Shown in pieces: positions 1 to 55,454 of a stretch of DNA of 55,454 bases. A model generated the notes under the pieces. It searched no databases. It saw only the letters and a program-made list of their open reading frames with translations, and was not told where the DNA came from. Each line of letters opens with the position of its first letter. The first letter of the stretch is position 1. The translations under genes and the position numbers were made by a program. Origin of the DNA: Nitrincola sp. (GTDB lineage Bacteria > Pseudomonadota > Gammaproteobacteria > Pseudomonadales > Balneatricaceae); NCBI GenBank assembly GCA_021208565.1, contig JAJOJN010000135.1, positions 1 to 55,454 of the forward strand. The letters run 5' to 3'.

Positions 1-103
1 CTAAACATTAACGAACGAGCAACATTATATAACATACTAATCTCAGAACGGGTTTTGAAAACGGTACCTATTATAGCCTGTTGCAGAGCACAAAAAAACA
101 CCC

Positions 104-325
104 TCAGCTTAATTTGTCTATTTGCAACAACTGTCCATCATCATTGTAGTAGATCGCAAAGGTACCCTGAAGGCCCGACATATTGATATATTTTCTCATG
201 ATCGTAGCCGGAAGGTGGACCATACGCCCATCACGAGCACGCGCTGCTATTTTTAGCGCGCGCCCTTGATAGTATTTCATGCATTCTGAACGGCTAATTG
301 CCAAGTCGAGGATTAGGTATCTCAT
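104..325 (-). CDS. DUF2835 family protein
   Basis: This 73-residue protein has the DUF2835 pattern. An N-terminal strand leads into an SxxE..KYYQG segment (about residues 13-22), a middle RDGRMVHLPA segment follows, and the C-terminal half reads GLQGTFAIYYNDDGQ. Its length matches the family, which is small, cytoplasmic and of unknown function. It lies downstream of the NAD-glutamate dehydrogenase on the same strand, about 50 bases away, so co-transcription is possible. The 103 bases to its left hold nothing I can name. Family assignment is by recognised sequence pattern; no role is inferred. Confidence 0.8.
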   Translation of the reverse strand: MRYLILDLAISRSECMKYYQGRALKIAARARDGRMVHLPATIMRKYINMSGLQGTFAIYYNDDGQLLQIDKLS

Positions 326-373
326 TTACTCACTGCCAGCACTTGACCAGCAGTGAGTCTAAAAGATCACGGC

Positions 374-3300
374 TTAGTCGGACGAATGAACACAGGTTCG
401 TGCGAGATCATACAACTCTCTAACCGCCACTGTATACATAGCATAGTCCTGATTTTTCGCGGACTTCAGGTCGTTTTAGCACCTTATCCCAACGCTCCAT
501 CAAGGACTGATTGAGTTCAACCCACTCTTCTAACAAGGCACTCGTCTCAACCTTTTTCGCTTTACCGAGTTTCAGCACCGATCCCATCAAGCACGCTGAT
601 GCCAATCAAGATCGTCACGGAAGGCATCACGTGCCAAGCCCTGCCAATGGTTTTCTACCGTTAAGTCATTTAACTGCATCGAGAACCAATGCAACTCTAG
701 GCGCTCCCCTAAACCGAAGAAAGCTTGAGCAGCCAACTGCATATCCACCTTCTCTTCACGAGCGGCTTCAATCACGGCTAAGGCCGAGAAGAGTATGTTA
801 GATCCAGCCACTACTTTTGCAAGGTCAGCAGGAACGCCAGCATCGGTATAGCGCTGATAAGCCGCTTCCCACTGTGCTTTAGGTTCGCCACATAGAAGCT
901 CTCCCAAATGTTCAGCCACTTGTTGAAGCGGCTTAGCAAAGACAGCGATTTCTTGCTGGCAATCCAGACCACCACGACGGTTTCTTAGGAACCAGCGTGT
1001 TGCGTGTCGTACCAAGTACTGGAGTCGTTCCATCATCTCTAACTGTATTGAGGCGTCAACTTGATAATCTAGCAACTCAATCTCTTTCCACAATTCACTG
1101 ATGCGGAAGGTGTCTCTGACCAGTACATAGGCCCTTGTTAGGGTACCGATATCACTTCCCGTGGAGACGGTGAGTCGATCCGCAAAATTGATACCCATCA
1201 AGTTAACAATTTCATTAGCCACTTGAGTAGAAACGATTTCACGAACTAATCGGTGTCCTTTTAACTCTTCAGGAAACTTCTCGCGCATCTGTTTCGGAAA
1301 GGCTGTAACTAACTCTTTCGCCACGTAGGGGTCGTCGGGAAGCTCGGTCGCCAGCAAGCGCTCTTTTAGATCTGCTTTGCTGTAAGAAACCAGAATCGAC
1401 AACTCTGGACGTGATAGTCCCTTACCTGCCAAACGCTGCTCTTCGAGAACTTCCTCTGACGGAATGTACTCGAGTTTTCGATTAAGTTTTCCTTGGGCCT
1501 CTAGCTTATTGATAAAGCGTTGATATTCTGACATAGAAACCAGAGAACGACGCTCAGCCAAGGTTAATGCCTGCACCTGACGGTAGTTGTTTTTCAGCAC
1601 CAGTGAAGAGACTTCATCGGTCATTTCTACGAGCAGCTTATTGCGCTGTTTAAGCGTTAAATCACCTGCTGCCACCAATCCATTGAGTAAGATTTTAATA
1701 TTAACTTCATGGTCAGAGCAGTCTACCCCACCGGCATTATCAATAAAGTCTGTGTTTAGACGACCACCATTACGGGCATATTCCATACGTCCCATTTGGG
1801 TCATTCCAAGATTTCCACCTTCGCCAATGACGCGGCATTGAAGATCACAGCCATTGACTCTAAGACCATCATTGGCCTTGTCGCCCACATCCGCATGTGT
1901 TTCTTGACTGGCCTTAATGTAAGTTCCGATACCACCATTCCATAGCAGATCAAATTGTGACTTTAATATCGCCGAGATAAGGTCGGTAGGATTCATCTGA
2001 GCGACATTCACGCCCAGCATTTTTTTCATTTCGGGGGTCAGCTTAATCGATTTCGCAGAGCGCTCAAAAACACCACCACCCTTAGAAATTAAAGAGGCAT
2101 CATAATCATTCCAGCCGGAACGTGGCAATTTAAAGAGTCGTTCACGCTCAGCAAAACTAGCCGCTGGATCTGGATCTGGATCGATAAAGATATGCAGATG
2201 GTTAAAGGCCGCGATCAATTTGATCTGATTAGAGAGCAACATCCCGTTTCCGAAGACATCACCCGACATATCGCCGATACCGACCACAGTAAAAGGCTCT
2301 GTTCGAGTGTTGTGCCCCAACTCTCGGGAAATGACGTTCCACCGAAACCCAAGCACCTTTAGCCGTGATCCCCATTTTCTTGTGATCGTAGCCTTGGCTA
2401 CCACCTGAGGCAAAGGCATCACCGAGCCAAAAGTTATACTCAGCCGCGATACCGTTCGCGATGTCGGAAAAGGTTGCCGTACCCTTATCGGCAGCAACAA
2501 CCAAGTAGGTATCATCTTCATCATGACGCACAACATGAGTTGGCGGAACGACTTCACCTTCTACAAGATTATCAGTGATGTCTAACAGTGCACTGATAAA
2601 CATCTTGTAGCAGGTCACACCCTCTTCCAACCACTCATCACGCGTCATGCCAGAATGCAGTTTCTTAGCGACAAAACCGCCTTTAGCGCCCACAGGCACG
2701 ATAACGGCGTTTTTAACCTGTTGTGCTTTAACCAGACCGAGTACTTCTGTTCTAAAGTCCTCATTGCGATCTGACCAACGCAAACCTCCACGAGCCACCT
2801 TACCGCCTCGAAGATGAACACCTTCCACTCTCGGAGAGAAAACAAAGATCTCAAACATAGGTCTGGGTTGCGGGATGTCTGGAATCTCAGAGGGTGACAG
2901 TTTAAAGGAGATGTAAGACTTGTGAGTACCGTCTTTTTTCTGGAAGAAATTGGTTCGTAAAGTCGCCTTCATCAGAATGAGGTATTCACGGATCACTTGG
3001 TCTTCATTCAGACTGGCGACATTTTCCAATGCTTCTAAGATGCGCTGTTCAACGACCTCCGCTTTAGCTGAATCAGCCTTGACCGGGTCAAAGCGAGCAT
3101 TAAAGAGGTTCACCAACTCTCTTGCAATGCCCACATGATTGTTCATGGCTGCAATAACCGCTTCGGTACTGATCGGGAAACGTATTTGCTTCATGTAAGC
3201 GGCGTAGGCACGCAACACCTTGACTTGACGCCAACCTAACCCTGCACCCAGTACTAGCTTGTTGAAGTCATCACTGGTACACGCACCCTTCCAAATATTA

Positions 3301-5210
3301 AGAAAAGCATCTTCAAAGGTCTGCTGCAACTCTTCAATAGAAGCATGCTGCTGCCCACTGTAGCGCAAATTAAAATCATGAATCCAAATGGTTTTTTCAC
3401 CCGATTTAATTTCGTAAGGGTGTTCATCCATGACTCTAAGGCCAAGATTTTCCAGTATAGGGAGCACATCGGATAGCGGTAATGAAGTCCCATAATGGAA
3501 GAGTTTAAAATTCAGCTCATCCTCTTCACGATCAAGCGCACGATAGAAGCTTAACGCAATCGGATTATCCGCATTCATTCCCTGCATGTGCTGTATATCT
3601 ATGACTGCCGTGCGAGGTGAAAAGTGAGCACGATAGCTCGCCGGGAAGCCACCACTGAAACGATTAAAGCTGTGGATACCCTTTTCTTCTCCTTGAGACT
3701 CGGTCAGCGCGACAAACAGATCTTCATCCCAACTACGAGCGGCTTCACGAATTTGATGTTCAATATCAGCTACATCAAACTTATCGGTTACCATCTGATC
3801 ATCATTGGCTTTACGCAGATTAAACTGTGTTCTTGCTAAGATCGACTCAGAGAAGTAGGTGGTAAACTCAGCTAGATCACAGTTCAAGGATGCTTTCAGA
3901 ATGTTTTCTGCTTTGACACGGAATTCAGTGCTGTAGACTTCACGTGGTACATAAACCAGTGCTGAAAAATAGTGACCTTGCTGATCTCGACGGACAAAAA
4001 CACGAATCTGTCTTCGCTCTCGTATCTCTAAAATCCCCATAGTCATGGCTGCAAGTTCGTCAACTTGCATCTGGAACAGCTCATCCCTTGGAAAGGTCTC
4101 TAATATTTGCAGGAGCTGTTTCCAATCGTGACCATGAGGAACAAAACCTGAATCGTCTAAAACACGCGTAATTTTATGACGAATAACGGGAATAGTTCGC
4201 GGCGAATGCATATAAACAGATGAAGTGTAGAGACCTAAAAATCTGACCTCACCGACAAGGTTACCCTTAGCATCGAAGCGCTTAAAGCCTATGTAATCAG
4301 GATAGGCAGGACGATGCACTCGAGACTTAGCCGCTGCTTTTGAAAAACTGATCAAATCAGGTAAAAGCGTATGCTGATCGGCGTTCAAGTTTTCAGCATC
4401 TAAAAACTTAGCTCGACAGGCTTCATTGCAATCACGCAAGAGCCCAAGACCCGAACCTTTTACCGGTTCCAAAGATTGTGTTTTTCCAGATTTCTTGAGA
4501 TCAAAGAGCTCGTAACCGAGAAAGGTAAAGTTTGTTTGCATCCACTCTAAGAAGGCGACAGCTTCGTTAACGTCTTTCTTCTCTAAGCTTGTACTGGTTT
4601 TTTTTAAGGTGCTCAATTTGATCTGAAACCGCATTCAGCATGGGTTGGAAATCTTCGACTGAGGCTTTTACTTCATCTAATACCGCTAATAGCGAAATTT
4701 TTTATCTGCTCTAATCGCTCTGAGTCTGTATGACGATCCACTTCAATCGCCACAACTGACTCAGCTGAACCCTTATCTTTTTTTGAAACCCGTTAAATTA
4801 CCTTTTGCATCGCGCTGAGTCGTGAGAACAACGTTATTGATGGCATGTATTGATAGATCTTGCTGGTTAAGCTCCATGCGCAACGAATCAACAATAAAAG
4901 GACGATCGGTAGAGACAACAGCGATCACCGTATGTGTGGATTGCCACCCATGTCGCTCATAATCAGGATTAAACACTTTGATTCTGGGTGTGTCGGTGGG
5001 CGCATCCTGAATAAATTCCCACATATCCAGAGTGGCACCTAAAAGATCATCTTGACGCCACTTTTGCAGATCCATTTCGGGGGTGTTGCGATAGTAACTG
5101 TCTACAAACTGCTTCAGTAGTTCAGATTTGCTATCCGCTAAACGTTTATTGATATCTTCTTTAAGACGCTCTAGGAGCGTTTCCTTAGATTCCGCAAGGT
5201 TAAGGGGCAT
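374..5210 (-). CDS. gdhB: NAD-specific glutamate dehydrogenase, 180-kDa class (broken by about six frame changes)
   Basis: This is the large NAD-dependent glutamate dehydrogenase (glutamate to 2-oxoglutarate plus ammonia), about 1,610 residues after correction. Visible landmarks include GGLRWSDR and VPVGAKGGFV in the catalytic part, VVGIGDMSGDVFGNGM, and the C-terminal FRDDLDW. The frame breaks near 4778-4784 (T7), 4698-4703 (T6), 4598-4605 (T8), 2326-2328 (GGG), 589-590 and 474-477 (T4). Removing one base at five of these and adding one at 589 gives a continuous protein ending in ..VRELYDLARTCVHSSD with stop at 374-376. The start at 5210 follows a GAGAGAGAT stretch. All breaks sit in base runs, so I favour sequencing error over a pseudogene. 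It is transcribed away from batD. Confidence 0.88.
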
Positions 5211-5319
5211 ATCTCTCTCTCTTTTTTTGATTTTTGCTATACCTTTGCACAAAGGGTAATTGCGCATTGAATAGCCTTTCCTGATAATGAGTTAACAATT
5301 AACTACTACTTAAGACTAT

Positions 5320-6710
5320 ATGATCAAGTTAGTTACGCAAGGAATATTGCTAAGTTTTCTGCTTTTTTTTTGTAGCGCTTTCCTAAGTGCCGAGGTACGC
5401 ATTAATCCACCGGTGCAACTGGCGCTTGAAACTGATAGAAACCAGCTCTATCAGCATGCCCAACTTTTAGTCAGCTTACACATTTTTTCACGAAGAACCT
5501 TTACCTCGAAACAGCTGATATTATTCCGCCCCAACTTGAAGAGGGACGGGTCAGAACACTTGGCGAACCTTATACCCGTATCGAAACAGGTCCGGATCGA
5601 AATAGCTATCACACCACCATTCATTTTGCAGTTTTCCCAGGTGAAAGTGGCGAGTTAAATGCCATGGGACCTAGCCTCAGGTTTCCTTCGCCATTTGATC
5701 AATCCAGCCAGATATTAACCACGGAATTTCCGCTCATTAACGTACTACCTGCGCTTGATTTACCCAACTGGCTTCCTAGTGAAAGCTTATTGCTGAGTGA
5801 TACGGCTTACTCAATTGAGACTTTGCAGAATAATCATCTTCGGCACGTGTCTATCACAGCAGCGGGCGCCCTACCTCATCAACTACCCACATTTATTCTT
5901 GATGCCGCCAATCGACAGGATTACCAACTCATAGAACGAAACCTCCAAGAGTTTAGCTCTCGTCAAGGTGTATCGAGTCAACTCACTGAGATTTGGCTAG
6001 TCTCCGCAGTTACTCATGGCTCAGTATCACATCCTATTAGCGCCGTCACTTGGTGGGACACTCAAAGCCAAACGGTGAGACAAACTGTTTCCCCAGTGCC
6101 ATCATTAGAACAAACCGTCCATGAGCATATTGAGCAGGTTAGTGTCGAAGAGGTCACGACTGTTCAACCAACTCAATCACAAACGACCAGTGAAGACACA
6201 CCTTTCTGGCTACAAATTTTGATTGGTGGAATACTCTTTATTGTGGTTCTTGTTGCGGCTTTATTCGGCTTTCGCCAAAAAACACAGGCTCAGGTGCTAA
6301 AAAAACAAGGTCAAACTCTGACCAAGAAACCTATGAGTCGTCCACTCAAACAAAAGCCAGCTATAAACAACTCAAGGGAAGAGATTCAAACTACGACGCC
6401 TAAAAAGACAAGTCGCCAAGTGGACACCTTTGCTGATGCTGAAGCCAACGCATTTAGAGTATTAATGGTGGCATGCCAAGATAATGCCTGCCAGAAAGCA
6501 CGGGGCGCGCTTGTGATTTGGGCAGCTAGCTTCTGGCCAGACAAAAACATTACCCGACCTGATTCCATTTATCAGGCAAATGTGAGTAAAACACTCAACT
6601 ACCTGCTGTTGGATCTTGAAGAACACATCAAGCAATCACAAGAACATCTGTGGCGAGGTGATTTACTGCTCGAAGCCGTCAAAACACTTCGCCATCGTCG
6701 TTTACGGTAG
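5320..6710 (+). CDS. batD: BatD-family (aerotolerance-type) membrane protein, one frame change
   Basis: The protein has an N-terminal signal sequence (about residues 1-24) and an extracytoplasmic part whose restored text reads LVSLHIFFTKNLYLE followed by LEEGRVRTLGEPYTRIE, which is the BatD pattern. One membrane segment lies near FWLQILIGGILFIVVLVAAL, followed by a cytoplasmic tail with a helical C-terminal domain. The frame breaks at the T6 run 5483-5488; one extra T restores about 463 residues, with continuity through 5650-5664. BatD normally sits after moxR, a DUF58 gene, batA and batB, and none of these is nearby, so this is an orphan copy and on the short side for the family. It is divergent from gdhB. 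Function of the family is only loosely established. Confidence 0.72.
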
Positions 6711-6721
6711 TCTTGAAAAAC

Positions 6722-7588
6722 TTAAACGAGACTAGCGAGCGCAGTCTCTAGCCGCGGATACTTAAAGTGGAAGCCAGAGTCAATCAAGCGATTAGGCATA
6801 ACACACTGTCCTTCAAGCAGAAGCTCACTGGCCTCACCCAACATCAGCTTCATGGTTACAGCGGGAAGGGTAAAAAATGCAGGTCTATTAAGCGCTCGTG
6901 CCAATGTTTTGGAAAAAAGCTTATTTCTGACGGGTTCTGGTGCCGTTAAGTTAAAAGGGCCATTGAGTGATGGCTGATCAATCAACCAACAGATCGCACT
7001 GACCTCATCTTCAATATGGATCCATGACATCCACTGTTTACCTGAAGCTATCGGACCACCCAAGCCTAACTTAAAAGGCAACAGCATTTTCTTTAACGCC
7101 CCTTGGTTAGCACCGAGCACCACACCTGTTCGGATCAAACAGACTCTGATCCCCAAAGCTTCAGCTTTCATCGCTTCGGCCTCCCAGTCTGCACAAAGCT
7201 GATGGGTAAACCCTTTTACTGGCGTAGCCTGCTCTGATAACGCACCTTCTGCCTGGCTACCATAATAGCCAATTGCTGAACCACTGATAAAAGTAGACGG
7301 TTTTTGATCCTGAGATGCGATCCAATCCACTAGTTTTTTGGTCGTCAGAATACGACTGTCCCTTAACAACTGTTTTCGTTCAGGCGTCCATCGCTTATCG
7401 ACAATACCGGCACCTGCTAAATTAACGACTACGTCTATCGGCTCTTTAATCTCCTCAAGTTTAGAGACCCAGCCTAGTTCGGATTGTGGCTTTCTTGACC
7501 AAATCACCACTTGATCTCCGCGCTGCTGAAGGGCTTTTGCTAGCGCCTGTCCAATAAATCCACTCCCACCAGAGATCAAGATACGCAT
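6722..7588 (-). CDS. yfcH: TIGR01777 family SDR-type epimerase (YfcH-like)
   Basis: An extended short-chain dehydrogenase of 288 residues. It begins with the nucleotide-binding motif GGSGFIGQALAKAL (residues 7-20), has VVNLAGAGIVDKRWT near residue 53, SAIGYYG at about 104, and a C-terminal DUF1731-like end (EASELLLEGQCVMPNRL). The usual length for this family is 290-300. The substrate is not known for the family. A GGAGAG ribosome-binding site sits 8 bases before the start. It is convergent with batD, with 11 bases between the two stops. Confidence 0.88.
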   Translation of the reverse strand: MRILISGGSGFIGQALAKALQQRGDQVVIWSRKPQSELGWVSKLEEIKEPIDVVVNLAGAGIVDKRWTPERKQLLRDSRILTTKKLVDWIASQDQKPSTFISGSAIGYYGSQAEGALSEQATPVKGFTHQLCADWEAEAMKAEALGIRVCLIRTGVVLGANQGALKKMLLPFKLGLGGPIASGKQWMSWIHIEDEVSAICWLIDQPSLNGPFNLTAPEPVRNKLFSKTLARALNRPAFFTLPAVTMKLMLGEASELLLEGQCVMPNRLIDSGFHFKYPRLETALASLV

Positions 7589-7700
7589 TTCATTCTCTCC
7601 TACACATTTTTTATATACACTAGTACGAATTTGCTAAATTACCAGATTGCCCGTTGATCAATATGTTACGACATTTCTGAACCGATCAGGTATTTCATCC

Positions 7701-8819
7701 ATGTCACTAGACAGTTCGATTGCTGAAGAAAACCGAGAACTCCGGCAACGCGTGAGCATTTTGCATCACAAAGCGGAGCAAAATGAGCAGTTGCTGAAAG
7801 CCTTTTTTGAAGCTGAATTAGAACTGCTCTCCTGCACAACGCTCGCTGAACTGTTAAATTATCTTCTTCATCTTTTCAGACATAAGTTTTTACTCTGCAG
7901 TATTTCGCTGATGTTGTTTGATCCCGAAGACACGGTGCAAGAGCTCCTTGATGGATCTGAACGATTTAATCATTTTGAAGGACTGACCCTACTCAGAACA
8001 CCCCATAAACTTCATCAGCTTTTTCCTGAGGTTACACCCTACTGTGGAGAAGTAAATCCAAGCCTTTTAGAAGTTTGCTTTCCGTCACAGCCATCGATTG
8101 AATCCTGTGCTTTGTTACCTTTAGTTAGAGAAGGATGCTTAATAGGCAGCCTGTGTTTAGGCAGTTCTGATCCGCAACGATATAACCGCCTGCTACGTTA
8201 TGATTACGTATCACACTTGGCTTCAGTGGTGGCTGTATGTATCGAGAATGCCATCAGCCGTGAAACACTGCAACGACTGAGTAGTATTGACTCCTTAACT
8301 CGATCCCTTAATCGTCGCGCATTCAGTCAACAACTCTTAAGAGAAATAAAGCGCTGTAGCCGCACGGCAGAGCCAATGGCTTGTGTGTTACTCGATATTG
8401 ATCACTTTAAACCCGTCAACGACACCCATGGTCACTTGAGTGGCGACAAAATTCTGAGAGATATGGCTCAGCTATTAAAAGAAAATCTTCGTGAGACTGA
8501 CTCTATCGCTCGATATGGTGGTGAGGAGTTTGCCGTTCTATTACCTGGCTGTCCTCAAGCAGAAGCGATTAAGGTCACTGAGAATTTAAGAAAGGTTATT
8601 GAAGACACGCCATTTACTGGTCATTTAGGTACAGCCATTCAGATTACAGCGTCTATAGGTGTAACGATTTGTGAAAAACACCATACAGAGTTGGGTGATG
8701 TTTCCATGCTTACCGAAAGCCTGATCCAAACCGCAGATCAAGCTCTCTATGTCGGTAAGCGTAACGGCCGTAACCAAGTCCGTTTTCAAGCATTAGCCTT
8801 GATTTATCCATCATCCTAG
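7701..8819 (+). CDS. Diguanylate cyclase with N-terminal DUF484/GAF-like sensor
   Basis: The N-terminal half (residues 1-190) opens with a coiled stretch (ENRELRQRVSILHHKAEQNE) and a GAF-like fold of the DUF484 type. The C-terminal half is a GGDEF domain with the signature GGEEF, preceded at the right spacing by the product-inhibition motif RETD. An intact signature and I-site suggest an active cyclic-di-GMP synthase subject to feedback inhibition. No membrane segment is present, so it should be cytoplasmic. I chose the ATG at 7701 because DUF484 similarity begins there; an in-frame start at 7647 adds 18 unlikely residues. It ends flush against the convergent hemerythrin gene. Confidence 0.88.
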   Translation: MSLDSSIAEENRELRQRVSILHHKAEQNEQLLKAFFEAELELLSCTTLAELLNYLLHLFRHKFLLCSISLMLFDPEDTVQELLDGSERFNHFEGLTLLRTPHKLHQLFPEVTPYCGEVNPSLLEVCFPSQPSIESCALLPLVREGCLIGSLCLGSSDPQRYNRLLRYDYVSHLASVVAVCIENAISRETLQRLSSIDSLTRSLNRRAFSQQLLREIKRCSRTAEPMACVLLDIDHFKPVNDTHGHLSGDKILRDMAQLLKENLRETDSIARYGGEEFAVLLPGCPQAEAIKVTENLRKVIEDTPFTGHLGTAIQITASIGVTICEKHHTELGDVSMLTESLIQTADQALYVGKRNGRNQVRFQALALIYPSS

Positions 8820-9369
8820 TTAAGCCGCATTTAACTCCTGAATCATCGCTTTATACAGTTCACGATAATTTTCACCCTGCTTTTCACCAAACAATGGATC
8901 TTCAGGTTGAGGAAGCGCTTGTGCTAAAGCAACCCAATCTTTCTGTTCAGAGAGTGCTTGAATAGCTGGAAAAATCGTTTGTTCTTCAAAATTGATATGC
9001 GCTCGCTCACGCTGAACAAATGACTCTAACCGTGCAATAAACTCCGACATAGGGATAACCGCATCATGCATAACAGCATTGACCGTTTCTAAGACTTCAT
9101 TTGAAAGATTTTTTAGATCAGCATGCTGAGCTTCACAGCTTTGTAAATGCAAATCTAAGCTGGCATCGCGTTTGGCAAAGTAATGATAGAGATGATCTTC
9201 ACGCGGGTGATGAAACTGGTCGGCATAGTTACCGATGTATTCAACCAGCTCGGAAAGAAGTTGAAAATTGGGAGAATCTCCTGCCTTAAGTTCTGGATTT
9301 TATTTCCATCACTTCTAATAGGCGACTGAGATTAATGTGATCTTGATGTAACTGCTCTAATATGTTCAT
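8820..9369 (-). CDS. Hemerythrin-domain protein (one frame change)
   Basis: After correction the protein begins MNILEQLHQDHINLSRLLEVM and continues with YADQFHHPREDHLYHYFAKR and a late RAHINFEEQTIFPAI segment. The spaced H..HxxxE..HxxxE residues are those of the hemerythrin four-helix di-iron fold. The frame breaks at the T4 run 9298-9301 (extra base), and its removal joins the halves into about 183 residues. The start at 9369 is set by an AGGAGAG site. Relatives bind oxygen or sense oxygen, NO or iron. The gene abuts a diguanylate cyclase on the opposite strand, but no functional link is shown. Confidence 0.82.
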
Positions 9370-9479
9370 GTCACGCTCTCCTCTATTGGCATGACTTTGA
9401 CTATATAACGCAGTTGCAACAATCGCTGTTGACCAATATCAATAAAATGACATTCATCAACAGCGTTTAGACAAATTGA

Positions 9480-9866
9480 TTAACGGAACAACTCGTCATC
9501 AAAAGGATCCAGAGGGTTCTCGAGCAGAGTGTCTTCACGGAAATATAGAACACGTCCCTCAAGTTTCAATCCCTTAGAACTAAACCAGCGCTCATTTTCT
9601 TCAAGCGACTCCTCTGCGCGGCTTACAGAGTACCAAGCACGAATAATTCTGTAGAAATAGTGAGCGAACAAAGCGGCCGAAGCACCTAGAAAAAAGTCAG
9701 ATCCCATCGCGAAAATGATGATGATCAGGGCAACAATCCAAACACGGCTACGTTTTGCTTCCTTGACGGCTTCTTTAGCCGTACTTAATTGCTCTTGACA
9801 CTTCAACGCACGGCGAAAGTTTTGTTGAAGATCGAACTTTTGGTCGGTCGGTAGAAATTTTTGCAT
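9480..9866 (-). CDS. Conserved-looking small membrane protein of unknown function
   Basis: I do not recognise this 128-residue protein. It has a basic, helical N-terminus with a possible coiled coil (residues 15-40), a strongly hydrophobic block at about residues 42-72 long enough for one or two membrane segments (VWIVALIIIIFAM and FFLGASAALFAHYFY), and a charged C-terminal region ending in DPFDDELFR. That layout suggests an inner-membrane protein with both tails in the cytoplasm. It lies alone between the hemerythrin gene and pepN on the same strand, with about 105 bases on either side. Confidence 0.6.
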   Translation of the reverse strand: MQKFLPTDQKFDLQQNFRRALKCQEQLSTAKEAVKEAKRSRVWIVALIIIIFAMGSDFFLGASAALFAHYFYRIIRAWYSVSRAEESLEENERWFSSKGLKLEGRVLYFREDTLLENPLDPFDDELFR

Positions 9867-9971
9867 TCTCTTTTCCTGACTATATTATTTTCTAAGTTTT
9901 GATTGAGTATATCTGAGGCTGTGCTTAGGATCGAGTCCGATCACTACAACCTTTGACTAAAGACATCATTT

Positions 9972-12592
9972 TTACAAACTTTTACTCACCACTTCGTAAA
10001 CATCACCCGACAGGTTGCCAGAATCCATGATGCGTTGTAACTGAGCCTGCATCATCGCTTGACGCTTTTGACTGAAACGTTTCCATCGCGTCAAGGGTGT
10101 CAGCAAACGCGCAGCAATCTGAGGATTCTGAGCATCTAGCTGAATAATGTGATCGGCCAGAAAACGGTAGCCACTGCCATCCTCTGCATGAAAGTTAATC
10201 GCATTTTGATTACAAAATGCACCTATCACAGAACGTATTTTATTTGGATTACGAGAATCATAGACCGGATGTTGCAGCAATTGTTCAACTTTAGACAGCG
10301 TACCCGGTTTAGGATCCGTTGCCTGAACCATTAACCATTGATTCATCACCAAAGATTCGTGCTGCCATTGTGTTAAAAAGTTACCCAGCACCTGTTCTGA
10401 CGACTCATTGAATGGAGAGTGCGCAATATTGATCAATGCAGCAAACTGATCGGTCATGTTATCGGCTGTCTCAAACTGCTGTTCAGCCAAGGCCAAATGT
10501 GCAGCATCATCAATTGACATCAAATAGCCTAAACACAAGTTTCTGAGGCTTCTTCTTGCCATTTCGGCGGGAACAGCCGAATAGGGCAAATGACTATCAT
10601 GCCGTTGATAAAGCTCAAGCCACTCTGCTCTAAAACGTTGCGCCAGCTCAGATTTTATAAACTGACGTACCTTGTGTATGGCGATTGGATCAATCTCGGT
10701 TGCCAATTCACTTATGTAAGCTTCACTGGGTAAGGTCATCAATAAAGCAGACATGGCAGGATCTTCAGGCGCTTGTTCTAGAAGAAGTTTCCATGTATTG
10801 ACAAAAGCTTGGGGCAGCTCAAGTGCTCTACCCTGCTGATAGGCATCAATCAATTGATTAATGAGACGAAGAGCAAGTTGCTGCCCTGCATCCCATCGAT
10901 TGAAACCATCGTCATCATGACTCAGTAAGAAAGCCAGTTGCTCGTCGGTGTAGGGATAGCTCAATTTTACCGGAGCCGAAAAGTCTCTTAACAAAGAGGG
11001 CAAGGGTTTCTCATCGATACCCTCAAAACTAAAGGTTTGCTGCGCCTCTGTTAGTTCAAGTGTTTTGGTCGTCTCACCACCTTCAAATGTGAAAGACGAT
11101 CCATTGGCACGCAACAGCCCCAAACTAAAAGGAAGGTGAAAAGGTAATTTTTCTTGTGCTTCAGGCGTGGGCGGGCAGTATTGATTGACGGTCAGCTCGT
11201 AACGTTTGTTCAACGCATCATAACGATCGGTGACGGTCAATCGAGGTGTACCGGCTTGACTGTACCAACGTTTGAACTGGGTGAGATCACGTCCCGAGGC
11301 ATCCTCCATCGCTTTAACGAAATCATCTGTGGTGACCGCTTGACCATCATGGCGTTCAAAGTAAATATCACAACCTTGACGAAATAGATCTGGACCTAAC
11401 AAGGTGTGCAGCATACGAACAACCGCAGCACCTTTCTCGTATACCGTTAGGGTATAAAAGTTAGAAATTTCGATAAATGAAGCCGGACGGACTGGATGCG
11501 CCATAGGGCCTGCGTCTTCGGCAAATTGAGCCGTGCGTAAAATACCTACCTCTTCAACGCGCTGCACAACAGCAGAATGCATATCAGCAGAGAAGCATTG
11601 ATCTCTAAAAACGGTAAAACCCTCTTTCAAACTTAACTGGAACCAATCACGGCAAGTGACTCGGTTTCCTGACCAGTTATGGAAATACTCGTGTGCGACC
11701 ACGGATTCAACTCGTTGAAATCCAGCATCTGTTGTTGTTCTTGGATGAGCTAACACGCAGCCGTATTAAAGATGTTAAGTCCTTTGTTTTCCATCGCCCC
11801 CATGTTGAAAAAGTCTACGGCTACAATCATATAGATATCAAGATCATACTCTCGACCATAGACCTGCTCATCCCAACGCATCGAATTCTTCAAGGCGGTC
11901 ATAGCGTGCGCCAGCTTGTCAAGATCCTTCGCTTCTGCAAAGATCTGCAGCGTTACTTCTTTACCCGAAACGGTCGTAAAGTGATCCTCTAGGCATGCTA
12001 GATCTCCCGCTACCAAAGCAAAGAGATAGGCCGGTTTTGGAAAAGGATCGACCCACTTAACCCAGTGTTTTCCATTCTCTAACGAACCCTTAGCAACTGG
12101 ATTTCCATTGCTCAGCAGAATCGGAAATTGCTTGGCATCGGCGATTAAGGTCGTCGTGAACTTAGCCATAACATCGGGACGATCCGGATAAAAAGTGATT
12201 CGCCTGAACCCTTCTGCTTCACACTGGGTACAATACATACCATCAGAAAGGTATAGTCCCTCCAGGGCAGTATTTCCTTGAGGGTTTATCAAGGTTTCAA
12301 TTTCAAGCTCAAAGGAGTCGGGTAGACCTGACAGAAATAACGACTCTTTCTCTCGACGATAGGATGAGGAGTCGATGGTCTCGCCGTCTCGTTTTATACT
12401 GACCAACTCAACCGACTCATGCCCGTGAAGCTCTAACTCCGTTTTAGGTAAAGCATGACTGTTTCTTTTTACCTTCAGTCTACTGGTCACACGAGTAGCA
12501 GTTTCAGCCAGATCAAAGGTAAGGTCTAGGGTTTCAACCAAATAATAGGGAGCTGTGTAATCTTTTAAATAGATAACTGGCTTAGCAGACAT
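9972..12592 (-). CDS. pepN: Aminopeptidase N (M1 family), one frame change
   Basis: This cytoplasmic zinc aminopeptidase shows the exopeptidase motif GAMEN, the zinc motif HEYFHNW, and the family text GNRVTCRDWFQLSLKEG. The total is about 873 residues, normal for PepN. The N-terminal part stops just after NKGLNIFNTA, and the C-terminal part resumes at VLAHPRTTTD; one base is missing near 11758-11764, in a position without a long base run. It trims N-terminal residues during protein turnover. The downstream partner of yeaC (13-base gap), it belongs to the nadK - phosphoesterase - rhomboid - yeaC - pepN run. Confidence 0.93.
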
Positions 12593-12605
12593 GAGGGTTA
12601 TTTCC

Positions 12606-12872
12606 TTAAGAGTTGAGTATTTTCAGCACATCAGGTTGAAGCGGGTCTGAACCATGCTGCTTGCCATCTGGACGTGTTCTATCGATAAAACCAACACGCT
12701 CATTCTCTGGAATGTTACGCTTATGCTCATAAGCAATAATCGCACGAAGACTCTGCTCTCTCTGTTCTGGAGTCAGTTTTGTTCCATTAGGCCATTTACC
12801 AATTTCAATCGAGTGCTTCATCGACTCATAAATTTCAACTGTCATCGCATCGATCATGTCATCAAACGTCAT
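12606..12872 (-). CDS. yeaC: DUF1315 family protein (YeaC-like)
   Basis: An 88-residue protein with the DUF1315 pattern: a helical N-terminus (MTFDDMIDAMTVEIYESM) and the block ELGKWP/NG-type sequence IEIGKWPNGTKLTPEQREQS, then IIAYE. Family members are small cytoplasmic proteins of unknown function. It sits 13 bases upstream of pepN and 25 bases downstream of the rhomboid gene on the same strand, so it is probably co-transcribed with them. Confidence 0.85.
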   Translation of the reverse strand: MTFDDMIDAMTVEIYESMKHSIEIGKWPNGTKLTPEQREQSLRAIIAYEHKRNIPENERVGFIDRTRPDGKQHGSDPLQPDVLKILNS

Positions 12873-12897
12873 TTTATTGCTCCAAATTCATCACGAC

Positions 12898-13520
12898 TCA
12901 GTGTGTGTGAGATCGCTTGAGTAGTTGTACTGGCAACACAAATAGCAATCCGACTAACAGCCCTACCAAATGTGCCGTATTAGCGACTGCACCCATACCG
13001 ATTAGCTGGAGTACACCTAAGTATCCAAGCACTAACCAAATCAACATAAATCCCATTAATCCTTGGGGTAAACCAAAACGAGGACGATACCCCTGTTTGT
13101 CCCAAAACCAACTGTATCCTAGAACTGCATAGACAACTCCAGACATACCGCCAAACATGGGTCCACTGACAAAAAACTGTCCCAAGTTGGAAAGAATCGA
13201 CGCACTCAGAAATAAACTCAGTAACACCCAGCGCCCATGAAGCTGCTCTATTCGACTACCAACAACCCAAATCCACAGCAGATTGAAGACTAGATGAAGT
13301 TCGCTAAAGTGCATAAAAGCAGGCGTGACTAACCGCCACCATTGCCCGGTAGAGAGCATTGCACTGAAGGTATGGTGGAATAGCTGCTGACCTCTAACGT
13401 TGAAGTCTGTAAAGGTAAACAAACGCATCATTCACGGTTGTCACCAAAGCCAATCACTAAGGAAACCGCCACACTGATAAGGATTAAACTCAGTGTTAAT
13501 CCGCTTTTTTGCCAAGGCAT
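12898..13520 (-). CDS. Rhomboid-family intramembrane serine protease (one frame change)
   Basis: The core shows WWRLVTPAFMHFSELHL, then the catalytic-serine motif GGMSGVVYAVLGY, and the catalytic-histidine segment NTAHLVGLLVG, all within hydrophobic helices. The first helix is read only after correction. Starting at 13520, MPWQKSGLTLSLILISVAVS continues to FGDNRE, where one missing base near 13432 returns the frame to MMRLFTF. The corrected length of about 207 residues and six helices fits a minimal bacterial rhomboid. Substrates are unknown. It lies just downstream of the phosphoesterase in a minus-strand run. Confidence 0.87.
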
Positions 13521-13532
13521 TAAGAAACTCTC

Positions 13533-14516
13533 TTAGTCATCGATCGCCACTTCTCTTGCCACATCAACCCAGATAAATTTATCTTTTTGGATACGTGTTT
13601 CTTCATCCATACGATAGGCGACTAATTTGCCAAATTTAACCGCGCTATAATCCAAGCAGGCAATGTTGGGCGCTAGAGGTTCTGGTTCGCCTTGACACCA
13701 GTAATGACCTATAAACAAAGGCTTGTTATCTTCTCTGTAGCAGATCAATTCGCTGCGCTGCTCTCGGGTTAAGGGTAACTTCGCAATATGCGGCGGTAAC
13801 GGATCAGGTTGAAAAACGACATCATTCAAATAGTAGGGATCGCGCAACCAGAATTTAGTTCGAAAAAAACTACGTTCATATCCATCTTTACTGACCATGA
13901 TCTCTTTATTAGGCAATTCAAGATGCGTTCCTCGCAGTAGAATATCCATGATATCGTGCTCTTGCGAATCACCTACAGCCGAACGGAAGAGAAAACCTCT
14001 TCGCATTCTGTTACCTTCATTCATCGAGACAAAACGATCAATTAACTCTTGATGCCAACAGGCATGAACGACCCTAAAATAGTCAAATTCTAGAAACACG
14101 GGCATATTTTCAAACCAGTGTAAGAACTCACGCTGATCATCAGGATAGTTGGCTAACTGCTCTAGAGTTGCCTCCAGTATTCTTGCATTCCGCAAGGAGT
14201 GTTTACGCAAATAGGGTTGGGCAAAGCCACTGGGGGCAGGTGTGGTATAACAGATATAGTTATATTCGTGATTACCCATCACGATCTGAGCATGGCCTGC
14301 ATCCACCATATCTCGGACAATGTGCAATGCTTCACGAATGTGTGGTCCACGGTCAATAATGTCACCGACAAAAATTGCCTGACGACTAGGATGCTGATAA
14401 ATACCGTTGCGTTGGGTGTAACCTAAGCGATTTAATAGAATACGTAGGCTGATGGCGCAACCATGCACATCACCAATAATATCGTATCCTTCGTACCTAC
14501 TGTTCTTCACGAACAT
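13533..14516 (-). CDS. Metallophosphoesterase (PPP/calcineurin-like)
   Basis: A 327-residue protein with the dinuclear-metal motifs in order: GDVHG at about residue 16, GDIIDRG at 51, GNHE at 81, and later histidines (VVHACWH and FIGHYWC). These mark the PPP-type metallophosphoesterase fold. It may be a protein phosphatase or a nucleotide hydrolase of the ApaH/PrpE kind; the sequence does not decide. It lies 27 bases downstream of nadK and 12 upstream of the rhomboid start. I recall the same order in Pseudomonas, so the neighbourhood is probably conserved. Confidence 0.88.
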   Translation of the reverse strand: MFVKNSRYEGYDIIGDVHGCAISLRILLNRLGYTQRNGIYQHPSRQAIFVGDIIDRGPHIREALHIVRDMVDAGHAQIVMGNHEYNYICYTTPAPSGFAQPYLRKHSLRNARILEATLEQLANYPDDQREFLHWFENMPVFLEFDYFRVVHACWHQELIDRFVSMNEGNRMRRGFLFRSAVGDSQEHDIMDILLRGTHLELPNKEIMVSKDGYERSFFRTKFWLRDPYYLNDVVFQPDPLPPHIAKLPLTREQRSELICYREDNKPLFIGHYWCQGEPEPLAPNIACLDYSAVKFGKLVAYRMDEETRIQKDKFIWVDVAREVAIDD

Positions 14517-14543
14517 CTCCTAACACTGCCATGACTAAACACC

Positions 14544-15423
14544 TTAACCGGGCTTAGAACTCCAGCCTAGTTTTTCACGGCAAGTCTGGTAAAAATTGTA
14601 ATCATTTGGATGTAACAATCTGAGTTTATGCGCTTTTTTACGGATAGAGATCACATCACCCGGAATCAAACTAAAATCGGACTGACCATCACATGAAATC
14701 GTGGGATAAGTCGCGTTTTCTTCACTGATCACCAATTTAAGCTCACTGTTTCCATTCACAACAATAGGACGACTCGATAAGGTATGAGGAAACATGGGTA
14801 CTAACACCAACGCATCAAGCTTTGGATGCATGATAGGTCCACCTGCCGATAACGCATAAGCAGTTGAACCTGTCGGTGTCGCAACAATTAGACCATCAGA
14901 TCGTTGCGTATAGACAAACTGTCCTTCGATATAAAGTTCAAATTGGATCATCCGCGTCGCCTTACCCGGATGGAGCACACAATCATTTAGAGCAACCAAT
15001 TCACCAATGGTTTCTCCTTTTCTGCGGATAGATACATCTAATAAAAAACGAGTATCAACACTGTAAGCTCCGCCAAGCACTTCAGCCACTCGGGTTTCGA
15101 TCTCTTGAGGGGAGATGTCGGTTAGGAAGCCCAGGTTCCCTCTATTAACGCCTAACACAGGAATATTGCTGCGAGCGTAGGGAACGAGCAGCACCCAACA
15201 AACTACCATCCCCGCCAACCACGATGGCGAGATCGCATATCTCACCCATCATTTTTTGTTTACAAGTTTGTCTGCCATGACCGGGCATGACTTCAGCAAT
15301 TTTTTCATCCAATATGACGTTTAAACCACGATCATCCAGAAATCGAATCAGTTGTTTCAGTGTATCGATGACAGCTTTACTGCCAAGACGACCGATTAAA
15401 CCTATATTTCGAAAATTATCCAT
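14544..15423 (-). CDS. nadK: NAD kinase (one frame change)
   Basis: It phosphorylates NAD to NADP with ATP or polyphosphate. The N-terminal part contains the catalytic GGDGS motif within AIVVGGDGSLLGAAR; the second part has VLGVNRGNLGFLTDI, the family's second signature, and GSTAYALSAGGPIMHP. The two halves meet at the GGG run 15180-15182; dropping one base gives ..ARSYARSNIPVLGV.. and a protein of about 292 residues, the normal size. It is the first gene of the nadK - phosphoesterase - rhomboid - yeaC - pepN run. Confidence 0.94.
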
Positions 15424-15459
15424 CAGTCACTCACCCTGTATGCAGTTCACAATTAGTTA

Positions 15460-16404
15460 TTATATCGGTAACGGTCCATGGTAAACATTTGCTAAACGAC
15501 TCAACCTATCTATTGACCCTCGAAGGCCTTGAATACCACCGGTATGGAGCAAAGCCACTTTCGTCCCTCTGGGAAAAGCACCTTGCAGTAACATCCGACT
15601 TAACCGATGGTATACACGAAGCGTATAAACTGGATCAAGTTCAACACCATAACATGCAAATAGCCTTTGCCATAGTGCGGCTAGCATAGGACTAATACGT
15701 GCATAGGGTAAATCGCCTGCAAGCACTTGGAAACCGTCTTTTGGTTTTAGGTCGCTCTTGAGCCAATGATCATTCAGCATTGCCAAAGCCGTTGTGTGAT
15801 CAACTTTAATTGCAGGCACCGCTATTACTTTAACACTCTCTGGCTTATCACTGATTAAACCCGATACGGTTGCACCAGTACCCATGGCACACCCCAGAAA
15901 ATCTGGAAAGGTTTGATCCTGCTGGATAACATCCCAAATCCTAGCACAGGCATGCACAGCTTCAGCACTACTGCCTCCTTCAGGGATCAACTGAAAGTTT
16001 CCAAACTTATGTTTTAGGTACTCTTGGTATTCAAGATCGTAACGTTTTGCGTATTCAGCTCGGGAGACAAAATGTAGTTGCATTCCCCAGCGTTTGAGGT
16101 CTTGCAGTGTAGGGTTATAAACAGAAGGTTCTTCACCACGAATTATAGCGATAGCAGTGAGCCCTTCTTGACAGGCTGCATAGGCTAAAGCATGAAGATG
16201 ATTTGAATAAGCGCCACCGAAACTCAGTAGCGGGGTGTGTGATGACAAACGCGCTTGCTTTAGAGCTGGCTGAAGTTTAAACCATTTATTTCCACTGACG
16301 TGTGGATGAGTCAAATCAAGCCGAATCAATGAGAACTCCACATCAAAGTGATGCCATAATGGCAAATCAAACTTTTGAATTGGAATTTTCATCTGTTGAG
16401 GCAT
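15460..16404 (-). CDS. PLP-dependent D-cysteine desulfhydrase / ACC deaminase family enzyme
   Basis: A fold-type II PLP enzyme of about 314 residues. The PLP lysine lies in SGNKWFKL, the substrate loop in GGAYSNHLHALA, and the phosphate-binding glycine turn in GCAMGTGATVSG. Family members deaminate D-cysteine, 1-aminocyclopropane-1-carboxylate or related amino acids, and the sequence alone does not separate these. The open frame continues upstream through tRNA-Asp, which cannot be coding, so the start is the ATG at 16404 (or 16392). Only 26 bases separate it from the tRNA on the same strand, so read-through from the tRNA promoter may drive it. Confidence 0.82.
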   Translation of the reverse strand: MPQQMKIPIQKFDLPLWHHFDVEFSLIRLDLTHPHVSGNKWFKLQPALKQARLSSHTPLLSFGGAYSNHLHALAYAACQEGLTAIAIIRGEEPSVYNPTLQDLKRWGMQLHFVSRAEYAKRYDLEYQEYLKHKFGNFQLIPEGGSSAEAVHACARIWDVIQQDQTFPDFLGCAMGTGATVSGLISDKPESVKVIAVPAIKVDHTTALAMLNDHWLKSDLKPKDGFQVLAGDLPYARISPMLAALWQRLFACYGVELDPVYTLRVYHRLSRMLLQGAFPRGTKVALLHTGGIQGLRGSIDRLSRLANVYHGPLPI

Positions 16405-16430
16405 AGGTCTACTAGGAAACCTTAAAGAAA

Positions 16431-16506
16431 TGGCGGAACGGACGGGACTCGAACCCGCGACCCCTGCGTGACAGGCAGGTATTCTAACCAACTGAACTAC
16501 CGCTCC
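16431..16506 (-). tRNA. tRNA-Asp (GTC)
   Basis: The minus strand folds as a standard cloverleaf starting GGAGCGG and ending CCGTTCCGCCA, with the CCA end encoded. The anticodon loop CTGTCAC gives GTC. The extra loop has four bases where most bacterial tRNA-Asp have five, in a run of four Gs; given the indels elsewhere in the window one G may have been lost in assembly. A strong promoter lies at 16572-16599. Confidence 0.95.
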
Positions 16507-16571
16507 ACTTTTTATCACTGCTTTTGCATGTCGTTTCGGTGTGCTGTTTTGCATCCCGTAACGAGGTGCGA

Positions 16572-16599
16572 ATTCTAATGAATTTCTGAACATTGTCAA
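16572..16599 (-). promoter_or_regulatory. Sigma-70 promoter for tRNA-Asp
   Basis: On the minus strand a perfect TTGACA (16594-16599) is followed after 16 bases by TAGAAT (16572-16577) and a GC-rich discriminator TCGCACC. Transcription would start about 60 bases before tRNA-Asp. The same arrangement, with a near-identical discriminator, precedes the tRNA-Gly/tRNA-Glu pair at 51.3 kb, as expected for growth-rate-controlled stable-RNA promoters. Confidence 0.8.
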
Positions 16600-16672
16600 A
16601 CCCTTCTACGCATATTTTTTATAATTTTTTATTTTTGTTTGTTTTTTGATCGATTTAGTGAGGATTAGCTTA

Positions 16673-16774
16673 GTTGATGTATTAGTTGTCATGCGACACG
16701 CTTTTCGTCGTCCTTGACCGCTCGCTGACGCCATCCATGGCGTCACACGGTCTCATGACAACCAATACACCAAC
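16673..16774 (+). repeat. Dispersed hairpin repeat, copy A
   Basis: An imperfect long hairpin. Outer arms of 21 bases (16673-16693 and 16754-16774) pair with two mismatches. Inside, the palindrome TGACGCCAT-CC-ATGGCGTCA (16726-16745) forms the apex. The 5' side between arm and apex is long (32 bases, containing ACACGCTTTTCGTC and TTGACCG), while the 3' side is only 8 bases. The inner part matches copies B and C, but the outer arms do not. It fills most of the gap between tRNA-Asp and syd; nothing else was seen there apart from the tRNA promoter. Confidence 0.85.
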
Positions 16775-16879
16775 TCTTTTGGACTCATCTTGCTAAAAAA
16801 TCTATCAGCCAATACAGTACCTCATCGACCGACAAAATTAGCAACGACTAAGAGTCAACATCTACAAACGAGTTTAGTA

Positions 16880-17446
16880 ATGAGTAAAGAACCATCTGAA
16901 GTCCATCTAGCACTTAAGCAATTTATGCAAAAAGTCACCGGGATGTGCGAAGAAACCGGTTGGCCACAACTGCCTTATGATAAAGAGTGGCCGAGTGAGT
17001 GCTGGCAGCATGAGGCTGATGAGGGGGTTTTAACGCTTTGGAAGCCGGTTCAACAAACGGTCGCTAATGACATGTTTGAACGCTTAAGTCTCGCACTGGA
17101 AACCGACATACATCCTGATATCAAAGACTATTACAGTGTATTTTGGTCTGATCCATTACCCGCAAAAGCCTCCCAGGGTGAGCTTTCTTTGATTCAAGTA
17201 TGGAACCCAGAGGATCTTGAGCGCCTAAGAGCCAACCTCATCGGTCACGCCTTGGAAAAGAAACGTCGAAAATTACCTTTAACACTGTTCTTTGCAGTCA
17301 CTCTACCCGATGGTAATCTAGTGCTGAGTTTAGACAACGCTGATGGCAGTATCTGGTTAGAGTCACCTGGAAAGCCACCTCATCAGCGACTTGCCAATTC
17401 TTTGGCTGAATTTATTAGACAACTTGAACCCATACCCTTTGAATGA
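16880..17446 (+). CDS. syd: Syd, SecY-interacting protein
   Basis: The C-terminal half has the Syd signature IQVWNPEDLERLRANLIGH followed by KRRKLPLTLFFAV. Syd is a small cytoplasmic protein that binds SecY at the inner membrane and is proposed to check or remodel abnormal translocons. The ATG at 16880 (MSKEPSEVHLALKQF) is preferred over an in-frame start at 16790, giving 188 residues, the normal size. Its stop overlaps or closely precedes the yajG start, so the two are probably one transcript. Confidence 0.88.
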   Translation: MSKEPSEVHLALKQFMQKVTGMCEETGWPQLPYDKEWPSECWQHEADEGVLTLWKPVQQTVANDMFERLSLALETDIHPDIKDYYSVFWSDPLPAKASQGELSLIQVWNPEDLERLRANLIGHALEKKRRKLPLTLFFAVTLPDGNLVLSLDNADGSIWLESPGKPPHQRLANSLAEFIRQLEPIPFE

Positions 17447-17457
17447 GAGGTATTATC

Positions 17458-18036
17458 GTGCGCTTAGTGAGCTTAATTGCTGTTGTTTTTTTTGCGAGCC
17501 TTTTGACTGGCTGCTCTGGCCCGTCTCCTCACCGAATCAATCTTTCTCCAGAGGTGGTTTCAGCCCCTCGTTTACCCCAGTCCGTGCCTGTTCGTGTGGA
17601 TGTGAACTACCCTTCTCTACAACTGAAAATCGGCACAGTGGCTGATCGATTGGGTAATGAGGTCCCTGTTTGGGTAACGGATAACATTCGAAATGAAATT
17701 CAACGAGCAGCCACACAAACGCTTAATCGAATGGGCGTCGTGACCACATCAAATGCTAATGCCCAACTCACTTTGACCATAGATCATTTAAGCTACAACC
17801 TTCGCAGTGATGGTATCCGTCGTGAATTAGTGGGCAACATGCGTGTGAGCATGCAAGTCATCGATGGCAACAGACGCTACAATGGTCGCTTTGAATCTAA
17901 TCGCAGAGAAGAGATCGTCATTACACCAACTGAGTCCAGATCTATTGAGTTTATCAACGCGCTGGCCAGTGATGCTCTATTTGAAGCCTTCAATGATCCA
18001 GAGTTTACACGCTTCATGATCGCTGGAGCGCGTTGA
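17458..18036 (+). CDS. yajG: YajG-family lipoprotein
   Basis: The N-terminus is a lipoprotein signal peptide, with a hydrophobic stretch then the lipobox LTGC at about residues 16-19, so the mature protein is a lipid-anchored envelope protein. The rest (VRVDVNYPSLQLKIGTVADR, then a repeated NRMGVVTTSNANAQLTLTID-type strand) matches the YajG family, of unknown function. I chose the GTG at 17458 because GAGAGG lies 7 bases upstream; an ATG at 17443 overlapping the syd stop is possible. Convergent with msrB. Confidence 0.8.
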   Translation: MRLVSLIAVVFFASLLTGCSGPSPHRINLSPEVVSAPRLPQSVPVRVDVNYPSLQLKIGTVADRLGNEVPVWVTDNIRNEIQRAATQTLNRMGVVTTSNANAQLTLTIDHLSYNLRSDGIRRELVGNMRVSMQVIDGNRRYNGRFESNRREEIVITPTESRSIEFINALASDALFEAFNDPEFTRFMIAGAR

Positions 18037-18041
18037 TCGAC

Positions 18042-18449
18042 CTAAAGCGGTTTATGCTTGAGCGCCACTGAGTTGATGCAATAACGCAAACCAGTGGGCT
18101 CAGGCCCATCTTCGAAAACATGCCCCAAGTGAGACTCACAACCGGAGCAAGTTACCTCTGTTCGAATCATGCCATGAGAGCGATCTTGATAGGTATTGAC
18201 TAGACCCTCTTGAGCCACCTGCCAAAAACTGGGCCAACCACATCCAGCATCAAACTTATGCTCTGAGCTAAAGAGCAACTGACCGCAAGCAACGCAGTGA
18301 TAATGTCCTGGTTCATTAAACTTGTCATACTCACCTGAGAAGGGTCGTTCAGTTCCCTTTTGTCGGCAGACATAGAAGGCTTCTGGGGAAAGTTTTTCCT
18401 GCCAATTGACTTCCTCTGCCATCACAGCATCATCAGTTTTATTTACCAT
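18042..18449 (-). CDS. msrB: Peptide-methionine (R)-S-oxide reductase
   Basis: MsrB repairs oxidised methionine (R-sulfoxide). The zinc-binding pairs are visible as CVACG and [12 protein letters not shown], the substrate motif as GCGWPSFW, and the catalytic cysteine in RYCINS near the C-terminus. The length of 135 residues is that of a stand-alone domain. The ATG at 18449 is preceded by GGAG at 6 bases; the upstream GTG at 18461 overlaps that site and is unlikely. Confidence 0.95.
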
Positions 18450-18599
18450 AAGTGACTCCACAGAATATTTCTTTGAGAAACAGGCTTAGAACATTGAATT
18501 TAGTCGGCCAGCGCGTATCATAAGCGCCTTCGGGCCATCCGTCCGGCCCTTCTTTATCTATACGTCACAGCGCCTTGGATGGAGCGCAGGATTATTATC

Positions 18600-19814
18600 A
18601 TGCCTGTTATTCGCAAATCTAACAAACTCATTAACGTCTGCTACGACATTCGCGGCCCCGTCATGCAAGAAGCCAAGCGCTTAGAAGATGAAGGGCATCG
18701 CATCCTCAAACTGAATATCGGCAATCCAGCGCCTTGGGGCTTTAACGCACCGGAAGAAATCGTTCAGGATGTGATTCTGAACTTACCTGAATCACAAGGC
18801 TACTGTGACTCTAAAGGAGTTTTTTCGGCACGCAAGGCTGTCATGCACGAGTGTCAACGCAAATCGATCAAGCACGTGACACTTGAAGACATTTATATCG
18901 GCAATGGTGTTTCTGAACTCATTGTGATGGCCATGCAGGGGCTATTGAACGACAACGATGAAATGCTCATCCCCTCCCCCGATTATCCATTATGGACAGC
19001 AGCCGTGAGCTTATCTGGCGGCACACCTGTTCATTACCACTGTGATGAAAGCAACGAATGGTATCCTGATATAGAGGACATGCGCAGCAAAATCACAGAG
19101 CATACTCGTGGAATTGTTGTCATTAACCCCAACAACCCTACCGGCGCTCTTTATCCTGAATCCTTGTTACTTCAGATATTAGAACTCGCTCGCGAACACA
19201 ATCTTATTGTCTTCGCGGACGAGATCTACGACAAGATACTTTACAACGGTGCGGAACACACCTCGCTTGCATCCCTCGCTGAGGATGTTTTGTGTCTCAC
19301 CTTTAATGGCCTATCCAAAACCTATCGAGCAGCAGGTTTTCGCTCAGGCTGGATGATCATTAGCGGGCCTAAACATCGTGCACGAGATTACGTTGAAGGA
19401 TTAGACATGCTGGCTAGCATGCGTCTTTGCGCAAACGTTCCCGCACAGTATGCGATTCAAACGGCGTTAGGTGGTTATCAAAGTATTAGTGAACTGATTG
19501 TGCCAGGTGGGCGCTTGCACGAACAAATGGAGTTGGCGCACAGAATGCTGAACGATATACCTGGGGTGTCCTGTGTTAAACCGAAAGGGGCACTCTATCT
19601 GTTCCCTAAACTCGATCCAGAGATGTACCCAATTCAAAATGATGAAAAATTTGCCCTAGACTTGTTGCAACAACAAAAGGTATTGGTTGTCCAAGGTACT
19701 GGATTTAACTTGGAAGACACACAACATTTCAGACTGGTTTTCTTACCGACAGTTGATTTGTTGAGCGAAGCGATTGAACGCATTGCAAACTTTTTAAAAA
19801 CCTACGAGCAGTAG
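18600..19814 (+). CDS. alaA: Alanine-synthesising aminotransferase AlaA-like
   Basis: A class I PLP aminotransferase of about 404 residues. It shows IGNPAPWGF at the N-terminus, PDYPLWTAAVSLSGG, the VINPNNPTGALY loop, the ADEIYDK aspartate, and the PLP lysine in LSKTYRAAGFRSGW. These match AlaA/YfbQ, which makes alanine from pyruvate with glutamate as donor. The ATG at 18600 (MPVIRKSNKL) agrees with family starts; a purine-rich GCAGG stretch precedes it. A stand-alone gene. Confidence 0.9.
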   Translation: MPVIRKSNKLINVCYDIRGPVMQEAKRLEDEGHRILKLNIGNPAPWGFNAPEEIVQDVILNLPESQGYCDSKGVFSARKAVMHECQRKSIKHVTLEDIYIGNGVSELIVMAMQGLLNDNDEMLIPSPDYPLWTAAVSLSGGTPVHYHCDESNEWYPDIEDMRSKITEHTRGIVVINPNNPTGALYPESLLLQILELAREHNLIVFADEIYDKILYNGAEHTSLASLAEDVLCLTFNGLSKTYRAAGFRSGWMIISGPKHRARDYVEGLDMLASMRLCANVPAQYAIQTALGGYQSISELIVPGGRLHEQMELAHRMLNDIPGVSCVKPKGALYLFPKLDPEMYPIQNDEKFALDLLQQQKVLVVQGTGFNLEDTQHFRLVFLPTVDLLSEAIERIANFLKTYEQ

Positions 19815-19890
19815 ATCTTTTCTCACACACTCGGTCTATACTCATTAAGGTAGTTTGGGATAAACGATTAACTTAGGAAAGACAGCCAAT

Positions 19891-20259
19891 ATGTTTATTA
19901 AAATCAAAAAGAACAGTGGTATTTCCATGCAGCACAATGGTATCGATAAGCGCCATATCGTGCCTGTAACCTCTAACTTTCTACTCAACCTCAATTTAGT
20001 GGCCGAGGCATCTTTTTATACCCTGAAAGAAAATAAAGTACGTTATGATCTTGACCAGCGACCTATTGATTTGCCAATGCACACCGCGGTCATACACTTA
20101 CAAATGAACTATGTTTATTCGCTTTCTCTCGACCCTAAAAGCAAGACGCATAACCAAGTTGCAGAAAGACAGTTCTACAAACTTTTTTTCAGACCCGAGA
20201 ACCTAGAACCATATCAAGAGCTTCGTTCCGCGATAGAAACGCAAGTCGCTAATCTGTAA
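19891..20259 (+). CDS. Hypothetical protein, 122 residues
   Basis: I do not recognise this protein. It is basic at the N-terminus (MFIKIKKNSG), has no membrane segment or signal peptide, and reads as a mixed alpha/beta cytoplasmic protein with a charged middle (SLDPKSKTHNQVAERQFYKL). An AGGAAAG site lies about 11 bases before the start. It sits 76 bases after alaA on the same strand and is followed by a hairpin at 20281, so it is probably the last gene of its transcript. Confidence 0.55.
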   Translation: MFIKIKKNSGISMQHNGIDKRHIVPVTSNFLLNLNLVAEASFYTLKENKVRYDLDQRPIDLPMHTAVIHLQMNYVYSLSLDPKSKTHNQVAERQFYKLFFRPENLEPYQELRSAIETQVANL

Positions 20260-20280
20260 CCATCATAATAATCAACGTGT

Positions 20281-20312
20281 CGAGATGCTTATCCCCTGAG
20301 CTAAGCATCTCG
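20281..20312 (+). terminator. Hairpin between the 122-residue gene and htpX
   Basis: An 11-base perfect stem, CGAGATGCTTA (20281-20291) with TAAGCATCTCG (20302-20312), around a 10-base loop. Only a weak T stretch (TGCCTTT) follows, so it may be a weak terminator, an mRNA stabiliser or an htpX leader element. Confidence 0.5.
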
Positions 20313-20390
20313 TGCCTTTCAGGTTGAAACTTTGCCCGACTGCCCCCATCTAAATAACAAATTTTAAATCTGCTTAAACTATGGAACTTA

Positions 20391-21283
20391 ATGACGATGA
20401 GAATATTACTCTTTCTTGCCACTAACCTTGCCGTGCTGTTAGTCGCGAGCATTACACTGAGCATTCTAGGGGTCGATCATTACCTTCAAGGTAGTGGTTT
20501 AAATTTGACATCACTGCTGATTTTTTTGTGCTGTGTTTGGCTTTTGCGGGATCATTTATCTCGTTATTTATGTCCAAGTTTATGGCCAAAAAATCAACCA
20601 ATACTCAGATCATTACCCAGCCACGCAATGAAGATGAGCGCTGGTTAATGGAGACGGTAGCAGAGCTATCTGAGAAAGCAGGCATTAAAATGCCTGAAGT
20701 CGGCATCTTTCCTTCTCAACAGTCTAATGCCTTTGCGACTGGATGGAACAAAAACGATGCGCTGGTTGCAGTAAGTACAGGTTTATTGCAACGCTTTCGC
20801 CGGGAAGAAGTTCGTGCAGTGATGGCGCATGAGATAGGGCACGTTGCCAATGGTGACATGGTCACCTTATCTCTCATTCAAGGGGTGGTAAACACCTTTG
20901 TGATGTTCTTCGCTCGTATTGCTGCTCATATCGTGAACAACTTTGTTAACCGTGGTCAGGGCGGTGAGCGCGGTATTGGCTATTTCGTGACGGTAATCGT
21001 GTTCGATATTATTTTCGGCATTTTAGCATCGGTGATTGTGGCGTGGTTCTCTCGCAAGCGCGAGTTTAGGGCCGATGAAGCAGGTGCGACTCTGGCAAGT
21101 CCTGCGGCGATGATCAGCGCGTTACAGCGACTTAAAGCAGAACAAGGCATACCTGATCAGATGCCAGACCAGATGATGGCATTTGGAATTAACAGCCACT
21201 TGAAAGATGGCTTCATGAAGCTATTATCGACTCACCCACCACTGGATGATCGTATCGCTGCACTGATGCAACGCGGCAGATAA
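20391..21283 (+). CDS. htpX: Membrane zinc protease HtpX (one frame change)
   Basis: HtpX degrades damaged membrane proteins, alongside FtsH. The two N-terminal membrane segments ([19 protein letters not shown] and, after correction, [12 protein letters not shown]) are followed by SKFMAKKS, the zinc motif [25 protein letters not shown], and the third ligand region RADEAGA. The frame changes at the T7 run 20521-20527, where one more T restores about 297 residues, close to the E. coli protein. A clean terminator follows at 21289-21318. Confidence 0.93.
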
Positions 21284-21288
21284 ATCTC

Positions 21289-21318
21289 AATCAGGGCGCT
21301 ACCAGCGCCCTGATTTTT
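21289..21318 (+). terminator. Rho-independent terminator after htpX
   Basis: The perfect 10-base stem TCAGGGCGCT / AGCGCCCTGA (21291-21300, 21304-21313) with an ACC loop is followed by TTTTTATC. It lies 6 bases after the htpX stop and ends before the convergent ATP-grasp gene. Confidence 0.9.
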
Positions 21319-21323
21319 ATCTC

Positions 21324-22148
21324 TTATACCGCAATAGGTAAAGGGGGTTCGGGACGATCAGGGTCGATAGGATCGTCATCCTTTTCCGCCTGGCTTTGCA
21401 AATACGCCAGAATAGCATCCGCAACACGCACATGCAGATCAGGCAAGCCCGTATTACCAAATAGGCGATTGAACTCAAGTAGGTAAGGATGATCGCCTAC
21501 CATGGCAATATCAAAACCAGCATGATCAAGATCGAGTTTTTCAGCTAGTTCTATCGCCAGTGCAACGGCTGCAGGATGTAAGGGGCTGATATCAACCTGC
21601 CCACCTCGAGCCACGTTGTTGTGAAAACCATCCTGTCCCTGTAGCCGCCAATATCCAGCCACAAATTTCTTCCCGACCAACACGATCCGCATATCACGAT
21701 CGATGGGAAGATACTCTTGTACATAAAGCACATCCGTTTTTGCCAAATAAGCATTCCAATCGGCTTTATTTTCAATCAGGAAAACCCCTTCCCCCATGGA
21801 GCTTTTCGGAATTTTAGCCACAAAGGGTAAATCCATCTTATCCCAAAGCATTTCAGCTCTTGAGGGGGTGTTAGGTTCAATTTCAGTCCAAGGCGTATTA
21901 TCCGGTGCCATCAGCTTAAAGGCACGGGTCATCTCAATCTTGTTATGACCTAACAAGTATGAGGCATGACTTGGAAAAATTTTCTTTTTCAGCCCAAAAA
22001 CAATGGCATTCACCTGCCAATATTCAGGGAAGAGCACCCAGTCAGCCGCAAGTATCTCTTCTTTTTGGCGAAACATTTGCTCTGGTTTAAAAACAGTCAC
22101 GTCAGGAAGACGAAGGGTTCGGAACGCATCAAAGGATACGAGTTTCAT
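21324..22148 (-). CDS. ATP-grasp protein, RimK-like
   Basis: A 274-residue protein whose middle and C-terminal parts follow the ATP-grasp fold. Visible are VAKIPKSSMGEGV (ATP-binding lysine and glycine loop), YVQEYLPIDRDMRIVLVG, the AGYWR strand, and the metal-binding end YLLEFNRLFGNTGLP. The RimK/glutathione-synthase branch joins amino acids to carboxylates, but the substrate here is not predictable. The C-terminus is proline- and aspartate-rich (DDDPIDPDRPEPP). It stands alone between htpX (convergent) and the decarboxylase (divergent). Confidence 0.75.
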   Translation of the reverse strand: MKLVSFDAFRTLRLPDVTVFKPEQMFRQKEEILAADWVLFPEYWQVNAIVFGLKKKIFPSHASYLLGHNKIEMTRAFKLMAPDNTPWTEIEPNTPSRAEMLWDKMDLPFVAKIPKSSMGEGVFLIENKADWNAYLAKTDVLYVQEYLPIDRDMRIVLVGKKFVAGYWRLQGQDGFHNNVARGGQVDISPLHPAAVALAIELAEKLDLDHAGFDIAMVGDHPYLLEFNRLFGNTGLPDLHVRVADAILAYLQSQAEKDDDPIDPDRPEPPLPIAV

Positions 22149-22292
22149 TTAAGATCAGTCGGTAGTTGAATTGCGCGAATTTTAATCTGAGATTTATGCC
22201 GAGTCGATTACTTTTTGCACTAGATAGCAGCCGCTTGATTTCATACAATAGCCCCCGCAGGAACCAGCCGGCCACGCGCCTCCCGCAATAGT

Positions 22293-22316
22293 ATTGTCAT
22301 ACAAATAAATGACAAT
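22293..22316. promoter_or_regulatory. Inverted repeat upstream of the amino-acid decarboxylase
   Basis: ATTGTCAT (22293-22300) and ATGACAAT (22309-22316) form a perfect 8-base inverted repeat with an 8-base A/T-rich centre, ending 32 bases before the decarboxylase start. Position and symmetry suit an operator, but I cannot name the regulator. Confidence 0.4.
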
Positions 22317-22348
22317 CTTCACTCACTTTGAACCACAGGCTGCCATTC

Positions 22349-24604
22349 ATGAAGTTCCGTTTTCCCGTCATCATAATCGATGAAGATTTCCGTTCTGAAA
22401 ATATCTCTGGCTCAGGCATTCGTGACCTGGCGCAAGCCATCAGCAATGAAGGTATGGAGGTGGTTGGTTTCACCAGTTATGGTGACCTCACCTCTTTTGC
22501 TCAACAAGCCAGTCGTGCTTCTTGCTTTATATTATCCATCGATGATGAAGACTTTGCCGATGCCGACGAAGACCCATCTGGCTGCGCCTTAAACGCCGTG
22601 CGTGACTTCATCCTTGAAGTTCGCAAGCGTAATGCCGATATTCCAGTATTTCTTTACGGTGAAACGAGAACCTCACGTCATATCCCTAATGATATTCTCC
22701 GTGAGCTGCACGGTTTTATTCATATGTTCGAAGACACGCCAGAATTTGTGGCTCGACACATTATCCGTGAAGCGAGAAAGTACTTAGAAAACCTAGCGCC
22801 ACCTTTCTTCCAAGCGTTAATGGAATATGCCAGCGACAGCTCGTATTCATGGCACTGTCCAGGGCATTCGGGTGGTGTAGCTTTTTTTGAAAAGTCCTGT
22901 TGGACAGATGTTTCATCAGTTCTTTGGTGAGAACCTATTACGAGCCGATGTCTGCAATGCCGTTGAAGAACTCGGACAACTACTTGATCATACGGGTCCT
23001 GTGTCTGCCAGTGAGTCCAACGCCGCGCGTATTTTTTAATGCCGATCATCTGTTTTTTTGTAACCAACGGTACCTCTACCTCGAATAAAGTGGTTTGGCA
23101 CTCTACTGTCGCGCCTGGTGATATTGTCGTTGTCGATCGTAACTGTCATAAGTCGATTCTTCATTCGATCATCATGACCGGTGCTATTCCAGTTTTTCTA
23201 ATGCCAACCCGAAACCACTACGGGATTATCGGTCCTATTCCTAAATCGGAGTTTGACCCACAAACGATTCAGCGAAAAATTGAGCAAAACCCCTTCGCTC
23301 GCGAAGCGGTCAATAAGAATCCACGCATTCTCACTATCACGCAAAGTACCTATGACGGCGTACTTTACAATGTAGAAACGATTAAGACGATGCTGGGCGA
23401 TACCATCGATACCCTTCACTTTGATGAAGCTTGGTTGCCGCACGCCTCTTTCCACGAATTTTACAAAGATATGCATGCGATAGGCAGTGATCGTCCACGA
23501 TCTGAAAATGCACTGGTTTTTGCGACGCAATCCACGCACAAGCTACTCGCTGGTTTGTCACAAGCCTCGCAAATACTTGTTCAAGATGCTTCATCGCGTA
23601 AGCTGGATACACATCGCTTTAATGAATCCTACTTGATGCACTCTTCTACTAGCCCGCAGTATGCCATTATCGCATCTTGTGATGTTGCGGCCGCGATGAT
23701 GGAGCCTCCTGGTGGTCATGCTCTGGTTGAGGAATCCATTCTGGAAGCCTTGGACTTCCGTCGCGCCATGCGCAAGGTGGATGAAGAGTTTGGCAGTGAT
23801 TGGTGGTTTAAGGTCTGGGGACCTGACTATCTTGCCGAAGAAGGTATCGGTGATCGTGATGATTGGGTCATCCATGCTGGCGACACGTGGCATGGCTTTG
23901 GTGAAATCGAATCTGGTTTTAATATGTTGGACCCGATCAAAGCCACCATCATCACACCGGGTTTAAATCTGGAAGGTGAATTTGATGAACAGGGCATTCC
24001 CGCCGCTATCGTCAGCCGATACTTAGCCGAGCACGGTATTATCATCGAAAAAACAGGGCTTTACTCTTTCTTCATCATGTTCACCATCGGTATTACCAAA
24101 GGTCGTTGGAACTCGATGGTGACTGAGCTTCAGCAGTTTAAAGATGATTATGACCGCAACCGCCCACTGTGGCGCGTGATGCCTGAGTTCGCTAAAAAGT
24201 ATCCAGCCTACGAACGCATCGGCCTTCGCGACTTGTGTAATCAGATTCACTCGGTTTACAAAGAGTATGACGTTGCACGTATCACCACTGAAATGTACCT
24301 ATCTGAAATCGAACCGGCAATGACACCGGCGGATGCTTGGGCACGTATGGCGCATCGTGATGTGGAGCGTGTGTCGATTGATGAGCTAGAAGGTCGCGTG
24401 ACTGCGATGTTAGTGACGCCCTACCCTCCGGGAATTCCGTTGCTGGTTCCAGGCGAGCGCTTTAACCGCACCATCGTTCGTTACCTGCAGTTTGCACGTG
24501 ATTTTAACGCGCTCTTCCCTGGGTTTGAGACGGACGTGCATGGATTGGTACGCGAGAAGACGCCAGAGGGCGATAGGTATTTTATTGATGTGGTGAAGAT
24601 GTGA
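22349..24604 (+). CDS. Arginine/lysine/ornithine decarboxylase, large PLP type (three frame changes)
   Basis: A fold-type I basic-amino-acid decarboxylase of about 751 residues after correction. The N-terminal wing (receiver-like) domain begins MKFRFPVIIIDEDFRSE; the PLP core contains SWHCPGHSGGVAF, FVTNGTSTSNK, VDRNCHKSILHS, and the PLP lysine in ATQSTHKLLAGLSQ. Frame changes fall at T7 22882-22888, T6 23032-23037 and T7 23053-23059; deleting one T at each restores the protein. The product would be agmatine, cadaverine or putrescine, which the sequence does not settle. Members act in acid resistance or polyamine supply. The gene stands alone, without an antiporter. Confidence 0.87.
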
Positions 24605-24670
24605 TCAGTAGTTAGCTTCTTCTATCATTGATAGATTTGCCTATCGTAGTCAGCTTCGCCTATTGTAGTT

Positions 24671-24780
24671 AGTGCGAGCAGGCAGTGCTGATTTGTGACA
24701 CGCTTTTCGTCATCCATGACCGCTCACTGTCGCCATCCATGGCGACAGACGGTCCCAAATCAGCACTCCCTACTCTCCCT
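24671..24780 (+). repeat. Dispersed hairpin repeat, copy B
   Basis: Arms 24681-24699 and 24752-24770 pair with two mismatches and extend imperfectly to 24671 and 24780. The apex palindrome CTGTCGCCAT-CC-ATGGCGACAG lies at 24727-24748. As in copy A, the 5' inner segment is long (27 bases, with ACACGCTTTTCGTC and ATGACCG) and the 3' one short (3 bases). The inner sequence is close to copy A, while the arms are unrelated to it. Located 66 bases after the decarboxylase stop. Confidence 0.85.
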
Positions 24781-24997
24781 CCAAACCCCCGTGATAACAT
24801 CGATTAATGGATTCATTGAATTCATGTGTTTACGCTTTCTAATACATCACCACACAACTCTGTTGATTGGATGAGTGGGTATAAACGCCTGAATCCTGCA
24901 ACATGTTTAGACATTGAGGAATCTCACATTTAACGCAGCACAAGGCTTAGTGTAGGATGATGACCTTTATCATTGAACAACCTACTGAACTGTGGAG
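24781..24997. other. Non-coding stretch between repeat copies B and C
   Basis: About 215 bases with no open frame of note, no recognisable RNA and no clear promoter or terminator. With the two flanking repeats it makes the longest gene-free region of the window (24605-25160). Confidence 0.6.
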
Positions 24998-25101
24998 GGA
25001 TGATGGGTTTGGGATTGCATGACCCTCTGCGCCATGGATGGCGCAGTGGAGCCATCAGGGACGATTTCAAGGCGTGTCATGCTATCCCGAATCCATCATC
25101 C
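24998..25101 (-). repeat. Dispersed hairpin repeat, copy C (inverted orientation)
   Basis: Arms of 26 bases at 24998-25023 and 25076-25101 pair with four mismatches. The apex palindrome CTGCGCCAT-GG-ATGGCGCAG lies at 25027-25046. Read on the minus strand, the order is arm, TGACACGC, TCGTC, apex, GGTC, arm, exactly as in copies A and B, with a 29-base 5' inner segment and a 3-base 3' one. The inner segment has diverged more than A and B have from each other. Sixty bases downstream of the DUF5610 gene. Confidence 0.8.
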
Positions 25102-25160
25102 CAACAACTTACTCAAGATCAAACCTCCAGTTCATAAAACCCTCAGAACATCCCAGCCAG

Positions 25161-26297
25161 CTATTCAGCCTCTTTAGTAGAATCAACTACATTCAACAAC
25201 TTACCAAGATTATCCTGATAACGACCCTGCTGTTCTGCATCAGCTAATTTAAAGCGACTGTCTTGCTCAACCAGTGATTGCATCAGAGATTTGCCGAAGC
25301 CCATTTGATCCTGAACGAACTCAAGCATGCGGTTGTTAAACTGATCGCGTAGTTCCTGCACTAGCTGACCTAAGCGACGACCCGGGCGTTGATCTTCTGT
25401 TTGATCAGTGAGTTTTTCAGTTTGCTGATATTGGCTCGCCATACTGCGCACTTCGGTACGAGTTAGGGTGAGATCAAACGCACTGAGTTGAGAAGCGTCT
25501 AAAGAAAGTTGACCCGCCTGCTCAAAGGCACGCTGAACATCGCCATTGAAGAATTCATCGGATAACTGACTCACATCCCTAATGAGGTTTTGAATCGCAT
25601 CAATTTCATCAGCATTCAGATTGCCTTCAACGCTGAAAGAAAATCCAGAGCTTTGTGTACGACTCATATCGAACACCATAGCGGAGTTACCTTTACCATC
25701 GGCGGCAACGCTCATACCCGCTTGAAAACTTTCACTACGATCAAATCGGATTCTAACCTGGTCACCCTCTTTTGTGGTGACATTCAGTTCAAAGCTATCG
25801 GCTCGTTCAAAGCGCTGGGCGACAGACATCGAAACCAAATCAGAAGCCATTCGCTGATCAGGCGATAAAGCTCTAAGTTTTTCGAAAGTTAATTCTTCAG
25901 TCTTAGCTACATCTTCAGCGATTTTGCCATTTAAGACACCAAGTCCATTAAGAATCTCTTTGGCTTCTCTAAAGCCCTTTTCGACACCTTTCATGGCTCG
26001 ATCATAAAGCTTTTGAATGTTTTCTTCAGACTCACCGCGAGCACGCGCCATCTCCATGCCTTGTGCGACAAAGTTACTGATACGATCAGCGACTTTTTCC
26101 GGTGTAAATTGATTCGCATCGAGCTTTTTCAAACCCTCGAGATTCATTCCTGGAATCTGCTGGGCAAGTGTTTGCAAAATTTTGGTTTGCAGTTGATTGA
26201 GCTCCGGGCCTGAATCACCTTGAGATCGACCTATCGAGGGTTGCTTCGCGTCATTGGTGCGAACAAAAGATGGTTGAAGTGAGTTAATTGTGCTCAT
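25161..26297 (-). CDS. DUF5610-domain protein
   Basis: A 378-residue, mostly helical, glutamine- and charged-residue-rich protein with no signal peptide or membrane segment. The segment around GPELNQLQTKILQTLAQQIPGM to FVAQGMEMARARG (residues 30-90) matches my memory of the DUF5610 family. A central beta-rich part (SFELNVTTKEGDQVRIRF and FSFSVEGNLNADE) resembles repeats seen in flagellar hook-length or structural proteins. The function is unknown. It is monocistronic by context. Confidence 0.6.
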   Translation of the reverse strand: MSTINSLQPSFVRTNDAKQPSIGRSQGDSGPELNQLQTKILQTLAQQIPGMNLEGLKKLDANQFTPEKVADRISNFVAQGMEMARARGESEENIQKLYDRAMKGVEKGFREAKEILNGLGVLNGKIAEDVAKTEELTFEKLRALSPDQRMASDLVSMSVAQRFERADSFELNVTTKEGDQVRIRFDRSESFQAGMSVAADGKGNSAMVFDMSRTQSSGFSFSVEGNLNADEIDAIQNLIRDVSQLSDEFFNGDVQRAFEQAGQLSLDASQLSAFDLTLTRTEVRSMASQYQQTEKLTDQTEDQRPGRRLGQLVQELRDQFNNRMLEFVQDQMGFGKSLMQSLVEQDSRFKLADAEQQGRYQDNLGKLLNVVDSTKEAE

Positions 26298-26412
26298 AAT
26301 ACTGCCCTCGCATTCTATTCGGTGATTATCGGCAGAAAGTGTTTAAACTTTAATCAAAGCCGTTTAGCTAATTAAGCTACTTAGCATCCACGACTGGCCT
26401 CACCCCTCTGCC

Positions 26413-26985
26413 TCAACTCCCTGCCTCAACTCCCAAGCTAAACCACTTAGATTGGCTCGAAACCACCCATTCTATTCCTGAAGCCGTTTCAATCGCTTCG
26501 GCCCACTCTGCCAATTGATAGAATACGGCGCGCTGAATGCGCCCTTCCATGCCGTGTCGAATCATTAAATAGGGAGAAGGCTCACCTGTCAGGGGATCTG
26601 TTTCAACCCTGATCGGATGCTCCTCTCCGGCATCAATCACATCTCCCGTAGCGGTCGTAAAACGCAGCGTAATCGGCTCTTGATTCAATCGCTCGACGGA
26701 AATGACTTGAAAAGGCGCATCGTCGACCTGAATACCGACCTTTTCCACAGGTGTTTTCAAAAAATATTGATCGCCCTCTTTCCATAAGATGCGCGAAAAC
26801 ATTTTGACCATCGCAGGGCGTTTGATCTCGCCACCTTGATAAAACCATCGACCATCTTGCGCGATACGCATATCGATATCACCACAAAACGCCGGATTCC
26901 ATTTTTCTACTGGTGGTAGAGGAAGATCCGTGTTGATTTGCTTCAACAACGACTCTGGTGATGAAACTGTCTCATTTTGACTCAT
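26413..26985 (-). CDS. DUF1285 family protein
   Basis: A 190-residue cytoplasmic protein with the DUF1285 pattern: P..KWNPAFCGDIDMRIAQDG, then WFYQGGEIKRPAMVKMFSRIL and YFLKTPVEKVGIQVDDAPF. The family is widespread in proteobacteria and has no firm biochemical role. It is divergent from the MTHFR-like gene with 93 bases between them. Confidence 0.82.
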   Translation of the reverse strand: MSQNETVSSPESLLKQINTDLPLPPVEKWNPAFCGDIDMRIAQDGRWFYQGGEIKRPAMVKMFSRILWKEGDQYFLKTPVEKVGIQVDDAPFQVISVERLNQEPITLRFTTATGDVIDAGEEHPIRVETDPLTGEPSPYLMIRHGMEGRIQRAVFYQLAEWAEAIETASGIEWVVSSQSKWFSLGVEAGS

Positions 26986-27078
26986 AAAAATTTCAATTCA
27001 AAAGTAGGTTTATTGAATGGGTTTCATTGTTAAACTATTTGCGACTGAATATTAATCTATCACGACACTGAGTAAGCT

Positions 27079-28033
27079 ATGAATCGCAATCTTTCGGACA
27101 CCCTAAATGATCCCCAAGAGGGAGTTTACTTCATTGGCACACGCCACCAGTGCCGGTACTGATGATGAGAAAATGGCCGAGATCGCTGAAAAAACTCCTA
27201 GCTCGTTTGAGTCGTCTCGAATACGATGGCGTCATCGTCTATGACATTCAAGACGAAAGCAGTCGGATTGAACAACCTCGCCCGTTTCCGTTTATGGAAA
27301 CACGTGACCCTCGTGAATATAGCTACCTTTTGTCACGCCTATCGGGTCGAGAAACGATTACTTATAAAAGTGTAGCACAGCGCGATCGTGGTAGCTTCGA
27401 GGCTTGGCTACAAGAAACACATGAAAAATTTAGTCAACAGCATTTGGTTCTCGTCGGTGCTCCCTCATCTGAAGGACAGATTCACCTCAGCTTGAACGAG
27501 GCCTATGAAGTACTTCGAGAAAGTCACCTACCCTTAACTTAGGTGGGGTCACTATTGCTGAGCGACATGCAGCCAAGGGCAATGAGCATCTTCGTTTGAT
27601 GCAAAAAGCGCAACAGGGCTGTTCTTTTTTCGTCTCGCAAGCTGTTTACAATGCGCAAGCCACCATCGATTTACTGACGGGGTACGCACGAGAGTGTCGT
27701 GCAAAAGGGGAACAGCCTAAACGTGTTATTTTAACCTTTACACCTTGCGGCAGTGAAAAAACACTGGAGTTCATGCATTGGCTGGGCATTTCTGTGCCAG
27801 CAGCCACCCGCTGGAGAATACTGGATGCCGAATCTCCCCTATCCGAATCGATTCGAATCTGTCATAACAATCTAATACAGATACTCGAGGCCTGCCTGCC
27901 TCTCGGGTTGCCTTTAGGGTTGAATATTGAGAGTTTGACCAACCGTAAAGAGGAGATAGACGCCTCTATTACCCTGTTTAGATTACTGAAAGCCACGTTA
28001 GAACTTAATCTTGCTGAGCGAGCAATTGCATAG
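27079..28033 (+). CDS. Methylenetetrahydrofolate-reductase-like TIM-barrel protein (about four frame changes)
   Basis: The gene begins MNRNLSDTLNDPQEGVYFIG at 27079. Joining frames gives SAGTDDEKMAEIAEKLLARL, then YDGVIVYDIQDESSR, LTLGGVTIAERHAAKGNEH, and GCSFFVSQAVYNAQ. That order (strand, DExxR-like segment, GG..iaer, a QxxYN motif) resembles the FAD-dependent MTHFR superfamily. Breaks lie near 27140 and 27149 (missing bases), 27189-27194 (A6, extra A) and about 27538 (missing T). The restored length is about 317 residues. It is much diverged from MetF, so the substrate is open. Its 3' end overlaps the convergent retropepsin gene by 29 bases. Confidence 0.6.
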
Positions 28034-28736
28034 CTTCTTCAATTTCGGCCCGAGTCGCTTGTAATGACGCTAAGCGACTGGGGTCCCAAACGACCTGTTC
28101 GTTTTCAAAATCGATTCGATAGTCTATCTGTCGCAGAAAATCCATCCCTAATAGCCCATCATGAGGAGCACTACCTTGATAATCAATGATGCCAGCTCTT
28201 GGGCCGCTCAGTGAATAAGGTCCTATTTCGATTCGATCAAGCTTAGCCGCATAGGTTTCGATAATGTCACCACTGGCTACGCGAGCATAACCTGCACGGC
28301 GCGCGTCGATGCGAAGTCTATCCAAGGATTGACGATGGATGACGGTGGAAGTTGCTCCGGTATCTAATATAAGGTTAAGAGAAACCGTTCGACCGCCTAA
28401 CTGAACGCGAACAGGCACCATAACACTGTTTCCTCTCATGGTGACCTTGGTTCGAGAGGCTTCAATCGCTTGATCAACCTGCCGCAGTTGCTGCTGAAGC
28501 TGTTGCATGTTCATGCGATCAAGGCGTTGTTTTTCTAACTCGGCTTGCTGTTCTGCGGTCATCCTATTGGCACGAACTTCTAATTGATCACGGTACTGAG
28601 GCGGTACTTTAGTGATGTGATCTACAAATATTTTACGACCTGAGCTATCAGTGTAATGCAATATTTGAGCATCAACACCTTGAGTCAAAAGCGCTGTACA
28701 AAACACACCCATCAAAACTTTGCGATATCCGTTCAC
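28005..28736 (-). CDS. Retropepsin-like aspartic protease with DUF4124-type N-terminus
   Basis: A secreted or periplasmic protein with signal peptide (residues 1-23). It has a DUF4124-like piece (ILHYTDSSGRKIFVDHITKVPPQY), a glutamine-rich coiled stretch (residues 60-95), and a single-domain pepsin-type fold. The catalytic motif is LDTGATSTVI and the flap-end segment is DGLLGMDFL. One DTGA per chain implies a dimeric active site, as in retroviral proteases. Its 3' end overlaps the MTHFR-like gene. A second member of this clan lies at 34.4-34.9 kb. Confidence 0.83.
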   Translation of the reverse strand: MNGYRKVLMGVFCTALLTQGVDAQILHYTDSSGRKIFVDHITKVPPQYRDQLEVRANRMTAEQQAELEKQRLDRMNMQQLQQQLRQVDQAIEASRTKVTMRGNSVMVPVRVQLGGRTVSLNLILDTGATSTVIHRQSLDRLRIDARRAGYARVASGDIIETYAAKLDRIEIGPYSLSGPRAGIIDYQGSAPHDGLLGMDFLRQIDYRIDFENEQVVWDPSRLASLQATRAEIEEAMQLLAQQD

Positions 28737-28805
28737 AACAACCTCTAACCTTAGGCTCTAGTTAAAAATACTTTATAACTCACTTTTAACTAGAGCACCA
28801 CTGAC

Positions 28806-29423
28806 TCAGATCAAGATCATCACCACACAGGATGCCGTTAAACCTCCCATCACTCGGTTAAAGTAAGCCCAATGGATTGGCGTTTTTAGGATTCGACCTA
28901 ACAAAACACCAAAACTTGCCCAGAGTGCAATGGATGGCAAGTTCACAATCGCCATCGCGACTATCACTAACACCACAGACACTAAAAATGCATCACCACT
29001 GAGGGTAAATGAAGCCAGTGCAGAGATCGCCATCATCCAAGCCTTGGGGTTAACGAATTGAAAGGCTGCAGCCTGCAAGAAGGTTAACGGCTTGTTTTGA
29101 CCTTCCTTATTTAAGTTAGGTGCTGGTGAATGATAGATCTTCCATGCCAACCAAATGAGGTAGCTACTACCGAGGATTTTCAGTACAACCATCATCACCG
29201 GCCAGGTCTCAAACAAAATACCGAGTCCAAGTGCTACGGCAGACATCAATAGCATCACACCAAAAGTAATGCCTAGCATATGTGGAATACTGCGACGAAA
29301 ACCAAAATTAGCACCCGATGCTGTGAGCATTACATTGTTGGGTCCTGGAGTAACAGACATGCTGAATGAAAACACCAACACGGGCAGCATTAAACTGATA
29401 AATTCCAGATTTGAGATGGACAT
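28806..29423 (-). CDS. LysE/RhtB-family amino-acid exporter
   Basis: A 205-residue inner-membrane protein with about six hydrophobic segments and the LysE-family hallmark SVTPGPNNVMLTASG near residue 22, then FQFVNPKAWMMA. Family members export amino acids or related small molecules. The ATG at 29423 is chosen because GGAGGAG precedes it by 6 bases. It is divergent from a MocR-type regulator with two palindromes between, which suggests the regulator controls this exporter. Confidence 0.87.
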   Translation of the reverse strand: MSISNLEFISLMLPVLVFSFSMSVTPGPNNVMLTASGANFGFRRSIPHMLGITFGVMLLMSAVALGLGILFETWPVMMVVLKILGSSYLIWLAWKIYHSPAPNLNKEGQNKPLTFLQAAAFQFVNPKAWMMAISALASFTLSGDAFLVSVVLVIVAMAIVNLPSIALWASFGVLLGRILKTPIHWAYFNRVMGGLTASCVVMILI

Positions 29424-29442
29424 GGTTGACTCCTCCCTGATA

Positions 29443-29460
29443 AATTGTATCAATACAATT
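29443..29460. promoter_or_regulatory. Palindrome in the lysE / mocR intergenic region, exporter side
   Basis: AATTGTAT-CA-ATACAATT is a perfect 8+2+8 inverted repeat starting 20 bases upstream of the exporter start. Candidate operator for the divergent MocR-type regulator. Confidence 0.5.
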
Positions 29461-29480
29461 ATCAATTAAACTGTTCAAAA

Positions 29481-29496
29481 CTTAACAATTGTTAAG
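29481..29496. promoter_or_regulatory. Second palindrome in the lysE / mocR intergenic region
   Basis: CTTAACAATTGTTAAG is a perfect 16-base palindrome between the two divergent genes, 20 bases from the first palindrome. It may be a second operator or overlap a promoter; its half-site differs from that at 29443. Confidence 0.45.
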
Positions 29497-29584
29497 TACA
29501 ATCAAACATATCTAGAGTATCAATTCAGTTCAATTGATTAATTGTCACCCAAACAATCTAGCCAAGCAGCACGGAGATAGCAGT

Positions 29585-31005
29585 TTGAGAATCCAAGAAA
29601 AGGCACGAGCACGTTGCCAATGGTTACCTGCCTTAGATAAAAACCAAGACACCTTGTATCTTGCGTTGGCAGATCAATTAGCCGCAGACATTGCTGCAGG
29701 TATTCTAAAGCCGGGCGACTCTTTACCTCCTCAACGCTTGCTAGCCGATGCGCTGGGTGTCACCTTAGGCACCATTTCTCGCGCTTACCGAGAAGCAGAA
29801 AGACGTGGCTTAACGGAAGCCAAAGTTGGCAGTGGCACGCGTATTCGGGGTGTACAATCGGACGAACCCAAATTTCACCATCTGTCTAAGGCTGACGCTG
29901 ACAGTATTGATCTATCCTTAAGCATTCCGATTCCCAATCCTGCTCGTAGCGAATATCTGGCTATCAGCTTAGAAAAGTTAGCGAACAATCCGGTGGCGCT
30001 CCGTCAAGTACTGGCGTATCAACCTGAACAAGGCAATCTGCAACAACGGGAAATGCTAGCCACTTGGTTAACCCAACATCAATTAACAGTGTCAGCCGAT
30101 GAGTTAATTTTGACCGAAGGAGGACAGCACGCTGACTTTTTAGCGATGCAAGCCCTGATACGTCCAGGTGAAGCGGTGGCATCTGCTGCGCTGACCTATC
30201 CCGGTATGATTGCCGTGGCTCGTCAACTCGGTTTAAAGCACTTACCGATTCCTACTGACGCTCAGGGTATTAGACCCGATGCATTGGAGCGTTTGTGTCA
30301 ACAACAGAAAATACGTCTGCTTTACGTGATGCCCGAGTATAACAACCCTACGGGCGAGCAGATGAGCGAATCACGTCGTTTAGCTCTAGTCGAGGTAGCA
30401 CGCCGCTATGATCTACTCATACTAGAAGATGCCGTGCAGTATGTGTTACCTGATCAGCGTGGCACACCTTTTTATCATCTAGCCCCTGAGCGCTCACTCT
30501 ATATCTTCAGCGTGTCAAAAATCATCGAAGGAGGGATCCGTTTTGGTGCCTTGCGTGCGCCCACCAATTTAATGCCACGCTTGTCAGCCTCCTTACGGGC
30601 ACAATGCTGGTCGGTTCCTGGCATTGTCGGCGCCTTGGTGTGTCAATGGTTGGAATCGGGTCATGTGGATGCGTTAATTGATTGGCAATGGCAAGAGGTG
30701 AAACAGCGACAAGCCTTATTGCAAACGCTCTTAGGCGACTACTCACCCATCGCACACCCTTATGGATTTCATGCTTGGTTAAACTTACCTGAACCTTGGC
30801 GCGCGTCGATTTTGTCGAAGAAGCCAAAAGACAAGGTATTACGTTAATTGCATCCGACCCTTTCTGTGTCGGTAGCTACCCCGCTCCGCAAGCGGTTAGG
30901 ATTTGTGTGACACCGCCCGAAAACCGTATCATCCTTGAGAAGGGACTTAAGATTCTTAAAGAGTTACTTGAGGAAGGACCTTCTCATACAGCGCCACTTT
31001 TATAA
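29585..31005 (+). CDS. MocR/PdxR-type GntR regulator with aminotransferase domain (one frame change)
   Basis: An N-terminal GntR winged helix (LADQLAADIAAGILKPGDSLPPQRLLADALGV pattern, about residues 30-95) is fused to a fold-type I aminotransferase domain with YVMPEYNNPTGE and the PLP-lysine segment SVSKIIEGGIRFG. Such regulators sense amino acids or PLP. One G is missing at 30798-30799 (WARVDFVEEAK after repair); restored length about 473. I chose TTG at 29585, with GGAG 7 bases before it; TTG 29534 is also in frame. It is divergent from the LysE exporter, its likely target. Confidence 0.83.
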
Positions 31006-31095
31006 TGATCATTCAATCAAGATCTCTAGCTAAGATTGGTTACTCAGCGTACAATAGTTTTGTTCTAAAACATCTCTTTTCTGGGTATCTCAATC

Positions 31096-32227
31096 ATGTT
31101 GTTTAGTCGCTTCGCTACGCACGTTAGCGTTGTTTTGCTGTGTTCTATGTATGGTTTTCAAGCCATCGCGGATGAGTCTTTGTTTGATCAAAACGACTCA
31201 GAAGTCGTTGCCGAAGAAGTTTTTTACAGTGATGAAGTTGCGATCCAAGCGGTGCGCGAACGCTGGATGGTGAACTTCTTCTTTGAAAACGACCTGTTTA
31301 GTCGAACGGATCAACAGTATACCAATGGTATTCGTGTCGCATGGGTGTCTCCCGATATAGATAGCTTTATCGAAGATGAAAGCCTGCCTTTGTGGATGCG
31401 TAATGCGAACCGTTTTTTTAAGCCCTCTCGATCCGGTTGCTCATGATCATGCAGGTGAAGTTAGTCGTCGTATGATTTTCTCTTTGGGTCAAAAGATGTT
31501 TACTCCGGACGACCGGGAGAGAACAACAATTGATCCTAATGATCGACCTTACGCCGGCTGGCTCTATCTGGGCATGGGCTACCATACCCGCTCCTTGGAT
31601 CGCTTAAATTCATTTGAAGTGAATCTTGGTGTCGTGGGTCCTGCCGCTCTTGCCCAAGAAGCTCAAGACTTTGTGCATGACGTACGTGGCTTTGAGCGTT
31701 TTAATGGCTGGGATAATCAGTTAAGCAATGAGCTAGGGGTTCAATTCGTTTATGAACATAAGAATCGTGTTTTTCGAAATGTCATTATTCCTGGCTGGCA
31801 ACACGACTTTATTGTTCACGGGGGTGGCAGCCTTGGCAACGTAGCGACCTACCTAAATACGGGTGGTCAGTATCGTTTTGGTCACAACTTACCTGGCGAC
31901 TTTGGTACTTCGGCACTTCGTCCAGGTGGCGACAACAGTGTACCCATGCCGAGCAATGGTAACGGCTCATCTGCCCCATTCGGTTTTCATGGCTTTGTGT
32001 CATTAGATGGACGACTGGTAATGCATGATATCTTTTTGGATGGCAACACCTTCCGTGACAGCCATTCGGTTGAAAAACGTCATTTGACCGGTGATCTCTC
32101 GCTTGGATTTGCGACCCACTTTGACCGTTGGAAAATTTCCTACGCTAACGTTTGGCGTAGCAAACAGTTCAGAACCCAAAATGGCACCCACAGCTACGGT
32201 TCACTAGGAATCTCCTACTCACTTTAA
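31096..32227 (+). CDS. lpxR: Outer-membrane lipid A 3'-O-deacylase, LpxR family (one frame change)
   Basis: A signal peptide (residues 1-26) precedes a beta-barrel. The conserved FFFENDLFSRTDQQYTNG segment holds the catalytic Asn-Asp pair of LpxR, and DRPYAGWLYLGMG is the family's other signature. The chain ends in an aromatic-rich strand with SYSL, as outer-membrane proteins do. The frame changes at the T7 run 31413-31419; removing one T gives about 376 residues. LpxR removes the 3' acyloxyacyl group of lipid A. Confidence 0.85.
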
Positions 32228-32236
32228 AGCATAGGA

Positions 32237-32262
32237 AGGCTAGCGCTCGACAGCCCTAGCCT
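32237..32262. terminator. Hairpin between convergent lpxR and yciH
   Basis: AGGCTAG (32237-32243) pairs with CTAGCCT (32256-32262) in the gap after lpxR; its right arm contains the yciH stop. No strong T tract follows on either strand, so termination is a guess from position. Confidence 0.35.
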
Positions 32263-32630
32263 CCCGTCATTTTCACCTTAAAGCCTTCTGACTCTAACAG
32301 GGTTTTGATCAGATCTCGTTGATCACCTTGAATCTCGATAACACCCTCTTTCAATGATCCACCGGTACCACATCGCTGCTTTAACTTTTTAGCCAGAATT
32401 TTAAGCTCCTTTTCAGGCAAGGGAACACCCGTAATGGTAATAACACCCTTTCCTTTTCGTCCTGCGACTTCCCGACGTACCCTAACAACACCATCTAAAT
32501 TCGCTAAGCGTTGCTGTTCGGCAAGCTCATCGCATCGACATGCCGTTAAAGGTTCACCACACTCAGGACAGTGTTTGCCAGTTTCGGTCGAATAAACCAA
32601 ACCACTCAGTTGATCTTTTAATGATGCCAT
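32256..32630 (-). CDS. yciH: SUI1-family translation factor YciH
   Basis: A 124-residue protein with an N-terminal zinc-ribbon-like [13 protein letters not shown] and the SUI1 fold ([20 protein letters not shown], then [22 protein letters not shown]). It is related to eukaryotic eIF1 and influences start-codon fidelity in vitro; its role in bacteria is not settled. It lies 17 bases after dgt on the same strand. Confidence 0.92.
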
Positions 32631-32647
32631 CTTGTTACTTTATCCTG

Positions 32648-33988
32648 TTAACTCGGTAGGTGTTGGCCAATACCACCGCCAATTTGACGTGCCAAATAAG
32701 TCGCATAAGTGTCAGTCATTCCCCCAATAAAATCGACCGCTCGCATATAACTGGCATACAGTGGCCAGTCCGCTGGAGGGGCATGAATACCCAGCAGAGT
32801 CATGATCTTTTCGGTTCGATAGCCTAAGTCCTGACCTTGTTTCTGATGAGACTCATACACTGCATCACAAAACGCATCTAACAGAACGCCGAGCGTGGTA
32901 TAGGCACCCACTTCTAACTCAGCTTTTCGATTATTTGGGAAGACTCGTTCACGTGCGACTCGCTTGGCGGTTTTCAGTCCTTCTGCCACCATTGGATCTC
33001 CATCACTGAGAAGTTCACCCTGATATTGTCCAGCCATAATCTCATCATAGTATTTACCAAAAGTCAGTACAGCGGAGTTCACCATATTCTCCATCGCTTT
33101 GCCGCGCAGTGCTGAGATTTTACGACGTGCTGACGCTTGCGAATTAAAGATGGCATCATCGAAAGACAGGTCGCCACAGAGCTGCAACAGAATCGGCTTC
33201 ACTTCATCAAAGGTCAGAATATGCAACTCTATCGCATCTTCAAGATCAAGAATGGCATAACAGATATCATCAGCCGCTTCCATTAGCCAAGTCAGCGGAT
33301 GGCGGGACCAGAAATTTTCACCGAGAGGAATCAAGCCCAACTCGTTCCCTAATAGATCGAGTATCTCTTTTTCAGCTTGGAAAACACTGAATTTCCCTTT
33401 GCGACCACTACGTTCGACCGTCCAAGGGTATTTTAATAGGGTACCCAAGGTCGGATAGGTAAGTCTGAGACCACCATCGAACAGGTTGTTTTCAATCCGT
33501 GTAACGACACGAAACCCCTGTGCATTACCCTCAAAGGTTTGCAGATCTTGCAGTTCTAGAGGGGCTAAATCACGAAAGCGTTGATCATCCGCATGACGTC
33601 TAAACCAGTCACGCATCGCATACTCACCAGCATGACCAAAGGGTGGATTACCGATATCATGAGCCAAACACGCCGACTGAACAATGGTGCCTAAATCATG
33701 AGGGGTTACCCATTCAGGCAGTTGATCAGCAATCAACTCACCAACACGAATACCCAAGCTTCGACCCAGACTGCCCACTTCAATCGAGTGGGTTAAACGG
33801 GTGTGAATATGGTCATTCAGCGCTAAAGGATGCACTTGTGTTTTTCGCCCCAAACGACGAAAAGCGCTGGAAAAAACAATCCGATCATTATCTTTATGAA
33901 AATGACTGCGCCCTATCTCTTTAGGCGTTATGGATTCATGCCCATAGCGTTTAGTGGTTAACAAACGCGACCATTCCATTCGTGACAT
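32648..33988 (-). CDS. dgt: Deoxyguanosinetriphosphate triphosphohydrolase-like protein
   Basis: An HD-superfamily dNTPase of 446 residues. The metal ligands lie in HTRLTHSIEVG and CLAHDIGNPPFGHAGE, with AADDICYAILDLEDA further on. It hydrolyses dNTPs to deoxynucleosides and triphosphate. I use the ATG at 33988 (MSRMEWSRLL); a GTG at 34000 lies in frame but would overlap the hopJ stop. Only 4 bases separate it from the upstream hopJ-like gene, so they are probably co-transcribed. Confidence 0.92.
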   Translation of the reverse strand: MSRMEWSRLLTTKRYGHESITPKEIGRSHFHKDNDRIVFSSAFRRLGRKTQVHPLALNDHIHTRLTHSIEVGSLGRSLGIRVGELIADQLPEWVTPHDLGTIVQSACLAHDIGNPPFGHAGEYAMRDWFRRHADDQRFRDLAPLELQDLQTFEGNAQGFRVVTRIENNLFDGGLRLTYPTLGTLLKYPWTVERSGRKGKFSVFQAEKEILDLLGNELGLIPLGENFWSRHPLTWLMEAADDICYAILDLEDAIELHILTFDEVKPILLQLCGDLSFDDAIFNSQASARRKISALRGKAMENMVNSAVLTFGKYYDEIMAGQYQGELLSDGDPMVAEGLKTAKRVARERVFPNNRKAELEVGAYTTLGVLLDAFCDAVYESHQKQGQDLGYRTEKIMTLLGIHAPPADWPLYASYMRAVDFIGGMTDTYATYLARQIGGGIGQHLPS

Positions 33989-33992
33989 GTCG

Positions 33993-34355
33993 CTACACAC
34001 CCTGCTTCGCCTTCAACGCTGGTCTTTCAAAAACAACACCTTCCCAACCCGTATTCATAAAGTTGCGGATGTTTTGATGATCCTGAGCCTCAGGATGCTT
34101 CAACACATCCTCAGTATAAAAAGCACCAAATGCATTCAAGGTCGCTTGTTTTGAAAGCCCGTTGAGCTGTGCAAAAGCAAAAATTTTACAAGAGCCTAAA
34201 TTACTACCCGCCTCATTGGTCAAGGAGCCGTTATGAAAGGTAACCGGCGTGAACTCGTAATAATTTTCAATGGTTGCGATCACCTGTGAAAAATCAACGA
34301 CATCCTTATTTAAGGCGTTAATTAGGTCTGAGGGACTCATCACGGATTGAGACAT
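33993..34355 (-). CDS. HopJ type III effector family protein
   Basis: A 120-residue protein matching the HopJ family: FHNGSLTNEAGSNLGSCKIFAFAQ, then AFGAFYTEDVLKHPEAQDH and QNIRNFMNTGWEGVVF. Despite the name it occurs in many free-living marine bacteria without type III secretion, and its role there is unknown. No secretion system is seen in this window. Confidence 0.87.
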   Translation of the reverse strand: MSQSVMSPSDLINALNKDVVDFSQVIATIENYYEFTPVTFHNGSLTNEAGSNLGSCKIFAFAQLNGLSKQATLNAFGAFYTEDVLKHPEAQDHQNIRNFMNTGWEGVVFERPALKAKQGV

Positions 34356-34371
34356 ATGGATTCCTAGCGAA

Positions 34372-34900
34372 TTATTCTGATGGGATTCTTAACGTCAGCA
34401 CGCCATCGCGCTGCGTCATTTCTAAGTTTTTCATAAAACTCATACCCAGCAACACAATATCACTGGGCATGTGCGGATTAATATGAGCTTGAACCTGATG
34501 CATGCGGATGTTTCCCAGTTGTACGCTCGCCAATTCAGTCTGATAGACTTCAACAATACCGCTTGCGGTAGTCACGCGACTCGTGCGACCCGGCACTAAC
34601 CCAGCTTGACGTGCAACACGCTCGGGAACACTGATGGTGGTTGCTCCAGTATCCAGCAAAAAAAAGCACATCATGCCCATTGATTTGACCCGGTGCAATG
34701 TAGTGACCACTTCGATTTCGATGAAGAATGACTTCGAGCGGACCATCATGTTGAACATACTGCAACAAGTGGCGGTTGGGATTATCACGGCGATCCAGGA
34801 AACCACTGAAATAGAAAGCCAAAGCGGTCAGTAACAGCAACCAAAAGCTGACTTGAAAAAGTTTCGCTGTAAAACGCCTTGTTTGATCAGGGTCTCGCAT
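34372..34900 (-). CDS. TIGR02281-type clan AA aspartic protease, membrane-anchored (one frame change)
   Basis: An N-terminal membrane segment (FWLLLLTALAFYFSGF) anchors a retropepsin-like domain with the motif LLDTGATTISVP and the later IVLLGMSFMKNLE. The frame changes at the A8 run 34658-34665; deleting one base joins HDVLF to LLDTGATT. The restored length is about 176 residues. Substrates are unknown. Downstream of phrB by 42 bases on the same strand. Confidence 0.82.
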
Positions 34901-34942
34901 CGGTTCTCAACTAGTTTCAGAGGGATAAGAACCTGAGTATAC

Positions 34943-36342
34943 CTATCCCTGCTGTTGATAGTCATCTAAAGCGGCTTTTCGAGCCGTTTTGTAATCGATG
35001 ATGGGGGCAGGTCTACCATAGGCTTGACCTGCGCCAGGAAGATGACGTTGTTTTACAGGCACAGCGGCCAGTTGTGGCAACCAACTAGCAATAAATTTGC
35101 CATCGGGGTCAAACTTTTCACTCTGGAGTTGAGGGTTAAAAATCCTAAAATAGGGAGCCGCATCTGCCCCTACAGAAGACGCCCATTGCCAACCGCCAAG
35201 ATTCGAGGCAAAGTCACCATCGATGAGATGTCGCATAAAAAATGCAGCCCCTAAACGCCAATCGACACCCAGCAACTTGGTTAAAAAAGACGCTACAACC
35301 ATTCTTAGACGATTGTGCATCCAACCGGTTGCTAAGAGCTGCTTCATGGCGGCATCTACAATAGGAAAGCCGGTTTCACCTCGACACCAGGCATCAAAAC
35401 CTTCTGGATTATGACGCCAAGTGATACGGCTTTCCACTTCGGGCCTAAAAGGTTCAAGACGAGACAGATTAGGACAAGCAACCAACAAATGTCGGTAAAA
35501 CTCTCGCCAAATAATTTCGTTAAGCCAAGTGCTGGCCAACCACTCTTGATCACTAGACTCCACTTTCAACGCCTGTAAACATTGCAAAGGGGATAAAGCA
35601 CCTATAGCAAGGTAAGGAGAGATTTTAGAAGTGCCTGATAGGGCTGGAAAATCACGCTGTTGCTTGTAGTCTTTTTCTTTTTCAGCAACAAAATCGATTA
35701 AACGCTGATGGATGGTGTCTTGACCGACAGGCCAGTGCGCAGCGTTTAAGGGCTTTTGCTCTAATTCTGCTGGCCAACCAAGATCTTCAGGCACTGTTTC
35801 CACAGAGCTTGAGTTCGACTGCTTCGATGGCATACCTAAGGGCTCTGGCACTTGCTTCAAATAAACCTGACGCCAAGCACGACTAAACGGGGTAAAGACT
35901 TTAAACATCCCGCCTTGTCCAGTCACCACCTGACCAGGCGCAATAATCAACTCACCATGATAGCCCAAACAACGAACGCCCTGTTTTTCCAGTGTTTGAC
36001 ACACTGTTTTATCACGAATTCGCTCATTCAAGGATACTCGTAGTTAAAGTGCAATTCGGTAGCTTGAGTCTGCTTTGCCAGTTCTGAAATGCAATGCACT
36101 ACACCATCGTATTTTGGTGAAGTGAGCACCCTAAAACCCACATTAAGTTGGCTTAATTGCATGATTACTGTTCGTAATTGATCACGCCATAATGCGAGCT
36201 TTAATGAAGCATCATCATGCAGTTGCCATTGTTCAGGGCAAAGCACAACAAACGCTGTAACGCCCTCTTGAGCGTTACAGGCATTAAAAAGAGCTGGATT
36301 ATCAAGAATGCGGAGATCGTTACGCAACCAAACCAGTTTCAT
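34943..36342 (-). CDS. phrB: Deoxyribodipyrimidine photolyase (one frame change)
   Basis: A light-driven DNA repair enzyme that splits cyclobutane pyrimidine dimers using FAD plus an antenna cofactor. The N-terminus KLVWLRNDLRILDNPAL is the antenna domain. The C-terminal FAD domain shows NEIIWREFYRHLL, TGWMHNRLRMVVASFL, and GGWQWASSVGADAAPYFRIFNP. One T is missing at 36029-36030, and its repair joins YEYP to LNERIRDK for about 466 residues. It starts 8 bases after chrR and forms an rpoE-chrR-phrB operon, a known light-stress arrangement. Confidence 0.93.
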
Positions 36343-36350
36343 TTAAGGCA

Positions 36351-37004
36351 TCACAAACCAATAAAGGGTTGAACAAGACGACCCATTAACCCTGTGAACT
36401 TCAAGGGCGAATCAGTTGCGATCAAACAGATACAATCTTGATCAGTATCGACAATCGGCTGATGATGAATTTCGCCATCCAGATCTGCAACATCTCCTGC
36501 ACTGAAACGGCCAATTTCATCACTGTATGACCCTCGAAGAATTAGGGTCAGCTCATTGCCTGAATGAGTGTGATGAGGCACTGACACCCCTGGTGCTATC
36601 TTCAACAATCGTGTTGTGCCCTTGCCGCCCAGATTCAAGTCGATGTGGTGAACACCATAACCGAGCCTTTTCCAAGGCAGATCATCCAAAGATGATTGAA
36701 TGTAATGATGCAGAGGTGCAGGAACGTCTTTTGGCAGAATCCGCGGCTGAACTAGAGAAGAAACCTCAGCAGCCATATCGTCATCTAAACGAGACAATAC
36801 ATCATTTAGCGCACTTGCAGACAGTGGTTTAGGCTCGATGGCGTCGAGCAAGGCACCACCGACAGCTTCAGCTTGCTTGACACGGTGACTGCACTCAGGG
36901 CACCAGTGGAGATGACAAGCAACCAACAGCGCCATTCCTTCTGGGAGGGTGCCAGCCGCGTATGCCATCAACGTGGCATCATCAAAATGGTGACGGATGT
37001 TCAT
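36351..37004 (-). CDS. chrR: ChrR-family zinc anti-sigma factor
   Basis: With the ATG at 37004, the zinc ligands fall at His6, His31, Cys35 and Cys38 (in ACHLHWCPEC), the same positions as I recall for Rhodobacter sphaeroides ChrR. The C-terminal half is a cupin with HHTHSGNE and a later EIHHQP. ChrR holds the ECF sigma factor inactive and releases it on singlet oxygen. Its ATG overlaps the rpoE stop (ATGA), typical of translational coupling. Length 217 residues. Confidence 0.92.
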   Translation of the reverse strand: MNIRHHFDDATLMAYAAGTLPEGMALLVACHLHWCPECSHRVKQAEAVGGALLDAIEPKPLSASALNDVLSRLDDDMAAEVSSLVQPRILPKDVPAPLHHYIQSSLDDLPWKRLGYGVHHIDLNLGGKGTTRLLKIAPGVSVPHHTHSGNELTLILRGSYSDEIGRFSAGDVADLDGEIHHQPIVDTDQDCICLIATDSPLKFTGLMGRLVQPFIGL

Positions 37005-37576
37005 TCTTCTTCCCCCCAATGCGCCTTCAACTTGCTGAATGCAAGACGCAATCTCGATTTTACACTCCCTAATGGGATACCTAGCTGTTCGGCTATCTCA
37101 GAATGAGACTTGCCTTCGTAATATGAAAGATGCAATACCTGAGCTTGTGCTTCAGGCAAGGTAGCTATGGCTATTTGCATACGCTCTTCGAGTATTGAGT
37201 GTTCTGCCATATCGCGTTGATCAGGGTCCGGTTCTTCTTCCGGTATCTCATACTCAACAGCCTTTTCTCTTCTCAAGCGATCAATACACTGATTTCGTGC
37301 TAAGGTGAAGATCCACGTGCTTGCACTGGCTTTGGCAGAATCAAATAGATGACATTTACGCCAAACAGAAAGCATCGCTTCTTGAGTCACTTCCTCAGCC
37401 GTTGCTAAGGGCATACCTAGTCGCATGATGTAGGATTTCACTCTGGGAGCAAAATATTCAAAAATAGCGGCGAATTCTGATTTACTACGTGTAACGGCCA
37501 GAGAAGACAAGCGAGATGACCAAGAGTCACGCTGCTGTTTTTTCTTCTCCTCCGCGATCTGGATGACTGCGTTCAC
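37001..37576 (-). CDS. rpoE: ECF sigma factor, RpoE/ECF11 type
   Basis: A sigma-70 family ECF factor. Region 2 spans FAAIFEYFAPRVKSYIM to STWIFTLARNQCIDRLRR, and region 4 spans LPEAQAQVLHLSYYEGKSHS with an SVKSRLR recognition helix. I chose the GTG at 37576 because AGGAGG lies 4 bases before it and because the promoter at 37617-37642 would start transcription near 37610; the upstream ATG at 37606 would then lack a ribosome site. The mature length is 191 residues. It is coupled to chrR and divergent from the FAD oxidoreductase operon. Confidence 0.92.
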   Translation of the reverse strand: MNAVIQIAEEKKKQQRDSWSSRLSSLAVTRSKSEFAAIFEYFAPRVKSYIMRLGMPLATAEEVTQEAMLSVWRKCHLFDSAKASASTWIFTLARNQCIDRLRREKAVEYEIPEEEPDPDQRDMAEHSILEERMQIAIATLPEAQAQVLHLSYYEGKSHSEIAEQLGIPLGSVKSRLRLAFSKLKAHWGEEE

Positions 37577-37616
37577 GTCGCCTCCTGTGGGCTTATCTTC
37601 CTGCATTCTTGACTCC

Positions 37617-37642
37617 TACGATGTCATGAAAAGACCGGATCA
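37617..37642 (-). promoter_or_regulatory. Candidate RpoE-dependent promoter of rpoE-chrR-phrB
   Basis: On the minus strand TGATCC (37637-37642) is followed after 16 bases by CGTA (37617-37620). This fits the TGATC-N16/17-CGTA pattern I recall for ECF11 sigma factors and is matched by a plus-strand element 45 bases away. It implies autoregulation. Confidence 0.7.
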
Positions 37643-37686
37643 CAGATCATTGATCACTTTTTTTTGTGTGTTTATTCAAACACGGA

Positions 37687-37715
37687 TGATCTACAAGCTT
37701 ATACTGATTCGTAAT
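37687..37715 (+). promoter_or_regulatory. Candidate RpoE-dependent promoter of the FAD oxidoreductase operon
   Basis: TGATCT (37687-37692) and CGTAAT (37710-37715) are separated by 17 bases. Transcription would start near 37722, leaving a 30-base leader with GAGG at 37741-37744 before the ATG at 37752. Confidence 0.68.
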
Positions 37716-37751
37716 TGAAACAAACAACTCAATCCGGCATGAGGCCAGAAT

Positions 37752-39119
37752 ATGAAAGTAAAAGTGATGCGACCTTTAAAAATTGCAGTTATTGGCTCCG
37801 GCATATCCGGACTTTCAAGTGCTTGGTTACTTAATAAGCATCATGATGTCACCTTATTTGAAAAAGACGATCGTCCTGGCGGACACTCAAATACGGTAGT
37901 CGTTGAGAAAAACGGTTCCGAAATAGCTGTTGATACTGGCTTTATTGTCTTTAATCCGGTGAACTACCCCAACTTAGTTAAGTTTTTCGATACGCTAAAT
38001 GTTGAAAGTCGCGCGACTGAAATGTCTTTTGCCGTCAGCATGGATGATGGCAAGCTTGAGTACTCTGGAACTGATCTTAATGGTCTGTTTGCCCAACGCA
38101 GCAATCTGGTAAAGCCAAGCTTTTGGAAACTCATCACAGACCTGCTGCACTTTTACAAACATTCAGATCGGTTCGCATCAGATGAAGCCTTTCAAAAAAT
38201 GACGCTAGGCGAATTACTTTTGAGCCAAGGCTACAGTCAGTCATTTATTAATAATCATTTAATCCCTATGGGGGCTGCCATTTGGTCAACTCCTGCCGAT
38301 AAAATGATGGAGTATCCAGCGCAGACCTTTTTACGGTTTTGTCAGAATCACGGACTGGTTCAGCTCACCGATCGACCCGAGTGGCGCACCCTAGTGGGTG
38401 GAAGCCATCAATATGTTAATAAAGTGCTTTCATCACTCAAAAACCCGATACGATTGAACAGTCATATCCACCGAATTCATCGTCATCAAGGCCAGGTGAT
38501 CTTGGAAGATTTGCACGGTAAGCGTGAAACCTTTGATCACGTCGTACTGGCCTGTCATGCCGATCAATCTCTCGAAATGCTGGCAGCACCGACACATGAT
38601 GAGCTAACACTACTCAAGCACTTCCCTTATCAGCGTAATCGAGCCATTCTCCACAGTGATGAAAGCTTGATGCCTAAACGAAAGGCAGCATGGGCAAGTT
38701 GGAATTATTTAGCTCATTCCGCTCAGGGAAAAACAGATGAGATCAGTGTTACCTATTGGATGAATAGATTGCAGCATATTCCCGAATCAGCTCCTCTATT
38801 CGTCACACTGAATCCAATGCAGGAACCCGCTGAAGGATCGATCCATCGTAGTTTCTTATATGATCACCCAGCATTTGATCTTGACTCGATTGAGTCACAA
38901 AAACGTCTTTGGGATCTACAAGGGGTTCAAAATACGTGGTATGCCGGTGCTTGGTTTGGTTATGGTTTCCATGAGGATGGAATTCAGTCTGGCTTGGCTG
39001 TTGCTGAAGCGCTTGGAGGAGTTCAACGTCCATGGCATTTAGATAACCCTAACAGTCGCATCCATGTTCATACCAAGCCACGTCCAGTGGTTCGTGAATG
39101 TCGTGAGGCCGTTGCATGA
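37752..39119 (+). CDS. FAD-dependent oxidoreductase (amine-oxidase/desaturase-like)
   Basis: A 455-residue flavoprotein opening with the dinucleotide fold AVIGSGISGLSSAWLL and EKDDRPGGHSNTV. Later segments (DTGFIVFNPVNYPNLVKFF, GGSHQYVNKVL, and a C-terminal WYAGAWFGYGFHEDGIQSG) match the oxidoreductase that accompanies DUF1365 and a Cfa-like methyltransferase in ChrR-controlled clusters. Related proteins act on phospholipid acyl chains (for example UfaD in furan fatty acid synthesis), but that role is inferred here. First gene of a five-gene operon; its stop overlaps the DUF1365 start by 4 bases. Confidence 0.85.
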   Translation: MKVKVMRPLKIAVIGSGISGLSSAWLLNKHHDVTLFEKDDRPGGHSNTVVVEKNGSEIAVDTGFIVFNPVNYPNLVKFFDTLNVESRATEMSFAVSMDDGKLEYSGTDLNGLFAQRSNLVKPSFWKLITDLLHFYKHSDRFASDEAFQKMTLGELLLSQGYSQSFINNHLIPMGAAIWSTPADKMMEYPAQTFLRFCQNHGLVQLTDRPEWRTLVGGSHQYVNKVLSSLKNPIRLNSHIHRIHRHQGQVILEDLHGKRETFDHVVLACHADQSLEMLAAPTHDELTLLKHFPYQRNRAILHSDESLMPKRKAAWASWNYLAHSAQGKTDEISVTYWMNRLQHIPESAPLFVTLNPMQEPAEGSIHRSFLYDHPAFDLDSIESQKRLWDLQGVQNTWYAGAWFGYGFHEDGIQSGLAVAEALGGVQRPWHLDNPNSRIHVHTKPRPVVRECREAVA

Positions 39120-39911
39120 GTCGCAGATTGAATTCCTCTATCTTCAGAGGTGAAGTGATGCATCATCGCATCCGCCCTGTTCAGCATCGTTTCACCTACA
39201 AGGTCAGCTCTTGGTTGATCGATTTAGATGAACTGGCTGAGCTCCACCATATACCCGGTTTTTCAGTAAATCGATTTAATCTATTTTCCTTTAATGAAAA
39301 GGATCACGGAGATGGCTCTGCGAAACCCTTGAAGCAACAGATTCAAGAGGTGTTAGAGAATAATGGACTCATGACGGGCGCAGGTCGTATTGAGTTGCTT
39401 TGCTATCCTCGAATTCTTGGCTATGTATTCAATCCGCTCAGCGTTTTTTTATTGCTACGATGAAACGGGTGAATTAAAAGCTATTCTCTATGAGGTTTCT
39501 AACACTTTTAACCAACGTAGAAGTTATCTCATCCCTGTTGAGCAGACTCATGCCAGTTTAATTCGCCAGCAAGCCAGCAAAGATTTTTACGTTTCTCCAT
39601 TTATGCCGATGGAGACCGATTATCAGTTTCAGATGCAGCCACCTAAAGAAAGTGTTGCCGTCAGAATTCGTCAAACGGATAAAGAAGGTGCTCTTTTTGA
39701 TGCGAGTTTTGTCGGGCAACGGGTGGCCATTGAAAAGCATTCCGTTTTCAAAAACTTTATTCGATATCCATTAATGACCCTGAAAGTTATGGCTGGAATT
39801 CATTGGGAAGCCCTCCATCTATGGCGCAAAGGAATGAAATTACAGCCGCGTCCGGAACACCCTCGTTATCAGGTATCGCTTGTTCAGTCACAAGGAGTTA
39901 GCTTGTCATGA
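39116..39911 (+). CDS. DUF1365 family protein (one frame change)
   Basis: After removing one T from the T7 run 39444-39450 the protein reads PRILGYVFNPLSVFYCYDETGELKAILYEVSN, the DUF1365 signature, and has about 265 residues. The N-terminus IFRGEVMHHRIRPVQHRFTY is also typical. The biochemical role is not established, but it almost always travels with the FAD oxidoreductase and the Cfa-like enzyme. It overlaps both neighbours by 4 bases, indicating tight translational coupling. Confidence 0.9.
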
Positions 39912-41158
39912 AGCCATCACATTATCAGACACTTAGCCGCTCGGATTTACTGGCTGATCAAAGCTGGTTTAATCGTCGTTTACTTAATGCCGTATTGAGT
40001 CGCCTTCCGGAATTGGATTACGGCACGCTTGATTTAGAATTACCCAATGGACAACAGATTCAATTTGGCAAAGCACGAGAAGGCCAACCTCGCGCCGAAA
40101 TTCGTCTAAATTCGTTTCGCCCTTTTAAGCGCATGTTAACGGGCGGTCAAATTGGCATGGCTGAAAGTTATATGGCCGGTGAATGGGATAGTCCTGATTT
40201 AGTGTCGCTGATCTGCTGGGCTTTGGGAAATGAGCAGCGCATGCCAGATCTTAGTGATGGTAAACCCTGGCTAAGGTTTCTAAACAGAGTGCTGCACTGG
40301 CGTAGAGCCAATACCAAGCGCGGCAGCCGAAAAAACATCGCCTACCACTATGATTTGGGAAATGATTTTTATGAGCTTTGGTTAGACCCGAGTATGACCT
40401 ACTCGTCTGCCCTCTTTACCGAAGAACAGATGGATCTTCAGGACGCTCAGCTTGAAAAATACCGTCGTATTGCCCAACTACTCGACCTAAAGCCAGGCCA
40501 AAAAGTGCTGGAGGTCGGCTGTGGGTGGGGTGGATTTGCCGAATTAGCGGCAAAAGAATTTGGAGCTCAAGTTGAAGGGATTACCCTCTCCAAAGAACAA
40601 CTTTTATTTGCTCAAGCACGCATTCAAAAGGCAGGTCTCGATCATCTTTGCCAATTCAGCCTGACCGACTATCGTGATGTGAAAGGCACTTATGATCATA
40701 TTGTCTCGATTGAAATGTTCGAAGCGGTGGGTGAAGAACACTGGTCAACCTATTTTAAGACACTTAAATCCCTACTTAAACCTGAAGGTAAAGCGGTTCT
40801 TCAGGTGATCAGCATTGATGATAATCGCTTTGAAGGTTATCGCAAGAATCCAGATTTTATTCAAAAGTACATTTTTCCGGGCGGCATGCTACCCAGCCCT
40901 GAACGTTTACAAGTTGCTTTGAGGAGCAAGGCCTTGCGCTGCAGGAACGCCAATTCTTCGGTTTAGATTATGCTCAGACCTTAGCCTTGTGGCGTCATCA
41001 ATTTATAGAGCAATGGCCAAGAATCCAGTCTCAGGGTTTTGATGAGCGCTTCCGCCGTATGTGGCTCTATTATTTGGCTTACTGTGAGGGTGGTTTTCGC
41101 TATAAAGCGATCGATGTGGGCTTTTTATCAGCTTTGTCATTCACCAGCTTCATCTTAA
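39908..41158 (+). CDS. cfa: Cyclopropane-fatty-acid-synthase-like SAM methyltransferase (two frame changes)
   Basis: It shows NIAYHYDLGNDFYELWLD, the SAM-binding motif VLEVGCGWGGFAELA, EGITLSKEQ, and IEMFEAVGEEHW, all typical of Cfa-type enzymes that methylate or cyclopropanate unsaturated acyl chains of phospholipids. One G is missing near 40921 and one T is extra at 41122-41126. The repaired C-terminus ends in AIDVGFYQLCHSPASS with stop at 41156-41158, 3 bases before the MFS start. Length is about 416. Within a ChrR cluster it may be a UfaM-like methyltransferase rather than a true cyclopropane synthase. Confidence 0.88.
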
Positions 41159-41161
41159 TTA

Positions 41162-42517
41162 ATGAAACCACTCTCAAGACAACAACTCTGGCATTACGCA
41201 CTGCCGGCACTGCCGCTGGCAGTGCCAACAGTTGCGGTCTATATCCTTCTACCCACCTATTATGTTGAAGAGATAGGCCTGCCATTATTTTTAACCGGTT
41301 TACTCCTGATGCTGGCCCGTCTTACTGATGTGGTCACCGATCCACTGATTGGACGCTGGCTAGATTATGCTCTCCCCGTCAATTCAAAGCGACGCTTGCA
41401 GTCGGTGGATTGATTTGCATCCCAGCCCTTTTTTTACTCATTGACCTTATCCTCAGCACCTGCCCTGTCGTTAGTTATGGGAGCACTGCTGCTCTACTTA
41501 GGCTGGACGCTATTACAAGTACCCTACATCACGTGGTTAAGTCATATCAGTCACGACTCCTATCAACGCTCCAGAGCCGTCTCCTTACGCGAGGGACTGA
41601 CCTTAATTGGCCTTCTGATTTCGGCCAGTATTCCGCTGTTACTCTTGATAGGTCTCTCAACCCGACAAATGCTTTGGTCGATGGCAATCTTTACGATACT
41701 TTTGGGTGGATTCGCTGTATTTCGATTATTGCGTCATTTACCCGCACCTGATACACCAACAACCTTAGCGCTAGGTTGCTGGAAAGATGTCTGGATCAAC
41801 AAACCTGCAATGCGCTTGGTTTCAGCATGGTTTGTGAACGGTGTTGCCAATGGTATACCTGCCGTCCTCTTTCCCTTGTATGTCACCTCAGTACTGGGTC
41901 TAGCCGCTGAGCAACGCCCTATTTTCATCTTGATTTACTTTATTTCAGCCTGTTGTGCGCTTCCTTTATGGCTAACCCTAAGCCGAACCATAGATAAGAT
42001 TCGGTTATGGCAATTCGCCATGCTTTTGGCGCTGATGGCTTTTATTCCAGCCGCTTGGTTAGGCCCTGGTGATACTGTCTGGTTTATCCTGATCTGCATC
42101 ATCACTGGTGCTGCTTTAGGCGCCGACCTTGCGCTTCCCCATGCTATTCAAGCCGAAGTGACCGATTGGGACAGATTTCGCTTCAAACGTCGCCAAACTA
42201 GCTTGCTGTTTGCCTTGTGGAATGCAGCCACTAAGTTGGCATTGGCGTTTGCGGCATTGATTGCCCTTGGGCTGCTGGAATTGTCTGGTTTTACCGCTGA
42301 ACTTGCCGCTCCTGTGTTTGCATTAGGAATGATCTATGCCCTGATACCCGGCGTACTAAAGGCTATTGCCGTTGCCTTACTGTGGGGGTTCCCACTTCGC
42401 AGCTGGCATCATCAAGCGATCATTCGACGTCTTGATCAACGAGAAAAACGGAGACCCTTGGATGAAACGTCTACTGCTGCTGTGCATGACCATCCTCATG
42501 ATTCTCACCGGGTGTAG
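41162..42517 (+). CDS. MFS transporter of the glycoside-pentoside-hexuronide/MFS_2 type (two or three frame changes)
   Basis: A membrane protein with about twelve hydrophobic segments. Signatures include LARLTDVVTDPLIGRWLDY near the N-terminus and QAEVTDWDRFRFKRRQTSLLFALWN late in the chain, as in the melibiose-symporter-like branch. A G is missing near 41397 and a T is extra at 41429-41435. The present stop is 42517, but one more A in the run near 42446 would end it at about 42465, overlapping the next ATG. Its cargo is unknown; the setting suggests a lipid-related or stress-related solute. Confidence 0.82.
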
Positions 42518-43049
42518 CCATATGAAAATTGAAGATTTCGATAACAAAGAGCCTTCCCTAGTGTTAGAGGACTATTTCTCTGGTCGTGTATACGCATGGG
42601 GAATATTTGAAGATCGATTTGGCAACCTACGTCGTGAATTTTTAGTCGAAATAGATGCCTACATGGAAGATAACGTCTTGGTATTAGACGAGTACTTTTT
42701 GTATTCGGACGGTGAAAAAGATCGTCGTATCTGGCGTATTACACCAGAGGGCAACGGGCGCTATGTTGGACGTGCCGACGATATTATCGGCACAGCGGAG
42801 GGTGTGGTAAGAGGTAATGCACTAACCTGGCGTTACCAGATGGACTTGAAAGTGGGCGATGGCTCATGGCGTGTTACGTTTGATGACTGGATGTTCCTGC
42901 AACCGGGTGGTGTACTGATTAACCGTGCGACAGTGCGCAAATGGGGTGTTGAATTAGGGCAGGTCACGCTCTCCTTTATGCGAGGAGATCAACTGACCGA
43001 AGCTCCTTTTACGCTTATCCCTGAAGCCATGACTTCTCCAGATGACTAA
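42462..43049 (+). CDS. DUF3833 lipoprotein
   Basis: A lipoprotein signal peptide with lipobox LTGC (about residues 15-18) precedes a beta-rich mature domain containing YAWGIFEDRFGNLRREFLVE, then LDEYFLYSDGEKDRRIW and WRVTFDDWMFLQPGGVLINRA. This is the DUF3833 pattern, about 195 residues. The function is unknown, and members recur with DUF1365/Cfa operons. Last gene of the plus-strand operon; its stop shares CTAA with the convergent NTF2-like gene. Confidence 0.87.
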   Translation: MKRLLLLCMTILMILTGCSHMKIEDFDNKEPSLVLEDYFSGRVYAWGIFEDRFGNLRREFLVEIDAYMEDNVLVLDEYFLYSDGEKDRRIWRITPEGNGRYVGRADDIIGTAEGVVRGNALTWRYQMDLKVGDGSWRVTFDDWMFLQPGGVLINRATVRKWGVELGQVTLSFMRGDQLTEAPFTLIPEAMTSPDD

Positions 43050-43485
43050 GACCCCGCCGACATGCGCTTACGAATGGATTTTAAGAAAAATCCGATTAAA
43101 GGTAAGCGCATGTAGATAGGTGCACTATCCCAAAAATCAATATGCTCTGTCACCTTCCCTTGAACAAGATCAAAAGCAATACGTGAGGCGCCTTCAACCG
43201 ATAGCTGTCCAACAACGGGAATGCCTGCGTTAAACTGCCAACGTAGCCATGCATGATCATCAAACACACTCTGTTCATAAACTGAAAAGAAGGGTTTTGG
43301 GTATGCTCGAACATCTCTGATAAGATCAGCCGCATTTTTTCAAAACCCACCACATCGTTAAATGGATCTTTAAAGCGTATATCGCTGCTGACACAGGTTA
43401 AAAATTGATCCAGATTTTGAGGCGTTAAGTTAGAAAAAAGATCACAGTATTCCTGACATAGTGCTGTGGCCGCATGATGTGGCAT
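43046..43485 (-). CDS. NTF2/SnoaL-like protein (one frame change)
   Basis: After adding one base at 43262-43264 the protein reads FQFMNRVCFDDHAWLRWQFNAG and has about 146 residues. The N-terminal helix plus DIRFKDPFNDVVG and the C-terminal KVTEHIDFWDSA match the NTF2/SnoaL cone fold, which binds small hydrophobic ligands. Its catalytic role, if any, is unknown. It is third in the minus-strand DUF6134 - SDR - NTF2 run and recurs in ChrR-linked clusters as far as I recall. Confidence 0.78.
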
Positions 43486-43498
43486 AAGTCGTGTGCCC

Positions 43499-44266
43499 TT
43501 ATTTTGGAATCAAATGTTTTGTTAGCGAAAAGTAGATTGAATAAGGTAGCCGTTTGAGTAGTTTTAGCAGAATAACAAACCGAGTTGGAAAGGCAATTTC
43601 AAATTTCTTTTGCGCTAAGCCTTTTAGGATACAGGCTGCTGCCGGTTCAGGGTCGATCAAGAATGGCATATCAAAGGTATTCTTATCTGTCAGGGGTGTG
43701 CGAACAAAGCCTGGATTAATTAAAGAAAGCTCCACACCTTTCAGTTTAAGTTCTGGATAAAGTGCCTCTGTGGCGTTGATGAGAGCGGCTTTACTGGCAC
43801 CATAGGCTGAAGCCGTCGGCAGACCTTGATAACCCGCCACCGAAGCAACAACAGCAATCTGCCCCTTGCCAGCTTGACAAAAAGCTGGAATCACTTGGGC
43901 TAAACAGTAGATCACTCCAAGAAAATTAACCTGCATTAATCGCTCAAAAATAGCGGGATCAAAATCATCCACGCCCACCGGTTGATGATCGCCTGCATTC
44001 AGTATGACTAAATCAGGTAATGGGTGTTTTTCTAACAGCGTTTGCCAGGCCGCTTTCACAGAAGCCAAATCGCCAACATCACAGACTATATAATCCATTA
44101 AATCATAAGAAGTTGTTTTTTTGACCATTTCACAAGCAAGTTGAAGCTTCTCGGCATTACGACCACTGATGATCACCCGAACACCCTTGGCTACCAGCTG
44201 TTTAGCAACCTCTAAGCCAATACCACTGCCCCCACCGGTGATCCATACACACTTCCAACTTGCCAT
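43499..44266 (-). CDS. Short-chain dehydrogenase/reductase
   Basis: A classical SDR of 255 residues with cofactor loop TGGGSGIGLEVA, ILNAGD, a catalytic serine in VVASVAG and YGASK (Tyr-xxx-Lys). The C-terminus is hydrophobic and basic (FVILLKLLKRLPYSIYFSL), suggesting membrane association. The substrate is unknown. It lies 6 bases after the DUF6134 gene and 13 before the NTF2-like gene. Confidence 0.88.
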   Translation of the reverse strand: MASWKCVWITGGGSGIGLEVAKQLVAKGVRVIISGRNAEKLQLACEMVKKTTSYDLMDYIVCDVGDLASVKAAWQTLLEKHPLPDLVILNAGDHQPVGVDDFDPAIFERLMQVNFLGVIYCLAQVIPAFCQAGKGQIAVVASVAGYQGLPTASAYGASKAALINATEALYPELKLKGVELSLINPGFVRTPLTDKNTFDMPFLIDPEPAAACILKGLAQKKFEIAFPTRFVILLKLLKRLPYSIYFSLTKHLIPK

Positions 44267-44272
44267 TGAACC

Positions 44273-44965
44273 CTAGCCTCCAATAAGACGATTAACCAAG
44301 CGTATACGGGAATCATCTCGAGCGCTAAACTCCATACCTAGCCAACGTCCCTCCTGATCATACCAAGTTTGCGTATTGTCAAGCTCACCACCCAAGCGAT
44401 AAAGGCGAACCGGTACGTCTACCAACCCAGCAGGTGCTGAGCTTTCACCAAGAAACTCTACAGAGAGTTGACTTGAATCACCGGTTAGGGTGTTCAACAC
44501 AGCCTCTTGTGACAAGATCGCCACATTCCAATGATTGGTGGTCATCATTCCCTTAGGCAGTAGACGAACTTCTTCACCCTCAACTAGGCGAAGCTGATCC
44601 CCTTCAAGCTGTGCACTGATTTTCGTGAGGCTGCCATCATCATCGACACGAACTTCAAGACGTTGTAAAACACCCTCTTGCCACCATTCTGTGGCTCGGT
44701 AGTTATAGCGATAATTAAAAACTGCCAACACACGTATATGAAGATCCATTTCCACATCAACGCGCAAACGACCCTCCTCCTCTGAGAACTCAAGTCGATG
44801 CGTGCCTATTTGACGGCCGCTACGGTAAACATCGAACTCAAGCCTTTCACCGTAGAGCGCAAATACGCTTTCCGGAGATGCCAACATAGAGGTATTGACC
44901 GTTGACGCCCAAGCTATTGTGGAGAAGATTAAACCGATAACAAAGATGATAAATCGAGATTTCAT
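44273..44965 (-). CDS. DUF6134-like secreted protein
   Basis: A signal peptide (residues 1-21) is followed by a beta-rich domain: LYGERLEFDVYRSGRQIGTHRLEF, FNYRYNYRATEWWQEGVLQRLEV, and near the end TWYDQEGRWLGMEFSARDDSRI. These fit my memory of DUF6134, which is periplasmic and uncharacterised. The ATG at 44965 is preceded by GAGGG at 6 bases. First of three genes in a minus-strand operon that converges on the DUF3833 gene. Confidence 0.72.
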   Translation of the reverse strand: MKSRFIIFVIGLIFSTIAWASTVNTSMLASPESVFALYGERLEFDVYRSGRQIGTHRLEFSEEEGRLRVDVEMDLHIRVLAVFNYRYNYRATEWWQEGVLQRLEVRVDDDGSLTKISAQLEGDQLRLVEGEEVRLLPKGMMTTNHWNVAILSQEAVLNTLTGDSSQLSVEFLGESSAPAGLVDVPVRLYRLGGELDNTQTWYDQEGRWLGMEFSARDDSRIRLVNRLIGG

Positions 44966-44996
44966 AACCAACCCTCTATACGCAACCCAAATTTCT

Positions 44997-45024
44997 GTTA
45001 CGTATAAAGGGCTAGTTTAGATTC
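44997..45024 (-). promoter_or_regulatory. Possible RpoE-type promoter of the DUF6134-SDR-NTF2 operon
   Basis: On the minus strand GAATCT (45019-45024) and CGTAAC (44997-45002) are 16 bases apart. The -10 fits the element found at rpoE, and the -35 matches TGATCT at four of six positions. A start near 44990 would leave a 25-base leader. Confidence 0.4.
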
Positions 45025-45039
45025 CCTGATTAAAGCATA

Positions 45040-46721
45040 TTAGACTCTGAATCGGGAAACCAGACTATTCAAACGCTGCTGTAGTTCTGTAATGCGATTA
45101 GATGTTTCGGCTAAATCGTCTGCATTACGCTTACCATGTTCAGCTGTGTCGGCAATCTTCTGAATACTTTGACTCACCTCATTTGCTACCGCCGTCTGCT
45201 CTTCAGCAGCACTGGCTATTTGCGTATTCATCTCTGTAATAGTACCCACAGAATGCGTGATAGTATTCAGGGAATCATTCGCTTGGGCGGCTAATTTGAC
45301 TGTTTCTAGGGTTGCTTCACGACTCAGCTTCATCACCTCAACGGCATCGCGTGTTCCCGTCTGAAGTGCATTAATCATTTGCTGAATTTCTTCTGTACTT
45401 TGCTGTGTGCGATTAGCAAGAGTTCTCACCTCATCCGCAACGACCGCAAATCCTCGACCATGTTCGCCTGCTCTAGCGGCTTCAATCGCGGCGTTCAACG
45501 CCAACAAATTAGTCTGATCGGCAATATTATTGATCACACTGATCACCGAGCCTATCTCTTCGGTATTGCTTCCCAAGCGCTCAATCACATCAGCCGCACG
45601 ATTAACATCTGTCGCTAAACGGTTTATCGCTTTGATGGTTTGGCTGACCACTTGCTGCCCAGCTTTAGCTTCTTTATCGGCATCCATTGCAGCGCTAGCG
45701 GCCTTAGATGCACTACCAGCAACCTCTTCTACAGCAGCAGACATTTCATGTATCGCTGCGGCCACTTGCGTTGTTTCAGACTGCTGAACTGAAGAGTCTT
45801 CGTGGCTTCGACTCACCACAACTTTCATCATTTCCGTGGATTCAGTTAAACGTTCAATCGATCCTTTCACTTCCTTGACCAACTGGTGAATCTTATCCGT
45901 AAAGACATTAAACTCTTTTGAAACTTGACCTATTTCATCTTGGCTAACCACCTCTAGACGTTTCGTTAAATCACCTTCGCCTTCAGCAATATCCTTTAAT
46001 GCCTTAGAGGTTTGCTGAGCAGGTCTTACCATTCGCTGGCTAATGATTAATACCGCAACACAGGCCACCACCAAGATGATTGCAGCACTCAACAAAATTC
46101 TAAAAAAGAGTTTGACTGACTTGCTGATCAAGAAGGGCTTGCTGAGCAGCTACGGCATCATCAACATCGTCAATGTAGAATCCTGTACCTATAATCCACT
46201 GGTTATTGAGCATAGGTTCAGCATAACTCAGCTTAGGCGTTAAACCGTTTCGTGTTGGTTCATCCCAAATGTAAGCCACATAGCCACCCCCCCTTAAGGC
46301 CTTCCTGTATAAGGTCCCTGACCAGTCTGACACCTTCAGGATCGGTAATATCGTAAAGATTACGCCCTTCTAACTGAGGTGACATGCCATGCACTAGGGT
46401 ATTGCCACGCTGGTCAAAAACAAACATATAGCCATCTGGACCAAAACGCATACTGCGCAAAATAGCTTTCGCTGAGTCCAGTTGTTCAACAGTTGGGTGC
46501 GCTGAACTCAAATAAGGCTTAACCGATGTAATAGCAATTTCGACATGATGAAGGAGCGCTTCACGCTTTCCATCCATCATAGACTCGCGGACACGTTCAA
46601 TTTCTTCAGCACCCGATTGACGCATCTGATGGTGCACCAACACTAGCAGCGCTAGAGTGATCATCAATACAGGCAAGAGGGACATCAACAACAACTTAGA
46701 TTTCAACTTTAAGGATTTCAT
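45040..46721 (-). CDS. Methyl-accepting chemotaxis protein with periplasmic sCache-type sensor (two frame changes)
   Basis: An N-terminal membrane segment ([20 protein letters not shown]) leads to a periplasmic Cache domain ([22 protein letters not shown], then [17 protein letters not shown] and [14 protein letters not shown]). A second membrane segment, a HAMP linker and the signalling hairpin follow, with tip text [22 protein letters not shown]. Frame changes lie at C7 46287-46293 and A6 46102-46107, each an extra base. The restored length is about 560. It should sense a small organic ligand and signal to CheA; the ligand cannot be named. Confidence 0.9.
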
Positions 46722-46826
46722 AAAACCATTACCGATTCTTAAGATGACTAAATCACTAGATCTTCAATAGGTCATCCAAGTAAGATGACACCTTCTTATC
46801 AGAAGAAGTTATACAGGAAAACCACT

Positions 46827-47405
46827 ATGAAAATAAGGCTTTTATGCATCATACTTTTGTCAACACTCTGTGTATTTCAAGCAGTTGCCTCGGAGTCTGA
46901 AACCGTTCAAGTCAGATTAATCACGAATCAAGGTGATATTGAGCTCACTTTAGATCCAGTCAATGCGCCCGTGACCGTAGAAAACTTCTTAAGCTATGTC
47001 GATGAAGGTTTTTATGATGGGCTGATTTTTCATCGTGTTATTCCAAACTTCATGATTCAGGGCGGTGGGTTCGATGCAAACCTGCAGCGTCGAGAAACCA
47101 AAGCACCGATCATCAATGAGTCAACCAATGGACTCAGTAACACGCGTGCCACCATTGCGATGGCAAGAACCAATGATCCTGACAGTGCAACGTCACAATT
47201 TTTTATCAACGTAGCCAATAATGGCAATTTAGATGGGCATCCGTTACGCCCCGGATATGCGGTGTTTGGTGAAGTGAGTGCTGGACATGATGTGGTATTT
47301 ACTATTTCCAGAATGCAAACACGTCCACGTGGTGGACATCAAAATGTACCTACAACACCGGTGATTATTGAACGGGCTGAACGCATACAACCTGCCACAG
47401 AATAA
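46827..47405 (+). CDS. Periplasmic peptidyl-prolyl cis-trans isomerase, cyclophilin type
   Basis: A signal peptide (MKIRLLCIILLSTLCVFQAVA) precedes a cyclophilin domain with NFLSYVDEGFYDGLIFHRVI, FMIQGGGF, MARTNDPDSATSQFFIN and a final VIIERAERI. This is a PpiA-like periplasmic prolyl isomerase of 192 residues. The ATG at 46827 follows AGGAAA; an in-frame start at 46785 adds 14 residues ahead of the signal peptide and is unlikely. Divergent from the chemoreceptor gene. Confidence 0.9.
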   Translation: MKIRLLCIILLSTLCVFQAVASESETVQVRLITNQGDIELTLDPVNAPVTVENFLSYVDEGFYDGLIFHRVIPNFMIQGGGFDANLQRRETKAPIINESTNGLSNTRATIAMARTNDPDSATSQFFINVANNGNLDGHPLRPGYAVFGEVSAGHDVVFTISRMQTRPRGGHQNVPTTPVIIERAERIQPATE

Positions 47406-47411
47406 TCTGTC

Positions 47412-47455
47412 ACCAACGGCAGTTACTGGCGCAAACGCGCCAAGTAACTGCCGTT
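47412..47455. repeat. Inverted repeat spanning the thioesterase 3' end and the cyclophilin 3' flank
   Basis: An arm of about 20 bases with core AACGGCAGTTACT-GGCGC (plus strand, from 47414) pairs with its near-exact complement GCGCCAAGTAACTGCCGTT ending about 47454, around a short A-rich loop. The right arm encodes the last residues of the thioesterase, and the left arm starts at its stop. There is no T tract on either strand, so a classic terminator is uncertain. Confidence 0.6.
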
Positions 47456-47870
47456 GACGACCAGCACTGTTTCATCATTTTCGACAATTGTGATTTCCAA
47501 CAACATGCGTGAACGCCCTTTTCATGTAACTGTTGTGAAAAAGACTCGCAAATTTTCGCGTTTGGCAAAACAGCTCGGGCTGTAAAATCCTGTGTCACGG
47601 GACGCAGTATTTAACCTGACTTTCCACAACCATCGCTTCACAATCCAACCCCAAGGATTGGGTATAACGGGTGATTAAACTCCAACCCGCCAGCGTTGCC
47701 AGTGCAGTCGTTGCGCCAGCAAACCCCGTTCCTTTGTCGTTAATGTTGGGCGCTAAGGGTGCGGATAGCGATAAACAATCACCTGTAAACTCGCAGTGTG
47801 TAATTCCCATGGCGCGTGTCATCGGAATCATCTCGTTCAACCAAGAGAGGAACGGGTCCTGCTGGCTCAT
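47423..47870 (-). CDS. YiiD C-terminal-type putative thioesterase (two frame changes)
   Basis: The N-terminal part reads NEMIPMTRAMGI, then LSAPLAPNINDKGTGFAG and LATLAGWSLITRY, the hot-dog-fold YiiD_C family pattern with its DKGT loop. One C is missing near 47597 and one base near 47515. Repair gives VPVTQDFTARAVLP and a C-terminus NGSYLARLRQ with stop at 47423-47425, about 150 residues. The family is predicted to hydrolyse acyl thioesters. Its ATG overlaps the ydjA stop by 4 bases, so the two are coupled. Confidence 0.8.
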
Positions 47871-48427
47871 GCTTTACCCCACAATTGAACGAACTCACCC
47901 ACGGCTGGGCAGGGAAGCATCTTATGTTTACGTGCTTTACCTAAGTAGATAAAGCCTATGATCTGTTCATTAGCCTCTAAGCCTAGTCGTTGATTAACCC
48001 ATGGATTAAACGCCATCTTGCCGCTTCGCCAAATCGCATCAACACCTTGGGCAAAAGCCGATAAAATCAGTCCATGAGCCGCACAGCCTGCGGCTAATTG
48101 CTGTTCAATCTCGGGAACTTTAGGATGAGCGTTCAAGGTAGCAATAGCCACTATAATCATGGGAGCGCGCAGAGGTGCATTTTTGAGTTTATCTAATTCA
48201 GCTTCATTGCAATCAACATCATCTTTTAACGCGGCCTCTACAAAGACTTGACCCAGCTTCTCTCGACCTTCACCCTCAATTTGCAAAAAGCGGTAAGGAC
48301 GCATGCCACCGTGATCCGGTGCCCTTAAGGCGGCACGATACATTAAATCAAGCTGTTCAGGCGAAGGTGCAGGTTCCTCCAATACGGGTGAAGAAACACG
48401 TTTCAATAACAGATCGATTGCGTTCAT
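47867..48427 (-). CDS. ydjA: Nitroreductase-family flavoprotein, YdjA-like
   Basis: A minimal nitroreductase of 186 residues with RAALRAPDHGGMRPYRFLQIEG (FMN-binding), APMIIVAIA, and GIWRSG-like AIWRSGKMAFNPWV near the C-terminus, the same order as E. coli YdjA. It probably uses FMN and NAD(P)H; the natural substrate is unknown. The second ATG (48427) has the better spacing from AAGGA. First of a two-gene operon with the thioesterase. Confidence 0.9.
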   Translation of the reverse strand: MNAIDLLLKRVSSPVLEEPAPSPEQLDLMYRAALRAPDHGGMRPYRFLQIEGEGREKLGQVFVEAALKDDVDCNEAELDKLKNAPLRAPMIIVAIATLNAHPKVPEIEQQLAAGCAAHGLILSAFAQGVDAIWRSGKMAFNPWVNQRLGLEANEQIIGFIYLGKARKHKMLPCPAVGEFVQLWGKA

Positions 48428-48454
48428 CATGCATCCTTATGGTTTATTAATGGC

Positions 48455-49279
48455 TTATTGGCGAGACAAACGAGGGTTGCTTGGCTCTGATGCGATACTG
48501 GAACGATAGGGATTGATATCCAGTCCACCACGGCGCAAATAACGAGCATACACGGTTAATTTCTGGGGTTTACATCGCTGCCAAATATCCATGAAGATAT
48601 TTTCGACACACTGTTCATGGAAGTCACCTTTCTCACGATAAGAGATAAGGTAAGCAAGTAAACCCGTATGGTCGATGCTAGGTCCTTTATAGCGTATCTG
48701 AATACTCGCCCAATCTGGCTGCCCAGTCACTGGACAATTGGACTTAAGCAGGTGACTGACCAGTGACTCCTCTGTGACGCGGTCACTGGTTATTAAACAT
48801 TCAGGTGCGGGGGTGTAGTGAAGCACTTTCAAAGGCAAATCATCAATACATTCACCCTGCAAGCGTTCAATAGCCGCAGCTTCATTCAACTTAAACAGTT
48901 TGACCTGTACTTGACCACCAGCCGCTTTGCTCAAGTCCTGCTGCATGCGTGCTACCACCTCCTTTTCCGACGCGAACTGAGTCAGATTAAAGGAGTTGAG
49001 GTACAACTTGAATGATTTGGATTCAATGATGTGAGTGGATGTCGCCGGAATTCTAAATTCTCCTATTCTAACCAAGGGTTTACCTTGAGAATCCAACCAG
49101 GAAATTTCGTAAGCATTCCAAACATCTACGCCTTTGAAGGGCAAGGTTTCACGTTGAATGCCACGTTCTAACCAGTTCAGTTTGCGCTCAATGGGATACA
49201 GCAAGGCCGGATCATATTGATTCGCATAGGCTGTTTCTTGGCCTAAGGGAGAGTTGTGTACCACATCCTTTTCAAACAT
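48455..49279 (-). CDS. queF: NADPH-dependent 7-cyano-7-deazaguanine reductase (long form)
   Basis: QueF reduces preQ0 to preQ1 in queuosine synthesis. Its signature IIESKSFKLYLNSFNLTQF (about residues 85-103) and the catalytic cysteine segment SNCPVTGQPDWASI are present. The bimodular length of 274 residues is the gammaproteobacterial form. Its start overlaps the yadH stop by one base, so it is translated from the same mRNA as the ABC exporter. No preQ1 riboswitch was recognised upstream of the operon. Confidence 0.94.
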   Translation of the reverse strand: MFEKDVVHNSPLGQETAYANQYDPALLYPIERKLNWLERGIQRETLPFKGVDVWNAYEISWLDSQGKPLVRIGEFRIPATSTHIIESKSFKLYLNSFNLTQFASEKEVVARMQQDLSKAAGGQVQVKLFKLNEAAAIERLQGECIDDLPLKVLHYTPAPECLITSDRVTEESLVSHLLKSNCPVTGQPDWASIQIRYKGPSIDHTGLLAYLISYREKGDFHEQCVENIFMDIWQRCKPQKLTVYARYLRRGGLDINPYRSSIASEPSNPRLSRQ

Positions 49280-50052
49280 TAATTGCGAATCCCCTTACCA
49301 GTATTGAGAAGATGCATAGCATAAGCGCCAAGCAGAAGAATAAACATGGCAATCATAGCAAATGCAAACACAATGTTGATATCACTCACCCCTAAGATGC
49401 CGTAGCGGAAGCTGTTGACCATATACAAAATAGGGTTGAGCTGCGACACCCCTTGCCAAAATGCAGGTAGTAGCGAGATAGAATAAAACACACCACCCAA
49501 ATAGGTTAATGGGGTTAACACGAAGGTGGGAATGATGGCGATATCATCAAAGCTATTGGCATAAACAGCATTGATAAAGCCGCCCAATGAGAACACGATA
49601 GCCGTTAAAATAACCGTACTAAGGGTAATCCATAGATGACTAATATGAAGCTGCGTGAAGAACAACGATAAGGCGGTCACGATAATGCCCACCCCTAAGC
49701 CTCTAGCCGCCCCTCCGGTGACATATCCTGCCAGAATGACCCAATTTGGAACCGGTGCAACCAAAAGCTCTTCGATATGGCGCTGAAACTTGGTGCCAAA
49801 AAATGACGAGACCACGTTACCATAGGAGTTAGTGATGACCGACATCATGATCAAACCCGGGGCAATATATTGCATATAATCGAAGCCACCCATTTCACCA
49901 ATACGGGCGCCGATCAGGTTGCCAAAAATGATAAAGTAGAGTGTCATTGTAATCGCTGGTGGCAATAGGGTTTGTACCCAAATACGTGTAAAACGACGTA
50001 TCTCTTTGACAACAATCGTCCAAAAAGCGGTCCAGATCAATTTAGAGTTCAT
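49279..50052 (-). CDS. yadH: ABC-2 type permease, YadH-like
   Basis: Six hydrophobic segments and the ABC-2 text SFFGTKFQRHIEELLVAPVP and LTPLTYLGGVFYSI mark the permease of a YadGH-type exporter. The 257 residues are normal. The substrate is unknown. The start overlaps the yadG stop by 4 bases. Confidence 0.9.
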   Translation of the reverse strand: MNSKLIWTAFWTIVVKEIRRFTRIWVQTLLPPAITMTLYFIIFGNLIGARIGEMGGFDYMQYIAPGLIMMSVITNSYGNVVSSFFGTKFQRHIEELLVAPVPNWVILAGYVTGGAARGLGVGIIVTALSLFFTQLHISHLWITLSTVILTAIVFSLGGFINAVYANSFDDIAIIPTFVLTPLTYLGGVFYSISLLPAFWQGVSQLNPILYMVNSFRYGILGVSDINIVFAFAMIAMFILLLGAYAMHLLNTGKGIRN

Positions 50053-50984
50053 TGATTGGCCTCCTTATTCAAAGAGGTTTCAACTAAGGACACAAAGAGC
50101 TCCTCTAAACGATTGGATTTGTTTCTCATACTTAACACATCGATACCCTGTTGGCTTAGCTCGTTAAATACGGCATTGAGCCCCTGCTTCTTCTCAACAT
50201 CAATTTCCAGCGTCCGAGGATCCGTTAATCTGACGCTGTAACCTGACAACTCAGGGGCGCTCGGAAGTTCTTTTGCCAAATCAAAGATAAACGTTTCTGT
50301 ATTTAAACGCTGTAACAGTGACTTAATGCTGGTGTTTTCGACAATCAGCCCCTTATCGATGATTGCGATATTTCGACATAGCGATTCAGCTTCCTCAAGA
50401 TAATGGGTCGTGAGGATAATGGTTGTGCCTTGAGCATTGATCTCTTTCAGAAATTGCCACATGGATCGACGCAGTTCGATATCAACACCTGCGGTGGGCT
50501 CATCAAGTATCAATAATTTAGGCTGATGTACTAAGGCGCGAGCAATCATTAAACGGCGTTTCATACCGCCCGAAAGCTGGCGAGCTGCCACATTACGCTT
50601 TTCCCATAAACCCAGTTTTTTGAGATAGGTTTCAGAGCGCTCAAGCGCCACCTTACGCCCTATACCGTAATATCCGGCTTGAGTAACGATGATGTCCTGA
50701 ACTTTTTCAAAGGCATTAAAATTAAATTCTTGAGGTACTACGCCTAGCTGCAGCTTCGCCATGGCTTTGTCAGTATCAAGATCATAGCCAAATACTTTGA
50801 CCTCACCTGAGGTTTTATTGACGAGCGATGAGACGATACCAAGCGTAGTCGATTTACCGGCACCATTGGGACCTAAGAGTGCAAAGAAATCACCTTCTTG
50901 AACATCAAATGAAATACCCTTGAGAGCTTCAAAACCATTTTTATAGGTTTTGCGCAAGCCTTCAATCGTGAGCGCGGGAGTCAT
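50049..50984 (-). CDS. yadG: ABC transporter ATP-binding protein, YadG-like
   Basis: Walker A GPNGAGKST, a Q-loop within LGVVPQEFNFNAF, signature LSGGMKRR, Walker B LLILDEPTAG and the H-loop TTHYLEE are all visible. The C-terminal 80 residues form the usual regulatory extension (311 residues in all). It pairs with YadH as an exporter. First gene of yadG-yadH-queF; no clear promoter was identified in the 150 bases upstream. Confidence 0.92.
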   Translation of the reverse strand: MTPALTIEGLRKTYKNGFEALKGISFDVQEGDFFALLGPNGAGKSTTLGIVSSLVNKTSGEVKVFGYDLDTDKAMAKLQLGVVPQEFNFNAFEKVQDIIVTQAGYYGIGRKVALERSETYLKKLGLWEKRNVAARQLSGGMKRRLMIARALVHQPKLLILDEPTAGVDIELRRSMWQFLKEINAQGTTIILTTHYLEEAESLCRNIAIIDKGLIVENTSIKSLLQRLNTETFIFDLAKELPSAPELSGYSVRLTDPRTLEIDVEKKQGLNAVFNELSQQGIDVLSMRNKSNRLEELFVSLVETSLNKEANQ

Positions 50985-51134
50985 AACATATCCTTGAATG
51001 AAACGAGTGCTGTGTGATGTAAGAAAACTATATGGGGAACATCGATTGAGATTTCAACTCTTGATGATAACCAAGTTACGAAACAACACAACAATCGGAT
51101 TTGAATTTAAAGGAGAATTAGTCAAGGAAGAAAA

Positions 51135-51210
51135 TGGCGTCCCATAGGGGGTTCGAACCCCTGTTACCGCCGTGAAAGGGCGGTGTCCTAGGCCACTAGA
51201 CGAATGGGAC
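51135..51210 (-). tRNA. tRNA-Glu (TTC)
   Basis: Minus strand starts GTCCCATTCGTCTAGTGG and ends CTATGGGACGCCA with encoded CCA; the anticodon loop CTTTCAC gives TTC. It lies 20 bases after tRNA-Gly on the same strand and shares its promoter. Confidence 0.97.
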
Positions 51211-51230
51211 GTTTAGGAATCTTAAACACT

Positions 51231-51306
<76 letters not shown>

Positions 51307-51326
51307 GTCGTGTTTAAGTGGTGCGT

Positions 51327-51354
51327 ATTCTACGGATTTGGTTGTGTCCGTCAA
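51327..51354 (-). promoter_or_regulatory. Sigma-70 promoter for tRNA-Gly/tRNA-Glu
   Basis: Minus-strand TTGACG (51349-51354), 16-base spacer, TAGAAT (51327-51332), then discriminator ACGCACC. Spacing, -10 and discriminator match the tRNA-Asp promoter at 16572-16599. Confidence 0.8.
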
Positions 51355-51375
51355 CACTTTTAATCATAAATCGTT

Positions 51376-51437
51376 AAAAAACACAAGAGTGTCAGCCTGC
51401 CCAAACCTGAATTGAATCACTCACTGTACAGGCTGAC
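51376..51437 (-). terminator. Candidate terminator of gap-pyk
   Basis: On the minus strand GTCAGCCTG (51429-51437) pairs with CAGGCTGAC (51391-51399) around a 29-base loop, followed by ACTCTTGTGTTTTTT. It lies just after the pyk stop. The long loop makes it less certain. Confidence 0.5.
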
Positions 51438-51449
51438 TGAAAAAGAGCG

Positions 51450-52898
51450 TTATTGTATCTGATCACCAACGCGAACAATTTTCATTGTATTGGTACCACC
51501 TTGCGCATTAACGTAATCACCTTTGGTGATGATCACTAAATCCCCTTCTTCCACAACACCTCGCTGCACTAAAGCAGAAATAGCGTTGTAGTTGACCTGA
51601 TCCGATGGCATGTCGGTTGAGTCAAAAGGTACCGTTTTTACGCCACGATAAAGTGCTACTTTTCGCTGTGTTTTAGGGTTTTTTGAATAGGCATAAATTG
51701 GCAAACCCGATCGAATACGAGACATTAATAAAGGCGTTGCACCACTTTCTGTCATTGCAATGATCGCTTTAACCCCCTGCAAATGATTGGCGGTATACAT
51801 CGCCGCTAAAGCAATCGATTCATCTATCTTGTGGAAAACTTCGTTCATGCGATGTTTAGAGATTTGAGAGTGACGATTTTTTTCCGCACCCTTAATCACT
51901 CTAACCATCGCTTCTACGGTTTCAATAGGATAACTGCCTGCTGCTGTTTCAGCTGATAGCATCACCGCATCGGTGCCATCCAATACAGCATTAGCGACAT
52001 CAAAAACCTCTGCCCGAGTCGGCATCGGCTGGGTGATCATGGTTTCCATCATTTGCGTGGCGGTAATAACCGTTTTATTTAAACTTCGCGCTCTTTCGAT
52101 GATAAGCTTTTGAATACCAATCAGTTCAGCGTCGCCTATCTCAACACCCAAGTCGCCACGAGCCACCATCACGCCATCCGACGCTTTAATGATCTCATCG
52201 ATGTTTTCAACACAACTGACTGTTTCGGCACGCTCTATTTTGGCGATTAAGCCGGCATTACCACCTGCCTCCTGAAACAAGCGTCTTGCTTCTCGGATAT
52301 CATCACCGTTGCGAGGAAAGGAGACCGCTAAGTAATCAACGTCGATCTTGGCCGCCGTCAAGATATCTGCTTTATCTTTATCTGTCAGCGCGCCTGCAGA
52401 AAGCCCTCCTCCTAGTCGATTAATACCTTTATTATTTGATAAAGGGCCACCGACAACGACACTACACTCCAGTCTGTGCGCTGTTTTCGCAACGACTTTT
52501 AACTGCACTCGACCATCATCCAATAAAAGAATGTCATCCGGTTCACAATCCCTAGCTAAGTCCTCATAATCAATTCCCACCTCAGACTGATTGCCCGCCG
52601 TTTTATCCAATTTGGCATCCAGCGCAAACTGATCGCCCACCTTAAGCATGATTTTGGAATCTACAAAACGCGCAATTCGAATTTTGGGACCCTGAAGATC
52701 ACCCAAAATAGCCACAAATTTGCCTAATTGAGCAGCTGCTTCGCGAACCATTGCAGCACGACGCTGATGATCCTCTGGGCTTCCATGTGAAAAGTTCAAG
52801 CGCACGACATTCGCGCCCGCTTTAATCAATGCCATCATTTTTTCCGGTGAATCCGTCGATGGACCTAAGGTGGCGACAATTTTCGTTCTACGCTGCAT
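51450..52898 (-). CDS. pyk: Pyruvate kinase
   Basis: It converts phosphoenolpyruvate and ADP to pyruvate and ATP. Visible are [11 protein letters not shown] at the N-terminus, RLNFSHG, the catalytic-lysine segment [21 protein letters not shown], and [14 protein letters not shown]. The 482 residues are normal (PykA-like length). It follows gap by 32 bases on the same strand, so a shared glycolytic transcript under the HexR-like site is likely. No frame breaks. Confidence 0.96.
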
Positions 52899-52930
52899 TG
52901 AATAAACCTACTTAAATTTTAATAAAATAA

Positions 52931-54001
<1,071 letters not shown>

Positions 54002-54112
54002 TCATAGACTTAACAAAAATCAAAACGAGTAGGAGTAACTTTCTTCAATTCCATACAAGAACAAGGGTTGCACTAGGTATATAATTGCGAAAAGCTTTAA
54101 GCAGGAGTCAAC

Positions 54113-55247
54113 ATGGAATCGTTTGAGGTTAAAGTCGCCGCTCTTTCTATTTTAGCGCTATGTGTTACGGCTTATCTGCACTTTGAGCCTATATGGGCCT
54201 GGGGATTCGTTTTGCTGATTGCCATTCCCTTATTAGTGAGTCGCTTTCCATTGATCGGTTATCTTTTTGGAGCTGCCCTTCTTTTTCTCTCTGCTTGGTT
54301 AGTCAGTGAGGGTACAACTATTTATACCCTGCTATTAGGGCTAGCTATTGCCATCTATGGCTTTTTTCTTAATCAAAGGAGCTCATTCTCCAATAAAAAC
54401 AGAGAAACTTACTGCTCGAAATGTTATTTCGGACTCTGATTCATCATCGGATGAGCAAAAGTTGATTCATTTACTTAAGGAACTCAAAAATGAACGAAAA
54501 GATACAAGCCACGAACCACTCCATAAGACTCTGCTTAACCTAGTCACGCGATTGGTCGATGGCGTAACACTTATAGTGGCTGGGCTGATCAGCCTGCCGA
54601 CATTTTTAGCCTTATGGTACTTCGATCTCAAATGGCCATTAATACTAGGACTGATGACCTTTATGGTTTATCTATGGCAGATCACTCGCCATCCAGAGAA
54701 ACTGTCCATTAAAAACCCCTGGGATCTTCGATGGCATTTCTTAATCCTATGTCTGTGTTGTTTGTCTTGGGTGTTGACGCTGAACGTTATTCCGATGAAC
54801 GGTTTACTGACTCTCAACGCACATCTACCCGCCCTGCTGGCAAATCCGGGATGGTTTGAACACGGTAGACTTGTGACTGATTATCTGCACCAACTTATGA
54901 CAGTAATTACCACAGGCATTCTATTAACACTCTTTGTCAGAGTACCGACTTTCCTCTTGCTTTTATTATTGGGCTGGCTTTTATATCGATTCTACATTTC
55001 GCTGACTGGTAATCTTCAAGACCGATTTAACATTGTGCGTTGGCCTTTGTTTTCAACAATGCTAATCCTGCTCATGGTATGGTCTGACTTAGAGAATTCT
55101 CATGAACTTTTATTTGAGTGGATAGCGAGCTATCAAACTGAAGTGAGTCTATTTGTCGAGATCATGATCATCGGCTTTATCCCTTGGCGGATATGGAAAA
55201 TGTTGTTCAGCCCTGCCACTGAAAAATTTGCATCGAATAATGCATAA
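54113..55247 (+). CDS. Multi-pass membrane protein of unknown function (one frame change)
   Basis: I do not recognise this protein. The first part has three or four hydrophobic segments (LSILALCVTAYLHF, WAWGFVLLIAIPLLV, YLFGAALLFLSAWLV). After the T6 run 54362-54367, where dropping one T keeps the frame (GFFLIKGAHSPIKTEKL), a charged cytoplasmic linker (DSDSSSDEQKLIHLLKELKNERK) leads to at least four more segments. The total is about 377 residues. Two separate proteins cannot be ruled out. CAGGAG precedes the ATG. It lies alone between gap and the second tRNA pair. Confidence 0.55.
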
Positions 55248-55314
55248 GTTGATGCAGACGCTCAACAACATAGAAATGATAATTTTGCGTGACTAAACGA
55301 TATGAAAAGAGATT

Positions 55315-55390
<76 letters not shown>

Positions 55391-55428
55391 TTAAGAACCT
55401 ACTCAAAAGATTAGAGTAGATGATTGAT

Positions 55429-55454
55429 TGGCGTCCCATAGGGGGTTCGAACCC
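55429..55454 (-). tRNA. tRNA-Glu, partial (cut by window end)
   Basis: The last 26 bases of the window match the 3' end of the tRNA-Glu at 51135-51210, including the encoded CCA and T arm. The rest lies beyond the window. Confidence 0.85.

Follow-up and report, generated by a model that had tools for sequence, protein, structure and literature searches.

A dispersed, often paired TwoAYGGAY-type RNA element in gammaproteobacterial genomes, with a putative role as a CsrA docking site or decoy

The window analyzed here is a 55,454-nucleotide stretch of DNA from Nitrincola sp. (GCA_021208565.1, contig JAJOJN010000135.1, positions 1 to 55,454). An earlier note, made from the sequence alone, had described three separate hairpin elements in it that share an inner order of short motifs; inspection of the sequence confirmed both the positions and the order. 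Two of the elements, copies B and C, are better described as the halves of one outward-facing pair, and copy A is apparently what is left of another. The features are as follows.

16666-16781, RNA strand minus: copy A, a TwoAYGGAY-type element, with arms at 16754-16774 and 16673-16693
16726-16745, minus: copy A hairpin 1, loop AUGGAU at 16733-16738
16707-16718, minus: copy A hairpin 2, loop AAGGAC at 16710-16715
16820-16834, plus: probable remnant of copy A's lost partner (end of its 3' arm), judged by eye against the orthologues in genomes G006 and G008
24666-24785, RNA strand minus: copy B, left half of the outward-facing pair
24727-24748, minus: copy B hairpin 1, loop AUGGAU at 24735-24740
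24709-24720, minus: copy B hairpin 2, loop AUGGAU at 24712-24717
24786-24990, no strand: spacer of the B/C pair
24991-25108, RNA strand plus: copy C, right half of the pair
25027-25046, plus: copy C hairpin 1, loop AUGGAU at 25034-25039
25054-25065, plus: copy C hairpin 2, loop AGGGAC at 25057-25062

On the minus strand for A and B and the plus strand for C, a long variable stem encloses two hairpins with A-N-GGA-N loops. Each copy folds better than all 200 of its dinucleotide shuffles (z = −7.65, −6.34, and −7.45; 0/200 as good). The fold proposed earlier is thus real, although the informative strand is the opposite of the one first described; a covariance model built here (R1) scores copy A at 100.3 bits and its opposite strand at 16.8 bits. 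Reading that strand also revises two details. The long 5' segment is present, yet it is the second GGA-loop hairpin rather than unpaired filler, and the arms pair, but some of their two to four reported mismatches are A.C oppositions, which read as G.U in the opposite strand.

The arms pair within a copy while differing between copies, as had been claimed: among the 11 copies in this genome, mean arm identity is 0.40 versus 0.39 after shuffling, and similarity of at least 0.75 occurs in 1 of 55 pairs, a local duplicate. Arm mismatches in these copies comprise 20 G.U, 2 A.C, 16 others, and 2 gaps. A strand-neutral test gave 156 G.U versus 20 A.C in a first set of 103 copies (112 matches, with one wrong-strand match dropped and identical copies then collapsed). 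The corresponding counts were 192 versus 35 in a second set of 137 copies, mostly from named genomes, with which the genomes behind the first set may overlap; its sequence input was 99 of 120 named loci and one viral contig, and 3 of 140 copies were dropped. By these tests, pairing is kept on one strand.

Changes in place were counted in 11 hand-chosen orthologue groups, from a grouping that took 109 of 117 matches; since the largest group had been fused through repeated flanks, it was not taken as a single group. The counts gave 16 G.U, 1 A.C, 11 positions with both sides changed, and 17 other mismatches, together with 49 single changes that break a pair. The 16:1 excess of G.U over A.C points to constraint after insertion. 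The strand-specific excess and the compensatory changes seen in some groups favor selection for a folded strand, one of two origins that the earlier note had offered. Such compensation is confined to some groups. Groups B and C, which correspond to the pair in the window, contain no both-sided change that preserves pairing: 12 single changes kept pairing, 16 broke it, and 2 double changes broke it in B, with 11, 21, and 3, respectively, in C, as pairwise counts that are not independent. Given these many broken pairs without pairing-preserving compensation, some copies may be decaying.

Quasi-palindrome template switching acts on both strands alike. A functionless repeat whose pairing is maintained by such switching between the arms during replication would be compatible with copies that lose partners and invert and with the many broken pairs in the B and C orthologues. 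From a strand-symmetric process, however, G.U over A.C at 156:20, 192:35, and 16:1 would be unexpected, and the loops retain GGA although position 2 varies; we consider this explanation very improbable.

We compared the elements with the TwoAYGGAY RNA motif (RF01731; Weinberg 2010, PMC2864571), a predicted CsrA-binding RNA. Searched with RF01731, the window copies score 29.3, 29.6, and 32.6 bits, below the 43-bit gathering cutoff (E = 0.003-0.018 genome-wide), with full-length alignments in all three whose strand, taken with respect to the core, is the same. Matches to any Rfam family at gathering numbered 0 in 18 of the 120 named loci. Two of ten RF01731 loci above the cutoff also match R1 well, with position and strand coinciding (L323, 49.1 and 54.0 bits with RF01731 and R1; L324, 44.6 and 47.2 bits); another (L326) matches weakly at 11.8 bits, and seven have no match at E ≤ 1. 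R1 matches occur in 7 of 21 RF01731-matching genomes, among the matches listed. The two share an outer closing stem without conserved sequence, described as poorly conserved for TwoAYGGAY in an excerpt of PMC4333381, as well as two A-Y-GGA-Y-like hairpin loops in the same strand and order. RF01731 matches also resemble the window elements in number and arrangement, reaching at least nine per genome, and the six neighbouring cases seen were all '-+'. Unlike RF01731, the elements here accept wider loops (A-N-GGA-N, 5-nt loops too) and a shorter hairpin 2 with a 3' bulge; AYGGAY occupies both loops in B only, with A and C carrying it in hairpin 1 and a purine at position 2 of the second loop. A weak match of C's opposite strand to Ysr224 (22.6 bits versus a cutoff of 70) was taken as palindrome noise.

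All six window loops fit ANGGAN with the GGA inside a short hairpin loop; ANGGAN is also the RsmE hexaloop according to the sections of PMC7652899 consulted. Hairpin-1 hexaloops in the second set carry A1, G3, G4, and A5 in 97/97 cases, with position 2 not U in 38/97 (40 of the 137 copies have another or no parsed hairpin-1 hexaloop); the first set gives 69/72, the remaining three being CTCCTG. These tallies count hairpins with Watson-Crick stems (hairpin 1 in 98/103 and 115/137 copies of the two sets). Hairpin 2 is less uniform, with GGA in 87/97 parsed first-set copies; its loops in the second set were ascertained by the scan pattern. The GGA-GGA distance has a median of 23 nt and a range of 11-28 nt (95/103 and 131/137 copies measured), which falls inside the 10-63 nt that a CsrA dimer is reported to bridge, with an optimum above 18 nt (PMC7652899). 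Compared with hairpins from CsrA SELEX, mostly of four or fewer pairs (same source), the stable hairpin-1 stems may be suboptimal for CsrA. The host genome has two csrA matches, and csrA was found in 41 of 42 element-positive genomes and in 201 of the remaining 234 (p = 0.038, with the tables compared by eye and kinship ignored). One 98% complete genome with seven copies (G230) is not among the csrA-positive genomes.

BLAST recovered five copies in the host genome, the three in the window included, and R1 recovered 11 at E ≤ 3.5e-4. The covariance search that the earlier note had proposed therefore yields further copies, also in relatives (22 of 57) and in at least 42 of the 276 genomes drawn as a sample of the class. 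A pattern match at locus L008 was taken as chance. Orientation relative to neighbouring genes is approximately random. In the same gene context, 19 element pairs lie in 3 convergent, 6 divergent, and 10 tandem gene settings, and 10 of 53 copy groups in the gene-context count overlap a mechanically listed ORF of at least 90 aa. A role as the 3' terminator of convergent genes was rejected, as 3/19 pairs are convergent and excess T-runs are absent.

Neighbouring copies within 400 nt (n = 64, orthologous sites of several species counted separately) have their RNA strands facing outward ('-+') in 51 cases, versus 7 '+-', 4 '++', and 2 '--'. Outward strands and CsrA-type loops would fit self-contained sponge sRNA genes like CsrB or RsmZ, with each pair transcribed divergently from its spacer, but spacers are as short as 41 nt and their promoter signal does not exceed the control (mean best score 7.66 versus 7.67 shuffled in 48 spacers, by simple consensus scores). 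Terminator-like T-runs 3' of 220 copy records, repeats included, numbered 18 versus 21 and 14 in random 30-mers. With neither signal, the elements do not resemble stand-alone sRNA genes, and we regard that reading as unlikely. CsrB, RsmX/Y/Z, and the Xanthomonas RsmU sponge (PMC7694677, seen in part) likewise present GGA hairpin loops paired at bridging distance, whereas the elements here have two sites only, many scattered copies, and outward pairs. For the RsmU comparison, our own motif found no ComEA-like gene in the fetched loci.

Mobility is supported by orthologous sites that carry the element in some species but lack it elsewhere. The other origin offered earlier, a mobile core inserted into existing palindromes, was rejected: empty B/C sites displayed for five relatives contain no arms (by eye), contrary to the expectation of arms without the core, and in genome G010, 149 of 595 copy pairs share arms versus 2 after shuffling, so the arms travelled with the element there. 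The unrelated arms in the host genome, G040, and G054 would be better explained by drift under pairing. Flanks of the empty B/C sites are approximately 68-82% identical, too diverged to read junctions for target-site duplication, and a search of the 120 named loci for exact empty sites returned only one array difference. Orthologue comparison also shows one pair reduced to a single copy, apparently by the loss of A's partner, and copy E is flipped. Some copies contain nested inserts, and alternating arrays occur.

These features raise the question of whether the repeat is instead a non-autonomous mobile DNA element of the REP/BIME or MITE kind, whose hairpins in single-stranded DNA, with their GGA loops and G.T wobbles, serve a transposase rather than an RNA. 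Inverted pairs, alternating arrays, nested inserts, site presence/absence, arm sharing in G010, and near-random gene orientation all agree with such an element. Bacterial REPs with a RAYT, as described in the part of PMC2817692 consulted, similarly reach many copies, are amplified in some species, and form inverted, alternating arrays (BIMEs). The fold here is branched and approximately 95-140 nt long, in contrast to REP sequences of approximately 20-37 nt (PMC2817692), and differs further in own-genome arms without common sequence and in the strand-specific G.U constraint, including the in-place 16:1 ratio. In 57 genomes the element shows no link with Y1 transposases, the only transposase family compared (Spearman 0.15, p = 0.27; Fisher p = 0.39), and one genome with 16 copies has no Y1 match (G001); mobilization by a RAYT was rejected accordingly. 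For two pairs of widely separated copies, inspection of the intervening ORFs by eye showed no transposase; these ORFs resemble a toxin-antitoxin pair and metabolic genes, and a cargo or transposase there was rejected. On balance, a purely DNA-level repeat seems possible, if doubtful.

We favor, with moderate confidence, a TwoAYGGAY-type structured RNA element that is dispersed in gammaproteobacterial genomes, frequently in inverted pairs that face outward, and that would act as a CsrA docking site or decoy. In RNA, the long stem of free sequence closes a junction with two small A-N-GGA-N hairpins, their GGAs approximately 23 nt apart, and a CsrA/RsmA dimer could bridge the two loops, making each transcribed copy a putative docking site or decoy. 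With the two halves of a pair facing outward, transcription of either strand of the region would include one half in the working orientation. Movement would be non-autonomous and depend on separate machinery. Most likely, the repeat is a dispersed RNA element, mobile in the past, that would supply any transcript running through it with paired CsrA/RsmA sites; we infer CsrA binding, transcription, and a mover. More tentatively, the repeat, whether selfish or domesticated, could be mobile and serve as a CsrA decoy throughout the genome, placing predicted paired CsrA/RsmA-binding RNAs at up to dozens of sites, so that its copy number and locations tune or rewire the Csr regulon.

The link between TwoAYGGAY and CsrA has so far been a prediction. 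In the main-text passages on TwoAYGGAY consulted, we found no account of a dispersed or paired repeat, and literature searches by sequence and topic returned no title on this one. Seen as a scattered, often paired repeat whose RNA is constrained strand-specifically in many genera of the Gammaproteobacteria, the motif gives a name to a group of intergenic hairpins present in many genomes. It also makes testable the idea that a mobile element would serve, or parasitize, a global RNA-binding regulator. Carriage by phages or plasmids was rejected for the queries tried, as distant-mode blastn against plasmids and phages gave no match for a S. maltophilia copy or the B/C region; the same mode gave none for a Sodalis copy in E. 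coli genomes. One viral contig matched the sequence pattern.

The three hairpin repeats described in the earlier note were located at the positions it gave on this complete contig of 55,454 bases, part of a 2.7 Mb draft genome, and each folds far better than shuffled sequence:

16673–16774, minus strand: copy A, between a tRNA-Asp gene and a plus-strand Syd-family gene
24671–24780, minus strand: copy B, in the gap where an Orn/Lys/Arg decarboxylase gene and a DUF5610 gene converge
24998–25101, plus strand: copy C, in the same interval as copy B

The strands are those on which the copies match TwoAYGGAY (RF01731), an Rfam motif for a predicted CsrA-binding RNA, along their full length. At 29.3–32.6 bits, under the curated cut-off of 43, they are not RF01731 members, and we therefore filed them as a variant of the TwoAYGGAY kind. 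Read on this strand, the previously noted apex palindrome is a hairpin with the loop AUGGAU, and the supposed long 5′ segment is a second hairpin (loop AUGGAU, AAGGAC or AGGGAC), with a stem of GUC/GAC, AUC/GAU, GCC/GGC or CCC/GGG by eye in the first five copies. A·C mismatches in the outer arms turn into G·U.

A covariance search, as the earlier note had proposed, recovered many further copies. A model trained on five copies from this genome (R1) finds 11 there at E ≤ 3.5e-4 and matches 22 of 57 relatives at E ≤ 0.1, own genome included, with as many as 57 matches per genome. In a class-wide sample, R1 matched at least 42 of 276 genomes and at least 38 of 216 genera at E ≤ 0.001. Pattern scanning of named genomes matched at least 120 stretches that, judged by name, belong to Gammaproteobacteria, plus a few MAGs labelled just Proteobacteria or Pseudomonadota; those listed include Stenotrophomonas, Xanthomonas, Marinobacter, Rheinheimera, Microbulbifer, Alteromonas, Shewanella and Yersinia. 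None of the copies used as queries had a match in phages, plasmids or E. coli. Two of the ten RF01731 loci tested (L323 and L324) pass both models, which mostly hit different genomes (7 of 21 in common among the matches listed).

The external stem of TwoAYGGAY has been termed poorly conserved (PMC4333381). Our arm test scores Watson–Crick pairs only and so favors neither strand; an A·C in its counts is a G·U on the opposite strand. Across 103 distinct copies (the first set), the arms hold 2239 Watson–Crick pairs, 156 G·U on the TwoAYGGAY strand, 20 A·C, 121 other mismatches and 10 gaps, with G·U in excess in 68 copies, A·C in 6 and equality in 29. The 137 further copies (the second set) gave 2919, 192, 35, 143 and 19, respectively (G·U in excess in 83, A·C in 10, equal in 44). 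Palindromes could instead be restored by template switching between arms, but that process should give no preference for G·U over A·C. A constraint on single-stranded DNA of one strand is a possible alternative to one on RNA.

Compensatory arm changes were borne out in part. Within the genus, 11 orthologue groups contain 11 pairs changed on both sides and still Watson–Crick; strand-neutral counting of in-place changes gave 16 to G·U, 1 to A·C and 17 to other mismatches. On consensus structures, 66 single changes keep pairing and 49 break it, and 28 double changes keep it (A, 4; E2, 20; H, 4) and 9 break it, as pairwise, non-independent counts. Groups B and C have no pairing-keeping double changes, and their single changes break pairing more often than they keep it.

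Arms are shared in 149 of 595 copy pairs in one relative (G010) and almost never in the three other genomes compared (own genome, 1 of 55; G040, 0 of 105; G054, 0 of 21). Arms can thus move together with the element, and would drift later under a pairing constraint. In the own genome, the two copies at L018:423-508 and 1501-1595, separated by about 1.1 kb, have identical outer arms and represent a local duplication.

Presence at orthologous sites varies between genomes. The B/C pair is present in the own genome and in G006, G008 and G009, and missing from the corresponding position in G001, G003, G005, G007 and G010; by eye, G003, G005 and G007 carry terminator-like hairpins and T-runs instead. 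G010 has a pair two genes further along, which the window lacks. At the copy A site, G006 has a full pair, the partner in G008 lacks hairpin 1, and the window keeps just a probable arm remnant of the partner; a lone copy can therefore be what is left of a decayed pair. Another copy, E, is inverted versus its orthologues in G001, G002, G006 and G009. The G009 orthologue of copy B (L215) has, by eye, several TAGTGCGAGCAGGTAG-like repeats of the arm start in its outer flank.

Neighbors within 400 nt mostly have outward-facing RNA strands (−+, 51; +−, 7; ++, 4; −−, 2), as do all six neighboring RF01731 matches seen. Three +− cases lie within −+−+ arrays (L140, L168, L190), four lie outside such arrays in the fetched stretch (L123, L139, L191, L210), and three ++ cases come from a single array; pairing is therefore a strong tendency, not a law. 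That array (L109:3113-3745) comprises four direct, A+T-rich tandem copies spaced about 180 nt, unlike the usual inverted pairs.

The loops suggest a possible CsrA/RsmA site, and CsrA binding to TwoAYGGAY was proposed in 2014 (PMC4333381); a 2025 preprint places the loops on two hairpins of differing stability (PMC11661157). Among the second-set copies, 97 carry a hexaloop in hairpin 1, in which A1, G3, G4 and A5 are invariant, U occupies position 2 in 59, G in 31 and A in 7, and position 6 varies. As all five R1 training loops are AUGGAU or AUGGAA, a free position 2 with positions 3–5 fixed is no search effect. The pattern resembles the RsmE hexaloop ANGGAN (review PMC7652899) and fits 69 of 72 first-set hexaloops; the other three are CTCCTG, which is the loop sequence of an insert nested in some copies. 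By eye, this insert of about 50 nt, lying in hairpin 1 of the copies at L062:2072-2215, L067:2276-2419, L071:2327-2468 and L038:1501-1646, forms two hairpins with GGA-type loops on the opposite strand, and may be another dispersed element inserting into a TwoAYGGAY-type element. Hairpin 2 carries GGA in 87 of 97 parsed first-set copies and in 112 of 113 second-set copies, but the scan pattern ascertains the latter figure. Median GGA-to-GGA spacing is 23 nt; the review puts the range for two-site bridging at 10–63 nt and its optimum above 18 nt. There are two csrA matches in the own genome, and csrA is present in 41 of 42 element-positive versus 201 of 234 negative genomes (p 0.038, among matches listed and ignoring kinship).

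Element orientation relative to genes is about random, and neither a promoter nor a T-run signal was found. The sequence data establish the fold, the loops, the dispersal and the tendency to form pairs; CsrA binding, transcription and the way the element moves are inferred. The best-supported reading is a putative CsrA/RsmA docking or decoy RNA that would be carried within any transcript crossing it and spread by some mover; Y1 transposases showed no association with the element.

Upstream of copy B, the decarboxylase gene appears as two ORFs, 22328-22930 (200 aa) and 23039-24604 (521 aa). The N-terminal domain and the beginning of the major domain fall in one of them and the remainder in the other; the gene may be interrupted or misassembled. 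A tRNA-Glu/tRNA-Gly cluster (51135-51306) recurs at the contig end (55315-55454) with 77 nt and 26 nt identical, and the contig possibly ends there because of this repeat.
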